From: Sporosarcina sp. P33 | Lineage (GTDB): Bacteria > Bacillota > Bacilli > Bacillales_A > Planococcaceae | Assembly: GCF_002077155.1 (NCBI RefSeq) | Contig: NZ_CP015027.1 | Span: forward strand, 3,078,501 to 3,142,500 | Direction: 5' to 3' | DNA length: 64,000 bases | Part shown: piece after piece, positions 1 to 64,000 of the stretch | Layout of the letters: every line of letters begins with the position of its first letter | How positions within the stretch are numbered: position 1 is the stretch's first letter | The notes under the pieces: model-generated | Told to the model about the DNA's origin: nothing | The model's input: only the letters and a program-made list of their open reading frames with translations | Databases searched by the model: none | Position numbers and translations under genes: made by a program

Positions 1-438
1 GATGCGGGAACAACGATTTATTCCGCAGGCAGCACAAAAGATGTGCCGGGCGTGCGTACATACGTAGCGGTGGATGGCGGTATGTCTGATAATATTCGTC
101 CGGCTTTATACGATGCACCCTATTCCAGTGCGCTGGCCAACCGGATGAATGAACCGCATGACCGGCTATGGACCGTGGCGGGAAAATGCTGTGAGTCGGG
201 TGACAAACTGATTGAACAGGCCGCGCTGCCGCAAGTGGAGACCGGTGATCTGTTGGCGGTCTTTTGTACAGGCGCATACACCTACTCGATGGCCAGCAAC
301 TACAATCGATTGCCGCGTCCTGCTGTTGTGTTCGCGGAAAAAGGAAGGCACCAGCTGGCAGTCAGACGTGAAACATATGAAGACATTATTAAATTAGATC
401 TTCCGCTGCAGCCGGATGAAAAAGGAAGTTTCTCATGA
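1..438 (+). CDS. lysA: Diaminopimelate decarboxylase, C-terminal part (partial)
   Basis: The frame is open from base 1 and encodes the last 145 residues of a PLP-dependent diaminopimelate decarboxylase, which makes L-lysine from meso-diaminopimelate as the last step of lysine synthesis in the cytoplasm. Visible family blocks are VDGGMSDNIRPALY, the active-site region CCESGD, and FCTGAYTYSMASNYN near the C-terminus. The 5' part lies outside the window. The stop codon overlaps the ATG of a tiny downstream ORF (ATGA), so the two are probably translationally coupled. Confidence 0.95.
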   Translation, partial: DAGTTIYSAGSTKDVPGVRTYVAVDGGMSDNIRPALYDAPYSSALANRMNEPHDRLWTVAGKCCESGDKLIEQAALPQVETGDLLAVFCTGAYTYSMASNYNRLPRPAVVFAEKGRHQLAVRRETYEDIIKLDLPLQPDEKGSFS

Positions 439-545
439 GAAAGAAAAACATCATTCTATTTATCTCCATTGTAGGCATGGCGGTTATCTGGGGAGTCATC
501 TATTGGTATTTCGTCGTTCCGGTGATTGATCCGCGCTTTAAATAA
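435..545 (+). CDS. Small single-pass membrane protein, 36 aa, coupled to lysA
   Basis: ATG overlaps the lysA stop (ATGA) and the frame runs 36 codons to TAA. The product starts MRKKN, then has one hydrophobic segment of about 25 residues (roughly 6-31) rich in Ile, Val, Trp and Tyr, and ends PVIDPRFK. A positively charged N-terminus followed by one helix suggests a membrane-anchored small protein. I do not recognise a family. Support comes from the translational coupling, the clean hydrophobic profile, and a candidate promoter for the next gene starting just after its stop. In B. subtilis this position after lysA is occupied by other genes. Confidence 0.55.
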   Translation: MRKKNIILFISIVGMAVIWGVIYWYFVVPVIDPRFK

Positions 546-552
546 GCGCGGG

Positions 553-581
553 TTGAAGTTAGCGTAGGATTGGTGTAGACT
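553..581 (+). promoter_or_regulatory. Candidate sigma-A promoter of ribT
   Basis: TTGAAG (553-558) and TAGACT (576-581) are separated by 17 bases, about 35 bases upstream of the ribT start. The match is 5/6 at -35 and 4/6 at -10. Confidence 0.5.
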
Positions 582-614
582 GTACAAAGGATTTCTGAAA
601 AGAAGGGGTTACTA

Positions 615-989
615 TTGAATCTTATTCGCTTTAAGAAAGCACAAGAGAAAATTGCTATGGGCTTTTTATCTTATATCCCTAGTGAAAAAATGTTATGCAA
701 ATTACAAGAAACTGTTCAGCAATATATTTGCAATGAACAGTGGCAGCTGTTTCTTTATAAAGAATCAGAAGACTATATCGGATTAATCGGTGTGGAAACG
801 GATGATGAAGCCAAGATATATACCGTTCAGCATATTTCCGTAAATCCGTCATTCCGCGGGGAAGGCATCGCGTATAAGATGATGATGGAATTGCGGGAGA
901 TTTATCCGGGATATAGCTGTCAGGGAACAGATTTCACCGAACCTTTTATACAGAGTTGTCTACGAAAAGAAGAAGGCGCAGATCTTTAA
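615..989 (+). CDS. ribT: RibT, GNAT-fold acetyltransferase of the riboflavin locus
   Basis: The 124-residue product matches the length and sequence pattern of B. subtilis RibT, including the N-terminal block KIAMGFLSYIPSEK and the GNAT acetyl-CoA block VQHISVNPSFRGEGIAYKMM (about residues 75-95). The substrate is not established. It begins at TTG with AAGGGG just upstream. In B. subtilis ribT is the last gene of the rib biosynthesis operon; here it stands alone after lysA with its own promoter. Its last codons form one arm of a hairpin shared with the convergent ypuF, and the two stop codons overlap. Confidence 0.88.
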   Translation: MNLIRFKKAQEKIAMGFLSYIPSEKMLCKLQETVQQYICNEQWQLFLYKESEDYIGLIGVETDDEAKIYTVQHISVNPSFRGEGIAYKMMMELREIYPGYSCQGTDFTEPFIQSCLRKEEGADL

Positions 990-1009
990 CGGCTGCCCTT
1001 CTTCTTTTC
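964..1009. terminator. Bidirectional terminator inside the overlapping 3' ends of ribT and ypuF
   Basis: GAAAAGAAGAAGG (964-976) pairs with CCTTCTTCTTTTC (997-1009), with an inner GCAG/CTGC extension. The ends supply A-rich and T-rich tracts in both directions. Both stop codons lie within or beside the stem, so it serves two convergent genes from coding sequence. Confidence 0.7.
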
Positions 1010-1495
1010 TTCACGTTGTAAGAGAATATCAGACCGGTCCCGCTGCATATGTTTATGAATGACGGACGCGCTGTCTTTTGGCAGCAGGGAGAGCTGCGGC
1101 TTGAAATTGTCTGCTTCCATCTGCAGCCCGCGGGAAACCGGCAGCTGAAATGAACGGAAGCCGGCACCTGATTCTATGCGGGTGAGGCAGTATTCCAGCT
1201 GATCGATGACTTCATCAAGAGCCACTTCTTCCAGGTAGTCGCTGAACTGTACAGGCATCTCACGAAAGCGCACTAATGCTTTATTCAGGGTGCGAGATGC
1301 GCCTGCAACATTTCCTCTGCGCCAGTGATATAATCCTGTAGCCATGAGAATGTAGCCTGTCAAAGGATGATCCTTTGAAAAATCTTCTTGTTCTTTCCAA
1401 TATTCCTCAAGCACTTCATGGCATTCAAAATAATCTTGATTGTCATTGAAATACACAATAAACTGTAGAAAAAGAGGATGATAGTAAGGGTGCAT
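986..1495 (-). CDS. ypuF: YpuF-like DUF309 protein
   Basis: A protein of about 169 residues with the DUF309 signature YFECHEVLEEYWKEQ near residue 20-35 and a helical, charged remainder. The biochemical function is not established. Of two in-frame starts, the inner ATG at 1495 has an AAAGGA ribosome-binding site nine bases upstream, whereas the ATG at 1504 abuts that site, so the inner start is chosen. The gene diverges from scpA by only 36 bases and converges on ribT with overlapping stops. B. subtilis ypuF also neighbours scpA, but there it is co-directional, so inversion is an inference. Confidence 0.8.
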   Translation of the reverse strand: MHPYYHPLFLQFIVYFNDNQDYFECHEVLEEYWKEQEDFSKDHPLTGYILMATGLYHWRRGNVAGASRTLNKALVRFREMPVQFSDYLEEVALDEVIDQLEYCLTRIESGAGFRSFQLPVSRGLQMEADNFKPQLSLLPKDSASVIHKHMQRDRSDILLQREEKKKGSR

Positions 1496-1531
1496 ACAAT
1501 ACATTCCTTTCTGATAAGGTAGGTAGGTAAA

Positions 1532-2263
1532 ATGAGTTATAGTGTGAAACTGGAAGTCTTCGAAGGTCCGCTTGATTTATTGCTGCATTTGATCAACCGG
1601 CTCGAAATCGACATTTATGACATCCCCATGGCGGAGCTGACACAGCAATACATAGAACATCTGCACGCCATGCGCGTTCTTCAACTAGATGAGTTAAGCG
1701 AATATCTTGTGCTGGCAGCAACTCTTCTCGAGATAAAAAGCAAAATGCTGCTGCCTGTCAATGAAGAAGAAACATTCATCGAAGAATTCGGCTATGAAGA
1801 AGATCCGCGGGAAGAACTGATTGCACGGCTGGTGGAATATCGCAAATACAAAGAAGCGGCCCATTCTCTCCGCGAATCTGCAGCACACCGGGATGAGCAC
1901 TTTACAAAAGAACCGGAAGATCTGACCGAATACGGTGAACCGGTGATGGCGGAAACAGAAGAACAGCTGAATGTCTTTGACTTGATCGGCGCATTTCAAA
2001 AGATGCTGCACCGGAAGAAACTGCGGCTGCCCCTGACAGCGAGTATAACAAAATCAGAGCAGTCTGTCGGCGATAAGATGTCTGTCATCATGAGCAAGCT
2101 GGAATTGAGCGGCGGGGAATGTGAGTTTCATGCGCTTTTTGACACGGCGAGCGTGCCAGAACTCGTGCTGACATTTTTGTCTCTGCTGGAGCTGATGAAG
2201 TTACAGGAAGTGACAGTGCGTCAAAGCCGTAATTTTGAAGAATTACGAATCTCATTGATGTGA
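1532..2263 (+). CDS. scpA: Segregation and condensation protein A
   Basis: The 243-residue kleisin subunit of the SMC-ScpAB complex bridges the SMC heads and helps condense and segregate the nucleoid. The N-terminal block KLEVFEGPLDLLLHLINRLEIDIYDIP (split here as family signature FEGPLDLLLHLI) is diagnostic. The central part is acidic and variable, and the C-terminus forms a winged helix. The start has a GGTAGGTA-type leader. It is followed by scpB after only a few bases, the usual operon. Confidence 0.96.
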   Translation: MSYSVKLEVFEGPLDLLLHLINRLEIDIYDIPMAELTQQYIEHLHAMRVLQLDELSEYLVLAATLLEIKSKMLLPVNEEETFIEEFGYEEDPREELIARLVEYRKYKEAAHSLRESAAHRDEHFTKEPEDLTEYGEPVMAETEEQLNVFDLIGAFQKMLHRKKLRLPLTASITKSEQSVGDKMSVIMSKLELSGGECEFHALFDTASVPELVLTFLSLLELMKLQEVTVRQSRNFEELRISLM

Positions 2264-2276
2264 AGGGATGAGGGGA

Positions 2277-2888
2277 ATGGACATAGAACCACGTTTCATC
2301 GGGATGACTGAAAGTTTTTTATTCGTCGCGGGTGAGGAAGGATTGACACTTGCACAGCTTGCAGCATTATTGGAATGTGACGAAGAGCGGGCGGAACATA
2401 CTGTCATGACGCTGCAACAAAAATATGATGAAGACATTACACGCGGCATTACTGTAAAAAGTTATGGCGGGAGCTGGCGCCTCATGACAAAAAGTGAATG
2501 GGCTGACGACATCAAGCGAATGCTGGAAGATCCGAAACCTTCTACATTTACACAGGCTGCACTCGAGGTGCTTGCCATTATTGCGTACAAACAGCCTGTG
2601 ACGCGCGTAGAGATCGATGACCTGCGGGGAGTGAAGTCAGAACGGGCGCTGTCTTCATTGGCAGGCAAAGGGTTTGTGGAGGAAGTGGGTCGCATGGAAG
2701 GACCGGGGCGGCCTATTTTATACGGCACCACGGATTTCTTTCTTGACCGCTTTGGACTGGCTTCTCTTGCGGATATGCCTCCGCTGTCATTAGATGAAGA
2801 ACAGGAGTCGTCGGAAGATACGGATTTATTCATGACGAAATTCCAGGAAGCATTTTCCATTACCGAAGAAGGAGGACATGATGCTTGA
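2277..2888 (+). CDS. scpB: Segregation and condensation protein B
   Basis: A protein of about 203 residues with two winged-helix domains that dimerises and binds ScpA in the SMC complex. Conserved blocks include LFVAGEEGLTLAQLA at the N-terminus, ALEVLAIIAYKQPVTRVEID in the middle and GRPILYGTTDFFLDRFGL near the end. An in-frame ATG at 2268 directly abuts AAGGG, so the ATG at 2277, nine bases downstream of it, is preferred. The C-terminus is acidic. The stop overlaps the TTG start of the next gene. Confidence 0.95.
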   Translation: MDIEPRFIGMTESFLFVAGEEGLTLAQLAALLECDEERAEHTVMTLQQKYDEDITRGITVKSYGGSWRLMTKSEWADDIKRMLEDPKPSTFTQAALEVLAIIAYKQPVTRVEIDDLRGVKSERALSSLAGKGFVEEVGRMEGPGRPILYGTTDFFLDRFGLASLADMPPLSLDEEQESSEDTDLFMTKFQEAFSITEEGGHDA

Positions 2889-3889
2889 AAAAGATGATGA
2901 TCATCGTTCTACTGATAATATCTCTGCTGTTGAATCCCCTTAGCAGTCAGGCTGCAGGATCTTCTTATGCAGTGATAGACGGAGAGACCGGCAGATTGCT
3001 GATGGGCGAAAATGAGCATTATCCGCTGCCTATCGCGAGTCTGACGAAAATGTGGACTGCATACACGTTTTTAGATATACAGCCGGATGATCAAGACACT
3101 GTCATCTCACATCAGGCGGCCACAGCGGAAGGATCATCAATTTATTTGGAGGCGGGTCAGACAAGAAGTACCAGGGACTTACTGTATGGCCTAATGCTCC
3201 GCTCAGGAAATGATGCGGCACAGGCACTGGCTGAACATGCCGGGGGGTCGCTCGAGGGGTTTGTCTACTTGATGAATGAAAAGGCGCGCAGTCACGGCCT
3301 GGAGCAGACGTACTTTACGAATCCGTCTGGTCTTCATGCAGAACATCACCTGTCTTCGGCGTATGATACGGCAAAAATGCTGTATTTTGGAATGAAGAAT
3401 CCCGAGTTCAGAAAAATCGCATCCACTGTAAATTATCCGTTTGAAACAGAGCAAGGTAAAAACAGCTGGCAGAATAAGCACAGGCTGGTACTATCTGAGC
3501 CAACAGCGATCGCAGGCAAAACAGGTTTCACGAAAGCTGCCGGACGAACACTGGCAACTTATTTTGAAAAAGACGGAAAATCAGTCATTGTTGTCACGCT
3601 GAATAATGGCAACGACTGGCAAGTGCATAAACAGCTGTCTCAGCAGGTGTTCTCCGAGTATCAATTGTATACGGCAGTGAAAAAAGGACGTTATCAAGTA
3701 TTTCCTCACATGACTGCGAAACTGGATCAGACAGTTAAACTTCTCGTAAACAAAGAAGAAAAAAAGTTGCTGTCCAATGTGCTGCAAATTCCCCAAACAG
3801 ACGGGAAGCAGAAGAAAGGTTATTGGTCTATATATTTAGGGACTGCACCAATCAAGACAATAGCGGTCGATATCGAAACAGAAAAATGA
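2885..3889 (+). CDS. dacB: D-alanyl-D-alanine carboxypeptidase, DacB-like (short)
   Basis: A 334-residue class A low-molecular-weight penicillin-binding protein that trims the terminal D-Ala of peptidoglycan stem peptides outside the membrane. A signal peptide (to about residue 24, ending SSQAAG) precedes the catalytic motifs SLTK, SGN (RSGNDAAQ) and KTG (AGKTGFTKAAG). Start TTG overlaps the scpB stop (TTGA) and follows GAAGGAGG. Position between scpB and rluB matches sporulation-specific dacB of B. subtilis, whose product as I recall it is somewhat longer (about 380 residues). Here the C-terminal domain is shortened and spmA-spmB, which normally follow, are missing. Orthology to dacB rather than dacF rests on synteny. 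Confidence 0.85.
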   Translation: MKKMMIIVLLIISLLLNPLSSQAAGSSYAVIDGETGRLLMGENEHYPLPIASLTKMWTAYTFLDIQPDDQDTVISHQAATAEGSSIYLEAGQTRSTRDLLYGLMLRSGNDAAQALAEHAGGSLEGFVYLMNEKARSHGLEQTYFTNPSGLHAEHHLSSAYDTAKMLYFGMKNPEFRKIASTVNYPFETEQGKNSWQNKHRLVLSEPTAIAGKTGFTKAAGRTLATYFEKDGKSVIVVTLNNGNDWQVHKQLSQQVFSEYQLYTAVKKGRYQVFPHMTAKLDQTVKLLVNKEEKKLLSNVLQIPQTDGKQKKGYWSIYLGTAPIKTIAVDIETEK

Positions 3890-3908
3890 ATAGAAAACAT
3901 ACTATTTT

Positions 3909-3940
3909 GAAGATTGGCCTCTACAGGTCAGTCTTCTTTT
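3909..3940 (+). terminator. Intrinsic terminator after dacB
   Basis: A 12-pair stem (GAAGATTGGCCT with AGGTCAGTCTTC, including G-U pairs) closes a CTAC loop and is followed by TTTT. Confidence 0.85.
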
Positions 3941-3956
3941 CATTTAGCCCAAAGTG

Positions 3957-3965
3957 TGACATAAT
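3957..3965 (+). promoter_or_regulatory. Candidate extended -10 promoter of rluB
   Basis: TGA-CATAAT forms an extended -10 element about 30 bases upstream of the rluB start, downstream of the dacB terminator. No good -35 hexamer is visible. Confidence 0.4.
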
Positions 3966-3996
3966 TTTTTCAGTATGTAACATCAAGGAGGAACCC

Positions 3997-4728
3997 ATGG
4001 AAAGATTACAAAAGGTATTGGCACAGGCCGGCATTGCTTCACGAAGAAAATCAGAAAAACTGATCTTGGACGGCCTGGTTAAAGTAAATGGTAAAGTAGT
4101 AACGGAACTTGGCACTAAAGTTAGCAGAATGGACACAATTGAAGTGGAAGGCGTTCAATTGACGAAGGAAACACCTGTTTATTATCTGCTTTATAAACCT
4201 CGGGGCTATATTTCAACAGTGGATGATGAAAAAGGACGTAAAACGGTGATCGATCTGGTGCCGGAAGTGAGTCAGCGTATTTTCCCTGTCGGCAGACTGG
4301 ATTATGACACATCGGGCGTGCTGCTGCTCACAAATGACGGAGACTTCTCCTATTTGATGACGCACCCTAAGTTTGAGATCAAAAAGAAATATGTAGCCAA
4401 AGTGAAAGGAATCCCGTCACGCGAGAACCTGAAAAAGCTGGAAACAGGTATTGAGCTTGAAGACGGTAAAACCGCTCCGGCTCATGTCAAAATGACAACT
4501 GTGGATAAAAAGACGAATACCGCAATTGTAGAAATTACCATTCACGAAGGGCGGAATCGTCAAGTGCGCAGAATGTTTGACGCGATTGGCTGTCCTGTGC
4601 AAAAACTAAAGCGTGAAGAGTTTGCTAACTTAACTACACGCGGATTAAATGCAGGGGAAGCTCGGGAATTAACAACACATGAACTGAAACAATTACGTGT
4701 TCTGGCTGAAACAGGAAAAATCGGCTGA
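3997..4728 (+). CDS. rluB: 23S rRNA pseudouridine synthase, RsuA/RluB family
   Basis: A 243-residue enzyme with an N-terminal S4 RNA-binding domain (ERLQKVLAQAGIASRRKSE) and a catalytic domain whose GRLDYDTSGVLLLTNDG block carries the active-site Asp. It isomerises a uridine of rRNA to pseudouridine. The ATG at 3997 is preceded by AAGGAGG; the frame extends upstream but without a ribosome-binding site. By B. subtilis position it is rluB (formerly ypuL/rsuA). It ends 100 bases before resA. Confidence 0.93.
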   Translation: MERLQKVLAQAGIASRRKSEKLILDGLVKVNGKVVTELGTKVSRMDTIEVEGVQLTKETPVYYLLYKPRGYISTVDDEKGRKTVIDLVPEVSQRIFPVGRLDYDTSGVLLLTNDGDFSYLMTHPKFEIKKKYVAKVKGIPSRENLKKLETGIELEDGKTAPAHVKMTTVDKKTNTAIVEITIHEGRNRQVRRMFDAIGCPVQKLKREEFANLTTRGLNAGEARELTTHELKQLRVLAETGKIG

Positions 4729-4741
4729 GAAAACGTCAAAA

Positions 4742-4751
4742 GTTCACAAAC
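4742..4751 (+). promoter_or_regulatory. Candidate ResD-binding site upstream of resA
   Basis: GTTCACAAAC lies just upstream of the putative resA promoter, centred about 55 bases before the inferred transcription start. Its complement contains TTGTGAA, the core of the described ResD consensus. The same ten bases occur upstream of qcrA at 44642-44651. Confidence 0.5.
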
Positions 4752-4765
4752 CTATCACTAGTGCG

Positions 4766-4795
4766 GTGTCAACTGAATTTTCGTTTTGGTATAAT
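4766..4795 (+). promoter_or_regulatory. Candidate promoter of resABC
   Basis: GTGTCA (4766-4771) and a perfect TATAAT (4790-4795) are 18 bases apart. The weak -35 fits a promoter that needs an activator such as ResD. Confidence 0.6.
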
Positions 4796-4832
4796 AGCGG
4801 TTGGCACGTGAAATAGACAGGAGGTTACATGA

Positions 4833-5369
4833 TTGGCCAAAAAAAGAAATAAAAAGACTGTCAGGCTGATTAGCAGAGCAGCCCTTCTATTAATTTTAGC
4901 AGCGGTCATGGTCTACGCAATTGCTTCAAAAGATAAAGTGAAAGTCTTGGCTGAAGGTGATACAGCGCCTGATTTTGAACTTGTGGATTTGGAAGGCAAC
5001 GCACATCGTCTGTCCGATTATAAAGGCGAGGGTGTATTTCTTAATTTCTGGGGCACTTGGTGTCCGCCTTGTAAAAAGGAGATGCCTCACATGGAGGATC
5101 TTTACAAAGGATTCGAGGCGAAAGGTGTACATATCCTGACGGTGAACGTTGGAGAGCCGAAAGTGAAGGTAGAACTGTTCAGAGATGATATGAACCTTTC
5201 ATTCCCGATGCTGTGGGATAAGAACAAAACGGTTATGGACTTGTACAATATCAAACCATTGCCAACGACTTTTCTGATCAACCCTGAAGGGAAGATTACA
5301 AAAGTGATTAAGCAAGGAATGACAGAAGAGCAAATTATCGAGTATTTAGAAAGCATACAACCAAAGTAA
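4833..5369 (+). CDS. resA: Thiol-disulfide oxidoreductase ResA
   Basis: A 178-residue membrane-anchored thioredoxin-like protein. One transmembrane anchor (about residues 12-31) is followed by a thioredoxin fold with the redox pair in WGTWCPPC (Cys77 and Cys80) and a cis-proline loop LPTTF. It reduces apocytochrome c cysteines on the outer face of the membrane so that haem can be attached by ResB-ResC. Start is TTG, with AGGAGGT seven bases upstream. It heads the resABC operon, with resB beginning 15 bases later. Confidence 0.96.
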   Translation: MAKKRNKKTVRLISRAALLLILAAVMVYAIASKDKVKVLAEGDTAPDFELVDLEGNAHRLSDYKGEGVFLNFWGTWCPPCKKEMPHMEDLYKGFEAKGVHILTVNVGEPKVKVELFRDDMNLSFPMLWDKNKTVMDLYNIKPLPTTFLINPEGKITKVIKQGMTEEQIIEYLESIQPK

Positions 5370-5384
5370 GGAGATTGTTACTCA

Positions 5385-7043
5385 ATGAGCAAAATCATAT
5401 GCCAATGCGGGCATGAAAATCCTTATGGTACAGAGCTTTGTGAAAAGTGCGGACGGCCCTTGTCTGAAAAGGCAAAGAAAAGTGATATTGTAGATATGCG
5501 TTATGAAGGGTCTTCGAGAAGATCCCAAACATATAAAAGCTCCATAATCGATAAAATATGGAATTTCTTCTCCAGTGTAAAAATTGGGGTCGGCATCATT
5601 GCGGCAGTGCTGATCGCTTCTGCGATCGGAACCATTTTCCCGCAGAAATTCTATGTGCCCGCCACAACACCAGAAGGGTATCTAGAATACTATGAGCGCC
5701 TGTATGGCACGGTAGGTAAATTGTATTATCAGCTCGGCTTTTACGATATGTATAACAGCTGGTGGTTTAAAGTTCTGATCTTTATGCTTGCCACATCTAT
5801 CATTATCGCAAGTATTGACCGGGTCGTACCGCTGTATAAGTCTCTTAAAAAGCAGCGCACGCGCCGTCATCCTTCATTTATGAAGCGTCAGCGGATTTAC
5901 GGAGCAGGCAATGTTCAAAATACGGCAGAATCATTAGCGAAAGCAGAAGAAAAGCTGAAAGCCCTGCGCTATAATGTGAAAACTGAAAATGGTGCAATAT
6001 TAGCAGAAAAACACCGCTTCTCACGGTGGGGTCCGTATGTAAACCACACAGGTCTGATTATATTCTTCATCGGCGTACTGTTGAGAGGTATTCCGGGCTT
6101 CTATGTTGATGAAGCGATGTGGCTTCGTGAAGGTGAGACACGAAATATCGTCGGTGCGCCGGGATATGTACTGGAAAACAAGAAATTTACATTAGAAAAC
6201 TATTCCAAAGAAGAAGCGGAAGAAGTATTCGGTGAAGCTTTGGATAAAGTCGGCGCAATTGCCAAAACGTATAAAACAGATGTCACACTCTATAAGCAGG
6301 ATGAAAACGCTCTGCCTGGAAGTGAAAGTCTGACAAAAGTAAAAGATTATCCGATTGTTGTAAACAAACCATTGAAATTTGACGGCTATAATGTGTTTCA
6401 GATGGATTATAAGCTGAACGAACTGAAAAGTATGACGTTTAACTTGGTCAATAAATCTTCTGAAGAATCTTTAGGGGAATTCACAGTTAATTTAAGTGAT
6501 CCGGAAAAAGAATATGATCTTGGCAATGGCTCATCAGTTAATATGCTCGGTTTTTATCCGGATTATGACGGAATTAAAGATGGTGAGCCGTTTTCGAAGT
6601 CACCGGTTCCGAATAATCCGGCATTCATATTTCAGATGAATACACCAGATAAACCAGAAGGTGAAAAAAGTTTTGTTGCGATCCGTCAAACGCTTGAAGT
6701 GGAAGAAAACGATTACGCAATTAAGTTTGCCTCTGCTGAAACCCGCAATATTTCAGGTCTTACGATTCGGAAAGACAAAACATTGTATATTCTGTTACTT
6801 GGCGGTCTGATCTTCATGATCGGCGTCATTCAAGGTATGTACTGGCAGCATCGCAGAATCTGGATTCAAGAGGATGCAGATGGACACCTATTGATTGCAG
6901 CTCACACGAATAAAAACTGGTTCTCTTTACGTAAAGAGCTGGATAAATTACGGGAGTCTGCAGACTTGCCTGCTTATATAGATCGTCAGGATCCTGAGTT
7001 GGACAAGCCGGAACAGGAAGGGGACGAAGAGATATGGACTTAA
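5385..7043 (+). CDS. resB: Cytochrome c biogenesis protein ResB
   Basis: A 552-residue integral membrane protein of the System II cytochrome c synthase. The N-terminus holds a zinc-ribbon-like cluster (Cys6, Cys8, Cys19, Cys22). Transmembrane segments lie near residues 65-85, 125-145 and 215-235, followed by a large outside domain and a last segment near 465-485. With ResC it transports and attaches haem to apocytochromes. It overlaps resC by ten bases, indicating coupled translation. Confidence 0.95.
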   Translation: MSKIICQCGHENPYGTELCEKCGRPLSEKAKKSDIVDMRYEGSSRRSQTYKSSIIDKIWNFFSSVKIGVGIIAAVLIASAIGTIFPQKFYVPATTPEGYLEYYERLYGTVGKLYYQLGFYDMYNSWWFKVLIFMLATSIIIASIDRVVPLYKSLKKQRTRRHPSFMKRQRIYGAGNVQNTAESLAKAEEKLKALRYNVKTENGAILAEKHRFSRWGPYVNHTGLIIFFIGVLLRGIPGFYVDEAMWLREGETRNIVGAPGYVLENKKFTLENYSKEEAEEVFGEALDKVGAIAKTYKTDVTLYKQDENALPGSESLTKVKDYPIVVNKPLKFDGYNVFQMDYKLNELKSMTFNLVNKSSEESLGEFTVNLSDPEKEYDLGNGSSVNMLGFYPDYDGIKDGEPFSKSPVPNNPAFIFQMNTPDKPEGEKSFVAIRQTLEVEENDYAIKFASAETRNISGLTIRKDKTLYILLLGGLIFMIGVIQGMYWQHRRIWIQEDADGHLLIAAHTNKNWFSLRKELDKLRESADLPAYIDRQDPELDKPEQEGDEEIWT

Positions 7044-8218
7044 TTACCGTAAGCAGTAATTTATTATTGGTTTCATTTGTTGCTTATTTGGTGGCAACAT
7101 TGTTTTTTGGAGGGGCTATTAAAAAGTCGAAAACAGAAAAAGCCTATCAAAACAGTAAGTGGGGCACAATCGGTCTTGTGATTACAATCATCGGTTTCCT
7201 GTCTCATTTAGGCTATTTTTTCACACGGTGGGGCGCTTCAGGCCATGCACCTCTCAGTAATATGTTCGAGTTCACAACTGCATTTGGCATGATGCTCGTA
7301 GGAGCGTTCATTCTATTGTATATTATGTACCGAACACCGTCACTTGGATTATTTGCGCTGCCGATTGCGATTATTATTATCTCCTATGCAACGATGTTCC
7401 CGACAGAGGTCACGCCGTTGATCCCAGCACTGCAGAGTAAATGGTTATTCATTCATGTAATTACAACGGTTATCGGAGAGTCGATACTGGCAATCAGTGC
7501 GATCGCGGGACTGGTATTCCTGGTGAAAAATATTGATATGACAAAGAAATCTAAATCACGTTTTTGGATTGAAGCAGTGATGTATACACTGATTCTGGTT
7601 CTTGGTTTTGTTGTCACATCAACTACATTCAAAGTAATGAATTATGAAGCAGAATTCACGTATATTGATAAAAATGAAGCGTCTGCCGAAATCACGTATC
7701 ATGTTCCTCCGTTATTCGGAATGAATGAATATGAAGCGATGACACCGGATACTATGACGCCATGGGTAGAAATGCCGCCTATCATCAACGCGCAGAAGTT
7801 ATCCTCACTAGTGTGGTCAATTGCAGTAGGTTCAGTTCTTTATTTGCTGCTGCGGTTAATTGCGCGCAAGCCGATTGCTGCGGTTTTCCAGCCACTCGCG
7901 AAGAAGGCAAACTCTCAACTAATGGATGAGATCGGCTATCGTTCGGTATTAATCGGTTTCCCTGTATTTACACTCGGAGCATTGATTTTCGCTATGATTT
8001 GGGCGCACGAAGCCTGGTCGCGATTCTGGGGATGGGATCCGAAAGAGGTGTGGGCACTCATTACATGGTTGTTCTACGCCGCATTCCTTCACTTGCGCCT
8101 GTCGCGCGGTTGGGAAGGCAAGAAGTCCGCTTGGCTGGCAGTGATCGGTTTCGTCATCATTATGTTCAACTTGATTGCGGTAAACTTAATTATTGCTGGT
8201 TTACACTCTTATGCATAA
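7034..8218 (+). CDS. resC: Cytochrome c biogenesis protein ResC (CcsA/CcmF-type)
   Basis: A 394-residue polytopic membrane protein carrying the haem-handling tryptophan-rich signature WGWDPKEVWALITWL (about residues 335-350) and several conserved histidines. It forms the haem-export and ligation unit with ResB. It is the last gene before a strong hairpin terminator that separates resABC from resDE. Confidence 0.96.
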   Translation: MDLITVSSNLLLVSFVAYLVATLFFGGAIKKSKTEKAYQNSKWGTIGLVITIIGFLSHLGYFFTRWGASGHAPLSNMFEFTTAFGMMLVGAFILLYIMYRTPSLGLFALPIAIIIISYATMFPTEVTPLIPALQSKWLFIHVITTVIGESILAISAIAGLVFLVKNIDMTKKSKSRFWIEAVMYTLILVLGFVVTSTTFKVMNYEAEFTYIDKNEASAEITYHVPPLFGMNEYEAMTPDTMTPWVEMPPIINAQKLSSLVWSIAVGSVLYLLLRLIARKPIAAVFQPLAKKANSQLMDEIGYRSVLIGFPVFTLGALIFAMIWAHEAWSRFWGWDPKEVWALITWLFYAAFLHLRLSRGWEGKKSAWLAVIGFVIIMFNLIAVNLIIAGLHSYA

Positions 8219-8225
8219 GCTACGG

Positions 8226-8257
8226 CTGCATGACAGAAAATGTCATGCAGTCTTTTT
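8226..8257 (+). terminator. Terminator between resABC and resDE
   Basis: A perfect ten-pair stem (CTGCATGACA with TGTCATGCAG) around GAAAA is followed by TCTTTTT. It suggests that resDE is made partly from its own promoter and partly by read-through. Confidence 0.85.
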
Positions 8258-8322
8258 ATTTCTATTTGGAGGGTAATAATTGTACAATGGAGACAGAAGT
8301 ATGTCGAAAGGGGCAATGTTTT

Positions 8323-9042
8323 GTGGAAGAAACCGTGAAGTTATTAGTGGTGGATGATGAGGATCGTATCCGCCGTCTGTTAAATATGTATTTATCCAGA
8401 GAAGGCTATGAAATTGACGAGGCAGTTGATGGAGCAGAGGCTCTTGAAAAAGCATTCACTGAACAATATGACTGTATTTTGCTCGATGTCATGATGCCGG
8501 AGAAAGACGGTTTGGAAGTGCTGGCGGAATTGCGTGAGAATAAGCTGATGACGCCTGTCATTCTTTTGACCGCGAAAGGGGAAGAGGCAGATCGTGTAGG
8601 CGGATTCGAGAGCGGTGCAGACGATTATATTGTCAAACCGTTCAGTCCGAGGGAAGTCGTGCTGCGTGTGAAAGCGATGCTAAGACGCTCCGTTTCATTT
8701 CCTAATGTATCATCCAATACGACGTCGAAAGATCTGGTCGTATTTCCGCAGCTAACAATTGATCACGATGCACACCGCGTAACGGCAGAAGGCAAGGAAG
8801 TCAATTTGACGCCAAAAGAATATGAATTGCTGTATTTCCTTGCAAAGTCACCAGACAAAGTATTTGACCGTGAACAATTGCTGAAAGAGGTATGGCATTA
8901 CGAATTTTTCGGAGATTTGCGGACAGTCGATACACATGTAAAACGTCTGCGTGAGAAATTGAGCCGTGTGTCTGAAAAAGCGGCAAAGATGATCGTCACT
9001 GTCTGGGGTGTCGGGTATAAGTTTGAGGTTCCGAACGAATGA
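8323..9042 (+). CDS. resD: Response regulator ResD
   Basis: A 239-residue OmpR-family regulator. The receiver domain has the acidic pocket VVDDED, phosphoacceptor Asp55 in LLDVMMP, and Lys in the VKPFSPRE block. The C-terminal winged helix ends VWGVGYKFE. ResD activates respiration genes under oxygen limitation. GTG at 8323 has GAAAGGGG nine bases upstream and gives the family length; an in-frame ATG at 8287 and a long upstream extension through resC lack such support. The stop overlaps the resE start. Confidence 0.96.
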   Translation: MEETVKLLVVDDEDRIRRLLNMYLSREGYEIDEAVDGAEALEKAFTEQYDCILLDVMMPEKDGLEVLAELRENKLMTPVILLTAKGEEADRVGGFESGADDYIVKPFSPREVVLRVKAMLRRSVSFPNVSSNTTSKDLVVFPQLTIDHDAHRVTAEGKEVNLTPKEYELLYFLAKSPDKVFDREQLLKEVWHYEFFGDLRTVDTHVKRLREKLSRVSEKAAKMIVTVWGVGYKFEVPNE

Positions 9043-10829
9043 TGAGAATATGGAATTCAATTGTCGGGAAGCTATGGGCCACCATATTGCTTCTCGTTTC
9101 CTTTGTCTTGTTTATCGTCACACTGTTCCTGCTGGAGTTTCTGGATAACTTCCATACGAAACAAGCAGAAGAGTCATTGCAGAGAGAAGCTGCCACCATC
9201 AGCAAAATTGTCAACGACCAAAGCGGACAGAAGACCGATTCTGTACATCAGATTATAGAAGATATTCTTGATGCGGAAACTAATGCTCTTGTGGTAGACC
9301 CAAGGGGAGACGTTCTTTATTCATTCCACACATCAAGCAGCAAACAAGAGATTGAAGAAAAGCTTCTTTCGGAAAAAGGCTTATTTGATTCGCCTGAAAC
9401 CGGCAAGCAAAAAATGAAGGAAATGATACTGCCTTCTCTGACTGAAGCGGATGTCATGGAGCAGTTTTTAATTCTTTCTTATCCGTATGAACAGGCATCT
9501 GGCCAACAGGCAAGTGTGCTCATGTACCAAAGTTTGGATGCTGTTCACAGGACGACTAAAAGTACAACGAATATTGTATTCCTTTCTGCGTTTATCGCAT
9601 TTCTTCTGACAACATTTTTTGCTTTTTTCCTATCCACACGTATAACACTGCCGCTGCGTAAAATGAAGCAGGCCGCTTTTGAATTATCAAAAGGGAACTT
9701 TGATACGCATTTGCCGGTCATGCAAAAAGATGAAATAGGTCAGCTGGCAACCGCTTTTAACCAGATGGGACGTCAACTAAAATATAATATGGAATTGATC
9801 AAGCAGGAGAAAGAACAGTTGTCGAGCATCTTGACGTCGATGACAGACGCGGTTGTGACATTTAATCAAGACTATTCTATCCTGCTTAAAAACCCTCAAG
9901 CAGAACTGCTGCTGAAAAAATGGTACGGCTATAACGAGAAAAAGGAACATCCATTGCCAAAAGAAGTGTTCCATATGCTTGAACATGCTATTTCATTTGA
10001 CGAGGAAGTGGAGGATGAACTGGAATTAGGCGGACAGTTTTATGTGATCTCTATCAGCCCGCTGTACAGTGAGAGCAGTATCCGCGGAGCAGTTGCTGTG
10101 TTCCGTGATATGACGGAGCAGCGTAAACTGGATAAGCTGCGTTCTGATTTCATCGCGAACGTTTCGCATGAACTGCGCACGCCAATTTCGATGCTGCAGG
10201 GATACAGTGAAGCGATTATCGATAATGTGGTGAGCAGTGAGGAAGAGCGTATGGAAATGGTTCAGATTATTCATGACGAATCAAAACGTATGAGCCGTCT
10301 CGTAACCGATTTGCTGAGTCTGGCCAGAATGGAGTCAGGACATATTCAGCTGTATAAAGAACCTTTGCCGATTGTGGAATTCCTCGACCGCATGGTGACG
10401 AAATTTTCACAAGTAGCCAAAGACGCACAAGTCACCTTATCTTTACAGACTGAAGAGTCAGAAGCACTTCTCGTGACCGCTGACGAAGACCGTATGGAAC
10501 AAGTTCTGACCAATTTGATCGACAATGCCATCCGCCATACACCAGATGGAGGAGCTGTTACGCTAGGGGTGTTCCGTACCGGTGGAATGCTCGATATTAC
10601 AGTGGCTGATACAGGCGTAGGGATTCCTGAAAAAGATCTGCCATTCGTTTTTGAACGTTTTTATAAGGCGGATAAAGCGAGGACGAGAGGAAAAGGCGGG
10701 ACCGGGCTTGGTTTGGCGATTGCAAAAAACATTATGGAAGCGCACAATGGATCTATTTTAGCGACACGCGGCGAACAGTCAGGAACCATCTTCATTTGTT
10801 CACTTCCATTTGATTCAGCAAAGAACTGA
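9039..10829 (+). CDS. resE: Sensor histidine kinase ResE
   Basis: A 596-residue membrane kinase partner of ResD. Two transmembrane segments (about 12-33 and 182-205) flank an extracytoplasmic domain. HAMP (about 205-255), a PAS-like domain (about 260-365), HisKA with phosphoacceptor His377 in NVSHELRTP, and an HATPase domain with the DNAIRHT, DTGVGIP and GTGLGLAI boxes follow. It overlaps resD by four bases. The stop codon lies within the -35 element of the sigX promoter. Confidence 0.96.
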   Translation: MMRIWNSIVGKLWATILLLVSFVLFIVTLFLLEFLDNFHTKQAEESLQREAATISKIVNDQSGQKTDSVHQIIEDILDAETNALVVDPRGDVLYSFHTSSSKQEIEEKLLSEKGLFDSPETGKQKMKEMILPSLTEADVMEQFLILSYPYEQASGQQASVLMYQSLDAVHRTTKSTTNIVFLSAFIAFLLTTFFAFFLSTRITLPLRKMKQAAFELSKGNFDTHLPVMQKDEIGQLATAFNQMGRQLKYNMELIKQEKEQLSSILTSMTDAVVTFNQDYSILLKNPQAELLLKKWYGYNEKKEHPLPKEVFHMLEHAISFDEEVEDELELGGQFYVISISPLYSESSIRGAVAVFRDMTEQRKLDKLRSDFIANVSHELRTPISMLQGYSEAIIDNVVSSEEERMEMVQIIHDESKRMSRLVTDLLSLARMESGHIQLYKEPLPIVEFLDRMVTKFSQVAKDAQVTLSLQTEESEALLVTADEDRMEQVLTNLIDNAIRHTPDGGAVTLGVFRTGGMLDITVADTGVGIPEKDLPFVFERFYKADKARTRGKGGTGLGLAIAKNIMEAHNGSILATRGEQSGTIFICSLPFDSAKN

Positions 10830-10852
10830 AACTTTATCCTTGCTGAATCGAC
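10827..10852 (+). promoter_or_regulatory. Candidate autoregulatory SigX-type promoter of sigX-rsiX
   Basis: TGAAAC (10827-10832) and CGAC (10849-10852) are 16 bases apart, resembling the ECF promoter form TGtAAC then CGaC known for B. subtilis SigX. The -35 element overlaps the resE stop codon. Confidence 0.5.
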
Positions 10853-10877
10853 TACTAGTACAGAGCGAGGGGATTGA

Positions 10878-11402
10878 ATGGATGATTCCGTTTTTCAGCG
10901 GCTATATGAAGATTATAACCGTGACGTGTTTAATTTCCTGACATATTTAACCCGCAACCGGGAAGTGGCGGAAGATTTGATGCATGAAGTGTATGTGCGC
11001 GTTCTTAAATCATATGGCCGGTTTGAAGGGAAAAGTTCTGAAAAAACTTGGCTGTTTGCGATTGCAAAGAATGTTTCCATTGATTACTTCCGTAAACAGT
11101 CAACAGTCAAGAAACATACCAATCTTCATTTTGATTGGGAGACACAGCAATTGACCGCGCCCGGACGTTTGCCGGAACAGCTGCTGGAAGCGGATGATGA
11201 GCAGCGGCAAGTGCTGAAAGCATTAGACACATGTACAGGGGATCAGAAAATGGTCATCCTGATGCGGTTCTTCCAGGATCTCACAGTTGCTGAAACAGCA
11301 GAGATTCTGGAGTGGACCGAAAGCAAAGTGAAAACGACCCAGCATCGGGCAATCAAATCGCTGAAGGAGAAACTGGAAGTACAATCCATGAGGGAGGGGT
11401 GA
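10878..11402 (+). CDS. sigX: ECF RNA polymerase sigma factor SigX
   Basis: A 174-residue group IV sigma factor. Region 2 includes DYNRDVFNFLTYLTRN, DLMHEVYVRVL and KTWLFAIAKNVSIDYFRK; region 4 includes LMRFFQDLTVAETAEIL and the recognition helix SKVKTTQHRAIKSLKE. In B. subtilis, SigX controls cell-envelope charge and antimicrobial-peptide resistance genes. The gene is followed after four bases by its anti-sigma factor gene. It is slightly shorter than the B. subtilis protein (194 residues as I recall). Confidence 0.9.
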   Translation: MDDSVFQRLYEDYNRDVFNFLTYLTRNREVAEDLMHEVYVRVLKSYGRFEGKSSEKTWLFAIAKNVSIDYFRKQSTVKKHTNLHFDWETQQLTAPGRLPEQLLEADDEQRQVLKALDTCTGDQKMVILMRFFQDLTVAETAEILEWTESKVKTTQHRAIKSLKEKLEVQSMREG

Positions 11403-11406
11403 TGAG

Positions 11407-12603
11407 ATGAGTGCGGATAAGTGGAATGAAGATGAAATAAAAAAGCGATTACATAATATGCCGGTTGTAGAAGATCAGCGTACTAAAGATGAGATTTTGC
11501 ATCGGCTGAAGAATGATTCAAGACTTGCCGAAAATAAAGAACCGGAGAAAAAAAGGTCTGCATTCAATTGGCCCCCGATCATTGCGGCTGCCGCAGCGAT
11601 TCTGCTGCTCACCATCCTGGTGCCTGTTTTCCTTCAGCAAAACACTGAAGTATCGATGGATAAAGCAGTGACGGAAGATTCCGGCGAAACCAATCAAATG
11701 GAGAGCGCAGAAGAAACCGAGTCTAGTGAATCCGCAGATGTATCCATGTACACCAAAATGGGACCAGCGCCGCATTATGCCGTTTATCCCGCTGACACAG
11801 CTTCTCATACAGCATTCCACATCGGACTTATTACAGATCAGGCAACGGTCGTTCCTGTGACATTCCTGATTCCAGATGAACAAGTTCGTCAAGATATAGG
11901 AGTTTCACCGACTGCTGTTGCACTATACAATGCATACGCTTCTAAAATAGATGAGGAATCACTTGGCTTCTCAGATTATCACCCCTATGATGCGGCGGTA
12001 TCGTCAGATGGTCTGCGTATGACGATGAAGTTTGCGAAGGGACATTCTTATGATGTATCCAGTGCGGCACTTGAAATGCTGAACTTGTCTGTGCAAGATA
12101 CATTTTACGGATTTGAAGAGGTGGAATTTCTGCAGGAAGACGGATCACCGATTACGTTTGATCAGGTGGGAGAAATAAAAGAACCTATCAAGTTAACGGG
12201 TGCTCTGTCCCGGCAGGCGTACTATCTGTTCGTGAAATCAGACGGGGAAGCGGTCCTGTCTTCCGATTTCGGCAAATCTTTTCATACAGTGACAGAAGCA
12301 TTGAATGAAATGAAAACAACGCCAAATGATATATATGCTACTGTAATTCCTGAAGGCGTGGATTTTTCCGTATTAGAGGAATCCGGCCGTGTGAAGGTGC
12401 AATTCACGGAAACACTAGATCTAGAGAAGTATCAGCCCGAAGAAGCAATGCAGCTGATAGAAGGGATTTTGCTTACAGCAGCAAGTTTTGACAAGCGGGT
12501 GGAATTTGATCAAATCGTGCAGAAACAATGGAACGGTTTTGACTTTACCCAGCCGCTGGAAAAGCCGGTTGGAGCGAATCCTAAATCTCTAATTATCGAA
12601 TAA
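11407..12603 (+). CDS. rsiX: Anti-sigma-X factor RsiX
   Basis: A 398-residue type II membrane protein: a short charged cytoplasmic part (1-55) that would bind SigX, one transmembrane helix (about 57-76), an acidic Ser/Glu-rich linker, and a large outside region that seems to contain two GerMN-like repeats (around TVVPVTFLIPDE and around VKVQFTETLDLEKY). Location and architecture identify the SigX anti-sigma factor, although sequence conservation in this family is low. Unlike B. subtilis, serA does not follow. Confidence 0.85.
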   Translation: MSADKWNEDEIKKRLHNMPVVEDQRTKDEILHRLKNDSRLAENKEPEKKRSAFNWPPIIAAAAAILLLTILVPVFLQQNTEVSMDKAVTEDSGETNQMESAEETESSESADVSMYTKMGPAPHYAVYPADTASHTAFHIGLITDQATVVPVTFLIPDEQVRQDIGVSPTAVALYNAYASKIDEESLGFSDYHPYDAAVSSDGLRMTMKFAKGHSYDVSSAALEMLNLSVQDTFYGFEEVEFLQEDGSPITFDQVGEIKEPIKLTGALSRQAYYLFVKSDGEAVLSSDFGKSFHTVTEALNEMKTTPNDIYATVIPEGVDFSVLEESGRVKVQFTETLDLEKYQPEEAMQLIEGILLTAASFDKRVEFDQIVQKQWNGFDFTQPLEKPVGANPKSLIIE

Positions 12604-12605
12604 TT

Positions 12606-12645
12606 CTGTTTTACAGACTTGTGAAGTTTACAAAACAGTTTTTTT
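12606..12645 (+). terminator. Terminator of sigX-rsiX, overlapping the ribU promoter
   Basis: CTGTTTT (12606-12612) pairs with AAAACAG (12632-12638), extended inside by AGACTT/GAAGTTT-type pairing, then seven T residues. The 3' arm and T-tract occupy the -35 hexamer and spacer of the ribU promoter. Confidence 0.75.
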
Positions 12646-12655
12646 GCGCTATAAT
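12627..12655 (+). promoter_or_regulatory. Sigma-A promoter of the ribU riboswitch transcript
   Basis: TTTACA (12627-12632), 17 bases, then a perfect TATAAT (12650-12655). The inferred start near 12662 lies just before the FMN aptamer. Confidence 0.85.
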
Positions 12656-12678
12656 AGGTTCATAATTAAATATTGATT

Positions 12679-12806
12679 CATCTTCGGGGCAGGGTGTGAT
12701 TCCCGACCGGCGGAAATGAAATAGTTTTCTATTTTTAGCCCGCGAGCTTAACAGCTGATTCTGGTGAGATTCCGGAGCCGACAGTATAGTCTGGATGGGA
12801 GAAGGT
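12679..12806 (+). promoter_or_regulatory. FMN riboswitch (RFN element)
   Basis: The leader contains the conserved FMN aptamer blocks in order: TCTTCGGGGCAGGG, GTGATTCCCGACCGGCGG, AGCCCGCGAGC, GGTGAGATTCCGGAGCCGAC, AGTCTGGATGGGAGAAGG. A terminator hairpin at 12904-12936 sits about 100 bases downstream and about 65 bases before ribU. By family knowledge, FMN binding should favour the terminator and lower riboflavin uptake. Confidence 0.96.
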
Positions 12807-12903
12807 GAAGGTGCAGCCATCTTTTTGTGTACGCAAAAGTGGTGCTTGATTTCTGACGGATAATGATCTATATATTATCTGTTATTAAAAGCGCATTTTA
12901 CTC

Positions 12904-12936
12904 TCCCTAAAGCATTTTTGCTTTAGGGATTTTTTG
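12904..12936 (+). terminator. Expression-platform terminator of the FMN riboswitch
   Basis: TCCCTAAAGCA pairs with TGCTTTAGGGA around a short T loop and is followed by TTTTTT. Confidence 0.9.
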
Positions 12937-12999
12937 CAGAACAACGGATGAGCAAGCCTTTCCTCTTTTGAAGTGAATCGCAAAAGGAGAGAGGAACAA

Positions 13000-13581
13000 G
13001 TGAATAACAAGAAGTTACGCAAGTTAATATTGGTGGCAATTCTCGGGAGCATCTCGACTGTATTGATGCAGTTCAACTTCCCGATCCCGGCAATGCCCGG
13101 ATTTTTAAAGATTGATTTCAGTGAAATTCCGGCTGTCATGGCAATCATGACGATGGGTCCGGCTGCAGGAATTGGCGTGGAATTATTGAAAAACATCATG
13201 CACTGGTTTTTGCAGGGAAGCCCGACTGGTGTGCCGGTAGGTGAAATCGCAAACTTTGCAACAGGTGTATTGTTCATTATGCCGATCTACTGGATTTTTA
13301 TGAAGTATCGTTCTGCTAAAGGTCTGGCTGCAGGGTTAATCGCCGGTACGGTGGCAATGGCAGTAGGTATGAGCGCATTGAATTACTTGGTGTTCTTGCC
13401 GATGTACACATATTTCCTGGGTATGCCAGCAGTTACTGGCGACTCGCTGTATCAGATGATCATATTAGGAATCCTGCCGTTCAACCTGGTCAAGGGTGCC
13501 ATGTTATTAGCCATCACGTTAATGTTATATAGAAGCATGGAGAAGTGGATTCTCCAGCAGCAAAAGAAATTATCGTTCTAA
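13000..13581 (+). CDS. ribU: Riboflavin ECF transporter S component RibU
   Basis: A 193-residue membrane protein with about six hydrophobic segments that binds riboflavin and works with the shared ECF energising module encoded elsewhere. Family blocks include LGSISTVLMQFNFPIPAMP near the N-terminus, IDFSEIPAVMA and GAMLLAITLMLYRS near the end. Start is GTG at 13000, preceded by AAAGGAGAGAGG; an earlier in-frame GTG at 12973 lies before that site. Control is by the upstream FMN riboswitch. Confidence 0.95.
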   Translation: MNNKKLRKLILVAILGSISTVLMQFNFPIPAMPGFLKIDFSEIPAVMAIMTMGPAAGIGVELLKNIMHWFLQGSPTGVPVGEIANFATGVLFIMPIYWIFMKYRSAKGLAAGLIAGTVAMAVGMSALNYLVFLPMYTYFLGMPAVTGDSLYQMIILGILPFNLVKGAMLLAITLMLYRSMEKWILQQQKKLSF

Positions 13582-13590
13582 ACAAATAAG

Positions 13591-13628
13591 CGCCAGTCTC
13601 CTTGAATTAAAAAGAGACTGGCGTTTTT
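13591..13628 (+). terminator. Terminator of ribU
   Basis: CGCCAGTCTC pairs with GAGACTGGCG and is followed by TTTTT. Confidence 0.9.
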
Positions 13629-13768
13629 GTGCGTAAAGGAAAGCGGAAAATCGCAGCAAAGGATGGACGCGCAAGAAAAATTCAATACAGCTTCATAGAG
13701 CGCGTATCTCCTGATGCACCAATGCTCTGCCGATGTCCGCTTGCATTCTCTCTGGTTAATCCAGTCAA

Positions 13769-13806
13769 AGAAAAACAACACATCCAATAGCAGGAAGTGT
13801 TGTTGG
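13769..13806 (-). terminator. Terminator of fer
   Basis: On the minus strand, AACAACACTTCC pairs with GGATGTGTTGTT (one offset) and runs into a T-rich tract. The 140 bases between this and the ribU terminator show no gene or clear element. Confidence 0.75.
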
Positions 13807-13813
13807 GATTGAA

Positions 13814-14092
<279 letters not shown>

Positions 14093-14119
14093 TCACTCTA
14101 CCTTTTTTGTACCTACTCT

Positions 14120-14148
14120 ATTCTAAAGCTGTTTTCATCACTTTTCAA
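14120..14148 (-). promoter_or_regulatory. Sigma-A promoter of fer
   Basis: Reading the minus strand: TTGAAA (14148-14143), 17 bases, TAGAAT (14125-14120), about 50 bases before the fer start. Confidence 0.8.
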
Positions 14149-14182
14149 CAATAAAACGTTATTTCTTCAGGAGTGAGCACAT

Positions 14183-15211
14183 TTGAGTTTTGATTCTGTC
14201 TTATTAACGATCTTTCAGCGCATGCATGGCGAGCGTTCCGCACAAGGAGTCTTTCATATTCTGCGCGGAAAACGGTCCGGCCAGACGTTGCAGGATGTCG
14301 AATATTATCAAGTTAAATCATACTATGGACTGCTGCCCGGCTTATCCGCAAGCGATTTTCAGCTGGCTGTGGAGCGGCTTGTGTCAGAAGGGTATCTGTA
14401 TATTGATATTCTTGTTTATGTGACGGCGAAGGGACAAATAGCGACGGGAAGTGAATTGTGGCGGTTTAATGGCTGGGACTACAGGGGGCGTGAAAGAGAG
14501 TTCGGCAGACGGCTGGCACTTTTAGTGCAAACGCTGTCGAATCTGAGAAACGGCGAAACGATGTTTATGCCAATTCAAAAAGAATTGCCTGTCCAGCAGT
14601 TCATTAAGGGGCTTTTACGCAATCAGCCGGCTCCAATAAACGCACTGGCAGAAGCTTTACGTACAGAATTGGAGCGGTCGATGACGGACGCCAAGCTGTC
14701 GGAGCTGCAGTGCACGATTGTCAGCGGACGTCTGACAGGACACCATGTAACTGCATACACATGGGAGCAGATGGCTGAAAGTTTCAAACTCCCCGTCATG
14801 ACGGTGCAGCTTTATTATCTGGAGGCCTTACATATTGTGCTTGATTTTATTTCGGTGCAGGAAGATTTTCCATTACTTACGGAGCTGGCTGCCGGGTGCA
14901 GAGTGGATACATATCTGACACAGTCTGCCGAAAGAACAAGGAAACTGTTTGAGCATGGTTATTCGGTAGAGCAAATAGCTTCCTTGCGTCACTTGAAATT
15001 GAGCACAATAGAAGATCATTTTATTGAAATGGCTGCTAACGTATATGATTTCCCTTATTTGGAATTTGTTACGGATGAGCAGATCGAGGCAGTCTGGCAG
15101 CAAATTGATCAGCTGCAGACAAAGCGTTTGCGTCTTTTAAAAGAACGCTGTCCCGAGCTTTCTTATTTTCAGCTGCGGCTGATTGTCATCATTGGAAGGA
15201 GAGATAGCTGA
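14183..15211 (+). CDS. ypbB: YpbB, helix-turn-helix helicase-associated protein
   Basis: A 342-residue protein whose C-terminal region (about 245-285, FEHGYSVEQIASLRHLKLSTIEDH) is a helix-turn-helix of the type found at the C-terminus of RecQ and UvrD-like helicases. It overlaps the next helicase gene by one base (TGATG), so the pair may provide in trans what other RecQ proteins carry as one chain; this is inference. Start is TTG, with CAGGAG nine bases upstream. Confidence 0.88.
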   Translation: MSFDSVLLTIFQRMHGERSAQGVFHILRGKRSGQTLQDVEYYQVKSYYGLLPGLSASDFQLAVERLVSEGYLYIDILVYVTAKGQIATGSELWRFNGWDYRGREREFGRRLALLVQTLSNLRNGETMFMPIQKELPVQQFIKGLLRNQPAPINALAEALRTELERSMTDAKLSELQCTIVSGRLTGHHVTAYTWEQMAESFKLPVMTVQLYYLEALHIVLDFISVQEDFPLLTELAAGCRVDTYLTQSAERTRKLFEHGYSVEQIASLRHLKLSTIEDHFIEMAANVYDFPYLEFVTDEQIEAVWQQIDQLQTKRLRLLKERCPELSYFQLRLIVIIGRRDS

Positions 15212-16650
15212 TGAAACTTCAGGAAGTGCTTGAACAGCGATTTGGCTATGATTCATTCCGTCCTGGGCAGCGGGAGGTCATTACTGAATTACTTGCCGGA
15301 AAGGATGCGCTGGCAATTTTTCCGACAGGCATGGGGAAATCGCTTTGCTATCAATTACCAGCCTATATGCTTGAAGGTGCAGTAGTTATTATTTCTCCGC
15401 TCGTCGCACTAATGGAGGATCAGGTCGCTAATTTACGAAAGCACAAAGAGAAGCGTGTCGTTGCGATAAACTCTTTTTTATCCAGGAAAGAAAAGGATAT
15501 GGCTCTTGCGGCGCTAGGGCAATATAAATTTATCTTTTTATCGCCAGAAATGATGATGCAGTCTGCGGTTCAGCAGCTCGTTAGGAAGTTGCACATTGCA
15601 TTTTATGTAGTCGATGAAGCGCACTGCATTTCGGAATGGGGGTTTGACTTTCGTCCTGATTATTTACGTTTAAAGGAACTGTTTTCGGATGCGGCACGGC
15701 CGCCTGTTCTTGCGCTGACGGCGACCGCCAATGAAAAAGTCATTGAAGACATCACATCCTATCTGCAGATGAGACAACCGCATATTGAACGTCAGCCGAT
15801 TGATCGGCCGGCTATTTCATACCGTGTCGTACATATGGAGAAAGAGGCGGCAAAGACCGAGTGGATCATTGAACGGCTCTCTGCGACAATCGGTCCCGGA
15901 ATTATCTATGTAGCCTCCAGAAAGCGGGCAGATGAACTGGCAGCAGCCATAAGAGAACGAGGCATTCGAACGGCGAGCTATCACGGCGGTAAAGAACAGG
16001 ATGAACGGTCCATCATACAGGAACAATTTGTACAAGGGGAGCTTGAGTGGATTTGCGCGACGAATGCATTTGGCATGGGCATCCATAAAGACGATATTCG
16101 ACAAATCATTCATGAGCATATTCCGGCGGCGCCAAGTGCATATATTCAGGAGGTAGGCCGTGCGGGACGTGATGGCAAAAAGGCCGCCGCTACGCTTTTA
16201 TACAGTGAACGCGACATCCAAAAAGTAAAGTTTATCGTTTATGACGATCTTCCGGACGAACAGCAAATCCGCTATTATCATTCGCTTATGCAAGCGGGCA
16301 CAGATGCGCAGGCGGCCGCTGAACAAGCAGGGTTAACAGAAGTCTCAGCCCGCTTGCTGGATTATTATTTCGAAGAATTCGACACAGAAAATGTCGTCTG
16401 TCAAATTCAGCGGATTTTTCAAAACAAGGAAAAACAAATTGCCGAAATGGAGAGCTACGTTACTAGTGAAAATTGTCTGCGGAACACACTTGTAAGATTT
16501 TTTGGCGAAAATGCTCTCCCCGCAGAAGCCGATTGCTGTTCCAATTGTCAGAACTTGGACGACACTTGGCTGAATATGCCGGATTCTCCGCCGAAACAAG
16601 TGTCAGAACCATTACAGTGGCGGGAACGATTACACAGCTTATTGGGATAA
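15211..16650 (+). CDS. recS: RecQ-family ATP-dependent DNA helicase (RecS-type)
   Basis: A 479-residue 3'-5' superfamily 2 helicase. Walker A is FPTGMGKSLCYQLP (about 36-49), motif II is VVDEAHCISEWG, motif III is ALTATAN, and motif VI is EVGRAGRDGK. A zinc-binding Cys set (CC-N-C) is visible near residues 448-455. It lacks the HRDC domain of long RecQ proteins, which fits the shorter B. subtilis paralogue RecS (YpbC, about 496 residues) at the same location. Likely role: unwinding recombination and repair intermediates. Confidence 0.93.
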   Translation: MKLQEVLEQRFGYDSFRPGQREVITELLAGKDALAIFPTGMGKSLCYQLPAYMLEGAVVIISPLVALMEDQVANLRKHKEKRVVAINSFLSRKEKDMALAALGQYKFIFLSPEMMMQSAVQQLVRKLHIAFYVVDEAHCISEWGFDFRPDYLRLKELFSDAARPPVLALTATANEKVIEDITSYLQMRQPHIERQPIDRPAISYRVVHMEKEAAKTEWIIERLSATIGPGIIYVASRKRADELAAAIRERGIRTASYHGGKEQDERSIIQEQFVQGELEWICATNAFGMGIHKDDIRQIIHEHIPAAPSAYIQEVGRAGRDGKKAAATLLYSERDIQKVKFIVYDDLPDEQQIRYYHSLMQAGTDAQAAAEQAGLTEVSARLLDYYFEEFDTENVVCQIQRIFQNKEKQIAEMESYVTSENCLRNTLVRFFGENALPAEADCCSNCQNLDDTWLNMPDSPPKQVSEPLQWRERLHSLLG

Positions 16651-16664
16651 GAAGGCAGTCTGTA

Positions 16665-16693
16665 TTTACTTTTAAGACAAAATTCGGCATAAT
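16665..16693 (+). promoter_or_regulatory. Candidate promoter of the YpbE-like gene
   Basis: TTTACT (16665-16670), 17 bases, CATAAT (16688-16693), about 100 bases before the next start codon. Confidence 0.55.
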
Positions 16694-16797
16694 AGAAGAA
16701 GATAAGCTTATAAATGTACGCGCTTTTTAAGGATGAAGGAACGAATTGCATCATATAATAGCAACAGACATTATGCGGTGTAAAGGAGAAATTATTT

Positions 16798-17103
16798 ATG
16801 TTAACTAATCAGTATAAAACAGATTTTGAACAGCATCGAAAAGAGATCAAAGAAAAAGTTTCTGCTCATAAACTCCCTTCACGTGCGGAACTTCACGAGA
16901 AAAAGAAAGTGGAAAAATACGGCCAGGTGAAGATCATTAATATTTTCCTGGCGATTTTTACATTAATTCCTATTGTTATTTTGTTGTATGTACTGTCCGA
17001 TCTCTATTCCCCGGATGTGCCGGATCAGGTGCCCGTTGAAAAAGTCGAGCTCTCTGTCGGCTTTCATCCCGCAACAGCTGACTGCTATTTCCCGGCTGCA
17101 TAA
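16798..17103 (+). CDS. YpbE-like membrane protein, LysM domain probably lost by frameshift
   Basis: A 101-residue ORF with AAGGAG before its ATG. A charged cytoplasmic part (1-48) is followed by one transmembrane helix (about 50-68) and a short outside tail. Position after recS and architecture resemble B. subtilis YpbE, which continues into a LysM domain. Here the frame stops soon after the helix, but the +1 frame from about 17060 to 17155 reads LTAISRLHKPSEMVMELHEI, similar to the second half of a LysM motif. This suggests a frameshifted, truncated gene. Alternatively it is a genuine short protein. Confidence 0.6.
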   Translation: MLTNQYKTDFEQHRKEIKEKVSAHKLPSRAELHEKKKVEKYGQVKIINIFLAIFTLIPIVILLYVLSDLYSPDVPDQVPVEKVELSVGFHPATADCYFPAA

Positions 17104-17167
17104 ACCGAGTGAAATGGTTATGGAATTACATGAAATCTTGCTATACTACAAATGAATTTTATTACTG

Positions 17168-17195
17168 AAAAGCAAAGCATGCACTTTGCTTTTTT
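17168..17195 (+). terminator. Terminator after the YpbE-like gene
   Basis: AGCAAAG and CTTTGCT flank a short loop and are followed by TTTTT. Confidence 0.7.
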
Positions 17196-17211
17196 CTATG
17201 GGAGCTGTCTA

Positions 17212-17976
17212 ATGAAAAAGGTACGCATTGCAGGTTTATCGGTTCTCTCGTCAGCCGTCGCCATGATGGCCTATATGTTTACACTGGCCCATCGAAACCG
17301 TGTGCTGACACATACGCTGACAGCTGATTCATCCGCAACTAACATATTGCAGGTGTTTTTTATTTCAGACATCCATAGGCGCCGGCTGCCTGAGCGGCTG
17401 ATCGAAGAGTTGCGCACACGTTCCATAGATGCAGTCATAGTGGGCGGGGACGCGGCAGAAAAAGGCGTGCCGGTCGGACGAGTCGAAAGGAATATGCGCA
17501 TGCTGTCTGCTGTTGCTCCGCTGTTTTATATTTTCGGCAACAACGATCAGGAAGTCGGTGTGCCGAATATTTTACGTGCGGTAAAAAAGGCTGGCGGTAC
17601 GGTTTTGGTCGACAGCACTGCACCGATTCCGAATCATCCGCGCTGGGGGATATGCGGACTCCAGGACCCGAACAACGGCCCGGTGGAAATTGATAAGGCG
17701 GCTGACTCAGCAGCCGGATATGAAAAGCTGATACTTGCAGTCCATAATCCTTCGCTGCTCAGGAAGATTGAAGGAAAGCTGCAGCCGGCACTTTCTCTTG
17801 CCGGGCATACGCACGGCGGTCAAATACGTTTTGGGCCATGGGGAATGCAGGATCTTGGCTGTTTCCAAAAAACAGCGGACAGCGCGAAATTAATCAGTAA
17901 CGGTTATGGAACAACTATGGTGCCGCTGCGGCTGGGTGCAAAACCAGAATGCCATGTAGTGGAGATTCGCTACTAG
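17212..17976 (+). CDS. ypbG: Calcineurin-like metallophosphoesterase (YpbG-like)
   Basis: A 254-residue protein with an N-terminal hydrophobic anchor (about 6-25) and the metallophosphoesterase motifs FISDIH, GGDAAEKG, GNND and AGHTHGGQ in order. Metal-dependent hydrolysis of a phosphoester is expected, substrate unknown. ATG at 17212 has GGGAG seven bases upstream and starts a clean signal anchor; the frame extends 20 codons further back through the preceding terminator and is not used. The first motif reads SDIHRRR, slightly divergent from the usual sDxH block but retaining Asp and His. Confidence 0.85.
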   Translation: MKKVRIAGLSVLSSAVAMMAYMFTLAHRNRVLTHTLTADSSATNILQVFFISDIHRRRLPERLIEELRTRSIDAVIVGGDAAEKGVPVGRVERNMRMLSAVAPLFYIFGNNDQEVGVPNILRAVKKAGGTVLVDSTAPIPNHPRWGICGLQDPNNGPVEIDKAADSAAGYEKLILAVHNPSLLRKIEGKLQPALSLAGHTHGGQIRFGPWGMQDLGCFQKTADSAKLISNGYGTTMVPLRLGAKPECHVVEIRY

Positions 17977-18004
17977 GCAGTAAGAAATAAGGAGAGTAGA
18001 TGTC

Positions 18005-18967
18005 ATGAATTGTGCAGATGCAATAATTGTCGGCGGAGGCCCTTGCGGCTTGTCTGCGGCAATTGAATTGCAAAATATTGGACTGTCGGCAGTGGTAATT
18101 GAAAAAGGGAATATCGTTCATTCGATTTACAACTATCCGACTCACCAAACATTTTTTAGTTCGAGCAGTAAATTATCGATTGGCAAGACGCCGTTTATCA
18201 CCGCTATAGACAAACCAAAGCGCAACGATGCGCTAGTCTATTACAGAACGGTCGCCCAAATCGAAAATTTGCAAATCAACAGTCATGAACGAGTGGAGGA
18301 TATCCGAAGGCAAGACGGGCGATTCGTTGTGACGACAGATAAATCGGCTTATTATGCGAAATATGTCGTAGTGGCTACGGGATATTATGATCAGCCGAAC
18401 AGTTTACATGTCGAAGGTGAGAATTTACCGACAGTCTTTCATTATTTTAAAGAAGCGCACCCGTATTTTAATAAAAAGGTGACAGTGATCGGCGGTAAAA
18501 ATTCTGCTGTCGATGCAGCATTGGAATTACAGCGTGCAGGCGCGCATGTCTCGGTCGTTTATCGAAATGATTCTTATTCAAAAAGTGTGAAACCATGGAT
18601 CTTGCCCGGGTTCGACAGTTTAGTGCGTAATGGCCATATTGATATGTATTTCAATGCGTCGGTCACGAAAATCACGGAAGATGCAGTGACGGTGGATCAG
18701 CAGGGGAAAATATTTGACCTAGAGAGTGACTATGTCTTTGCAATGATTGGCTATCACCCGGATCATGACTTTTTACGTAAAATAGGAATTGAAGTCGACG
18801 ATGTGTCAGGACGCCCTGTCTTTAATGAAGAGACGATGGAAACAAATATTGACAATCTATTTATCGCGGGTGTCATTGCTGCAGGCAATAATGCCAATGA
18901 AATATTCATTGAAAATGGACGTTTCCATGGCGGAATGATCGCCAAACACATCAAACAGCATCTATGA
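18005..18967 (+). CDS. ypdA: Bacillithiol disulfide reductase YpdA
   Basis: A 320-residue FAD/NADPH oxidoreductase. The FAD Rossmann motif GGGPCGLSAAIEL is at the N-terminus and the NADPH motif VIGGKNSAVDAALEL around residues 160-175. YpdA reduces oxidised bacillithiol, and Cys14 of the GGGPCG motif is the residue assigned to catalysis in the family. bshA, which starts bacillithiol synthesis, lies further along the window. gudB, which precedes ypdA in B. subtilis, is absent. Confidence 0.93.
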   Translation: MNCADAIIVGGGPCGLSAAIELQNIGLSAVVIEKGNIVHSIYNYPTHQTFFSSSSKLSIGKTPFITAIDKPKRNDALVYYRTVAQIENLQINSHERVEDIRRQDGRFVVTTDKSAYYAKYVVVATGYYDQPNSLHVEGENLPTVFHYFKEAHPYFNKKVTVIGGKNSAVDAALELQRAGAHVSVVYRNDSYSKSVKPWILPGFDSLVRNGHIDMYFNASVTKITEDAVTVDQQGKIFDLESDYVFAMIGYHPDHDFLRKIGIEVDDVSGRPVFNEETMETNIDNLFIAGVIAAGNNANEIFIENGRFHGGMIAKHIKQHL

Positions 18968-18971
18968 ACAA

Positions 18972-19005
18972 AACAGCCGTCTGTGATCAGGCGGCTGTTG
19001 CTTTA
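18972..19005 (+). terminator. Probable terminator of ypdA
   Basis: AACAGCCGTCT pairs with AGGCGGCTGTT and a short T-rich stretch follows. Confidence 0.65.
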
Positions 19006-19012
19006 TACAGTA

Positions 19013-19021
19013 TGGTATAAT
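19013..19021 (+). promoter_or_regulatory. Extended -10 promoter of prsW
   Basis: TGG-TATAAT forms a perfect extended -10 element 20 bases before the prsW start. The upstream hairpin occupies the -35 area. Confidence 0.55.
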
Positions 19022-19041
19022 AGCGTCGTGAGGAGGCGCCT

Positions 19042-19734
19042 ATGTTTATTTTGCTGACAGTTGCAATAGCACCGGCGCTGGCACTTTTCAGTTATTTGTA
19101 TCTGCGCAAGCAAATTGCAAAAGAGCCTTCGCGTACGCTGTTTCATGCGTTCATTTACGGTGCGATCATGACATTCCCGATATTATTTATTCAGCATGTC
19201 TTTGAAGAAGAACATGTATTTCATAATGAATTTATTCGTAATGCCATATTTTCAAGCAGTTTGGAAGAGTTTTTTAAATGGATAATTATTTTCATACTGG
19301 TATACAAAACGGTAGAATTTGAAGATGCGTATGACGGGATCTTATACGGCGCAAGTGTATCTCTTGGGTTCGCCACTGTCGAGAATATTTTATATTTATT
19401 AACATTCGGATTAGATACTGCATTTATTCGTGCGTTATTGCCTGTTTCCAGTCATGCGTTATTCGGCGTTGTAATGGGCTATTATTTTGGTAAAGCGAAA
19501 TTCTCAGATGTCACAGAAAAAACGAAATGGATAGCAATGGCGTTTTTTGCTCCTTTTTTGCTTCACATATTATATAATTCAATTTTATTTTCCTATGATT
19601 ATTGGCTGTATCTGATGATACCTTTCATGCTGTTCCTTTGGTGGTTTGGTCTGACACGGGTGAAATACGCCCATACTTTTGCAGTGCAGCAATTCAGAAA
19701 AAGAAACTCAATAAAATCAAAAAAATCCGTCTGA
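19042..19734 (+). CDS. prsW: Intramembrane protease PrsW
   Basis: A 230-residue polytopic membrane protein of the PrsW family. The motif SLEEFFKW (about 73-80) provides the conserved glutamate pair, followed by FATVENILYL and SHALFGVVMGY, which supply the other conserved acidic and histidine positions. In B. subtilis PrsW makes the first cut in the anti-sigma factor RsiW. No rsiW is in this window; rsiX is present but is not a known substrate. The stop codon lies in the 5' arm of the terminator. Confidence 0.92.
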   Translation: MFILLTVAIAPALALFSYLYLRKQIAKEPSRTLFHAFIYGAIMTFPILFIQHVFEEEHVFHNEFIRNAIFSSSLEEFFKWIIIFILVYKTVEFEDAYDGILYGASVSLGFATVENILYLLTFGLDTAFIRALLPVSSHALFGVVMGYYFGKAKFSDVTEKTKWIAMAFFAPFLLHILYNSILFSYDYWLYLMIPFMLFLWWFGLTRVKYAHTFAVQQFRKRNSIKSKKSV

Positions 19735-19754
19735 GCAATCAGACGGATTTTTTG
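19721..19754 (+). terminator. Terminator of prsW, containing its stop codon
   Basis: AAAATCCGTCTGA pairs with TCAGACGGATTTT around GCAA, followed by T residues. The TGA of prsW is part of the stem. Confidence 0.9.
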
Positions 19755-19818
19755 TCTTATAAAATACTGAAGATTGGACAAACTACAAAGAAGCATATTT
19801 TTTTGGAGGTGGATGTTT

Positions 19819-20616
19819 ATGAAGCGAGTATCTTCACGCTTCTTATTCGTACTATTGGCAGGCATTTTAATGTTCTCTTTCTATGCGGGTCACAGTGATG
19901 CTTTCAGTGGCCGTGATTTGGCGAAAGGCGCAAAAGGAGATGACGTGATTGAGCTGCAGGCAAGACTGCAATACATCGGTTTTTATCATGGTGAGATCGA
20001 TGGCAATTTCGGATACGGCACGTACTGGGCATTGCGTAATTTTCAAGAGCAATACGGTCTGCCGCTGGATGGGATTGCAGGAAAAGGTACGCAAAAAAAG
20101 CTGAAGGGAATTACAGACTATGATGAAAAATATGTGAAAGGACAAATAGCCAAAGGGAATCAATTTACGTATTACGGCGGACAGTCGCTGGAATCGCAAG
20201 TGAAAAAGGGCAGTGCCCCGCAAAAACAAGCTCAAAAACAAATACAGGCGCCGCCGAAATATAGCAATCAGGATATCAATTTACTGGCAAACGCTGTGTA
20301 CGGTGAAGCGCGCGGTGAACCGTATGAAGGACAGGTGGCAGTTGCGGCAGTCATATTGAATCGTGTCGAGCATCCGGATTTTCCGGATTCAATTGGCGGC
20401 GTTATATTCCAGCCGGGCGCATTCACGGCAGTTGCAGACGGACAAATTTGGCTTACGCCGAATGAACGGGCAAAAGAAGCGGTAATTGATGCGATCAATG
20501 GCTGGGATCCTTCCGAAAATGCGATATATTATTTTAATCCGATAACCGCCACGAGCAAATGGATCTGGTCAAGGCCGCAGATCAAAAAAATTGGTTTACA
20601 CATCTTTTGTGATTGA
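19819..20616 (+). CDS. sleB: Spore cortex-lytic enzyme SleB
   Basis: A 265-residue secreted lytic transglycosylase that digests spore cortex muramic-lactam peptidoglycan on germination. A signal peptide (to about residue 28), a peptidoglycan-binding domain (about 36-95, repeat DVIELQARLQYIGFYHGEID) and a Hydrolase_2 catalytic domain (about 145-265) with the catalytic Glu in AVYGEARGEP are present. ATG at 19819 lies nine bases after GGAGG; the frame starts earlier at 19774 without a site. It is followed by its partner ypeB. Confidence 0.95.
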   Translation: MKRVSSRFLFVLLAGILMFSFYAGHSDAFSGRDLAKGAKGDDVIELQARLQYIGFYHGEIDGNFGYGTYWALRNFQEQYGLPLDGIAGKGTQKKLKGITDYDEKYVKGQIAKGNQFTYYGGQSLESQVKKGSAPQKQAQKQIQAPPKYSNQDINLLANAVYGEARGEPYEGQVAVAAVILNRVEHPDFPDSIGGVIFQPGAFTAVADGQIWLTPNERAKEAVIDAINGWDPSENAIYYFNPITATSKWIWSRPQIKKIGLHIFCD

Positions 20617-20640
20617 TGGAAAGGAGGATGCAGACGAATT

Positions 20641-21924
20641 ATGAAGCGAATGATTTTTATTCTAACGTATTCATTTATTGTACTGGGGATTTATACAATC
20701 GGAACTGTACAGGAGAATGAGCAGCTTTCAATTGCACTGAATACCCAGTACTCGAAAAGTATGACAGATGCCTCACAAAAGCTTGGCGAACTTGAAGAAG
20801 CGGTAAAAAAATCATTGCTTTTTGAAGATCAAAAAAGTTCGGCGAAGGAAAGGGAAGATATTTGGAGGCTGTCCTCTGACATTAAGACGTCTATTGCATC
20901 GCTTCCCGTAGATGAAAGTTTTTCCACTTCATGGATGAATTACTTAGGCCGTTTGGGGAACTATGCCAAACAGTCGACCGAACAGGGAGATCCTGATGAG
21001 TATTACGCAGTAATTCAACGGGCGGCAGATAACCTGGAGGAGTTTTCAAGTGAATGGCAGCTGGCGACAAAAGATTTGATGTCAGGCAAAATGTCAATCG
21101 GTCACTGGGAAAAAAAATTACGTGACTCCCCCGAAGGAAAAAACAACTGGAATAAGATGGGGCAAACTGTTATGGAATATACCGAAACAGTATTTCCATT
21201 GACAGCGAGCGAATCGGATGTGCAAAAGAAAAAAGAACTCCGTGATTTAAAGGACCAAAAGATTTCCGAAGAAGAAGCGATACAGAAATTTAAAAAATTA
21301 TTGCCTGCTGTTTCTAACGATATTATTGCTGCGGAAAGAAGCAGAAAAGGTGCACCCTATCCGTTTTATCATATTCGATTTGCAGAAAACTCCTCGATTG
21401 GATATATTGACATCACGGAAAAAGGCGGACATGTTTTGTCTTATTTAGTTGAGCGCCGGATGGGTGAACCTCAGAGATCCTATGAAGAGCTGCATAAATC
21501 GGCGGAACAGTTTTTAAAGCAAGCAGATTATAAGGACCTTGTACTCGAAGAAGCAAGGGAAAATGACAGTGCCTGGCACTTTGTCTATGTACGGGTGAAT
21601 CCCGGCAACAACGCAAAAGTCTTCTCTGATCCAATTCATATTAAATTAGCTAAAGACAATGGAGAAATTATTGGACTCGATGCTTCCGAGTATATTAGAA
21701 AAGAGCAACTCAAGCCGCAGCCGGTCCGGGATGTCGACTGGAATAAGTTCTTCAGGTCAGAAGTCACTGTAATGGAAGAAGAGCTGGCATATGTAGAAAA
21801 CAGCCAGCTGGAACAGCGTCTTGCATATTATCTGACCGTTGTGGCAGGAAAAGAAAATGTAGAGACGTATAAAATTCTTGTGGACACGGATACGCTGGAA
21901 GTCATAACAACTGAAAAACAATAA
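20641..21924 (+). CDS. ypeB: Germination protein YpeB
   Basis: A 427-residue protein with an N-terminal membrane anchor (about 4-19), a helical region, and C-terminal PepSY-like repeats (roughly 255-425). It is needed for SleB to accumulate and stay stable in the spore inner membrane and coat. It starts at ATG with AAGGAGG about 15 bases upstream and follows sleB by 24 bases, as in B. subtilis. Confidence 0.94.
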   Translation: MKRMIFILTYSFIVLGIYTIGTVQENEQLSIALNTQYSKSMTDASQKLGELEEAVKKSLLFEDQKSSAKEREDIWRLSSDIKTSIASLPVDESFSTSWMNYLGRLGNYAKQSTEQGDPDEYYAVIQRAADNLEEFSSEWQLATKDLMSGKMSIGHWEKKLRDSPEGKNNWNKMGQTVMEYTETVFPLTASESDVQKKKELRDLKDQKISEEEAIQKFKKLLPAVSNDIIAAERSRKGAPYPFYHIRFAENSSIGYIDITEKGGHVLSYLVERRMGEPQRSYEELHKSAEQFLKQADYKDLVLEEARENDSAWHFVYVRVNPGNNAKVFSDPIHIKLAKDNGEIIGLDASEYIRKEQLKPQPVRDVDWNKFFRSEVTVMEEELAYVENSQLEQRLAYYLTVVAGKENVETYKILVDTDTLEVITTEKQ

Positions 21925-21932
21925 TAAATAGA

Positions 21933-21961
21933 TTGGAAAAATTTACTCCACGTGACATAAT
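21933..21961 (+). promoter_or_regulatory. Candidate sigma-A promoter of ypfA
   Basis: TTGGAA (21933-21938), 17 bases, CATAAT (21956-21961) with an added TGA extended -10 context. Confidence 0.6.
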
Positions 21962-21978
21962 AGAAGGAATAGTAAGTA

Positions 21979-22635
21979 ATGGCAGGTGGAGAAATGAGAT
22001 TAACTATTGGAACGGTATTAACGATAGAGAAGGACTATACAGAGGAATCGGAGAAATTCAAATGCCGGGTGGTGGATATCGAAGACGATGAACACTTTAT
22101 GATGGATTATCCCATCAATATGGCAACCGGTAAAACGGCCTTCTTCATTGACGGGACACAGCTGTTGGTTACGTTTGTGGATGAGTATAAAATGTCCTTT
22201 GCATTCCGTACGGAAGTCCACAGCCGCGTCAACCGGACTATCCCTATGCTCAAACTGAAATACCCCGGAGATAAGCAATTGATCAAAATTCAAAGAAGAG
22301 AGTTCGTCCGTGTGGATACATCACTTGACGTTGCATTGCAGGCAGATGCATCCGCCTTGCAGCTGGTGTCGCTGGATATCAGTGCCGGCGGACTGGCGGT
22401 CAATATGAAAGATCACGATTATTTTGCTCCGAATGAAGAAGTGAAATTAATGATTGTGCTGTATTTCTCCAAGACAGAAATCAAATACGTGGCATGTAAA
22501 GCTAAAGTAGTCCGAAACTGGGAAAGTGAAAAGCGCAGACTCACTTCTTTCGCCTTCAATGAAATTGATGAAAAAGACAGACAGCATATTATCCGGTATT
22601 GTTTTGAACGGCAGTTGGAATTGCGAAATAGCTAA
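21979..22635 (+). CDS. ypfA: PilZ-domain c-di-GMP receptor (YpfA/YcgR-like)
   Basis: A 218-residue protein with an N-terminal YcgR-type domain (about 10-100) and a PilZ domain (about 105-215). The c-di-GMP-binding signature is complete: RREFVR followed by DISAGG. In B. subtilis this family (YpfA/DgrA) slows flagellar motility when bound to c-di-GMP. A second in-frame ATG at 21994 is possible; the first has AAGGA ten bases upstream. cheR in this window also implies chemotactic motility. Confidence 0.9.
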   Translation: MAGGEMRLTIGTVLTIEKDYTEESEKFKCRVVDIEDDEHFMMDYPINMATGKTAFFIDGTQLLVTFVDEYKMSFAFRTEVHSRVNRTIPMLKLKYPGDKQLIKIQRREFVRVDTSLDVALQADASALQLVSLDISAGGLAVNMKDHDYFAPNEEVKLMIVLYFSKTEIKYVACKAKVVRNWESEKRRLTSFAFNEIDEKDRQHIIRYCFERQLELRNS

Positions 22636-22669
22636 AGGAAAAGTCTGTTGAAAACAGGCTTTTCCTTTT
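22634..22669 (+). terminator. Terminator of ypfA
   Basis: AAAGGAAAAGTCTGTT pairs with the complementary arm ending CTTTTCCTTT around a GAAA loop and runs into TTTTT; it begins at the ypfA stop. Confidence 0.9.
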
Positions 22670-22675
22670 TGCATA

Positions 22676-22684
22676 TGGTACAAT
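22676..22684 (+). promoter_or_regulatory. Candidate extended -10 promoter of cmk
   Basis: TGG-TACAAT lies 28 bases before the cmk start, directly after the ypfA terminator. Confidence 0.45.
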
Positions 22685-22711
22685 ATAGGCGTAAATGGAG
22701 GGGTTTTCAGC

Positions 22712-23389
22712 ATGACTGGTGGAATGAGAATCGCAATTGACGGCCCTGCCGCGGCAGGCAAAAGTACAATTGCTAAATTAGTAGCTAAAAAATTGGGATA
22801 TACGTATATCGATACAGGTGCGATGTATCGGGCCATTACATTCAAGGTGCTTCAACACGCAGCAGATCCGCGCAGTGAAGAAGAAATTATGCAGCTGATC
22901 AGCCAGACGGATATTGAATTGCAGCCTGGTGAACAAGTACAGAAAGTCTTGCTTGACGGCGCGGATGTAACGGATGCGATACGCTCGCATGAAGTAACGG
23001 CGAATGTTTCGGCTATTGCAGCAATGACAGCTGTCCGTAAACTTCTGGTGGCTAAACAGCGGCAGCTGGCAGCAAAATCTTCTGTCGTTATGGACGGCAG
23101 AGATATCGGCACGTCCGTACTGCCAGAGGCAGAACTGAAAATCTTTATGACAGCGTCTGTTGAAGAACGTGCGGAGCGCCGGCTGCTTGAAGAACAGCAG
23201 CGCGGAATGTCTTCAGATTATGAAACATTGAAAAGGGAAATCAGTGAACGGGATAAGGCGGACAGCGAACGTAAAATTTCTCCGTTAAAAAAAGCGGAAG
23301 ATGCGATTATAATTGATACAACAGGGAAAACAATAGAAGAAGTGACAAACTCTATTATTGAGTATGCGGAAAAGAGGCTGGCCCAATGA
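22712..23389 (+). CDS. cmk: Cytidylate kinase
   Basis: A 225-residue P-loop kinase that phosphorylates CMP and dCMP using ATP. The N-terminus has the P-loop IDGPAAAGKST, followed by YTYIDTGAMYRAI and the conserved VMDGRDIGTSVLP block. The start has GGAGGGG upstream. The stop overlaps the plsC start by four bases, so translation is coupled. Confidence 0.96.
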   Translation: MTGGMRIAIDGPAAAGKSTIAKLVAKKLGYTYIDTGAMYRAITFKVLQHAADPRSEEEIMQLISQTDIELQPGEQVQKVLLDGADVTDAIRSHEVTANVSAIAAMTAVRKLLVAKQRQLAAKSSVVMDGRDIGTSVLPEAELKIFMTASVEERAERRLLEEQQRGMSSDYETLKREISERDKADSERKISPLKKAEDAIIIDTTGKTIEEVTNSIIEYAEKRLAQ

Positions 23390-23970
23390 ACTTATATCCG
23401 CTTGGCAAATTTCTGATTGGCACTATTTGTTTTCCGCTCTACCGGATTAAAATTATTGGCCAGGAAAACTTCCCAAAAGAAGGCGGCGTCCTATTATGCA
23501 CCAATCATATCGATAATCTGGATCCGCCGATCGTTGGCATCACGTGCCCGAGGACAGTTCATTTCATGGCAAAAGAAGAGCTGTTCTCGAAGCCAGTTCT
23601 GAAAACTCTGTTGCCGCGGGTGCAGGCGTATCCTGTGAAACGCGGTATGAGTGACCGTGAAGCATTCCGCAAAACAATTAAACTGCTGCGCGACGAAAAG
23701 GTAGTCGGTCTTTTCCCTGAAGGCACCAGAAGCAAGACGGGAGAGATTGGTAAAGGTTTGGCGGGTGCAGGATTCTTTGCGTTAAAAGGAGGGGATGCTA
23801 AAGTGGTCCCTTGTGCAATCATTGGACCGTATAAAGCATTTTCCCAATTGAAAGTGGTATATGGGAAAGCAATGGATATGACGCCTTACCGCGAAAGAAA
23901 AGCATCAGCAGAAGAAGTTACAGAAGCCATTATGGCTGAAATATCCAAGTTAATTGAACAGCATAAATAA
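23386..23970 (+). CDS. plsC: 1-acyl-sn-glycerol-3-phosphate acyltransferase
   Basis: A 194-residue membrane-associated acyltransferase that makes phosphatidic acid from lysophosphatidic acid. The catalytic motif NHIDNLD (NHx4D) and the acceptor-binding motif FPEGTRS are in the expected order. Coupling to cmk through ATGA is common in Bacillales, although B. subtilis has its plsC elsewhere. Confidence 0.93.
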   Translation: MNLYPLGKFLIGTICFPLYRIKIIGQENFPKEGGVLLCTNHIDNLDPPIVGITCPRTVHFMAKEELFSKPVLKTLLPRVQAYPVKRGMSDREAFRKTIKLLRDEKVVGLFPEGTRSKTGEIGKGLAGAGFFALKGGDAKVVPCAIIGPYKAFSQLKVVYGKAMDMTPYRERKASAEEVTEAIMAEISKLIEQHK

Positions 23971-23988
23971 AAGAATAAGAGCAAATTT

Positions 23989-24017
23989 TTGTTTTTGTGT
24001 GTAGATTCGCATACTAT
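23989..24017 (+). promoter_or_regulatory. Candidate promoter of ypfD
   Basis: TTGTTT (23989-23994), 17 bases, TACTAT (24012-24017), about 33 bases before the start codon. Confidence 0.5.
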
Positions 24018-24050
24018 AGAGATAAGATTCATTATGGAGGAGGACTACAT

Positions 24051-25199
24051 ATGACTGAAGAGATGAATATGGATGAAGTGAAAGAATACGGTGAAGGTGC
24101 ACGCGTAACAGGTGTAGTAACAAAGGTTGAAGAGAAATCGGTGACTGTGGAAATCGCAGGCGCTCCTTTTGATGGCGTAATTCCGATCAGCGAACTTTCC
24201 AGCCTGCATATTGAAAAAGCAGAAGATGCAGTCTCAGTCGGTGATGAATTACAATTGGCAGTTACAAAAGTGGAAGATGAAATGTATGTGCTGTCCAAGC
24301 GGCAAGTCGATGCGGAAAACGCATGGGATTCATTGGAAGAGAAATTCGAAAACGGTGAAATTATCGAAACTGAAGTTAAAGATGTTGTAAAGGGCGGACT
24401 CGTTGTTGATCTTGGCGTCCGTGGCTTTATCCCAGCTTCTTTAGTGGAAGATTATTTTGTCGAGTCATTCGATGATTATAAAGGACGTACGATGACATTT
24501 AAAATCGTAGAAATGGATCAGGAAAAGAACCGGTTGATCCTGTCACACCGTGCAGTTGTTCAAGAAGAGAATGAACAGAAAAAAGAAGAGGCGCTTTCGG
24601 GTATTCAAGAAGGCGACATTTTGGACGGTACGGTTCAGCGAATCGCGTCATTCGGTGCATTCGTTGATATCGGCGGCGTAGACGGCCTTGTCCACATTTC
24701 ACAAATCTCCCATGGACATATCGAAAATGTTTCGGATGTGCTGAAAGAGGGGGACGAAATCCAGGTGAAAGTATTATCTGTTGACCGTGACGCAGAGCGC
24801 GTGTCGCTGTCCATTAAAGATACATTGCCTGGGCCGTGGGAAAATATTGAGGAAAAAGCACAAGTCGGCTCTGTTCTCGAGGGAACGGTCAAGCGTTTGG
24901 TTGCATACGGCGCATTCGTGGAAATCTTGCCAGGCGTGGAAGGCCTTGTCCACATTTCACGTATTGCACACGAACATATCGGCACTCCTCAAGAAGTATT
25001 AGAGGAAGGGCAATCCGTACAAGTTAAAGTATTGGATGTCAATCCGCAGGAAAAACGTATTTCGTTGAGCATTAAAGACCTGATTGACAAACCAAAAGAA
25101 ACACGTGAAGAAAACTTCAGCTATGAAATGCCTGAAGAAACTACCGGCTTCTCTTTTGGTGATGTCATCGGCGATCAGCTGAAAAAATTTAAAGAATAA
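24051..25199 (+). CDS. ypfD: S1-domain RNA-binding protein YpfD (30S protein S1 homologue)
   Basis: A 382-residue protein with four S1 domains in series (about 15-80, 100-170, 185-255 and 270-345). The second half shows the repeated blocks SFGAFVDIGGVDGLVHIS and YGAFVEILPGVEGLVHIS. It is the short Firmicute form of S1, not a stable ribosomal protein in B. subtilis, and is thought to bind RNA. ATG at 24051 follows GGAGGAGG; the frame extends 18 codons back without support. Confidence 0.94.
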   Translation: MTEEMNMDEVKEYGEGARVTGVVTKVEEKSVTVEIAGAPFDGVIPISELSSLHIEKAEDAVSVGDELQLAVTKVEDEMYVLSKRQVDAENAWDSLEEKFENGEIIETEVKDVVKGGLVVDLGVRGFIPASLVEDYFVESFDDYKGRTMTFKIVEMDQEKNRLILSHRAVVQEENEQKKEEALSGIQEGDILDGTVQRIASFGAFVDIGGVDGLVHISQISHGHIENVSDVLKEGDEIQVKVLSVDRDAERVSLSIKDTLPGPWENIEEKAQVGSVLEGTVKRLVAYGAFVEILPGVEGLVHISRIAHEHIGTPQEVLEEGQSVQVKVLDVNPQEKRISLSIKDLIDKPKETREENFSYEMPEETTGFSFGDVIGDQLKKFKE

Positions 25200-25247
25200 T
25201 TCTTTGAATGTGTGCAACTGGTCACAAATCGTAAATATGCGTAATCA

Positions 25248-25284
25248 GAATGATGATGCTTTCATATGCATCATCATTCTTTTT
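25248..25284 (+). terminator. Terminator of ypfD
   Basis: GAATGATGATGC pairs perfectly with GCATCATCATTC and is followed by TTTTT. Confidence 0.92.
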
Positions 25285-25329
25285 GTGTATAATATTCAAA
25301 GATAGGTCGGAAGGGTGTATTGAAAGAAA

Positions 25330-26640
25330 ATGAAAAAACCAACAGTAGCAATCGTAGGAAGACCAAATGTCGGGAAATCGACAATTTTTAACCGGATTGT
25401 AGGCGAACGCATCTCCATCGTAGAAGATGTGTCCGGTGTGACGCGGGACCGTATATACAGTTCAGCAGAATGGCTGAACTATGAATTTAACCTGATTGAT
25501 ACAGGCGGTATTGATATTGGTGACGAGCCGCTGCTGGAGCAGATTCGCATGCAGGCGGAAATTGCCATTGATGAAGCAGATGTCATTATCTTTTTGACGA
25601 ACGGCAGAGACGGCGTAACTGATTCAGATGAACAAGTTGCACGTATGCTGTATAAAACGAATAAGCCGGTCGTATTAGCAGTAAATAAAGTGGATAATCC
25701 AGAGATGAGAGACATGATTTATGATTTCTATTCACTTGGATTTGGCGAGCCATACCCGATTTCCGGATCGCACGGATTGGGCCTTGGTGATTTGCTTGAT
25801 GCGATGGCGGAGAGTTTTAAAGACATGAACTTGGAAGAGGAAGACGATGATTCAATCAAATTCTGTTTGATAGGGCGCCCGAATGTCGGTAAATCGTCAC
25901 TTGTAAATGCGCTGCTTGGTGAAGAGCGTGTGATTGTCAGTGATATCGCAGGAACTACAACGGATGCGATTGACTCCGCCAAAATAGTGGATGGACAAGA
26001 ATTCAAAATCATTGATACAGCAGGCATGCGGAAAAAAGGGAAAGTCTACGAGAACACGGAGAAATACAGTGTGCTGCGCGCGCTTAAAGCGATTGACCGC
26101 TCAGATGTCGTATTGATTGTGCTAAACGCGGAAGAAGGTATCCGTGAGCAGGATAAACGTGTCGCCGGCTATGCGGAAGAAGCGGGTAAAGGAGTCATGT
26201 TCGTAGTCAATAAATGGGACGCCCTGGAGAAAGACGATAAAACAATGAATAATTTTATCGACGACATTCGTGATCAGTTCAGATTCCTTGATTATGCACC
26301 CATTCATTTCGTCTCCGCTAAAACAAAGCAGCGTGTGCATACTTTATTCTCCAACATTCAAATGATCAGTGAAAACCATGCGATGCGCATTCAGTCAAGC
26401 GTGCTCAATGAAGTGGTGGAGGATGCAGTGGCAAGAAATCCGGCACCATCTGATAAAGGGCGCCGTCTGCGTATTTATTACGCGACACAAGTTGCAGTTA
26501 AGCCGCCGACGTTCGTGGTCTTTGTTAACGAACCGGAACTCATGCACTTCTCTTATGAGCGTTTTTTACAGAATCGGCTGCGTGAGTCATTTGGATTTGA
26601 AGGGACGCCGATTCGTTTAATTACGAGAGCAAGAAGCTGA
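25330..26640 (+). CDS. der: Ribosome-assembly GTPase Der (EngA)
   Basis: A 436-residue essential GTPase with two tandem G domains (about 3-165 and 176-350), each with its own P-loop GRPNVGKS and NKxD motif (VNKVDN and VNKWDA), and a C-terminal KH-like domain. It acts in late 50S subunit assembly. It begins at ATG and is followed 26 bases later by gpsA. Confidence 0.97.
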
Positions 26641-26666
26641 CTACTCGAACAGAAAGGGTGGAGGTA

Positions 26667-27686
26667 ATGGAAACAGTCTCTATAATCGGAGCAGGAAGCT
26701 GGGGAACGGCGCTCGCTTTTGTGCTGGCTGAAAACGGACATGACAGCCTGATTTGGACAAGACGCGCAGAGCAGGCGGATGAAATCAATGACCGGCATAC
26801 GAATCACCGGTATTTGCCGGAAGTGAAACTGCCCGAGAACCTTAACTCGACAAGTGACTTGAAGACCGCGGTGCAGCATGCGAAAACCATCGTCCTGGCT
26901 GTGCCGACTGTTGCGATGCGTGAAACATGCAGAAGTATACAAGAATTATTGACTGAACCGGCTGTCTTTGTTCATGTCTCCAAAGGAATAGACCCGGACT
27001 CGCTGAAACGAATTTCTGAAATTATTGCAGAAGAGATCGATGAATCGCTGCGTGAAGCGATTGTCGTACTGTCCGGGCCGAGCCACGCGGAAGAAGTGGT
27101 TATGCGTCATCCAACGACAGTGGCGGCAGCTTCATGCAATATGGCAGCCGCGGAGCGTGTCCAGGATTTATTCATGAGTAATTATTTCCGTGTTTACACG
27201 AATAAAGACGTGATTGGTGTAGAGCTTGGCGGTGCATTGAAAAATGTCATCGCATTGGCAGCGGGTATTTCAGACGGTCTTGGATACGGTGACAATGCGA
27301 AAGCAGCGCTTATCACAAGAGGTCTGGCAGAAATTACGCGGCTTGGCGTGAAAATGGGTGCTGGTCAACAAACGTTTTCCGGACTGACGGGACTAGGTGA
27401 TTTGGTTGTTACCTGTACGAGCGTCCACTCAAGAAACTGGAGGGCGGGCAATCTGCTCGGAAAAGGCCAGTCTCTTGAGAAGGTTACGGAGGAAATGGGC
27501 ATGGTCATAGAAGGAGTCCGCACAACGAAAGCGGCATACCGGCTCGCACAGCAATTTGAAGTGAATATGCCGCTGACAGAAGCGCTGTACTCCATATTAT
27601 TTGGAGGCATTCCGCCAAAGCAGGCTGTGGATCAATTGATGAGCCGTGGAAAGAAACAAGAAATCGATACGTTTTTCGGTATTTAA
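26667..27686 (+). CDS. gpsA: Glycerol-3-phosphate dehydrogenase [NAD(P)+]
   Basis: A 339-residue cytoplasmic enzyme that reduces dihydroxyacetone phosphate to sn-glycerol 3-phosphate for phospholipid synthesis. The N-terminal dinucleotide motif GAGSWGTALA, the GPSHAEEV block and the catalytic-lysine region GALKNVIALAAG are present. ATG at 26667 gives the family N-terminus; an in-frame GTG at 26658 would add three residues. Together with plsC it links this segment to membrane lipid synthesis. Confidence 0.96.
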   Translation: METVSIIGAGSWGTALAFVLAENGHDSLIWTRRAEQADEINDRHTNHRYLPEVKLPENLNSTSDLKTAVQHAKTIVLAVPTVAMRETCRSIQELLTEPAVFVHVSKGIDPDSLKRISEIIAEEIDESLREAIVVLSGPSHAEEVVMRHPTTVAAASCNMAAAERVQDLFMSNYFRVYTNKDVIGVELGGALKNVIALAAGISDGLGYGDNAKAALITRGLAEITRLGVKMGAGQQTFSGLTGLGDLVVTCTSVHSRNWRAGNLLGKGQSLEKVTEEMGMVIEGVRTTKAAYRLAQQFEVNMPLTEALYSILFGGIPPKQAVDQLMSRGKKQEIDTFFGI

Positions 27687-27706
27687 ACTGTAGGAGGGTG
27701 ACAATT

Positions 27707-27910
27707 TTGTCCTCGTTAGATAAAATGTGGCTATCTTTTTACGCAATGGGTTTCATGGTAATTTCAATGGGCTTGATTTATGCAAGCCGATATAAAATTA
27801 AAAACCGTGTGGTAAGTATCCTGTTTGCGATTATTGCGTATGCATTATTAATTTCATCGTTCTTTGCTATGGTCTATTTAGTATTTAACGGACCGACTGG
27901 AGGGGCGTAA
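27707..27910 (+). CDS. yphE: Small membrane protein, DUF2768/YphE-like
   Basis: A 67-residue protein with two hydrophobic helices (about 8-26 and 36-58) separated by a basic loop SRYKIKNR. It resembles the DUF2768 family that sits between gpsA and yphF in Bacillales and is linked to sporulating species. TTG at 27707, eight bases after GGAGGG, is preferred over GTG at 27698, which overlaps the ribosome-binding site. Function unknown. Confidence 0.75.
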   Translation: MSSLDKMWLSFYAMGFMVISMGLIYASRYKIKNRVVSILFAIIAYALLISSFFAMVYLVFNGPTGGA

Positions 27911-27913
27911 AAC

Positions 27914-28627
27914 ATGAAAAAACAATTGCTGATACTGTCAGTCCTCATCTGCGGCCTATTGCTGTCGGGATGCCTTGGCGGCCGTTCGCCTGAAGAGAAG
28001 CAGGCCAGTGAGACACCGTATCCTGATCAGCAGGAAACTGTCCAGAAAGCTGTAGAACGCTATCAAGAACAATCGGGGGGACTGTTGCCGATTAAAACAC
28101 GCGATCAGGAAACCGATCAATACATAAAGTATCCTATCGAGTTCTCCAAAATAGTACCGGACTTCACAGAAAAGATCCCGTCCAATGCTTTTGAAAACGG
28201 AGGCATCTTCCAATACGTCCTCATGGATGTAGAGGAAAACCCGACGGTCAAATTGGTAGATTTGCGGATCACTGAGAAACTTCGCGACCTAAACCTTCGT
28301 AAATTCATCAACGGTGAATTGCCGTTTCTGGACCCGGTCGGCGAAAATGTGTATGCGGTAGATTTTAAGAAAATGGGCTTCAAAGAGCCGCTGACAGTAG
28401 AAAGCCCATACTCTGATGCACATTTGCCTATCGTAGTAGGCGGCGATGGAAACTTCTACGTAGACTATTCCATCGACCTCAATAAAATCCTGATGGAGCA
28501 AAAGCCTGAAATCAAACCGGGCACAGATATACGCTATCTGCTGTACGAGAACTCCCTTGTGCTCCCGGCATATTCCATGCCGTATACAGTGGATGAAAAC
28601 AACGAGCCGGTGTTTATGAAGAAATAA
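27914..28627 (+). CDS. yphF: Lipoprotein, YphF-like
   Basis: A 237-residue exported lipoprotein: signal peptide with lipobox LLSGC (Cys20 as the lipidated residue), then a charged linker and a soluble domain with no recognised fold. Length and position match B. subtilis YphF, which lies just before spoIVA. It begins three bases after the previous gene, so the two are probably co-transcribed with gpsA. Function unknown. Confidence 0.82.
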   Translation: MKKQLLILSVLICGLLLSGCLGGRSPEEKQASETPYPDQQETVQKAVERYQEQSGGLLPIKTRDQETDQYIKYPIEFSKIVPDFTEKIPSNAFENGGIFQYVLMDVEENPTVKLVDLRITEKLRDLNLRKFINGELPFLDPVGENVYAVDFKKMGFKEPLTVESPYSDAHLPIVVGGDGNFYVDYSIDLNKILMEQKPEIKPGTDIRYLLYENSLVLPAYSMPYTVDENNEPVFMKK

Positions 28628-28629
28628 CA

Positions 28630-28788
28630 GTGAACCGGTCCTTTGCTGTTTCCTTCTGCGATTTCGGCAAAATCCCGACGCTGGTCAAAGCGGGGCATGC
28701 CTTCGCACTTGCTGTCCGGCGGGCTGACGGCGGGCATTTTGAAGGCATCCCTTATTCGTCTGAAATAGGGATTGGCACAAAGTATTAA
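28630..28788 (+). other. Unexplained 160-base block, possible interspersed-repeat remnant
   Basis: Between yphF and the next terminator there is a GC-richer stretch that stays open in several frames. One frame from GTG at 28630 gives 52 codons with no ribosome-binding site; another contains MPSHLLSGGLTAGILKA. I recall similar fragments in intergenic regions of Planococcaceae, which would fit a dispersed repeat rather than a gene, but no second copy is visible in this window. Confidence 0.35.
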
Positions 28789-28809
28789 CTAAAAATAATT
28801 ACATTACCC

Positions 28810-28847
28810 AAAAACGTTTCTTGCATCCATGCATGAAACGTTTTTCT
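28810..28847 (+). terminator. Terminator upstream of spoIVA
   Basis: AAAAACGTTTC pairs with GAAACGTTTTT, with an inner TGCAT/ATGCA pairing around CC, giving a nearly continuous palindrome with a T tail. Confidence 0.85.
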
Positions 28848-28859
28848 ATTTCATAAGCT
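28831..28859 (+). promoter_or_regulatory. Possible sigma-E promoter of spoIVA
   Basis: GCATGAAA (28831-28838), 13 bases, CATAAGCT (28852-28859) partly fits the mother-cell sigma-E pattern. spoIVA is sigma-E dependent in B. subtilis. The -35 half overlaps the 3' arm of the preceding terminator. Confidence 0.3.
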
Positions 28860-28887
28860 ACTATGCGGAGAAAAAGGAGGGCTAATG

Positions 28888-30366
28888 ATGAAAGAAGAAT
28901 TATACGAAAACTTAGCTAGAAGAACAGACGGCGACATTTATATAGGTGTGGTAGGCCCTGTTCGAGTAGGGAAATCCACTTTTGTCAAACGAGTCATGGA
29001 GGAAGTTGTTATTCCGAACATGACGGATGCCAACGATCGGATTCGTGCACAAGACGAACTGCCTCAAAGTTCACCAGGTCCCGTAATTATGACTGCAGAA
29101 CCTAAATTCGTACCTGCCCAAGGAACAAGCGTTTCAATCGGGGATGGAGAACTTGAATTCCAAATTCGCTTAGCTGACTGTGTCGGCTACGTCATTGACG
29201 GCGTCAAAGGTTATGAGGATGAGGATGGGCCGAAATATGTTCATACCCCTTGGCACAATGAACCAATCCCGTTCCAGGAAGCGGCTCGGATTGGTACAGA
29301 CAAGGTCATCCGAGATCATTCGACGATCGGTATTTTATTGACGACTGACGGCACAGTGAACAATATTTCAAGAGCTGCAGCGGAAGTTGCGGAGAAAGAA
29401 ATTGTATCTAAGCTTCAGGAAATCGGCAAACCGTTTGTCATTGTATTAAACTCCAAAATGCCTGCCCATGAGAAGGCGCTGGAACTGAAACAGCAGTTGC
29501 ATGAAAAGTATGGAGTACCGGTTATTGCCATCAGTGCAGATCAGCTGAATGCAGCAGAGATCCAGCTGATCCTCAAGGAAGCACTATATGAATTTCCAAT
29601 CACCGACATTGAACTGCAGCGTCCTGACTGGATGGAGGAGCTTGGAGACAGCCATAAACTGAATGCGCGAATTGATCAGCTGATTCAGGACGGCTTCCTT
29701 GGTGTATCCAAGATTCGTAAAGTGCAGGAAATTGCGGAGCTGCTGCAGGAAGAAGAATTCGTCAGACAGGCTGAAGTAATTGAAGTGGACGCAGGCAAAG
29801 GCAGAGCCATCGTCAAGATTGACATGGATGAACAAGCTTTTGTTGCGGTATGTGAGGAATTCATGGGTACGGAAATGCGTTCGAAAAAAGATTGGCTGGT
29901 TTTTATCCAGGAAGCAGTAAAAGCGAAAAAGTCCTATGACCTATATGCGGAAGCAATCGATACAGCAAAAAAATCGGGCTATGGTGTAGCGTTGCCGTCC
30001 ATAGAAGATTTCCAGCCGACTGCGCCGGAATTAATTAAACAAGACACATTCTACGGTGTGAAAATGAAGGCAAAAGCGCCGTCGCTTCACATTATCCGAA
30101 TTGACATGGAAGCGGAATTTGCCCCGCTGATCGGTTCTGAGTTCCATAGCCATCACTTGCTGAAAGAGTTGAAAAATGCTTACTTGCATGACCGGGATGC
30201 GCTGTGGGAAACACAATTATTCGGCACACCGCTTCATGAGGTCATGAAAGAAAGTATCCGATTTAAGACTGCCGCAGTTCCGGACCGCGCTAGAAAACGC
30301 CTGCGGGAGACGATTGAACAAATGGTGAATGACGGGAATAAGGGCATGATCACCTTTATTGTTTGA
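28888..30366 (+). CDS. spoIVA: Stage IV sporulation protein A
   Basis: A 492-residue ATPase that polymerises on the forespore surface and forms the base layer of the spore coat. An N-terminal P-loop domain (GPVRVGKSTF, about 20-29) and the conserved RAQDELPQS, PKFVPAQ and DCVGY blocks are present, and the chain reaches the normal C-terminus. The full length equals that of B. subtilis, so the organism can be expected to sporulate. ATG at 28888 is seven bases after GGAGG; ATG at 28885 is only four. Confidence 0.97.
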   Translation: MKEELYENLARRTDGDIYIGVVGPVRVGKSTFVKRVMEEVVIPNMTDANDRIRAQDELPQSSPGPVIMTAEPKFVPAQGTSVSIGDGELEFQIRLADCVGYVIDGVKGYEDEDGPKYVHTPWHNEPIPFQEAARIGTDKVIRDHSTIGILLTTDGTVNNISRAAAEVAEKEIVSKLQEIGKPFVIVLNSKMPAHEKALELKQQLHEKYGVPVIAISADQLNAAEIQLILKEALYEFPITDIELQRPDWMEELGDSHKLNARIDQLIQDGFLGVSKIRKVQEIAELLQEEEFVRQAEVIEVDAGKGRAIVKIDMDEQAFVAVCEEFMGTEMRSKKDWLVFIQEAVKAKKSYDLYAEAIDTAKKSGYGVALPSIEDFQPTAPELIKQDTFYGVKMKAKAPSLHIIRIDMEAEFAPLIGSEFHSHHLLKELKNAYLHDRDALWETQLFGTPLHEVMKESIRFKTAAVPDRARKRLRETIEQMVNDGNKGMITFIV

Positions 30367-30414
30367 TGTAATCAAGCCGAATTCTTATGAAATGGGATAG
30401 GCTGCATGATGAAA

Positions 30415-30438
30415 GATCCGTTGAAAACGGGTCTTTTT
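30415..30438 (+). terminator. Terminator of spoIVA
   Basis: GATCCGT pairs with ACGGGTC around TGAAA and is followed by TTTTTT. Confidence 0.85.
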
Positions 30439-30501
30439 TCTATGCATTCTTATGAAAATCCCTTGAAATGCCGCGAATAAAGGAAAAGCATGATAATATT
30501 G

Positions 30502-30530
30502 TTGCACCGCCGTTTTTCTTATGTTACTCT
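30502..30530 (+). promoter_or_regulatory. Candidate promoter of hbs
   Basis: TTGCAC (30502-30507), 17 bases, TACTCT (30525-30530), 50 bases before the start codon. Confidence 0.45.
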
Positions 30531-30580
30531 TTTTACAGTGTTAACAGCAATAGCATCCCCTTTGAGAGGAGGTGAACGGT

Positions 30581-30853
30581 GTGAATAAAACAGAATTAAT
30601 TAACTCTGTAGCAGAAGCGGCAGGTCTAACAAAAAAAGACGCAACTAAAGCTGTTGAAGCTGTATTCGATACAATTCAATCGACTCTTGCTAACGGTGAT
30701 AAAGTTCAATTGATTGGTTTCGGAAACTTTGAAGTTCGTGAGCGCGCTGCACGTAAAGGACGTAACCCACAATCAGGTGAAGAAATCGAAATCGCTGCAA
30801 GTAAAGTTCCAGCTTTCAAAGCAGGTAAAGCACTTAAAGACGCAGTAAAATAA
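30581..30853 (+). CDS. hbs: HU-type DNA-binding protein HBsu
   Basis: A 90-residue nucleoid protein with the HU signature: N-terminal dimerisation helices, [19 protein letters not shown] and the arm ending [16 protein letters not shown]. It bends and compacts DNA. GTG at 30581 follows a strong GAGAGGAGGTGA site; the GTG at 30572 lies inside that site. The strong site fits its high abundance. Confidence 0.97.
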
Positions 30854-30868
30854 TTAGAGATTTTACAT

Positions 30869-30922
30869 AGGAGTCCGTCCAGCAAATCTGTCAATCAGAT
30901 GGCCATGGATGGACTCCTTTCC
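30869..30922 (+). terminator. Probable terminator of hbs
   Basis: AGGAGTCCGTCCA pairs with TGGATGGACTCCT (one offset) across a 25-base loop that has its own small ATCTG/CAGAT hairpin, then TTT. Confidence 0.7.
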
Positions 30923-31029
30923 GTTTTTTGGCGGAATACATAAGAAGTACAACTAACTATACGGAATGAACGGAATGTGCTAGTATTTTGGTGAAATAGG
31001 TTTTGTTCCTATAAGGAGGACATACTGTC

Positions 31030-31599
31030 ATGAATGAGAAAGATATCAATAAATTAGAACAGGCCGTCACAATGATTCTGGAAGCCATAGGCGAAGACCC
31101 GAATCGTGAAGGGCTGCTTGACACGCCTAAACGTGTCGCGAAAATGTATCAGGAAGTATTTGAAGGATTAACTAAGGATCCAAAAGAATATTTTGACACG
31201 GTATTTCATGAAAATCACGATGAAGTCGTGTTAGTTAAAGATATTCCGTTTTATTCAATGTGTGAACATCACCTGGTGCCTTTTTTCGGTGTAGCACATG
31301 TAGCATATATTCCGCGGGACGGAGTGGTTGCGGGTCTAAGCAAACTTGCGCGTGCCGTGGAGACAGCAGCCCGCCGTCCGCAGCTGCAAGAGCGCATTAC
31401 GTCCACGGTGGCGGATGCGATGATGGAAAAGCTCAATCCATACGGTGTATATATCATCATTGAAGCGGAGCATATGTGCATGACGATGCGCGGAATCAAG
31501 AAACCGGGTGCTAAAACGATCACGACGGTTGCCAGAGGAATCTATGAGCATGATGATGTCAAACGCGCTGAAATTTTATCTCTTATAAAATCAAATTGA
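31030..31599 (+). CDS. folE: GTP cyclohydrolase I
   Basis: A 189-residue enzyme converting GTP to 7,8-dihydroneopterin triphosphate, the first step of folate synthesis. Zinc-binding blocks [11 protein letters not shown] and HMCMTMRGI are present. In B. subtilis it is called mtrA when grouped with mtrB, which is also next here. AAGGAGG precedes the ATG by nine bases. Confidence 0.97.
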
Positions 31600-31604
31600 G
31601 GTCT

Positions 31605-31634
31605 TTGCCGAGCGCCGGATATGTATGCTATCAT
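31605..31634 (+). promoter_or_regulatory. Candidate promoter of mtrB
   Basis: TTGCCG (31605-31610), 18 bases, TATCAT (31629-31634), 31 bases before mtrB. Confidence 0.45.
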
Positions 31635-31664
31635 TAGGACTATATATAGACTGGAGATGCGAAA

Positions 31665-31886
31665 ATGACACAACCGGATTATCTGATTATCAAAGCGAAA
31701 AAAGATGGAGTGAATGTCATCGGTCTCACCAGAGGCAATGACACAAAGTTTCACCATACCGAAAAGTTAGATAGGGGAGAAGTCATGATCGCGCAGTTTA
31801 CCGAGCATACATCCGCTATTAAAATTCGGGGAGAAGCCGAAATTCACACGGCGCATGGAGTGATTACAAGCGAAGAAAAAGAATGA
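31665..31886 (+). CDS. mtrB: Trp RNA-binding attenuation protein (TRAP)
   Basis: A 73-residue subunit of the 11-mer that binds tryptophan and (G/U)AG repeats in RNA. Conserved blocks [25 protein letters not shown] and [14 protein letters not shown] are present, the last holding the Lys and Arg that contact RNA. Its main targets in B. subtilis are the trp operon and related leaders, but the trp genes that lie between aroH and hisC in B. subtilis are absent here, so targets must be elsewhere. Confidence 0.97.
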
Positions 31887-31916
31887 CCGTACAACTCACG
31901 GGAATGGAGCTTACTG

Positions 31917-32648
31917 ATGGAGATAAAAGGACTCACTGACCAAGTCGACAATTATATACAAAACCTGCGACGTGCGATTTATCAGCCAGTAGTCGAACAG
32001 GACGCAGGGCATGCGCCGATTGACAGACGAAAAGCCGCGCTGCTTCTGCTGCCTATGCTTAACGGTGAACAGTGGTCGGACGAAATGCAGACAGCTGCCT
32101 TGGCGATTGGTGCCATCCATACGGCTTTTGATGTCCATGATCAAATCGATATCGCGGATGCATCATCCAAAGAGCAGCAATTGATGGTTCTTGCGGGTGA
32201 TCACTTCAGTGGTATCCATTATAAATTATTGGCGTCGATCCCTAATTTCCATCTCATTCGTTCATTATCAGCCGCTATCGGCAGAGTCAATGAATGCAAA
32301 ACAACACTTCTGCAGACACCGCCGGCAACGTTTGAGGAAAGACTGCAGCTGATTACTGAAGTGGAAAGTGCGTGTATTGTGGAATTTTTTGAGACATTCG
32401 GCTTTAGCCGCTACACGCATATCGCCGAAACATTCTTTCCTTACATGTGGCTGCTCGACAGCAAGCGGCAAAACTTGGGACAGATGAAATTCCCGCACTT
32501 GGTGCCGGATGACAATGATACGCAATATTGGATCAGTCAGCTAGGACAACAGCTGGAAAAACAAGTAGGGCAAAGCTTTTATTTACATAAATCCGTACTG
32601 GACGAATTGCAAAAAATGACGAAGCAAGAAGAAAGTAAACAGAAATGA
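31917..32648 (+). CDS. hepS: Heptaprenyl diphosphate synthase component 1
   Basis: A 243-residue small subunit of the heterodimeric synthase for the C35 menaquinone side chain. The HEPPP_synt_1 pattern is seen in [27 protein letters not shown] and in the later [17 protein letters not shown]. It lacks the Asp-rich catalytic motifs, which are in HepT. It is grouped with menG and hepT as in B. subtilis. Confidence 0.9.
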
Positions 32649-32665
32649 AGAAAGAAGGGCGAACT

Positions 32666-33361
32666 GTGGCGGTCTCAAAAGAAGAAAAAGTTCATAACGT
32701 CTTTGAAAAAATTTCGGCAGACTATGATAAGATGAATTCCGTAATCAGTTTTAATCAGCACATAAAATGGCGAAATGATATTATGGTTCGCATGAATGTT
32801 CGTCCGGGAGCAAAAGCTCTGGATGTTTGCTGCGGAACAGCAGACTGGACAGTTGCGCTGGCTGAAGCGGCAGGGCCGTCAGGTGAAGTGACAGGTCTGG
32901 ATTTCAGTGCCAATATGTTGGAATCAGGGAGAGAAAAAACAGCTCCTTACCCAAATCTTACGCTGGTTCAGGGGAATGCGATGGCACTTCCTTTTCCCGA
33001 CAACTCTTTTGACTACGTAACGATTGGGTTCGGACTTCGTAATGTTCCGGATTACCTGACTGTTCTGAAGGAAATGCGCCGTGTGCTGAAACCAGGCGGC
33101 ATGGCAGTATGTTTAGAGACTTCCCAGCCGAAAATCCCTGTCTACCGACAAGCATTTCGTTTTTATTTTAAGTATATTATGCCGTTATTCGGTAAACTCT
33201 TTGCAAAGAGCTATAAAGAATATTCATGGCTCCAGGAATCGGCAAATGATTTCCCTGGCATGAAAGAGCTGGCACAGCTGTTTGTCGAGGCCGGCTATCA
33301 GGAAGTATCGTATAAGTCTTACAGTGGCGGTGCGGCGGCGGGCCATATCGCATACAAATAA
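32666..33361 (+). CDS. menG: Demethylmenaquinone methyltransferase
   Basis: A 231-residue SAM-dependent enzyme (MenG/UbiE) that performs the last step of menaquinone synthesis. The SAM motif [15 protein letters not shown] and [23 protein letters not shown] are family hallmarks. GTG at 32666 has AAGGG six bases upstream and gives the family N-terminus (AVSKEEKVH). An alternative ATG at 32645 overlaps the hepS stop but has a weak ribosome-binding site. Confidence 0.95.
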
Positions 33362-33387
33362 TGAGTACACGGGAGAAGGTAATAGGG

Positions 33388-34362
33388 TTGGAAAAAATTA
33401 AGTTAATGTCGCTTTATACGGATTTCCGCAAAGATATGTCCTATATTGAAAAAAAGCTTGAACGTTCCGTGCAATCTTCTTCTCCCATTGTCCGTCAAGC
33501 TTCTTTGCATTTACTGAAAGCGGGAGGCAAAAGAATTCGGCCGATCTTTGTAATTCTGGCTGCTCAATTCGGAACCTATTCGCTTGAGAATGCTTCAAAA
33601 GTAGCTGTATCGCTGGAGCTGATTCACATGGCGTCTCTCGTCCATGATGATGTAATTGATGACTCTGACATGCGGCGCGGTTTGGAGACGGTTAAAGCGA
33701 AATGGAACAACCGGGTGGCAATGTACGCAGGAGATTTCATCTTTTCGCGCGCACTGACTTCTATCGGAAATATCGAAAAAGCGCCTGTACATCAAATATT
33801 GGCAGAGACGATGCTGGAAATATGCAAAGGGGAAATCATTCAGATTGATTTCCAGCAGCAAACCGAACAGAATTTGCGTGATTATTTGCAGCGCATCAAA
33901 CGGAAAACAGCCTTATTGCTGTCCTCCAGCTGTGAACTGGGTGCATTGAGTGCGGATGCGGATGCAGAGACTGTGCAGAAATTGAAACGGTACGGCTATT
34001 TTACAGGCATGGCGTTTCAAATTGTTGATGATATTCTGGATATTACATCAACAGACGAAGAGCTCGGCAAACCGGCCGGAAGCGATTTATTAAACGGTCA
34101 TATCACTCTTCCTGTTTTATACATAAAAGACGATGAACAATTCAAACCGTACATGGAACGTGCATTTACGGGGAAGATGGAAGAGTCTGACCGTCAGGCG
34201 ATGCTTCGTTATATCCGTCAGAGCGGTGCGATAGATAAAGCCCAGCATATCAGTGATCTTTACTTGGCGAAAGCACTTAAAGAGCTGGAAAGTCTGCCAA
34301 ACGGCAAATCCAAAAAGGCGCTGGTACAGATTGCGGACTTCATCGGTCAGCGAAAATATTGA
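33388..34362 (+). CDS. hepT: Heptaprenyl diphosphate synthase component 2
   Basis: A 324-residue catalytic polyprenyl synthase subunit with first Asp-rich motif DDVIDD, second motif DDILD, and GGKRIRP. The product with HepS is heptaprenyl diphosphate, implying MK-7. TTG at 33388 has GAAGG eight bases upstream and gives the same length as the Geobacillus protein (323); an ATG at 33361 overlapping the menG stop lacks a site. Confidence 0.93.
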   Translation: MEKIKLMSLYTDFRKDMSYIEKKLERSVQSSSPIVRQASLHLLKAGGKRIRPIFVILAAQFGTYSLENASKVAVSLELIHMASLVHDDVIDDSDMRRGLETVKAKWNNRVAMYAGDFIFSRALTSIGNIEKAPVHQILAETMLEICKGEIIQIDFQQQTEQNLRDYLQRIKRKTALLLSSSCELGALSADADAETVQKLKRYGYFTGMAFQIVDDILDITSTDEELGKPAGSDLLNGHITLPVLYIKDDEQFKPYMERAFTGKMEESDRQAMLRYIRQSGAIDKAQHISDLYLAKALKELESLPNGKSKKALVQIADFIGQRKY

Positions 34363-34378
34363 CGATGTTTGTTAATAG

Positions 34379-34407
34379 TTGAAAGAAAAAGGTGTCAATG
34401 GTAGTAT
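34379..34407 (+). promoter_or_regulatory. Sigma-A promoter of ndk
   Basis: TTGAAA (34379-34384), 17 bases, TAGTAT (34402-34407), 45 bases before ndk. Confidence 0.75.
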
Positions 34408-34452
34408 TTAAAAGGGTTATTCCCTATATACGGATGAAGGAGTGTTTAACAG

Positions 34453-34899
34453 ATGGAAAGAACATTTTTAATGGTAAAGCCTGACGGTGTACAGCGTAAC
34501 CTTATTGGTGAAATCGTTGGCCGTTTTGAAGACAAAGGATTTCAATTAGTTGGCGGGAAATTGATGAACATTTCTCAAGAACTTGCTGAACAGCATTACG
34601 GTGAGCACAAAGAACGTCCATTTTTCGGAGAGCTTGTAGAATTCATCACGTCCGGACCAGTTTTCGCTATGGTTTGGGAAGGTGAGAACGTAATCTCTAC
34701 TGCGCGTTTGATGATGGGTGCTACAAATCCAAAAGAATCAGCTCCAGGTACTATTCGTGGGGATTTCGCTGTAACTGTAGGCAAGAATATCATTCACGGT
34801 TCAGATTCATCTGAGTCAGCAAGCCGCGAGATCAACTTGTTCTTCAAAGAAGAAGAGCTTGTGACTTATGACAAAACAGTGAATAACTGGATTAACTAA
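34453..34899 (+). CDS. ndk: Nucleoside diphosphate kinase
   Basis: A 148-residue enzyme that balances nucleoside triphosphates. The N-terminal [18 protein letters not shown] and the active-site His in NIIHGSDS are present; full family length. It has its own promoter and a good terminator, so it is a single-gene unit. Confidence 0.97.
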
Positions 34900-34905
34900 T
34901 CGCCA

Positions 34906-34940
34906 CAAACAGCCGAGCGAATTTCGCGAGGCTGTTTTTC
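34906..34940 (+). terminator. Terminator of ndk
   Basis: AAACAGCC pairs with GGCTGTTT, loop with GCGAATTTCGC palindrome, then T residues. Confidence 0.85.
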
Positions 34941-34986
34941 TTATACATAGGACATGCTTTTTCCGTTATAATAGGAACGTACATAG

Positions 34987-35784
<798 letters not shown>

Positions 35785-35807
35785 AACATACAACGGAGGA
35801 ATTGAAT

Positions 35808-36989
35808 ATGCGGTTTATAACAGCTGGTGAATCACATGGCCCGCAGCTTACAGCCATCATTGAGGGATTACCCGCACAGATGGAACTGACAGCTGAAATG
35901 ATTAATAAAGAATTGAAAAGAAGACAGGGCGGACACGGCAGAGGCCGGAGAATGCAGATAGAAAAAGACCGGGTGGAAATTTCGTCCGGAGTGCGCCACG
36001 GCAAGACGATAGGTTCACCGGTCACCCTGACAGTCGTCAATGATGACTGGAAGCATTGGACAGGAATCATGGGAGTCGAACCTCTTCCTGAAGACGTCAA
36101 CCCGGAAGATGTAAAGCGTCAAATTACTCGCCCGCGTCCGGGACATGCGGATCTTGTCGGCGGCATGAAATACGGGCATCGTGATTTACGGAATGTTCTT
36201 GAACGCTCCTCTGCACGTGAAACGACAATGCGTGTGGCAATCGGTGCGGTGGCGAAGCAGTTTCTCCGTCAGCTGGGCATAGAGACAGTAGCCCATGTGA
36301 CGGAAATCGGCGGCATTGAAACAGATCCTGCAGCGTATGCAGAGTTGTCAGTTGAAGAATTGCGCGCCATCGTGGAAGAAGATGCCGTATATTGTGCAGA
36401 CAAAGAAGCATCTGTCAAAATGACGGAAGCGATTGATGATATCAAGAAACGCGGCGATACACTCGGCGGTGTAGTGGAAGTTATTATTGAAGGATGCCCT
36501 CCCGGAATTGGCAGCTATGTGCAGTTTGACCGGAAAATGGACGGGAAACTGGCGGGCGCCATGATGAGCATCAATGCGTTTAAAGGTGTGGAAGTGGGTC
36601 TTGGGTTTGAGATGGCGAAAATGCCGGGCAGTGAAGTGCATGACGAAATTGGCTGGGATGCAGAGCGGGGATATTACCGCAAATCCAATCGTTTAGGCGG
36701 TCTTGAAGGCGGTATGACGACGGGAATGCCGATCGTGGTCCGCGGCGTAATGAAACCGATCCCGACTCTTTATAAACCGCTGGAGAGCGTGGATATAGTC
36801 ACAAAAGAACCTTTTGTAGCGACAATTGAGCGATCCGATCCTTGCGCGGTTCCGGCAGCGTCCGTAGTAGCGGAGCATGTCATCGCCACAGAGATGGCAA
36901 AAGCAATCATGGAAGAATTCCGTTCAGATACAATGGACGGCTTACAGAAGGATATTGAACAATATAGACAGTACGTAAAGGAGTTTTAA
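35808..36989 (+). CDS. aroC: Chorismate synthase
   Basis: A 393-residue FMN-dependent enzyme converting 5-enolpyruvylshikimate 3-phosphate to chorismate. The N-terminus [24 protein letters not shown] and the [13 protein letters not shown] block are family signatures. ATG at 35808 lies eight bases after GGAGGA; TTG at 35802 is too close. It starts the aro cluster; aroB follows after one base. In B. subtilis it is also called aroF. Confidence 0.97.
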
Positions 36990-36990
36990 G

Positions 36991-38097
36991 ATGGATAAGC
37001 TAACCGTTTCCGTCCGCGACCAACAGTACGATGTCCATGTTGGATCAAAAACATATGATTTATTTTCAACTGAATATGCAGAGTTATTAAACGGGACAGA
37101 TAAAATCGGCATTATTGCGGATGCGCATGTAGCTGAATTGCATTTGCCGTTACTGCAGGATGCGCTTATCCGTTCAGGCCGCGAGGTATCGGTGAAAATC
37201 GTGCCTGGCGGCGAAAGCTGCAAAGTGCCGCAAGTCTATGTGGATTGCCAGTCCTTTTTACTGACGGAAGGATTTACGCGCAACTCGCTTCTTATAGCAT
37301 TTGGCGGAGGAGCATGCGGAGACTTGACGGGCTTTGTAGCAGCTACATTCATGCGGGGGATCCGTTTTATTCAATGCCCGACAACGGTTCTTGCGCATGA
37401 CAGCGCGGTCGGCGGGAAGACAGCAATTAATATGCCCGAAGGAAAGAACATGGTAGGTTCATTCCACCAGCCTTCCGCTGTGCTGTTTGATACGGATGTT
37501 TTCAAGACATTGCCGGCTGCTGAAATGCGTTCTGGCCTTGCGGAGCTTATCAAGCACGCATTCATCTCGGATGCGAAGTGGACAGAACAGCTGCTGGAGA
37601 AAGATCAGTTTTCTGCACCTTCGATTCCATGGCTTCAAAAAGAGCTCCTGCAAGGGATCAAAGTCAAGGCTGCGATTGTGGGAGAAGACGAATTTGAAAA
37701 CTCTACACGCAAGTTCCTGAATTTTGGCCATACTTTTGGTCATGCAGTGGAAGCTGCTTCAGGTTTCGGCAGCCTTAGTCACGGAGAGTGTGTCATGATC
37801 GGTATGGGATACGCCTTCTTGTTAAGTGAAAAGTATGGAGAGATCCCTGAAGGGTTCACAGACCGTTATCTGCATTTCGCAAAGAAAAACGGCTACACTT
37901 TCGCACCTGTATTCTCTTATAGTTTTGAAGAGTTACTGTCTTATATGCAAAAAGATAAAAAAGCCTCTTTCGGGAAGATGAATTTTGTTTTACTGAAAAA
38001 AATTGGAGAGCCGTTTGTCAAAGAAATCAGTTCAGATGACTGCCGGCTAGCTTTTGCAGAATTCAAAGAAAAGCTGGAAAGCGAGGGAATTGTATGA
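36991..38097 (+). CDS. aroB: 3-dehydroquinate synthase
   Basis: A 368-residue NAD- and zinc-dependent enzyme, second step of the shikimate pathway. The NAD-binding block GGGACGDLTGFVAATFMRG, DSAVGGKTAIN and the metal-ligand histidines in FGHTFGHAVE are present. It overlaps aroH by four bases. Confidence 0.97.
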   Translation: MDKLTVSVRDQQYDVHVGSKTYDLFSTEYAELLNGTDKIGIIADAHVAELHLPLLQDALIRSGREVSVKIVPGGESCKVPQVYVDCQSFLLTEGFTRNSLLIAFGGGACGDLTGFVAATFMRGIRFIQCPTTVLAHDSAVGGKTAINMPEGKNMVGSFHQPSAVLFDTDVFKTLPAAEMRSGLAELIKHAFISDAKWTEQLLEKDQFSAPSIPWLQKELLQGIKVKAAIVGEDEFENSTRKFLNFGHTFGHAVEAASGFGSLSHGECVMIGMGYAFLLSEKYGEIPEGFTDRYLHFAKKNGYTFAPVFSYSFEELLSYMQKDKKASFGKMNFVLLKKIGEPFVKEISSDDCRLAFAEFKEKLESEGIV

Positions 38098-38459
38098 GTG
38101 TCAGAGGAATCAGAGGAGCAACAACAGTAGAGAGCGATGATGCACAGGAAATCCTAAAGGCTACAGAATTGCTAGTATTGGAAATGGCAGAGGCTAATGA
38201 GTTCGGACCGGAAGATATCGGATCGGTAATCGTCTCTACGACAGTGGATGTCAAAGCGGCATTCCCGGCAAAATCTATCCGTTCCATCAAAGGCTGGACT
38301 TACGTGCCGGTCATGTGCACCCATGAAATCGATGTTCCGGGATCAATGCGCAAATGCATCCGCGTCATGATGAATGTCAATACTTCTAAAGAACAACATG
38401 AAATCCAGCATATCTATCAGAATAAAGCCGTTCAACTGCGGCCAGACCTGCAAAAATAA
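38094..38459 (+). CDS. aroH: Chorismate mutase, AroH class
   Basis: A 121-residue trimeric monofunctional enzyme that rearranges chorismate to prephenate. The N-terminus VRGIRGATTVESD, the AFPAKSIR block and C-terminal AVQLRPDL are typical. In B. subtilis the trp operon follows; here hisC follows directly after 29 bases. Confidence 0.96.
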   Translation: MSVRGIRGATTVESDDAQEILKATELLVLEMAEANEFGPEDIGSVIVSTTVDVKAAFPAKSIRSIKGWTYVPVMCTHEIDVPGSMRKCIRVMMNVNTSKEQHEIQHIYQNKAVQLRPDLQK

Positions 38460-38488
38460 TCTGCTGGAAGTAAAGGAGAAGGCGCTCT

Positions 38489-39580
38489 ATGAAATGGAAA
38501 TCAATTTTACACACGATGAAACCTTATACACCCGGCCGTTCATTAGAAGATGTCAAACGTACATACGGCCTGCATGAAGTACATAAGCTCGCTTCAAATG
38601 AGAATCCCTATGGTTCTTCACCGGAAGTCGCAGAATATTTACGTTCAAAGGCTGCACAATTTGAAATCTATCCAGACGGGTATACGGCGGGATTGCGCAC
38701 GAAACTGGCGGAATTTCATCAGATCGATCCGAACGAAATCCTCTTTGGCAATGGTTCAGATGAGATTGTAACCATTATTTCAAGGGCTTTACTGCAGCCT
38801 GGCAAGAACACGGTGATGGCTTCTGTTACGTTCCCGCAATATGCACATAATGCAAAAATTGAAGGCGCGGAAATTCGTGAAGTTTCCCTGCTTGAAAATG
38901 GTGATCATGATTTGGAAGGCTTCTTACAAGCTTCGGATGAAGAAACGGCCGTCATCTGGGTGTGTAATCCAAACAACCCGACAGGCAATCTGTTATCCAG
39001 CGAAGCAATCAGAGATTTCCTTGACCGTGCACCTGAAACTGCCCTTATTGTTCTTGATGAAGCCTACTTTGAATATGTCACCGATCCTGCGCAGCAAGAC
39101 GCGATCCCGTGGATTCATGACTATGATAATCTGATTGTTCTGCGCACATTTTCTAAAGCATATGGACTTGCCAGTTTCCGTATCGGGTACGGCGTCACGA
39201 ACGAAGCTAACATTTCCCAATTAAATAAAGTGCGCAATCCATTCAACAATAGCTCCCTGGCATTGGCAGTGGCGGAAGCAGCGCTTTCTGATCAGCAATT
39301 TCTTCAGCATTGTGTAACGAAAAATGATGAAGAGCGCGCACGTTTTATGGACTATGCGAAGCAGCATTCGCTGGATATCTATCCGTCTGCTACGAATTTC
39401 GTGCTGATAGCTGTACCTGGCGATGCGGATGAGGCATGCGAGAATCTATTGAAAAATGGCTTCATCGTCCGCAGCGGAAATTTGCTCGGGACGCCGGGAT
39501 ATATTCGCGTAACCATTGGAACGCATGAGCAAAATACAGGATTCTTTAAGGCGTTCGATCAATTATTAACTGACAAGTAA
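38489..39580 (+). CDS. hisC: Histidinol-phosphate / aromatic aminotransferase
   Basis: A 363-residue class I/II PLP aminotransferase. KLASNENPYG near the N-terminus, NPNNPTG, LDEAYFEY and the PLP lysine in RTFSKAYGLASFRIGYG are present. Located within the aromatic cluster, it probably serves both histidine and tyrosine/phenylalanine synthesis, as in B. subtilis. AAGGAG precedes the ATG at 38489. Confidence 0.95.
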   Translation: MKWKSILHTMKPYTPGRSLEDVKRTYGLHEVHKLASNENPYGSSPEVAEYLRSKAAQFEIYPDGYTAGLRTKLAEFHQIDPNEILFGNGSDEIVTIISRALLQPGKNTVMASVTFPQYAHNAKIEGAEIREVSLLENGDHDLEGFLQASDEETAVIWVCNPNNPTGNLLSSEAIRDFLDRAPETALIVLDEAYFEYVTDPAQQDAIPWIHDYDNLIVLRTFSKAYGLASFRIGYGVTNEANISQLNKVRNPFNNSSLALAVAEAALSDQQFLQHCVTKNDEERARFMDYAKQHSLDIYPSATNFVLIAVPGDADEACENLLKNGFIVRSGNLLGTPGYIRVTIGTHEQNTGFFKAFDQLLTDK

Positions 39581-39592
39581 GGATAGGTGACA

Positions 39593-40705
39593 ATGAAAAC
39601 TACTGTAAGCATAATTGGCCTGGGGTTGATCGGAGGATCACTTGGTCTCGCATTGAAACGAAATCCGGACATCCATATAATCGGTTTTGACCGCTCGTAT
39701 TCAACAGCCGATGAGGCATTCCGCAGAGGAATTATCGATACGGTTGCACCTTCCGCAAAATCAGCCTGTGAACAGGCTGACTTTGTTTTTTTTGCAACAC
39801 CTGTGAATACGACGGTGTCGCTTTTTGAAGAAGCTGTCGAATGGGATTTTAAAGAGCACGCAATTGTTTCGGATACAGGAAGTACAAAGAAACCAATCAT
39901 GGATGCAGCAAAAGCATTACAAGAAAAAGGAATCAATTTTATTGGCGGGCACCCGATGGCCGGCTCCCATAAAAGCGGGGTCACTGCTGCCATGGAACAT
40001 TTATTTGAAAACGCCTATTATATCCTGACTCCGAATGAATCAACTACTGAAGAACAAATCACTCAAATTGAAACACTTCTTGAAACAACAAAAGCAAAGC
40101 TGATTGTTCTGCAGGCGGAAGAGCATGACCGCATGACCGCCATCATCAGCCATTTTCCTCATTTGGTTGCATCTTCACTGGTCGGCCGCCTGGCGCAGCA
40201 GGAAGAAGGACAGCCGTTTGTAAAAAAGTTGGCTGCCGGCGGATTTCGTGACTTAACAAGAATTGCTTCTGCTGATCCTGTCATGTGGCGTGATATTACC
40301 ATTCAAAATAGGGAAGAGCTGCTGGCGCAAGTAGACGGCTGGCTCGGTGAAATGAACAATATTCGTGACATGCTGCTGGAGAACGATCCCGAGCAGATTT
40401 TCGATTTCTTCGCGCAAGCAAAAACGTACCGGGATCAGCTGCCTTCTACGAACGAAGGAGCAGTTCAAGGCGCATTGTATATGACGTTTGATTTACACAT
40501 TGATATTCCGGACCATCCGGGTGTCATTTCTGAAATTACGGAAATCCTTGCAGATGCCAATATCAGTCTGACGAATATCCGTATTGTGGAAACACGGACA
40601 GATGTTTACGGTATTCTGGTCATCAGTTTTCAATCGGCTGCTGAACGTAAGCGGGCCCGTCAAGTATTGACAGCAGAAACTGATTATTCGATGCACGTAC
40701 TTTAA
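39593..40705 (+). CDS. tyrA: Prephenate dehydrogenase
   Basis: A 370-residue NAD enzyme forming 4-hydroxyphenylpyruvate on the tyrosine branch. The Rossmann motif GLGLIGGSLGLAL, catalytic-region GGHPMAGSHKSGV and a C-terminal ACT domain (about 295-370, DIPDHPGVISEITEIL) for feedback control are visible. ATG at 39593 is preferred over GTG at 39587 because AAGGA is then nine bases away. Confidence 0.96.
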   Translation: MKTTVSIIGLGLIGGSLGLALKRNPDIHIIGFDRSYSTADEAFRRGIIDTVAPSAKSACEQADFVFFATPVNTTVSLFEEAVEWDFKEHAIVSDTGSTKKPIMDAAKALQEKGINFIGGHPMAGSHKSGVTAAMEHLFENAYYILTPNESTTEEQITQIETLLETTKAKLIVLQAEEHDRMTAIISHFPHLVASSLVGRLAQQEEGQPFVKKLAAGGFRDLTRIASADPVMWRDITIQNREELLAQVDGWLGEMNNIRDMLLENDPEQIFDFFAQAKTYRDQLPSTNEGAVQGALYMTFDLHIDIPDHPGVISEITEILADANISLTNIRIVETRTDVYGILVISFQSAAERKRARQVLTAETDYSMHVL

Positions 40706-40720
40706 AAGGGGGAGAGCGCT

Positions 40721-42016
40721 ATGTCAGAACAACAGACTGTTTCATATGAAAAGCCCGTCCTGCGCGGAACATTACAGGTGCCGGGAGACAAATCCATTTC
40801 TCACCGCGCGGTTATGCTGGGATCAATCGCCAAAGGAAAGACGACGATTTCCGGGTTTTTAGATGGAGAAGATTGCCTGAGCACAATTGAGATGTTCAAA
40901 CAGCTGGGGGTATCCATTACACGCAATGGGACCGATGTTACGGTGGAAAGTCCCGGAATTGCAGATTGGCAGACGCCTGACAAAGCGCTCGATGCAGGTA
41001 ATTCCGGAACGACAGCCCGCTTAATGCTTGGTATTTTATCGGGTTCATCTGTCACTTCCACGATGTGCGGCGACCAGTATTTGTCCAAGCGTCCCATGAA
41101 ACGCGTGACAAACCCGCTGGAACAAATGGGTGCCAAGATTACTGGTGAAGGAGAGGCAGATTACTTGCCGCTGACCATAACTGGTACACCATTGCAGCCT
41201 ATTGACTATTTGATGCCCGTCGCGAGTGCGCAAGTAAAATCCGCTGTATTGCTTGCCGGTCTGCAAGCCAAAGGTACAACTGCCGTTACGGAAATTTCGG
41301 TATCACGCGATCACACAGAACGTATGCTGGTGCAATTCGGCGCGAAACTTGAACAGCATGACAAAACTATACGGATCAAAGGCGGACAGCAGTTGACGGG
41401 AACAGACGTAGTGGTACCCGGAGATATTTCATCAGCGGCATTTTTCATGGTGGCTGCTGCAGTAGTCGAAAACAGTGATGTATCGTTCTTAAAAGTTGGA
41501 TTGAATCCAACTCGAACAGGTATACTGGACGTACTGGCTTCGATGGGTGTTCATATCGAACAATCGGATGAACAAGGTTTTTCCGGCGAACGGTACGGCA
41601 CAGTGCGAATTCGCCACTCTAAGTTACAAGGGACTGAAATTGGCGGAGACCTGATTCCGCGATTAATCGATGAGCTTCCTGTGCTTGCACTGCTGGCTAC
41701 ACAAGCTGAAGGAAAGACCGTCATCAAAGATGCGGAAGAACTGCGTGTCAAAGAAACTGACCGTATTGAAGCGGTAGCCGCTGAACTGCGGAAACTTGGG
41801 GCGGATATCGAAACGACGCCGGACGGAATGATTATTACCGGACCGACGCCTTTAACGGGTGCTGTGCTGCAATCCTACGGAGATCACCGTCTTGGCATGA
41901 TGGCGGCAATCGCTGGGCTGATTACGTCGGGTCCTGTCCATATAGAGAATCCGTCATGTATCGCTATTTCGTATCCGCGTTTTTTCGAGGACCTTTCGGG
42001 GCTAGTCAATCAATAA
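40721..42016 (+). CDS. aroA: 3-phosphoshikimate 1-carboxyvinyltransferase (EPSP synthase)
   Basis: A 431-residue two-domain enzyme joining phosphoenolpyruvate to shikimate 3-phosphate. PGDKSISHRAVMLG, DAGNSGTTARLMLG, KSAVLLAGL, VKETDRI and YGDHRLGMM are seen in order. The pattern resembles the Bacillus class II form. It closes the aro cluster, and the TPR gene ypiA follows after 27 bases. Named aroE in older B. subtilis usage. Confidence 0.97.
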   Translation: MSEQQTVSYEKPVLRGTLQVPGDKSISHRAVMLGSIAKGKTTISGFLDGEDCLSTIEMFKQLGVSITRNGTDVTVESPGIADWQTPDKALDAGNSGTTARLMLGILSGSSVTSTMCGDQYLSKRPMKRVTNPLEQMGAKITGEGEADYLPLTITGTPLQPIDYLMPVASAQVKSAVLLAGLQAKGTTAVTEISVSRDHTERMLVQFGAKLEQHDKTIRIKGGQQLTGTDVVVPGDISSAAFFMVAAAVVENSDVSFLKVGLNPTRTGILDVLASMGVHIEQSDEQGFSGERYGTVRIRHSKLQGTEIGGDLIPRLIDELPVLALLATQAEGKTVIKDAEELRVKETDRIEAVAAELRKLGADIETTPDGMIITGPTPLTGAVLQSYGDHRLGMMAAIAGLITSGPVHIENPSCIAISYPRFFEDLSGLVNQ

Positions 42017-42043
42017 AGCAGAACAGAAAGCTCAGGTGAAAAA

Positions 42044-43306
42044 ATGAATGTATTGCAGGAATTGGAGCAAATTTTACTCGACGGAGATTTGAATGCCCTT
42101 GAGGATAACATACAGAAACTGCTGGCATCCAATGAATATGACGCATTATACGATGTGGCAAACATGCTAATCGACTATGGATTTATTGGGCAGGCAGACT
42201 TTATATTCTCTCAGCTATTACTTGTATTTCCCGGCGAAGCACAGCTAAAGATAGATCGTGCCGCAGCATTACTTGAACTCGGCGAAGAAGATGAAGCATT
42301 ATTATTGCTGACTGACATTTCACCAGATGAGGAAGAGTATGTACAGGCACTGCTTGCACAGGCAGATTACTATCAGATGGTGGGACTGGCGGAAACGGCC
42401 CTGTCCAAAGTGCGGGAAGCGGCCGGCCTGGCTCCTCACGAACCGGTGATTCAGCTCGCGCAGGCAGAACTGCTGCTGGATTCAGGAAGATACAGTGAAG
42501 CCGTGAGGATCTATCAGAAACTTCACGAGGCGCATGATGAGCTGGCAGGTGTGCGCCTGTCTTCACGTCTTGCGGAAGCATACAGTGCAGGTGCTGCGTA
42601 TGAGGAGGCTATCCCGTTCTACGAGGAGCTCCTGGATAAAGAAGAAAATCCTGAAGAGCTGTTCGGTCTGGGCCTTGCTTATTATCAAACAGCCCGCTAT
42701 CCGGAAGCAATCCGGCGTCTGGAGCAGCTGCTTGAAATGGACCCGGATTATTTCTCTGCCTATATGCTTACAGGACAAAGCTACGCGCAGATGAATGAAG
42801 ATAAGCAGGCTTATGAATGGTTCAAGAAAGGTATTGAACGGGATGCATTTGATAAAGAATTACAGCTTGCTGCCGGAAAATCCGCATTGAAACTGCAACT
42901 GCCCGAAGAGGCTGAAAAACATTTGCAGGAGGCGCTGGTGCTTGATCCGGAATACATCGATGCACTGGTAACGCTTGCGTCGCTCTATGAACAGCAGGAA
43001 AAGGATGACCTCTTAATCGAACTGCTGACCTACGCTGAAGCTGATCAGTTAGAGATACCTTTACTCCACGCATTTTTTGCATATGCCTATGAACGCACAG
43101 AAGATTTTAAAAAGGCGTATGAAATGTATTTGAAAGCATATGATGGGATGAACGAAGATGCTGCCTTTTTGGATCAATATGCACGATTCCTGCTGGAGGA
43201 AGGTAAACGTGACGAGGCTTTGCCTGTTATTCAGCAATTAGTGCGAATCGCACCGCATGAAGAAGAATGGACAGCATATATCGCGCAATCTGAAGAGGAG
43301 GGATAA
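42044..43306 (+). CDS. ypiA: TPR-repeat protein YpiA
   Basis: A 420-residue acidic soluble protein made of about ten tetratricopeptide repeats across its whole length (for example ELFGLGLAYYQTARYPEAI and ALVTLASLYEQQEKDDL). TPR arrays bind other proteins; the partner is unknown. Length and position match B. subtilis YpiA. Confidence 0.9.
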   Translation: MNVLQELEQILLDGDLNALEDNIQKLLASNEYDALYDVANMLIDYGFIGQADFIFSQLLLVFPGEAQLKIDRAAALLELGEEDEALLLLTDISPDEEEYVQALLAQADYYQMVGLAETALSKVREAAGLAPHEPVIQLAQAELLLDSGRYSEAVRIYQKLHEAHDELAGVRLSSRLAEAYSAGAAYEEAIPFYEELLDKEENPEELFGLGLAYYQTARYPEAIRRLEQLLEMDPDYFSAYMLTGQSYAQMNEDKQAYEWFKKGIERDAFDKELQLAAGKSALKLQLPEEAEKHLQEALVLDPEYIDALVTLASLYEQQEKDDLLIELLTYAEADQLEIPLLHAFFAYAYERTEDFKKAYEMYLKAYDGMNEDAAFLDQYARFLLEEGKRDEALPVIQQLVRIAPHEEEWTAYIAQSEEEG

Positions 43307-43307
43307 G

Positions 43308-43868
43308 ATGATGGCCATGGTTCCTGTAACTGCCAAAAAAGAATTCTTGAGGTGGTTTTTGAAACGCTATCGATTAAAGCGGCGGGAATGTGTATGGATT
43401 TTAAATTATCTTCTCAGCAATGAACATCTATTGACGAATGTTCACTTTACAGATGAAGCTCATCATTGTCCGAGGGCCATGATTATTTCTACAACTGAAG
43501 TTGACAGCATTCCGTTTCGCTTTTATAAAGGGAATCTGATGACAGCTGATGCGGAAAAATCATTTCATGATCTCCGGCTGCATCCCGATGAAGATATGTT
43601 CATCCAGCTGAACTTCAAAGACAGCAATAAATGTCCGGAGTATGCCAGTGTAGCGGAGGAAAATCCTTATTTGCCGGAAGATCTTCTTAAGAAAAGAAAA
43701 GATCAGCAAATAGCAGAAAAACTCCTGGAAGAAAGCTTCACGTTGACGACAAACGACATGTTGCTGAAAAGAATTGATGAAGCGCTGGATAATGGCGACC
43801 GTGAATTATTTATCAGCCTGACGGCAATGCTGAATGAGATGAAAAAAGACAAGGACACCAACCGATGA
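43308..43868 (+). CDS. ypiB: UPF0302 protein YpiB
   Basis: A 186-residue protein of the UPF0302 family (KKEFLRWFLKRYRLKRRECVWIL near the N-terminus; HFTDEAHHCPRAMIIS in the middle). Function is not established; homologues are linked to respiratory-complex genes by position. ATG at 43308 is six bases after GGAGG; the frame extends back into ypiA without support. Confidence 0.88.
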   Translation: MMAMVPVTAKKEFLRWFLKRYRLKRRECVWILNYLLSNEHLLTNVHFTDEAHHCPRAMIISTTEVDSIPFRFYKGNLMTADAEKSFHDLRLHPDEDMFIQLNFKDSNKCPEYASVAEENPYLPEDLLKKRKDQQIAEKLLEESFTLTTNDMLLKRIDEALDNGDRELFISLTAMLNEMKKDKDTNR

Positions 43869-43953
43869 TTTCGCCCTTTGCGGTGAAGTCATTGGTTTGC
43901 GTTGCGGGAACATATGAGCTACACTTTACTGAATAATGTTAGGGGGAATGACA

Positions 43954-44403
43954 ATGAACTGGGTTCCAAAAGATGTAGATACCTACATAAATCAGAAAGA
44001 ATATATCGACACAATTGTTGTGCCGCTGATTGCTGTCGATACCCGGCCGGAAACGATGAAAAACAGTGCTTCTTCCTCGGAGTTCCTGATGAATCTGTCA
44101 ATGTTCATCGAGAAGCAGTTTAAAGGCCGCATGATGTTCATGCCGCCAGTTTCCTATACGCAGTCAACCGACTTGCAGCAGATCGCAGACACACTGTCAG
44201 AAGACCTGAAGAAATCTTCATTTACGCATATCTTCTATCTGACCACCGACCCGAAGTGGACAAGCATAAACACAGAAGGAAAAGTTGTCTGGCTGCCGTC
44301 CATTCCGCTGGAGACGATGGATGACCATTTGCGCCAGACTATTATGGAAGATCAGCTGCGGCAAGTGCTGACACATTTCATGGAAAGCTGGAATATGCAG
44401 TAA
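43954..44403 (+). CDS. ypiF: DUF2487 protein YpiF
   Basis: A 149-residue soluble protein whose N-terminus NQKEYIDTIVVPLIAVD matches DUF2487. It always neighbours qcrABC in Bacillales, but its role is unknown. ATG at 43954 follows AGGGGG by seven bases; an earlier ATG at 43936 overlaps that site. Confidence 0.88.
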   Translation: MNWVPKDVDTYINQKEYIDTIVVPLIAVDTRPETMKNSASSSEFLMNLSMFIEKQFKGRMMFMPPVSYTQSTDLQQIADTLSEDLKKSSFTHIFYLTTDPKWTSINTEGKVVWLPSIPLETMDDHLRQTIMEDQLRQVLTHFMESWNMQ

Positions 44404-44618
44404 TTCTGAACATGCGGATAGAAACGTCTGCGTGGTAATGGCTTGCGGATGAGCTGAAGGTGCAGCGGAAGTTTCTGAGCATACATTCATGCCCCTTGAT
44501 CCGCTGATCTGTTATTGTCAATCTGCCGCTGCCCATTTCACCTTGGCCGGCTTTCCAATACGCGCCTTCTTGAGAGGGCATCAGGCACTTTTTGCAAGTA
44601 ATAAAAGAACTGTGTCTG
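44404..44618 (+). other. Unexplained intergenic block before the qcr regulatory region
   Basis: About 215 bases with no supported gene, hairpin terminator or repeat. A minus-strand frame is open for 83 codons across it but has no ribosome-binding site and no recognisable protein pattern. Confidence 0.4.
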
Positions 44619-44651
44619 TTTGTCACCAAATCTTAATATTTGTTCACAAAC
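44619..44651 (+). promoter_or_regulatory. Candidate ResD-binding region upstream of qcrABC
   Basis: Two related motifs, TTTGTCACCAAA (44619-44630) and TTTGTTCACAAAC (44639-44651), lie in direct repeat. The second contains the ten bases GTTCACAAAC also present upstream of resA. It lies about 63 bases before the inferred start of the nearer promoter. Confidence 0.5.
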
Positions 44652-44674
44652 TTAGGTGCCTTCTAAAAGCATTA

Positions 44675-44703
44675 TTGAATTTAGTTTCATATTGATATAT
44701 CAT
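44675..44703 (+). promoter_or_regulatory. Candidate promoter of qcrABC
   Basis: TTGAAT (44675-44680), 17 bases, TATCAT (44698-44703). A second candidate, TTGATA (44692-44697) with TAGTAT (44714-44719) at 16 bases, overlaps it. Confidence 0.55.
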
Positions 44704-44779
44704 AGATATGTCCTAGTATTACAATTAGCAAAAGAATGTCCGTGGGACTGACTTTGGAGTAAGAGGAGGGAAATTACTG

Positions 44780-45280
44780 ATGAGCAATAAAGTGTCAAGA
44801 CGCACGTTCCTTAGCTATACACTTATGGGAACTGGTGGGTTCATGGCCTCTGCAATGCTGATGCCGATGATTCGTTTCGCAATTGATCCCGTTCTGGCAA
44901 GTGCAGGCGGTTCTGACATGATTCCAACGCCGCAAAAAGAAGCCGATCTTTCGGAAGTGCCGGTTCGTGTAGACTATACAATCAAAGATCGACAAGATGC
45001 ATGGTATACTTCTGATGAATCTAACACGGCTTGGGTCTACAAAGAAGGCGACAAGGTCATAGCACTTTCTCCAGTCTGTAAGCACTTAGGGTGTACAGTA
45101 AACTGGGAAGGCGATGAGCACAAAAACGAATTTTTCTGCCCATGTCACGCTGGACGTTACAAAAAAAATGGTGATAACATTCCAGGAACACCACCGCTTG
45201 GACCGCTTGATGAGTATGAAGTAGAAATCATCGACGGATTTGTCTATCTTGGTTCAACAATACCGAACACATTAGTCTAA
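44780..45280 (+). CDS. qcrA: Menaquinol:cytochrome c reductase, Rieske iron-sulfur subunit
   Basis: A 166-residue protein with an N-terminal twin-arginine-like anchor (VSRRTFLSY, helix about 12-42) and a Rieske [2Fe-2S] domain with CKHLGCTV and CPCHAGRY ligand loops. It transfers electrons from menaquinol to cytochrome c in the bc complex on the outer membrane face. AGAGGAGGG lies upstream. First gene of qcrABC. Confidence 0.97.
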   Translation: MSNKVSRRTFLSYTLMGTGGFMASAMLMPMIRFAIDPVLASAGGSDMIPTPQKEADLSEVPVRVDYTIKDRQDAWYTSDESNTAWVYKEGDKVIALSPVCKHLGCTVNWEGDEHKNEFFCPCHAGRYKKNGDNIPGTPPLGPLDEYEVEIIDGFVYLGSTIPNTLV

Positions 45281-45302
45281 AGGGTAAGGGGGTACGACCA
45301 CA

Positions 45303-45977
45303 GTGTTAAATAAAATTTATGATTGGGTGGATGAGCGGTTAGATATCACTCCAATTTGGCGAGATATCGCTGACCATGAAGTACCTGAGCACGTAAACCC
45401 TGCACATCATTTTTCTGCATTCATCTATTGTTTTGGAGGTTTGACGTTTTTCGTAACGGTTATCCAGATTTTGTCCGGTATGTTCCTGACAATGTATTAT
45501 ACGCCGGATATTGAAAACGCATGGAAATCAGTTTTCTACCTTCAAAATGATGTTGCATTCGGTGAACTTGTGCGCGGGATGCACCACTGGGGGGCTTCGT
45601 TAGTTATTGTAATGATGTTCCTACATACTTTGCGTGTATTCTTTACAGGGTCTTACAAGAAACCACGTGAATTGAACTGGATAGTCGGCGTATTGATCTT
45701 CGTCGTTATGCTAGGTCTAGGATTCACAGGATATCTATTGCCTTGGGATATGAAGGCTCTATTTGCAACAAAAGTTGGGATTGAGATTGCCGCGTCGGTA
45801 CCTTTCATCGGAGAACAGATTAAAATCCTTCTCGCGGGTGATTCCACGATTTTAGGTGCGCAGACGTTAACAAGATTCTTCGCGATTCATGTATTTTTCC
45901 TACCAGCTGCTTTGCTTGGGTTGCTTGCGGCACACTTTATCATGATCAGAAGACAAGGTATTTCCGGACCACTATAA
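45303..45977 (+). CDS. qcrB: Menaquinol:cytochrome c reductase, cytochrome b subunit
   Basis: A 224-residue four-helix cytochrome b6-type protein very like B. subtilis QcrB in length and sequence. Haem-ligand histidines are in MHHWGASLVIVMMFLHTLRV and RFFAIHVFFLPA. Menaquinol is oxidised at its outer site. Start is GTG with AAGGGGG upstream. Confidence 0.97.
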   Translation: MLNKIYDWVDERLDITPIWRDIADHEVPEHVNPAHHFSAFIYCFGGLTFFVTVIQILSGMFLTMYYTPDIENAWKSVFYLQNDVAFGELVRGMHHWGASLVIVMMFLHTLRVFFTGSYKKPRELNWIVGVLIFVVMLGLGFTGYLLPWDMKALFATKVGIEIAASVPFIGEQIKILLAGDSTILGAQTLTRFFAIHVFFLPAALLGLLAAHFIMIRRQGISGPL

Positions 45978-46028
45978 GAACCAATTTTTTGGTTAGGGTC
46001 ATCTGAAATTTAAGAAGGAGGGAATAAC

Positions 46029-46796
46029 ATGCACCGCGGAAAAGGGATGAAATTTGTTGGTGATTCGCGTATTAAAGCTTCTGGCAGGATGCCGAATACA
46101 CCAAAAGATTACTCAGAATACCCAGGTAAAACTGAGGCGTTCTGGCCAAACTTTCTATTGAAAGAGTGGATGATCGGATCGATTTTCTTAATCGGCTACC
46201 TGATTGTCACACTTGCACACCCGTCACCGCTTGAGCGTCAGGCGGACCCGACGGATACAATGTATATACCGGTTCCAGATTGGTATTTCCTATTCATGTA
46301 TCAGTTATTGAAATATGAATTCGCTTCCGGTCCTTATAACGTGATCGGTGCGATTGTAATTCCTGGATTGGCAGTAATGGCATTAATGCTGGTACCTTTC
46401 ATGGACACAACAAAAGAAAGACGTCCATTTAAGCGTCCATTGCCGACAGGCTTCATGATTCTTTCATTCTTGGCGATTTTCTACTTGACTTGGGAATCAG
46501 TCGTCAACCACGACTGGGAAGCTGCAAAAGTTCAAGGTGCAATCGTTGACGAAGTAGAATTTGATGAAACAGCAGAAGGATATGAGATCTATCAGGGCTC
46601 TTCCTGTATTGGCTGTCACGGTGACTCATTCCAGGGTGGTCTGGGCTTACCGTTAACGAATACTGGCATGACGCCAGAAGAAATTATCGAAATCGCTCAT
46701 GATGGCCGCGGCTCAATGCCTCCGGGTACATGGGAAGGTTCAGATGAAGATCTTCAAGTACTTGCTGAATTTATATCTGAGCTAGAATCGAAGTAA
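46029..46796 (+). CDS. qcrC: Menaquinol:cytochrome c reductase, cytochrome b/c subunit
   Basis: A 255-residue fusion typical of Bacilli: an N-terminal subunit IV-like membrane part with three helices and PDWYFLFMYQLLKYEF, and a C-terminal cytochrome c domain (about 180-255) with haem site CIGCH and axial-Met region GSMPPGTW. Its haem is attached by the ResABC system upstream in the window. Confidence 0.97.
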   Translation: MHRGKGMKFVGDSRIKASGRMPNTPKDYSEYPGKTEAFWPNFLLKEWMIGSIFLIGYLIVTLAHPSPLERQADPTDTMYIPVPDWYFLFMYQLLKYEFASGPYNVIGAIVIPGLAVMALMLVPFMDTTKERRPFKRPLPTGFMILSFLAIFYLTWESVVNHDWEAAKVQGAIVDEVEFDETAEGYEIYQGSSCIGCHGDSFQGGLGLPLTNTGMTPEEIIEIAHDGRGSMPPGTWEGSDEDLQVLAEFISELESK

Positions 46797-46798
46797 GG

Positions 46799-46828
46799 AA
46801 AAGAGTCAGGAAACTGACTCTTTTTTTC
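46799..46828 (+). terminator. Terminator of qcrABC
   Basis: AAAGAGTCAG pairs with CTGACTCTTT around GAAA and ends in seven T residues. Confidence 0.93.
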
Positions 46829-46893
46829 TTTATATTCAAGGTGAATTATTATATACATAAACGAAATGCACATAATAGACAGAGGTGATGTTT

Positions 46894-47490
46894 TTGCGAA
46901 TGCTTTGGGCACAGACTTGGATGATGCTTTCTCATAAATCCTTCTTATGGATTCTTCTTTTTATTAATATATTAGGCTCGGTCTACGGATATGATTGGTA
47001 TATGTGGCAGCTTGAAATTACGGAGCCGAAATTCTGGATTTTCGTGCCTGACAGTCCGACAGCAACATTGTTTTTCTGTTTTGCCATTATCGGCTGGCTG
47101 CTTAAACGGAACTTTAAACTGATGGAAGCACTTGCGCTCATTACGTTAGTGAAGTATGGCTTGTGGGCGGTTGTTATGAATTTGCTTACGCTGACAGTAA
47201 CCGGCTCGATTGGATGGGTAGGCTGGATGCTGATCGGTTCACATTTTGCAATGGCGCTGCAAGGGATTCTTTATTTGCCGAAATATAAGTTTACCGGCTG
47301 GCATATTGCGATTGCGGCGATCTGGACATTGCATAATGATGTAATTGACTACGTGTTCGGACAAATGCCGATTTATCATGACCTGGCACAGTTCAGTCCG
47401 CAAATTGGCTATTTCACATTTTGGCTCTCGATTGCGTGTATCGGGATTGCGATGTGGAGCTATAAATCAAGAAGTGTGCTGTCTCGTTAG
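46894..47490 (+). CDS. ypjA: DUF1405 membrane protein YpjA
   Basis: A polytopic protein of about 198 residues, with roughly six hydrophobic segments, of the DUF1405 family (YGYDWYMWQL and TLHNDVIDYVFG blocks). Function unknown. TTG at 46894 lies six bases after AGGTG; GTG at 46885 and ATG at 46888 are inside that site and less likely. Position after qcrC is as in B. subtilis. Confidence 0.82.
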   Translation: MRMLWAQTWMMLSHKSFLWILLFINILGSVYGYDWYMWQLEITEPKFWIFVPDSPTATLFFCFAIIGWLLKRNFKLMEALALITLVKYGLWAVVMNLLTLTVTGSIGWVGWMLIGSHFAMALQGILYLPKYKFTGWHIAIAAIWTLHNDVIDYVFGQMPIYHDLAQFSPQIGYFTFWLSIACIGIAMWSYKSRSVLSR

Positions 47491-47565
47491 GACATGTAGT
47501 TAAAAGTTGCAGTAAGCAAGCAAACATTATAAAATTAAGGATAGAGAGAAAGGGGAGAGATAGAC

Positions 47566-48234
47566 GTGTTCTGGATTTACTTTGGTGTCATTTTATTGCT
47601 TCCTATCTACGCGCAATTTAAAGTGAAAAGCACATATAAGAAGTATTCAAAAATCCGTTCTACTTCCGGAATGACAGGTGCTCAAGTAGCGCGATTAATT
47701 CTGGATCAAAATGGTTTGCATGATGTGAAAGTAGTGGAAAGCCAGGGGTTCTTAACCGATCACTACAATCCGCTGACGAAAATTGTGGCGCTGTCCACAA
47801 GCAACTATCATGAAGCATCTGTAGCAGGTACAGCAGTGGCAGCGCATGAAGTCGGCCACGCTATTCAGGACAAAGAAGCCTATTCGTTTCTGCGCTTCCG
47901 TCACAGACTCGCACCTATTGCAGGTCTGACGTCAAATGCCGCATGGGTTTTCATCATGATTGGAATTATCTTCTCCAGCATGAATTCATTGCTTGGAATC
48001 GGTATTCTTCTCATGGCAGTCGGGGTGCTGTTCCAAATCGTTACATTGCCTGTAGAATTTAATGCATCGTCACGTGCGATGGACCAAATTGTTCAACTCG
48101 GTATCATCCGTAATGACGAAGAACCGCAGGCGAAGAAAGTATTGAGTGCAGCAGCAATGACTTATGTTGCCGCAACAGCGGTCGCTGTCCTTGAACTATT
48201 GCGTTTAATATTGATCTTTGTAAACCGCGACTAA
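47566..48234 (+). CDS. yugP: Zinc metallopeptidase, YugP type
   Basis: A 222-residue membrane protease with N-terminal helix, zinc motif AAHEVGHAIQD (HExxH, about residues 97-107), and two or three further helices. It resembles YugP, which in B. subtilis is encoded elsewhere, while ypjB occupies this site. Substrate unknown. Start is GTG, preceded by AAAGGGGAGAG. Confidence 0.87.
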   Translation: MFWIYFGVILLLPIYAQFKVKSTYKKYSKIRSTSGMTGAQVARLILDQNGLHDVKVVESQGFLTDHYNPLTKIVALSTSNYHEASVAGTAVAAHEVGHAIQDKEAYSFLRFRHRLAPIAGLTSNAAWVFIMIGIIFSSMNSLLGIGILLMAVGVLFQIVTLPVEFNASSRAMDQIVQLGIIRNDEEPQAKKVLSAAAMTYVAATAVAVLELLRLILIFVNRD

Positions 48235-48242
48235 TTACCATC

Positions 48243-48281
48243 AAAAAATCCGTTTGCTCATGTGAGCAGACGGATTTTTTT
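48243..48281. terminator. Bidirectional terminator between yugP and ypjC
   Basis: AAAAAATCCGTTTGCTC pairs with GAGCAGACGGATTTTTT around ATGT, with A/T tracts that serve both convergent genes. Confidence 0.92.
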
Positions 48282-49154
48282 CTAATCAGCAATCGGGCGC
48301 TTTTGTTCATCTAAAGTAAAGCCTTCACCCATAACATCATGAACTTCTATCAAGGAAACAAATGCTTCTGGATCTATGGAAGTGATCAAGTTTTTTAACC
48401 GGATCATTTCACTCTTACCAACGACACAATAAAGAATTTCACGGTTTTCTTTTGAAAAATGACCATATCCTTTGAATACAGTTACTCCTCTTCCCATCGA
48501 ACCCGTAATTTTCTCGGCCAGTTCATGGGGGGAATTCGTGACAATGAACGCCCCTCTTGCGGAATACGCCCCTTCCTGCACAAAATCAATGACCCGTGCT
48601 CCGACAAATAAGGCAACGAGCGTGTACATCATCGAACGGTAATCCAGGTAGACTGCCCACGACAGCAAAATGACGGCTGCATCAAACGCGAACATGGTTT
48701 TGCCCATTGTAATCCCGTATTTTTTATGTGCCAATCTGGCAATGATATCGGAACCGCCCGTTGTACCGCCGCTCCTGAATATAATACCAAGACCTACGCC
48801 GATAAAAACTCCGGCAAACAGAGATACTAGAAACAAATCGCCTTCCATATGAATATTTACTTTATATTTCATAAATATCTTGATGAAAATTGATACTGCG
48901 ACGGTTCCGATTACCGTATAAATAAAGGGGCGCCTGCCGAGCATTTTCCAGCCGATAATAAACATGGGAACATTCAGCACGAGATTCATCACGGCAGGAT
49001 CCCAATTAAATGCGAATAATAATACTAGCGTGATCCCGGTAAATCCGCCTTCCGCCAGTTCGTGCTGAATCGTGAAATTCACCAATCCGAAACTGAACAG
49101 CGCAGCACCGAGTATAATTACTAGTATATTCCGTACTCGAATTCCAGCGAACAA
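48282..49154 (-). CDS. ypjC: YitT-family membrane protein YpjC
   Basis: A protein of about 290 residues: five to six hydrophobic helices (DUF161 repeats; GGFTGITLVLL and RSGGTTGGSDIIARLAHKK) followed by a cytoplasmic DUF2179 domain (about 215-290). Function unknown. TTG at 49154 lies about eight bases after GGAAGGAG, so it is chosen over ATG at 49172, which precedes that site. Here the gene is on the strand opposite its neighbours. Confidence 0.85.
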   Translation of the reverse strand: MFAGIRVRNILVIILGAALFSFGLVNFTIQHELAEGGFTGITLVLLFAFNWDPAVMNLVLNVPMFIIGWKMLGRRPFIYTVIGTVAVSIFIKIFMKYKVNIHMEGDLFLVSLFAGVFIGVGLGIIFRSGGTTGGSDIIARLAHKKYGITMGKTMFAFDAAVILLSWAVYLDYRSMMYTLVALFVGARVIDFVQEGAYSARGAFIVTNSPHELAEKITGSMGRGVTVFKGYGHFSKENREILYCVVGKSEMIRLKNLITSIDPEAFVSLIEVHDVMGEGFTLDEQKRPIAD

Positions 49155-49286
49155 AAACAACACTCCTTCCATAAATCCATTCTTGATGTAATCGCGTCTC
49201 TTGTTCGGGACGGCTTGTCCTGCGTACAGACGTATTTTCTTATTGCCGTGCGTCCAATATAGCTAGTATGTGCCAAATATTATATT

Positions 49287-49315
49287 TTGACAATAGCCAA
49301 CAGAATGCATACGAT
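49287..49315 (+). promoter_or_regulatory. Sigma-A promoter of the ypjD-dapB-bshA-cca-birA unit
   Basis: Perfect TTGACA (49287-49292), 17 bases, TACGAT (49310-49315), about 20 bases before the first gene. Confidence 0.8.
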
Positions 49316-49335
49316 AGGAAGGGGAGCTGATGACG

Positions 49336-49668
49336 ATGACGAAAACAATGGAGCAATTACAGCAGGAAGTTGACACATACATAACTGGATTTAAAGAAGG
49401 CTACTTCCCTCCGATGGAACTATTAGCAAGACTGACTGAAGAACTTGGGGAATTATCACGTGAAGTTCAGGATCGCTACGGCATGAAAAAGAAAAAATCG
49501 ACGGAAGCAATCCGGACACTTGAGGAAGAAACGGGCGATTTATTATTCGTCTTAATCTGCTTCGCCAACTCACAGAACATTGATTTAACTAAAGCGCTGG
49601 AAACAGTTCTGACAAAATTCAACACAAGAGATAAAGACCGCTGGACTAAAAAGGAGGAAACGGAATGA
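49336..49668 (+). CDS. ypjD: MazG-like nucleotide pyrophosphohydrolase YpjD
   Basis: A 110-residue all-helical protein with metal-binding acidic motifs EELGELSREVQ and EEETGDLLFVL of the MazG/dUTPase-like family. Likely hydrolyses abnormal nucleoside triphosphates; substrate unknown. ATG at 49336 is nine bases after GGGGAG; ATG at 49330 is three. The stop overlaps the dapB start by four bases. Confidence 0.9.
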   Translation: MTKTMEQLQQEVDTYITGFKEGYFPPMELLARLTEELGELSREVQDRYGMKKKKSTEAIRTLEEETGDLLFVLICFANSQNIDLTKALETVLTKFNTRDKDRWTKKEETE

Positions 49669-50465
49669 CAATTAAATTAGCTATTGCAGGAGCGAGAGGA
49701 AGAATGGGCGGAACAGCAATACTTGCGGCGACTGAAGCGGCAGACATTGAAATTGTGGCGGCACTTGATTATAAACATGATGGCCAATTTTTACATAATG
49801 GAAGCGTAACTGATACGAAGGAAGGGATTCCAATTTACACTTCTCTGCAGGCGCTTCAGGCTGCACATCATCCTGACGTATTATTGGATGTGACCGATCC
49901 TGATGCAGTATTCACTAACGCGAGTGAAGCACTGTCACTTGGTATGGATGTAGTCATTGGCACATCAGGACTGACAGCAGAGAAGCTTGAAGACTTGGAA
50001 AGTATCGCGCTTGAACAGAAAAAAAGTTGTATTATTGCACCGAACTTTTCAATCGGCGCGGTGCTGATGATGAAATTTGCACAGCAGGCTGCACGTTATC
50101 TCGGTGACGTTGAAATTCTTGAAATGCACCATGACCGAAAATTGGATGCGCCATCAGGAACAGCTGTTAAAACAGCGGAAATGATCCGTGAAGTGCGGGC
50201 TGCCCACATCCAAGGGCATCCGGAAGAACAAGAGAAACTGAAGGGAGCACGCGGTGCGGACGTAGAAGGAATGAAAATACACAGCATTCGTTTACCGGGA
50301 CTGCTTGCCCATCAGGAAGTGCTGCTTGGCGGCGAAGGCGAATTGCTGAAGATCCGTCATGACTCATTTGACCGCAAATCCTTCATGCCGGGTATTTTAT
50401 TGGCGGTCCGTGAAGCGGTATCTTCACCAAAATTCGTTTACGGTCTGGAAAAAATAATTGATTAA
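49665..50465 (+). CDS. dapB: 4-hydroxy-tetrahydrodipicolinate reductase
   Basis: A 266-residue NAD(P)H enzyme of the diaminopimelate/lysine pathway. GARGRMGGTAI at the N-terminus, the substrate block EMHHDRKLDAPSGTA and GTSGLT are present. The pathway also supplies dipicolinate for spores. mgsA and bshB1, next in B. subtilis, are missing, and bshA follows after 25 bases. Confidence 0.97.
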   Translation: MTIKLAIAGARGRMGGTAILAATEAADIEIVAALDYKHDGQFLHNGSVTDTKEGIPIYTSLQALQAAHHPDVLLDVTDPDAVFTNASEALSLGMDVVIGTSGLTAEKLEDLESIALEQKKSCIIAPNFSIGAVLMMKFAQQAARYLGDVEILEMHHDRKLDAPSGTAVKTAEMIREVRAAHIQGHPEEQEKLKGARGADVEGMKIHSIRLPGLLAHQEVLLGGEGELLKIRHDSFDRKSFMPGILLAVREAVSSPKFVYGLEKIID

Positions 50466-50490
50466 ACTTTTGCAGTGAGGCGGTTTACGT

Positions 50491-51630
50491 ATGCAACATA
50501 GAAAATTAAAAGTAGGCGTCATTTGCTATCCGTCTCTTGGGGGATCGGGTGTGGTGGCGACGGAGCTGGGACTTAAAATGGCGGATAAAGGGCACGAGAT
50601 GCATTATATTACATCAAGCAAACCGTTTCGCTTTTTAGATGTCCATCCGAATATCCAGTTCCACGAAGTAACAATAGAAGGGTATGCTGTATTCAAATAT
50701 CCTCCTTATGACATAGCCCTTGCCAACTGCATTGCACAAGTCATCGAATCAGAAAAATTGGATTTACTGCACGTGCACTATGCTGTGCCGCACGCGATCT
50801 CTGCCATCTTGGCGAAAGACATGGCGGAGTCTGAGATTGGCATCATTACGACACTGCATGGCACCGATGTAACGATTCTCGGCCGCGACCCTGCGTTAAA
50901 AAATACATTGTCTTATGGCATCAATAAATCGGACCGTGTGACTGCCGTTTCACGGTCATTACGAAATGAGACAATTGAACTGCTTCATCCGACGACAGCT
51001 ATTCAGACCATCTATAACTTTATTGATGAAGAAAAATATTATCCTCGGAAAAACAGTCACCTTCGTGAACAGCTCGGACTGGCACCGGATGAAAGAGTAA
51101 TAATTCATATATCCAACTTCCGCAAAGTGAAGAGAATTCCGGATATTATTGAAAGTTTTCGGCTGATTGACCGAAAGCATAAAGCGAAATTGCTGCTGGT
51201 CGGTGAAGGTCCGGAAAAATTTGATCTAGAAGAGTATACAGAAGAGAACGGACTTCAGGATGATATTCTGTTTCTCGGAAAACGTGATGATTTGCCGGAA
51301 CTATTGTCAATCAGCGACGTCATGCTGCTGCTCTCTGAAAAAGAAGCATTCGGACTTGTTCTGCTTGAAGCATTTGCCTGCGGTGTGCCCGCCGTCGCAA
51401 CAGCAATTGGAGGGATACCGGAAGTTGTGCAGGACGGGTCCAATGGTTTCTTGGTGCAACTTGGAGATGTACAAGCGGTTGCCGCCCGCGTGACGCACTT
51501 GTTAAGCGACCCGGTGCTGCATCAGCAAATGAAAGAAAAAGCGATTCAGACAGTACAGGAAGAATTCAGTTCCGAAGCGATCGTAGCGCAATATGAAAAA
51601 TTATACTATGAAGTGGCGGCGATGAAATGA
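50491..51630 (+). CDS. bshA: N-acetyl-alpha-D-glucosaminyl L-malate synthase BshA
   Basis: A 379-residue GT4 glycosyltransferase that starts bacillithiol synthesis from UDP-GlcNAc and malate. CYPSLGGSGVVATELG near the N-terminus, LHGTDVTILGRDP, and the EKEAFGLVLLEAFACG nucleotide-sugar site fit the family. It overlaps cca by four bases. The deacetylase gene bshB1 is not adjacent here. Confidence 0.95.
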   Translation: MQHRKLKVGVICYPSLGGSGVVATELGLKMADKGHEMHYITSSKPFRFLDVHPNIQFHEVTIEGYAVFKYPPYDIALANCIAQVIESEKLDLLHVHYAVPHAISAILAKDMAESEIGIITTLHGTDVTILGRDPALKNTLSYGINKSDRVTAVSRSLRNETIELLHPTTAIQTIYNFIDEEKYYPRKNSHLREQLGLAPDERVIIHISNFRKVKRIPDIIESFRLIDRKHKAKLLLVGEGPEKFDLEEYTEENGLQDDILFLGKRDDLPELLSISDVMLLLSEKEAFGLVLLEAFACGVPAVATAIGGIPEVVQDGSNGFLVQLGDVQAVAARVTHLLSDPVLHQQMKEKAIQTVQEEFSSEAIVAQYEKLYYEVAAMK

Positions 51631-52814
51631 CGATTTCATTCAGTACAGCGGCCAGCCGGCAAGTGATCCGGGAATTGCAGGCTGCAGGCTATGAAGCATA
51701 CTTTGTTGGCGGAGCAGTCCGTGATGCGTTGCTCGGAAAACAGCCGCTGGATATTGATATTACGACTTCTGCCACACCGCAGCAAGTCAAAGCCGTATTC
51801 AGCCGCACGGTCGATATCGGAATTGCTCACGGCACCATTTTAGTGCTGATGCAAGGCGAAGCGGTTGAAGTGACGACGTTTCGTACAGAAAGTACATACA
51901 GTGATTTGCGCAGGCCTGATGAAGTTGTTTATGTCACATCCTTGGAAGAGGATTTACAGCGGCGGGATTTTACCATCAATGCATTTGCTATGACGGTGGA
52001 CGGCCGGCTGATCGATTTATTCGGCGGACAGGATGATCTGAAACAACGGATTATTCGCTCAGTGGGTGATCCTGAAGAACGTTTTGGCGAGGATGCATTG
52101 CGCATTTTTCGGGCACTGCGATTTTCTTCCGTTCTGGATTTTGATATTGAAGCAAAAACGTTGGACGCAATGAAAAAGCTTGCCCCTTCACTCCGCCATA
52201 TTACCATCGAGCGAGTTAAAGCGGAATTGGATAAGCTGTTTCAAGGGGAAAATCCATCCCGTGCATTTCATTACAGCCGAGAAATCGGTTTGCCGCAGCT
52301 GTTTCCCGAGTTTCTGTCAGCGTTTAATTCACTTGACGCCTGCACGCCATTTCTCCACGCGCGTCATGGCTATGCGGCAATGCTTGCGCTGACGGATGCA
52401 ACTGCCGCGGAACTGTCGAGGTATTTTAAATTATCCAATGAAGAAAAACGATTTTTAACACAATGTGAAGAAGCGCGTGCGATCCGTTCACAGCGCAAAT
52501 TTGATTCTTGGGATTACTATTCGTTTCCGGCAGACGTATTGGAAACGGCAGAAAAAATTACACATTCGAATCATGAAAGCGGCGGATTGTCCAGGCAGCA
52601 GATAGTGCAGCAAAAAGAATGCCTGCCCATTCAGCAGCGCGCAGATCTGGCTTTCACCGGAAATGACTTATTAACATGGTCAGGAAAAAAGGGCGGAAAA
52701 TGGACGAGTGAATGGATTGAGAAAATTGAGCGTGCGGTTGTCCATGGACGAATTGAAAATGACGCACAGGCGATAAAGGAATGGTTTATAGATGAAATCA
52801 CCCGTGAAAAGTGA
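51627..52814 (+). CDS. cca: CCA-adding tRNA nucleotidyltransferase
   Basis: A 395-residue class II enzyme that builds or repairs the tRNA 3' CCA end. Catalytic head motif GGAVRDALLG with DIDI, followed by RRDFTINAFAM and GEDALRIFRALRF. Its stop lies 23 bases inside the birA frame. Confidence 0.96.
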   Translation: MTISFSTAASRQVIRELQAAGYEAYFVGGAVRDALLGKQPLDIDITTSATPQQVKAVFSRTVDIGIAHGTILVLMQGEAVEVTTFRTESTYSDLRRPDEVVYVTSLEEDLQRRDFTINAFAMTVDGRLIDLFGGQDDLKQRIIRSVGDPEERFGEDALRIFRALRFSSVLDFDIEAKTLDAMKKLAPSLRHITIERVKAELDKLFQGENPSRAFHYSREIGLPQLFPEFLSAFNSLDACTPFLHARHGYAAMLALTDATAAELSRYFKLSNEEKRFLTQCEEARAIRSQRKFDSWDYYSFPADVLETAEKITHSNHESGGLSRQQIVQQKECLPIQQRADLAFTGNDLLTWSGKKGGKWTSEWIEKIERAVVHGRIENDAQAIKEWFIDEITREK

Positions 52815-53775
52815 ATTACTGAAACGATTGTTTGCAGCGCAGGGCGAGCCCGTATCCGGACAGGATATTGCGGATGAATTCGGCCTGTCCCGTACGGCGA
52901 TTTGGAAGTATATCAAAGAGCTGGAAGAAGAGGGATATGAAATCGGTTCACAGCGTAAAAAAGGTTATTATTTAATAGAAGCGCCAGATCTTGTGAACCA
53001 AGGGAACATAACGGAGTATTTAACGACTGAACGATACGGGCGTGCCGTCAAGTATTTTACGACAGTTCCGACCACGCAGACGATTGCGCATGAAGAAGCG
53101 CAAAACGGTGCGGCAGACGGCACGTTAATTATTTCGGAGGAACAGACGGCAGGAAAAGGCCGCTTGGCAAGACCGTGGAAATCAAAGGCGAATCGCGGAG
53201 TTTGGATGAGTCTGATTATTCGTCCGGATCTGCCTCCGCAGCGTGCTCCACAGCTGACATTGGTGGCGGCTGTTTCGATTGTGCGCGCGATAGAAGAAGT
53301 GGCAAATATTCAGCCGGTCATCAAATGGCCGAATGATATATTAATTAACGGCAAAAAAGTCACTGGCATCCTGACAGAACTGCAGGCGGACCCTGACCGT
53401 GTGAAAGCGGTCATTCTCGGCATGGGTATCAATGCCAATCAGGAACCCTCTGATTTCCCGGAAGAATTACAGACAATCGCCACTTCTTTGCGAATTGAAA
53501 AAGGCGAAACGATAGACCGTGCGCAGCTGGTTGCCTCCATTCTGAAGTATCTTGAACAGTATACGGATCTTTATGTCGAAAAAGGTTTTGCCCCCATTAA
53601 AATTCTTTGGGAAAGTTACGCAGCAATTACAGGCAAGAAAATTAAAGCGAGCATGGTCCATGAAACAGTAGAAGGCGTGGCGCTTGGCATTTCCCATGAC
53701 GGCATGCTTGAACTGCAGCTGGAAGACGGCACGGTTCGAGGAATTTATTCTGCAGACATAGAAGTGAAGAATTAA
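52792..53775 (+). CDS. birA: Biotin-protein ligase and biotin repressor BirA
   Basis: A 327-residue bifunctional protein: N-terminal winged helix (about 5-65; GLSRTAIWKYIKELEEEGY), central ligase domain (about 80-265) and small C-terminal domain. It biotinylates acyl-CoA carboxylases and represses biotin genes. The biotinyl-AMP loop reads AGKGRLARPW, with Lys where B. subtilis has Arg. ATG at 52792, ten bases after AAGGAA, makes a 23-base overlap with cca; GTG at 52804 is an alternative. Confidence 0.95.
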   Translation: MKSPVKSELLKRLFAAQGEPVSGQDIADEFGLSRTAIWKYIKELEEEGYEIGSQRKKGYYLIEAPDLVNQGNITEYLTTERYGRAVKYFTTVPTTQTIAHEEAQNGAADGTLIISEEQTAGKGRLARPWKSKANRGVWMSLIIRPDLPPQRAPQLTLVAAVSIVRAIEEVANIQPVIKWPNDILINGKKVTGILTELQADPDRVKAVILGMGINANQEPSDFPEELQTIATSLRIEKGETIDRAQLVASILKYLEQYTDLYVEKGFAPIKILWESYAAITGKKIKASMVHETVEGVALGISHDGMLELQLEDGTVRGIYSADIEVKN

Positions 53776-53778
53776 AAC

Positions 53779-53807
53779 TATACAGAATCTTACCGTTTTG
53801 ATATAGT
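53779..53807 (+). promoter_or_regulatory. Candidate promoter of the panBCD leader
   Basis: TATACA (53779-53784), 17 bases, TATAGT (53802-53807). It would give a leader of about 210 bases. Confidence 0.5.
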
Positions 53808-53849
53808 ATACAACATAGGGCGGTATCGATTGCAGAGCTGCACCTGATT

Positions 53850-53938
53850 GGCAAATGAATGAGATTAGAAATCTGCCTTGATCTTTATAGACAGGGACGG
53901 AGGAAGCAGAACCCTACGCTTACGCAACCCTTCTGTCC
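53850..53938 (+). ncRNA. Structured 5' leader RNA of panBCD (probable pan motif)
   Basis: GGACGGAGG (53895-53903) pairs continuously with CTTCTGTCC (53930-53938), enclosing a 26-base segment. The 3' strand of this stem is also the 5' part of a terminator at 53926-53966, so the folds exclude each other. A conserved RNA called the pan motif is known upstream of panB/panCD in Firmicutes; identity is inferred from location and structure and was not tested against its covariance model. The upstream boundary is uncertain. Confidence 0.55.
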
Positions 53939-53966
53939 AATTTTGGATCAGCAGGGTTTTATTTTT
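53926..53966 (+). terminator. Attenuator terminator in the panBCD leader
   Basis: AACCCT, CTG and TCCAA pair in register with TTGGA, CAG and AGGGTT, leaving single-base bulges. It is followed by TTATTTTT and a later T run. Confidence 0.8.
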
Positions 53967-54022
53967 GGTTTTTTTGCCCGCTACACGCCTGCTGAAATCA
54001 GACGTAAAGGAGAAGATTGACA

Positions 54023-54862
54023 GTGAAATCCACAACAGATTTTTCAAAAATGAAAGCGAATGGTGAGAAAATCAGTATGCTGACTGCGTATGATTATCCG
54101 ACAGCGCAAATTGCAGAACAAGCGGAGATCGATGTGCTTCTAGTCGGAGATTCCCTTGGCATGGTGGTATTGGGTTATGATTCGACAGCACTCGTTACAC
54201 TGGACGAAATGATTCACCATGGAAAAGCGGTCAGACGCGGTGCGAAAGATACTTTCGTCATTGTGGATATGCCTTTTGGGACGTATCACGGCTCTGATGA
54301 TGCGACACTGCAGCAAGCGCTTCGTTTATTCCAGGAAACATCTGCGAATGCGCTGAAAGTAGAGGGCGGCGGAAAAGTCATCGACAAAATCAAACTGCTG
54401 ACATCAGCCGGTATGCCGGTCTGTGCACATTTAGGATTACTTCCCCAGTCTGCCGGAGTGACAGGCGGATATAAAGTGCAAGGCAAAACAGCGGCTGCAG
54501 CAAAACAGCTGATTGAAGATGCTATGGCTTGTGAAGCAGCAGGCGCTTTCATGATTGTTCTCGAGTGTATTCCATTCCAGCTGGCGCAAGAAGTCGCACG
54601 CGCTGTATCTATTCCGATTATTGGAATCGGCGCAGGTGCAGAAACGGACGGACAAGTGCTCGTGTTCCATGACATGGTGCGCTACGGCAATCACAAACTG
54701 CCGAAATTCGTCGAAAGCTATGCGGAAGTCGGAAAAGATATTGAAGGTGCGATGAGATTATATAACAGTGCAGTAAAGAATGGTTCTTTCCCTTCTGAAA
54801 GCCATCGCTTTACGATGAAAGAAGAAGAACTGGATGCGCTGTATGGGGGAAAAACACTATGA
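54023..54862 (+). CDS. panB: 3-methyl-2-oxobutanoate hydroxymethyltransferase
   Basis: A 279-residue enzyme that makes ketopantoate, the first step of pantothenate synthesis. [23 protein letters not shown], and [14 protein letters not shown] blocks and the general base Glu in IVLECIP are visible. GTG at 54023 has AAAGGAG about ten bases upstream; TTG at 54017 is only four bases from it. Stop overlaps panC by four bases. Expression is likely set by the leader attenuator. Confidence 0.96.
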
Positions 54863-55740
54863 ATGCCAGTGCAACGATGCAAATTGTCCGGTCAATTGCT
54901 GAATTGAAAAACATCCTCAATCCGAGAAAACGTGAAGGCCGCACGGTAGGTTTTGTGCCGACGATGGGTTTCCTTCACGAAGGACATCTCGAATTGGTGA
55001 AGCAGGCAAGAAGAGATCATGACATTGTTGTCATGAGCATTTTCGTTAATCCCGCTCAGTTTGGTCCGGGGGAAGATTATGAAGCGTATCCGCGCGACGA
55101 ACAGCGCGACGCTGAACTTGCTGCCGCAGCAGGTGTTGACTATTTATTCATTCCATCAGTCACGGAGATGTATCCGCGTAAAAGCGGAATCAGCATTTTG
55201 CCGGGCGAGCAGGCGTCGCGTTTATGCGGGGCTTCAAGGCCGGGGCACTTCGACGGCGTGCTGAAAGTTCTCTTGAAGTTATTTAATATTGTCGACCCTG
55301 ATGAGTCTTATTTTGGAATGAAGGATGCACAGCAGCTCGCAATTATTGAAACTTTTGTTCGGGATTTCAATTTGCGAACATCGATTGCGCGGGTTCCGAC
55401 TGTGCGTGAAGAAGACGGCTTGGCGAAAAGTTCGCGCAATGTCCGCTTGCTTGAACATGAACGGAAGGAAGCAAGTGCAATCTACCGTGCTCTCGGCATA
55501 GGCAAACGCAGCTATTATGAAGGCGTGCCATTGACAGAAGTAGAGAAAATTGTAAGAAGAACGATTGAAGAAGAAACTTCGGGTACGATTGATTATGTCC
55601 ATGTTCTGGCTTACCCTTCATTAGATGAAAACATTAGTGAAGCCGAAGAAGTCATCCTTGCCGCCGCGGTACAGTTTACTTCAGCCAGACTGATAGATAA
55701 TATAATTATGTCAACTATAAAGGATGAGAAAAATGTTTAG
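54859..55740 (+). CDS. panC: Pantothenate synthetase
   Basis: A 293-residue ATP-dependent ligase of pantoate and beta-alanine. [15 protein letters not shown] (with the HxGH nucleotide motif), [18 protein letters not shown] and [12 protein letters not shown] are hallmarks. An in-frame ATG at 54877 is an alternative start. It overlaps panD by eight bases. Confidence 0.96.
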
Positions 55741-56116
55741 AATGATGATGAATGGAAAGTTACATCGCGCAACAGTCACTGAAGCCAATCTCAATTACGT
55801 GGGCAGCATTACAATCGATGGAGCACTATTGGAAGCTGCGGGGATGCTGCCGAATGAGAAAGTACAAATCGTCAACAACAATAACGGTGCGCGTTTTGAG
55901 ACGTATATTATTGAAGGAGAACGAAACAGCGGCGTAATCTGTGTCAACGGAGCTGCCGCACGCCTTGTGCAGCCTGGCGACATTGTCATTATTCTGTCCT
56001 ATGCTTACGTATCGGACGAGGAAGCACGCACGCATCAGCCGACAGTTCTGATTATGGATGAACAGAACCGCGTAAAAGAAGTCATTACAGAAAAACCAGG
56101 TGTCGCAATTTACTAA
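55733..56116 (+). CDS. panD: Aspartate 1-decarboxylase
   Basis: A 127-residue pyruvoyl enzyme that supplies beta-alanine. The self-cleavage pair is Gly24-Ser25 in NYVGSITID, exactly at the family position with ATG at 55733, which lies seven bases after AAGGA. Tyr58-region and [12 protein letters not shown] blocks are conserved. Last gene of panBCD. Confidence 0.97.
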
Positions 56117-56128
56117 AGCTAGAGAAGT

Positions 56129-56164
56129 ACCCCCATTTGATTTAATCGAGTGGGGGTTTAGTTT
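56129..56164 (+). terminator. Terminator of panBCD
   Basis: ACCCCCA pairs with TGGGGGT over a loop with an ATTTGAT/ATCGAGT-type extension, followed by a T-rich tail. The 190 bases after it, before the dinG promoter, show nothing recognisable. Confidence 0.8.
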
Positions 56165-56353
56165 GTAAAATTGGAGTTTGGATAGGGAAGAAGCTGTGCC
56201 GTTCAGGCAGATACATTCATTCAGGTGAGCCGCCTGTACTCGTCACCGGCCAATGCTGAAATTGCGGATCACTCACTTTCTGTCTCTTTCCTTTCATCGA
56301 CTTGACGGAGTTTCTTTTTACCCGGGGCAAGACGTGAGTCGCCGTGGTAAGTA

Positions 56354-56362
56354 TGATACAAT
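56354..56362 (+). promoter_or_regulatory. Candidate extended -10 promoter of dinG
   Basis: TGA-TACAAT lies 35 bases before the dinG start; no clear -35. Confidence 0.45.
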
Positions 56363-56397
56363 TTGCTTTAGAAACCTAATAGGAAGTTGATGATGGT

Positions 56398-59172
56398 ATG
56401 TCTACAAGCAAATATGCAGTTGTCGATTTGGAAACAACTGGTCATTCGCCTTCAAAGGGAGATCGGATCATTCAAATTGCAATTGTCTTTATTGAAAATA
56501 ATAAAATAATCGATACATATATGCGCTATGTGCATCCGCAGCGCTCTATCCCTCCCTTTATTCACCAATTGACATCCATCGGTGATGAAGATGTGAAGAA
56601 TGCACCTCCTTTTGAAGAGATCGCCGAGGAAGTGGCGGATTTGCTTGCCGGATGTATTTTTGTCGCACATAACACAGATTTTGATGTGTCTTTTTTGCAA
56701 AAAGAACTGATTCGATGCGGTGTATCACAGTGGCACGGCAAGAAAGTAGATACGGTGGAGCTGGCCAAAATTATGTATCCTACATTACCGGGCTACCGTC
56801 TGCAGGACATTGCTGATTCACTTGGCATTTCATTGTTTCAGGCTCACCGTGCGGATGATGATGCGGAAGCGACGGCGCTGTTCCTGCTGAAGGCAATAGA
56901 GAAGATAGAAACATTGCCTAGGGAGACGCTGGAGCGCATGCATGAGCGCTCATTCGCATTGAAATCAGATGTGTCGACATTGTTCTATGAAGCACTAAAA
57001 CGGGCACGCGGCCGTGAAACATCGAGTATGTATGGGCTGTTCCGCGGCATTCCATACTTGAAGTCGAAAGTGGAGACTGCCTCCTGGGAACGGCCCATCG
57101 GCTTTCCGGCAGATGAGACAGCAAAAGATCAAATCATGCAGAAAATCGATCCTTCATTTCATATAAGGGAAGGTCAGGCCCGGCTGATGGATCTGACATG
57201 GGAGTCCTTTACTGAAAAGAAGCAAGTGGCTGTCGAAATGCCTACGGGGGCGGGGAAAACGATCGGTTATTTAGTTCCGGCAGTAATCCGTGCGCATGTG
57301 ATGGGGCAGCCTGTTGTCATCAGTACGTACACGAACCATTTAGTAGATACGCTGGCTGAAGAAGTGCGGAGACTGGAACAGGCTCTTCAAATAACGATTC
57401 CGGCCACTATTATTAAAGGCATGGCGAATTATATATCCATCGGTAAGTTTGAGGAACTTCTGCATTTTACTGATGAAGTGTACGATGATTCGATTACGAT
57501 TATGCAGCTGCTCGTCTGGCTGACAGAGACTCGCACAGGGGATTTGGATGAAGTCAATGTTTCCGGAGGCGGCCAGCTGTTTCTTGACCGGATCCGCAAA
57601 CGTTCCATGCGGGCGAAGGAAGATGAACGGGCAGCTGATTTTTATACACATACGTTAAAAAACTGTCAGCAGTCTATGGTCCTGCTGACGAATCATTCCA
57701 TGCTGATGAACGATCGGCAGCGGCATGATCCGTTATTTCATTCCATCAGCGGACTGGTGATCGATGAAGCGCATCAAATGAATCAGGCGGCCATCCGCAC
57801 ACATCAGCAAGTGTTTTCTTATACAAATTGGAAATATGTCATGAGTCAGCTGAATGGCTTGGGCAGCTGCCAGCTGTTATTCGACATGCAGGACATCTTG
57901 ACGAAATTTCATGTTAATCATAAATATTCAACTGAACGTCTTCAGCATGCATTTGATGAATTCATGCTGGCTTTTGATGAATCGATGCTTGTCCTCATGA
58001 ACTCAAAAGCGGTAACGGATCATAAGCAAATGACGCGCACCATTAAACCGTTTTCCAAACGCCTGCGGGCAAATGAAAGCTTTGGCATCGTATTGCGGAA
58101 GATGAACGAATACATCAGTGTTTGTGAAAACTATGGCATTCCATTACAAACACTGCAAGATGAACTGACGCAGCAAGAGCAGGCTGCCGTGAATGAATGG
58201 TTTTACTGGGTGAATGAAATGAAAATAAAAGCAGGCGAGTGGATTGAGCTGTTCATGGAGCAGCCCCAGACCAACGCAACGGTATGGATAGAAAAAGACA
58301 GCCGCAGCTTGCCGGGCAGTCTGCAGATTAAGAAAAGTCCGATTAGCGGCTCCGCTGTTATCCGTGATTTTATAGATACGCTTGACGGCGAAGCCGGAAT
58401 CGTCTGGACTTCAGGCACGCTGACAGCTAAAGCGCAGGACCGCTTCGTGCTGGATCAGGCGGGGCTGCCGCCATCCGTTCCGCTCTATACATTTCAGGCA
58501 CCTGCCAATTTCTATGAAGGTGCGCATACATTGATTGTAGAAGATATGCCCGATATACAGCAAGTATCGGATGATGAGTATATTGATGCCGTTGCCGACG
58601 CATTAATTCAGACAGCGGTTGCCATTGAAGGCAAAGTTTTTGCGCTGTTTTTGTCACATGACATGCTGCGGAAAACGCATCAGGCTGTGGCTGACAGCGA
58701 ATCATTGGACGAAGAGTATATGCTGATTGCACAGGGTGTCAGTTCAGGCAGCCGGCATAAACTATTGAAAACATTTAAAAAGCAGGAGAAAGCCATACTA
58801 TTCGGCACGACAAGTTTTTGGGAAGGCGTGGACGTGCCAAGTGAGCAATTATCGGCCGTGGTCGTGGTCCGCCTGCCGTTTACATCACCGGAAGAACCGT
58901 TGTTTAAAGCACGCGCCGCAGCTTTGCAGGCAGAACATAAAAATGCATTTACGCATCTCGGTCTGCCTGAAGCCATCCTGCGTTTTCGGCAAGGATTCGG
59001 CCGGCTGATCCGCTCTTCAGATGAGCAGGGATTCTTCATTATACTGGACCGGCGCATCGAAACGAAATCCTACGGGAAATCGTTCCTTGAGGCGCTGCCG
59101 CAGTCTTTTGTAAAAAAAGTATCGCTGGAGGGTCTAGTTAACGAGATTGAAAATTGCTATAATAAAGGTTGA
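56398..59172 (+). CDS. dinG: DinG-family exonuclease-helicase
   Basis: A 924-residue protein. The N-terminal DEDD exonuclease domain (about 1-170) has VVDLETTG and HNTDFDVSF. The helicase part has Walker A PTGAGKTIGYL (about 282-292), DEAH (VIDEAHQMNQ) and motif FGTTSFWEGVDVP near the C-terminus with QGFGRLIRS. Like other Firmicute DinG proteins it has the exonuclease domain and no obvious four-Cys iron-sulfur cluster. A role in DNA or RNA processing is likely; helicase activity is not assured. Confidence 0.94.
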   Translation: MSTSKYAVVDLETTGHSPSKGDRIIQIAIVFIENNKIIDTYMRYVHPQRSIPPFIHQLTSIGDEDVKNAPPFEEIAEEVADLLAGCIFVAHNTDFDVSFLQKELIRCGVSQWHGKKVDTVELAKIMYPTLPGYRLQDIADSLGISLFQAHRADDDAEATALFLLKAIEKIETLPRETLERMHERSFALKSDVSTLFYEALKRARGRETSSMYGLFRGIPYLKSKVETASWERPIGFPADETAKDQIMQKIDPSFHIREGQARLMDLTWESFTEKKQVAVEMPTGAGKTIGYLVPAVIRAHVMGQPVVISTYTNHLVDTLAEEVRRLEQALQITIPATIIKGMANYISIGKFEELLHFTDEVYDDSITIMQLLVWLTETRTGDLDEVNVSGGGQLFLDRIRKRSMRAKEDERAADFYTHTLKNCQQSMVLLTNHSMLMNDRQRHDPLFHSISGLVIDEAHQMNQAAIRTHQQVFSYTNWKYVMSQLNGLGSCQLLFDMQDILTKFHVNHKYSTERLQHAFDEFMLAFDESMLVLMNSKAVTDHKQMTRTIKPFSKRLRANESFGIVLRKMNEYISVCENYGIPLQTLQDELTQQEQAAVNEWFYWVNEMKIKAGEWIELFMEQPQTNATVWIEKDSRSLPGSLQIKKSPISGSAVIRDFIDTLDGEAGIVWTSGTLTAKAQDRFVLDQAGLPPSVPLYTFQAPANFYEGAHTLIVEDMPDIQQVSDDEYIDAVADALIQTAVAIEGKVFALFLSHDMLRKTHQAVADSESLDEEYMLIAQGVSSGSRHKLLKTFKKQEKAILFGTTSFWEGVDVPSEQLSAVVVVRLPFTSPEEPLFKARAAALQAEHKNAFTHLGLPEAILRFRQGFGRLIRSSDEQGFFIILDRRIETKSYGKSFLEALPQSFVKKVSLEGLVNEIENCYNKG

Positions 59173-59241
59173 ACTACTAGAAAGCAGGTTAGAAAATGAA
59201 TCGAAAAAAATCAGCGGTTCATTCGATAGGAAGTGTTGCTT

Positions 59242-59721
59242 ATGCTCAACTGGATTAAGTTTCTATTCCTATTTTTACTCACCCTGGGGATCACGGTTAC
59301 GCTAATCGTTTTCTATCAGGCGGAGAGGCCGTTTGCTGATGCACAAAATACAGCGAAAAAAGCCGTACTGAAGCATGAAGTTCTAAAAAACGTGCAGAAG
59401 ACTGATCACTATCATGGGAAGAATTCATGGGTTACAGTCTATGGCACCGATGAAAAGAATCAGGAAAAGGTTATTTTTGTAGAGGAAAAAACTACAAAGA
59501 TTCTAAAAGCTGTGTCACTGAAATCAGGTATTACTGAGCAGAAAGCCACTGATATTGTAAAGAAGGAAAAGGGCGTCAAGAAAATACTTCGGACATCTCT
59601 TGGACTCGAAGGTGAGGCAGTATTTTGGGAAGTCAGCTATCTGACAGAAGATGACAGCCTGAATTACGCCTATCTGAACTTTGCAGATGGAAAGTGGCAG
59701 AAGCGTATTATGAAGTTATAG
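59242..59721 (+). CDS. ypmB: PepSY-like membrane-anchored protein YpmB
   Basis: A 159-residue protein with one N-terminal transmembrane helix (about 5-24) and a soluble DUF5590/PepSY-like domain outside the membrane. Function unknown. ATG at 59242 is eight bases after AGGAAG; GTG at 59233 would add three residues. Position between dinG and aspB is as in B. subtilis. The short ypmA is not seen. Confidence 0.85.
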   Translation: MLNWIKFLFLFLLTLGITVTLIVFYQAERPFADAQNTAKKAVLKHEVLKNVQKTDHYHGKNSWVTVYGTDEKNQEKVIFVEEKTTKILKAVSLKSGITEQKATDIVKKEKGVKKILRTSLGLEGEAVFWEVSYLTEDDSLNYAYLNFADGKWQKRIMKL

Positions 59722-59758
59722 AGAAAATGGGAATTAGAACTAAAGAGGAGCGGTCAAT

Positions 59759-60952
59759 TTGAGAAAGCAATTAGCGTCCAGAGTTACTACTTTATCACCA
59801 TCGACAACATTAGCGATTACTGCGAAAGCGAAAGAAATGAAAGCATCCGGCTTCGACATAGTCGGGCTCGGAGCAGGTGAACCGGATTTTAATACGCCTG
59901 AAAACATTTTGGAAGCAGCGTATCAATCAATGAAAGATGGCAAGACGAAATATACTCCGTCCGGCGGTCTTCCGGAATTAAAAGATGCGATAATTGACAA
60001 ATTGAAAAGAGATCAAGGATTAACATACAATCGTAACGAAGTATTAATCGGTGTGGGAGCGAAGCACGTACTCTTCACGCTATTTCAGGTATTACTGAAT
60101 AAAGGTGATGAAGTCATCATTCCTTCTCCTTATTGGGTCAGTTATCCTGAACAGGTAAAGCTTGCTGAAGGTAAGCCGGTCTTCATTGAAGGAACGGCAG
60201 CTGAGCAGTTTAAAGTGACAGCCAAACAGATCAGCGAAGCTGTAACGGCACAGACAAAAGCAGTTATCATCAATTCACCCGGCAATCCGACGGGAATGAT
60301 CTATTCAAAAGAGGAACTTGAAGCAATCGCGGATGTTTGCCGTGAAAAAGATATTTGGATCATTTCAGATGAAATTTATGAGAAACTTGTTTATGATGGC
60401 AAAGAGCATATTTCGATTGCACAGCTGTCGGATGATGCAAAAGAACGCACATTCATCATTAACGGTGTTTCAAAATCTCATTCGATGACAGGGTGGAGAA
60501 TTGGATATATTGCTGGTGATGCAGAAGTAGTCGGAGCGATGACGAATTTGGCGAGCCACTCTACATCCAATCCTGCGACCACTTCCCAATACGCAGCGAT
60601 TGAAGCGTACAACGGGCCTCAGGATGCTGTAGAGACGATGCGGAAAGACTTTGAATCCCGCTTGAATCAGGCATATCCAAAATTGGCTGCGATCCCTGGA
60701 TTCCATGTGCTGAAGCCGCAAGGGGCATTTTATTTCCTGCCGGATGTACAGGAAGCAGTGGAAAAGACAGGCTATGCCAACGTGGATGACTTCGCACACG
60801 CGCTTTTGACAGAAGCGAATGTTGCGGTGATTCCCGGAACAGGCTTTGGTTCTGAAACAACGATTCGTTTGTCTTATGCGACATCAATCGATCAGCTGGA
60901 AAAAGGAATTGCACGAATCGAAAAATTTGTAAAAGATCATTGGAAAGCGTAA
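59759..60952 (+). CDS. aspB: Aspartate aminotransferase
   Basis: A 397-residue class I PLP aminotransferase (subgroup Ib). GLGAGEPDFNTPENI, NSPGNPTGMIYS, and the PLP-lysine motif NGVSKSHSMTGWRIGY are seen. It interconverts aspartate and oxaloacetate. Start is TTG with AGAGGAG upstream. asnS, which follows in B. subtilis, is missing; dnaD comes next. Confidence 0.96.
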   Translation: MRKQLASRVTTLSPSTTLAITAKAKEMKASGFDIVGLGAGEPDFNTPENILEAAYQSMKDGKTKYTPSGGLPELKDAIIDKLKRDQGLTYNRNEVLIGVGAKHVLFTLFQVLLNKGDEVIIPSPYWVSYPEQVKLAEGKPVFIEGTAAEQFKVTAKQISEAVTAQTKAVIINSPGNPTGMIYSKEELEAIADVCREKDIWIISDEIYEKLVYDGKEHISIAQLSDDAKERTFIINGVSKSHSMTGWRIGYIAGDAEVVGAMTNLASHSTSNPATTSQYAAIEAYNGPQDAVETMRKDFESRLNQAYPKLAAIPGFHVLKPQGAFYFLPDVQEAVEKTGYANVDDFAHALLTEANVAVIPGTGFGSETTIRLSYATSIDQLEKGIARIEKFVKDHWKA

Positions 60953-60996
60953 TACAGAAGCAACACGTATGTTGCTGATGAGAGGAAGTTTCAAAT

Positions 60997-61704
60997 ATGC
61001 AGCAAGATAAGCGGCTGAAAATTTGGATTGAGCGGGGAAATGTTTCTATTTCCCAGCTCTTTTTTCAACACTATAAACAACTGCTGATTTCCGATAGTGA
61101 CGCCATGGTAATTTTGCATATGATTGCATTTCAAGAGGCGGGAAACCATTTCCCGACTCCTACTGACATTGCGAACCGTATGCAGCAGCAAGAGAAGGAT
61201 GTTACGGATTGCTTGCGGCGCTTGATGCAAAAAGGATTATTTACCATCGAACAAAGCACAGATGAAAATAAAGTATTGCACGAACGATTTTCATTCTATC
61301 CTTTATGGGAGCGTTTAATCGATGTGGTAGAAAAGCAGGCTATGCAAACGCAGGAACAGGAGATCAAGCAGGAAGAGGGAGAAATCTTCTCGCTTTTCGA
61401 GCAGGAATTCGGCCGGTTCCTGTCACCGATGGAATTTGAAACCATTGGAATGTGGATAGATAAAGACGGCCATTCTGCTGAAATTATCCGTGCAGCATTG
61501 CGTGAAGCAGTATTGGCACAAAAAATGAGCCTGCGGTATATTGACCGTATTTTGTTTGAATGGAAAAAGAAGAATGTCAAAACGATGCGTGATGTAGAAA
61601 GGCAGACGAAAGCATTTCGTCCGGCAGTCAACGCCACAGCGCCACAGACAAAAACGGAAATAAAGCATGTGCCTTTCTATAATTGGCTCGAAGAACGGGA
61701 GTAG
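60997..61704 (+). CDS. dnaD: DNA replication initiation protein DnaD
   Basis: A 235-residue primosome component: N-terminal winged-helix DDBH1 domain (about 10-115) and C-terminal DDBH2 domain (about 130-205; FEQEFGRFLSPMEFETI and YIDRILFEWKKKN). It acts with DnaA, DnaB and DnaI at the origin and at restart sites. It lies directly upstream of nth, nine bases apart. Confidence 0.94.
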   Translation: MQQDKRLKIWIERGNVSISQLFFQHYKQLLISDSDAMVILHMIAFQEAGNHFPTPTDIANRMQQQEKDVTDCLRRLMQKGLFTIEQSTDENKVLHERFSFYPLWERLIDVVEKQAMQTQEQEIKQEEGEIFSLFEQEFGRFLSPMEFETIGMWIDKDGHSAEIIRAALREAVLAQKMSLRYIDRILFEWKKKNVKTMRDVERQTKAFRPAVNATAPQTKTEIKHVPFYNWLEERE

Positions 61705-61712
61705 GTGAAACG

Positions 61713-62360
61713 ATGCTGACAAAAACGCAATGGCAAACGTGCCTGAAAACGTTTGAAGAGATGTTTCCTGAAGCGCACTGTGAACTGGTTCATAAAAATC
61801 CATTTGAATTGCTCATAGCCACGCTGTTATCTGCGCAGTGTACGGATGTCCTTGTTAACCGTGTAACGGCAGACCTGTTTCAGAAATATGAAACTCCTGA
61901 AGATTATCTCAGCGTACCGATTGAAGAGCTGCAGCAGGATATTCGTTCTATCGGACTCTACCGCAATAAATCGAAAAATATTCAGGCACTCAGTCTGCGG
62001 CTAATCGAAGAGTTCGGCGGGGAAGTGCCGTCGAACCGCGATACAATGATGACGCTGCCGGGTGTGGGGAGGAAGACCGCAAACGTGGTTGTGTCGAATG
62101 CATTCGGCGTGCCTGCCCTCGCTGTGGATACCCATGTCGAGCGTGTGGCAAAGCGCCTTGGCATGAATCGCTGGAAAGACCGGCCGATTGATGTGGAAGA
62201 AAAAATAATGCGCTGGACACCGATGGAATTATGGACACAGACTCATCATCAGATGATATTCTTTGGACGTTATCACTGCAAAGCGCAAAACCCCAACTGT
62301 CCGGAATGTCCGCTGTTGGATCTATGCCGTGAAGGCCGAAAAAGGATGAAGGCAAAATGA
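61713..62360 (+). CDS. nth: Endonuclease III
   Basis: A 215-residue base-excision glycosylase/AP lyase for oxidised pyrimidines. LLSAQCTD, the HhH motif LPGVGRKTANVV (catalytic Lys), the catalytic Asp in VDTHVERV, and the C-terminal [4Fe-4S] Cys set (C-x6-C-x2-C-x5-C) are all present. ATG at 61713 with GTAGGTG upstream; the frame extends into dnaD. Overlaps ypoC by four bases. Confidence 0.97.
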   Translation: MLTKTQWQTCLKTFEEMFPEAHCELVHKNPFELLIATLLSAQCTDVLVNRVTADLFQKYETPEDYLSVPIEELQQDIRSIGLYRNKSKNIQALSLRLIEEFGGEVPSNRDTMMTLPGVGRKTANVVVSNAFGVPALAVDTHVERVAKRLGMNRWKDRPIDVEEKIMRWTPMELWTQTHHQMIFFGRYHCKAQNPNCPECPLLDLCREGRKRMKAK

Positions 62361-62692
62361 GCTATGACGAATTGAAAGAACACATACAGCGGGTGCTTAC
62401 CGAGTGGGAGCAGCAGCAGCCCGAACTAGAGAAAATGTACGCGGTGCGTGATGAGCGCCGGCTGACTTTAATCGAGCCAGCGATTGATCAGCTGGCATGG
62501 CTGATCGCGCAGAGTGAAATCGTGCGAAATCCCCATACCGGCAACATGCATCATGCACTTGAGCCGAATAATTACACAGAACGCATAGAGTTTATTAAAC
62601 TTCAGAAAAGCAGTCATTATGCACTCATTCAACTGATGATGCTATACGATGAAATGAAAAAGAAAGCCGCGCGATTGCGTGTGCAGCAATAA
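62357..62692 (+). CDS. ypoC: YpoC-like protein
   Basis: A 111-residue, mainly helical protein coupled to nth through ATGA, matching the position of B. subtilis ypoC. Conserved-looking block IEPAIDQLAWLIAQSE. Function unknown. Confidence 0.82.
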   Translation: MSYDELKEHIQRVLTEWEQQQPELEKMYAVRDERRLTLIEPAIDQLAWLIAQSEIVRNPHTGNMHHALEPNNYTERIEFIKLQKSSHYALIQLMMLYDEMKKKAARLRVQQ

Positions 62693-62696
62693 AATA

Positions 62697-62742
62697 AAAG
62701 AGCGGAACGGCAAGTGAATGTACTTGTCGTTCCGCTCTTTTT
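62697..62742. terminator. Bidirectional terminator between ypoC and ponA
   Basis: AAAAGAGCGGAACG and CGTTCCGCTCTTTT form a long stem with further CAAGT/ACTTG pairing; A and T tracts serve both convergent genes. Confidence 0.94.
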
Positions 62743-62744
62743 AG

Positions 62745-64000
62745 TTAATTGGAAGAGGAATCGGACGAAATATTATCGGAATCATTTTGATTTTGTCCCT
62801 GATTTCCTTGTCCCTGATTTCCCTGGTTCCCTTGATTGCTTTGTCCTTGATTGTTCTGGCCTTGCCCTTGATTTTCACCTCGGTTTGGAAAACCTTGATT
62901 CCCCTGATTATCGGGGTTAGTCTGATCCGGGTTTCCAGAGCCATCAGAGTCTGGCGGGTTTTGACCGTCTTGCTCACCATCGTTATCGTTATCTTCATTG
63001 TCAGACGGATTATTATTTCCGTTGTTCTGATCATCATCAGTATCGGAGTCATCCGATGGCTGTTCTTCCCTATCAGGTTCACTTGCATTTTCTATCGACA
63101 GGGAAGTTGTGACAGAGCCGCTCGTATAGCCTCCCATGCTGGCGCTGACGGAGAATGTATAGCTTTTTCCGTATTCTACACCCGAGTAGGCTGCCTGTTT
63201 ACTGGAAGTGGTCGTAATGGTTTGAGGGCTGCCGCCATCAACGGAGACACTGACAGTAAATGCAGGATTGCCGAGACTGCTGTATTTATCCGAAGCATAG
63301 TAATTCCAATTCAGCTGAATCGTATTTGACTCGGCATTAAACTTCGCTGTGAAATCATCAGGGCTTGGAATCGTCACCGTCTCCGGGATAGACGTTTTAT
63401 CCGGCAATGTTCCTCTGACGAACAATTCATTACGGATTAGATTACTGTAAGTGAATGAACTGGCCAGCATAATAGGATCACTGCCTCTGACAATTGCGGC
63501 TTCTTCAACTGAAGCAGGCTTTTCAAATGTTCCGGGATTTTTCGCTATGCTGCTCATTACCGTTTTAAATAACTTTTGCGGTACAAAGCGGCCGTATTCA
63601 TATGTCGTAATCGGAGTTTTATAGTCTGCATATCCTCCCCACGTCGAAATCGTATATTCGGTTGTATATCCTGTAAACCATGTATCCGGAACGTAAGTGC
63701 TCTTCATATTGTATTTTTGAATTAACGAAGAAGGATAATTTGTCGTTCCTGTTTTTCCTGCAATATCCATCCCGTTGATGTAGGCACGTGTTCCCGTAGC
63801 TTCGCTTGCCGTCAACACGTCACGCAACATATCGGTAATCATATAAGCAGTGGAATCTTTCATCGCTGTGACCGGATCAGGGCGTAGATTCTTTTCCGTT
63901 TTCCCGTCACGCAATACCAGTTTTGTGACCGCGTGCGGTTTCGTATAAATTCCGCCGTTACCAAATGCGGCATATGCGCCTGCCATCTGGACTGTGGAGA
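62745..64000 (-). CDS. ponA: Penicillin-binding protein 1A/1B, C-terminal part (partial)
   Basis: The open frame reaches the window edge, so the N-terminal glycosyltransferase and most of the transpeptidase lie outside. What remains is the end of the transpeptidase domain (MAGAYAAFGNGG, KTG motif in IAGKTGTTNY), an FN3-like domain (about 205-300 of the visible part), and a tail of about 115 residues that is first Asp/Glu/Ser-rich and then Asn/Gln/Gly-rich. The enzyme polymerises and cross-links peptidoglycan. In B. subtilis ponA also ends in an Asn-rich tail. Confidence 0.95.
   Translation of the reverse strand, partial: STVQMAGAYAAFGNGGIYTKPHAVTKLVLRDGKTEKNLRPDPVTAMKDSTAYMITDMLRDVLTASEATGTRAYINGMDIAGKTGTTNYPSSLIQKYNMKSTYVPDTWFTGYTTEYTISTWGGYADYKTPITTYEYGRFVPQKLFKTVMSSIAKNPGTFEKPASVEEAAIVRGSDPIMLASSFTYSNLIRNELFVRGTLPDKTSIPETVTIPSPDDFTAKFNAESNTIQLNWNYYASDKYSSLGNPAFTVSVSVDGGSPQTITTTSSKQAAYSGVEYGKSYTFSVSASMGGYTSGSVTTSLSIENASEPDREEQPSDDSDTDDDQNNGNNNPSDNEDNDNDGEQDGQNPPDSDGSGNPDQTNPDNQGNQGFPNRGENQGQGQNNQGQSNQGNQGNQGQGNQGQNQNDSDNISSDSSSN

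Follow-up and report, generated by a model that had tools for sequence, protein, structure and literature searches.

What controls the panBCD operon of Sporosarcina sp. P33, and what might the RNA leader in front of it sense? In the window (the whole 64,000-nucleotide stretch of DNA analysed here) the gene order is birA (52792-53775), a leader, panB, panC and panD. The three pan genes lie on the forward strand: panB at 54023-54862 (TIGR00222, 342.6 bits; open frame from 54017, with a GTG start at 54023 placed by comparison with homologues), panC at 54859-55740 (TIGR00018, 319.2 bits) and panD at 55724-56116 (TIGR00223, 191.2 bits; an open frame that may begin a few codons ahead of the real start). 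PanB of the window is 94% identical both to that of S. ureae DSM 2281 and to that of an S. ureae MAG. A preliminary description had placed in the leader, at 53850-53966, a pan motif with an explicit attenuator made of two mutually exclusive stems. The motif itself has been known since 2010, when it was described before pan operons as a stem with a pair of bulged A residues that usually occurs in tandem (Weinberg et al, 2010, PMC2864571), and RNA-seq listings place it before panB in Bacillus methanolicus (PMC4342826) and Paenibacillus riograndensis (PMC5670726). In their accessible text these descriptions give no expression platform and no PanT-like or coaX targets (PMC2864571, PMC4342826, PMC5670726), and the supplementary alignments of the 2010 study are said to annotate predicted terminators (PMC2864571); what we add here are PanT-like targets beyond panBCD.

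The leader matches the pan model RF01749 at 53817-53904, over the full model length (1-92) and with 62.6 bits against a gathering cut-off of 36.2; at E <= 0.001 it is the sole match in the whole 3.24 Mb genome. The match comprises two tandem hairpins on the forward strand, each with two conserved bulged adenines: hairpin 1 at 53817-53845 (A53825 and A53842) and hairpin 2 at 53873-53900 (A53881 and A53897), both positioned by the RF01749 alignment and supported by covariation. With panB, panC and panD directly 3' of it, the motif agrees with the published one in sequence, in its tandem bulged-A hairpins and in its place before panB-panC-panD, so that a pan leader of panBCD is confirmed; the range first given for it holds both attenuator stems and omits hairpin 1 and the promoter. 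Among 60 leaders (one per genus within Planococcaceae, one per family outside), compensatory change was found in 17 of the 20 predicted pan hairpin pairs.

A pan match is present in 250/261 Planococcaceae genomes and in 99/249 genomes drawn from the phylum Bacillota. Genus g7 has panB without a pan match in five of eight genomes (L280-L284); in the other six Planococcaceae genomes without pan a panB match is absent too, one of these (G214) being only 75% complete. The sequence upstream of panB in L282 and L284 resembles the end of birA. Genomes of genus g13 (G079-G124) carry two pan matches each, examples lying before panB (L107) and before panC-panD (L093, L104, L106). For comparison we used 175 sites from 48 families in all, mostly the better-scoring among the matches listed: 87 Planococcaceae leaders from 13 genera (41 of them from the window's own genus) and 88 from other Bacillota, the 17 weakest phylum sites among the matches listed being left out and one of two G103 sites dropped.

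Transcription would start at about 53813-53816, just 5' of the pan motif, as judged from an extended -10 element (TGaTATAGT, 53799-53807, forward strand; the -10 box itself at 53802-53807) identified by consensus scan and by its conserved position in relatives. The scan of the window region gave three sites against a shuffle mean of 2.1, which is no excess. Across relatives, a -10 box lies 4-16 nt 5' of pan in 81/87 Planococcaceae leaders, against 16/147 background stretches, and the best box carries the TG extension in 79/87; the corresponding figures for leaders outside the family are 64/88 against 13/261. A start downstream of the leader, which the preliminary description had named as grounds for abandoning its proposal, is not what these sequences indicate.

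The nine-pair stem proposed as antiterminator joins 53895-53903 (ggacggagg) with 53930-53938 (cttctgtcc), two of the nine pairs being G-U; folding of 53895-53938 gives -12.7 kcal/mol. Its 3' arm lies within the 5' arm of an intrinsic terminator hairpin (53926-53958, forward strand; -15.5 kcal/mol when folded with two tract bases; conserved in relatives), which is followed by a T-rich tract read from the sequence at 53957-53976. Both stems are thus located as first described, and because they have bases in common they are mutually exclusive, as had been claimed. That two-stem logic had missed a third element: the antiterminator 5' arm consists of 53895-53900, which belong to the 3' arm of pan hairpin 2 (53889-53900), and of 53901-53903 from the pan tail, so that the conserved pan structure excludes the antiterminator. 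Three elements are therefore linked, pan hairpin 2 competing with the antiterminator and the antiterminator with the terminator, and the four unpaired 3' bases of the Rfam pan model probably belong to the antiterminator. The strand shared between the aptamer side and the antiterminator in terminator/antiterminator riboswitch expression platforms is laid out in the same way.

Within the window alone these features do not stand out: 176/2000 shuffles reach a nine-pair run, 53817-53975 folds with an unexceptional energy (z -1.71), and a simple terminator scan of 52700-54200 gave no terminator. It is the comparison of leaders that supports an explicit attenuator with the upstream stem as antiterminator. 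A terminator-like hairpin lies within 230 nt of pan in 169/175 leaders, and one of -12 kcal/mol or better in 155/175, against 66/350 dinucleotide shuffles and 17/136 control stretches taken 500-735 nt further downstream (a threshold of -7 kcal/mol was too loose, passing 190/350 shuffles and 44/136 downstream stretches). The next 198 nt were searched for the sequence best complementary to the 3' end of pan; it fell on the terminator 5' arm in 80/87 Planococcaceae leaders and beat shuffled downstream sequence at 0.05 in 75/87. Outside the family it fell on this arm in 42/88 leaders and elsewhere in 46/88, and beat shuffled sequence in only 20/88; the antiterminator platform is therefore not universal.

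The two arms of the Planococcaceae terminator are very unequally conserved. Mean pairwise identity is 0.975 for the 5' core and 0.664 for the 3' arm in 68/87 leaders, a set chosen by a 5' core pattern that favours high core identity and drops the remaining 19; the core is exactly CCCTTCTGTC in 60 of these 68, and with another core pattern it is present in 83/87. A terminator alone gives no reason for this asymmetry, which therefore points to a second partner for the 5' arm. When partners were swapped between leaders of 45 Bacillota families outside Planococcaceae (one leader each), the pan arm scored 15.07 with its own terminator 5' arm and 13.42 (sd 0.34) with swapped arms, and 0/2000 swaps reached the former value. 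The terminator 3' arm showed a slight excess of own over swapped in the leaders outside Planococcaceae (11.09 vs 10.54, 30/2000). Individual leaders illustrate the pan-to-terminator match: GACAGAGGG is paired by CCCTTCTGTC in a Heyndrickxia leader (L191), CGGAAGG stands against CCTTCCG in L123, and AGACAGGTAA against TTGCCTGTCT in L262. Within Planococcaceae the swap test was not significant (one leader per genus, n = 12; 392/2000 reach the observed score), since the sequences there hardly vary. Duplexes with the terminator arm surpassed those with its dinucleotide shuffles at p <= 0.05 in only 39/169 leaders (23/86, 16/83), a weakness that follows from arms of low complexity, rich in purines or in pyrimidines.

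At the level of individual pairs, 57 leaders gave 331 paired antiterminator cells with their own partners against 281 when swapped (0/500), 42 against 32 cells changed on both sides (29/500), and 23 against 21.7 pair types (197/500). Compensatory change, which the preliminary description had proposed as a check, is thus present in the pan hairpins, and pair-type covariation in the antiterminator itself is modest.

Could the hairpin simply end the birA transcript coming from upstream, as an ordinary terminator under no regulation, with its pairing to the pan arm due to chance? The birA frame ends at 53775, and the pairing is not above chance in the single sequence, as such an origin would have it. 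We nevertheless regard it as very improbable, given the conserved promoter-like box between birA and pan, a terminator 5' arm conserved far beyond the 3' arm and coevolving with the pan arm, and the recurrence of the layout before first genes other than panB.

The reading we favour, with a probability of about 0.77, is that the pan motif controls a transcription attenuator ahead of panBCD. The anatomy of the leader, the overlap of its strands and their coevolution come directly from the computation; on sequence evidence the terminator 5' arm has an alternative upstream partner that is conserved in relatives. The leader itself is a genuine and unexceptional pan RNA, and its attenuator is clear at the level of sequence. 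Transcription beginning just 5' of the motif would meet one of two fates. A signal that stabilises both pan hairpins would hold the 3' arm of hairpin 2, allow the terminator to form and switch panBCD off; with no signal, the pan strand would pair with the emerging terminator 5' arm, and the resulting antiterminator would permit read-through into panBCD. The bound state would then be the folded state and the off state. The earlier rule of "fold on, no fold off" accordingly stands for the antiterminator stem and is reversed for the pan RNA, whose folding should give the off state.

Predicted energies place a constraint on timing. When the antiterminator 3' arm is just out (53938), the antiterminator state (-28.5 kcal/mol) and the best fold (-29.0) are 0.5 kcal/mol apart; with the whole terminator transcribed (53960), the terminator state (-41.5) leads the antiterminator state (-35.3) by 6.2 kcal/mol. 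At equilibrium the default should therefore be off, and antitermination would have to be kinetic. A signal of opposite sign, an inducer that destabilises pan or stabilises the antiterminator, would use the same strands, and sequence alone cannot fix the sign; this we consider improbable, because the genes behind the leader serve the supply, import and activation of pantothenate, and end-product repression is the usual pattern for genes of this kind. For the attenuator with a folded off state, the strands of the on and off forms are defined explicitly, and any candidate signal could be assayed directly by its effect on termination, so that both the sign of the switch and a list of signals are now testable.

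A further helix may follow the terminator. The Planococcaceae pan tail (GAGGAAACC or GAAGAAAAC) matches the strand directly after the T tract (GGTTTTCTC or GTTTTCTTC), and this pairing, P3, is the best-scoring run of eight or more positions in 73/80 leaders (7/87 dropped). Scores were 20.05 for own partners, 18.07 for swapped and 12.2 for shuffled ones (0/2000), and coevolving examples are seen in L015, L022 and L032. P3 would surround the terminator and be incompatible with the antiterminator. Inspection by eye shows a similar pairing in the Bacillaceae leaders L188 and L191; over 46 families outside Planococcaceae P3 was not significant (134/2000), and the window has a degenerate version of it. 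P3 could bear on ribosome access. Sequestering of the Shine-Dalgarno sequence by the post-terminator strand was considered and rejected: it is paired in 55/71 predicted folds, but in 69% with a shuffled strand too. In the window, TCAGCAGG (53948-53955), part of the terminator 3' arm, is perfectly complementary to CCTGCTGA (53988-53995), and the close relative L138 shows a comparable pair; this is possibly a further alternative pairing of the window's subclade.

To ask what the leader responds to, we turned to the genes that lie behind it. More than 700 nt of sequence follows 136 of the leaders; in 127 of these panB, panC or panD begins within about 1.5 kb, a pan gene coming first in 67 and further down in 60, usually after a Rossmann-type gene (DUF2520 in L109, the one scanned). 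The remaining nine leaders precede birA and then an ECF substrate component (L116, L242), an ECF component first (L256, L272, with coaX second in L272), BioY and then an ECF component (L275), or genes of unclear identity (L228, L233, L269 and L218, of which L269 has a Rossmann-type gene first and L218 no frame of 90 aa). The pan match of L228 precedes a long multi-spanning membrane protein, presumably of the oligopeptide-transporter type. In L264, a BASS transporter closest to PanS, and below the PanS cut-off, precedes panC. The ECF proteins of L116, L256, L272 and L275 match PF12822; we label such proteins PanT-like, NCBIfam having given only sub-threshold, folate-family matches to those tried.

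A phylum search with the ECF protein of L275 found 30 loci, with a coaX match in 23/30; the pan motif scores above cut-off in 8/30 and in none of the other 22/30. In 11/249 genomes (G266, G294, G302, G336, G341, G343, G352, G386, G436, G486 and G491) a listed pan site is followed on its own strand, at a distance of up to 3 kb, by a PanT-like gene, and further pan sites occur at PanT-like loci in G303 and G488. The 99 pan-bearing phylum genomes include 94 with a panB match and five without (G294, G386, G433, G486, G491). In four of these five the pan site is upstream of a PanT-like gene, often beside coaX, which encodes pantothenate kinase; in the fifth, G433, it stands before panC and panD. 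Some of the pan matches in these genomes are near or below the cut-off (34.0 bits in G386). Ketopantoate should not be made in cells that lack PanB, so that a precursor is an unlikely signal there. The distribution suggests a signal late in the pathway, pantothenate or a later compound and not ketopantoate or pantoate, which would shorten the list of ligands to test. PanT-like genes also stand beside BioY or birA, and coaX, in L285, L289-L292, L294-L296 and L303; biotin and pantothenate genes are grouped together at these loci, some of them under pan.

The signal is thus probably pantothenate or a compound further along the CoA pathway, sensed by the RNA itself or via a protein. That the same attenuator is worked by a metabolite-sensing, perhaps dimeric, protein bound to the pan RNA we hold to be close to an even chance: the hairpins are short, with two bulged A residues each, and their simple dimeric arrangement was taken by the discoverers as suggesting a dimeric protein-binding motif (Weinberg et al, 2010, PMC2864571). 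Direct binding of pantothenate, of a phosphopantothenate or pantetheine derivative or of CoA by the RNA, turning the operon off, is a more tentative proposal. It would account for the switch-type overlap with the terminator, for apparent targets that span pantothenate synthesis, import and activation, and for the several columns of both hairpins that are invariant or nearly so among the 60 leaders. Set against it are a motif that we judge small for a cofactor aptamer and the statement, in the accessible part of Breaker's 2022 review, that no CoA riboswitch is known (PMC9971707).

The literature bears on this choice as follows. In the discoverers' summary table, the third column is the one that we take to stand for riboswitch. 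The entry for pan reads "Y Y ?" (Weinberg et al, 2010, PMC2864571). No ligand or protein partner for pan was found in the open-licence papers searched (titles and starts of abstracts), which sets pan apart from established riboswitch platforms, and its membership among riboswitches therefore stays putative. The accessible text of a riboswitch review contains neither "pan motif" nor "pan RNA" (PMC7266159), that of a B. subtilis study from 2024 on CoA synthesis lacks "riboswitch", "terminator" and "leader" (PMC11487621), and the main text of a premature-terminator survey, as accessible, lacks panB (PMC2965389). CoA has been named, again in the portions accessible, as a missing riboswitch ligand (PMC9971707, PMC10043782). 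We think it unlikely that pan is a direct-sensing off switch of the CoA pathway (for pantothenate, phosphopantothenate, phosphopantetheine or CoA) in which, in Bacilli, one pan strand has a choice of three partners and so switches both transcription and translation. These partners would be the hairpin to which the strand belongs, the terminator 5' arm and, once transcription has read through, a strand close to the Shine-Dalgarno sequence, the last being degenerate in the window. If true, pan would supply the CoA-pathway riboswitch whose absence has been remarked on. Elsewhere in the window, an FMN riboswitch lies at 12676-12810 (113.6 bits).
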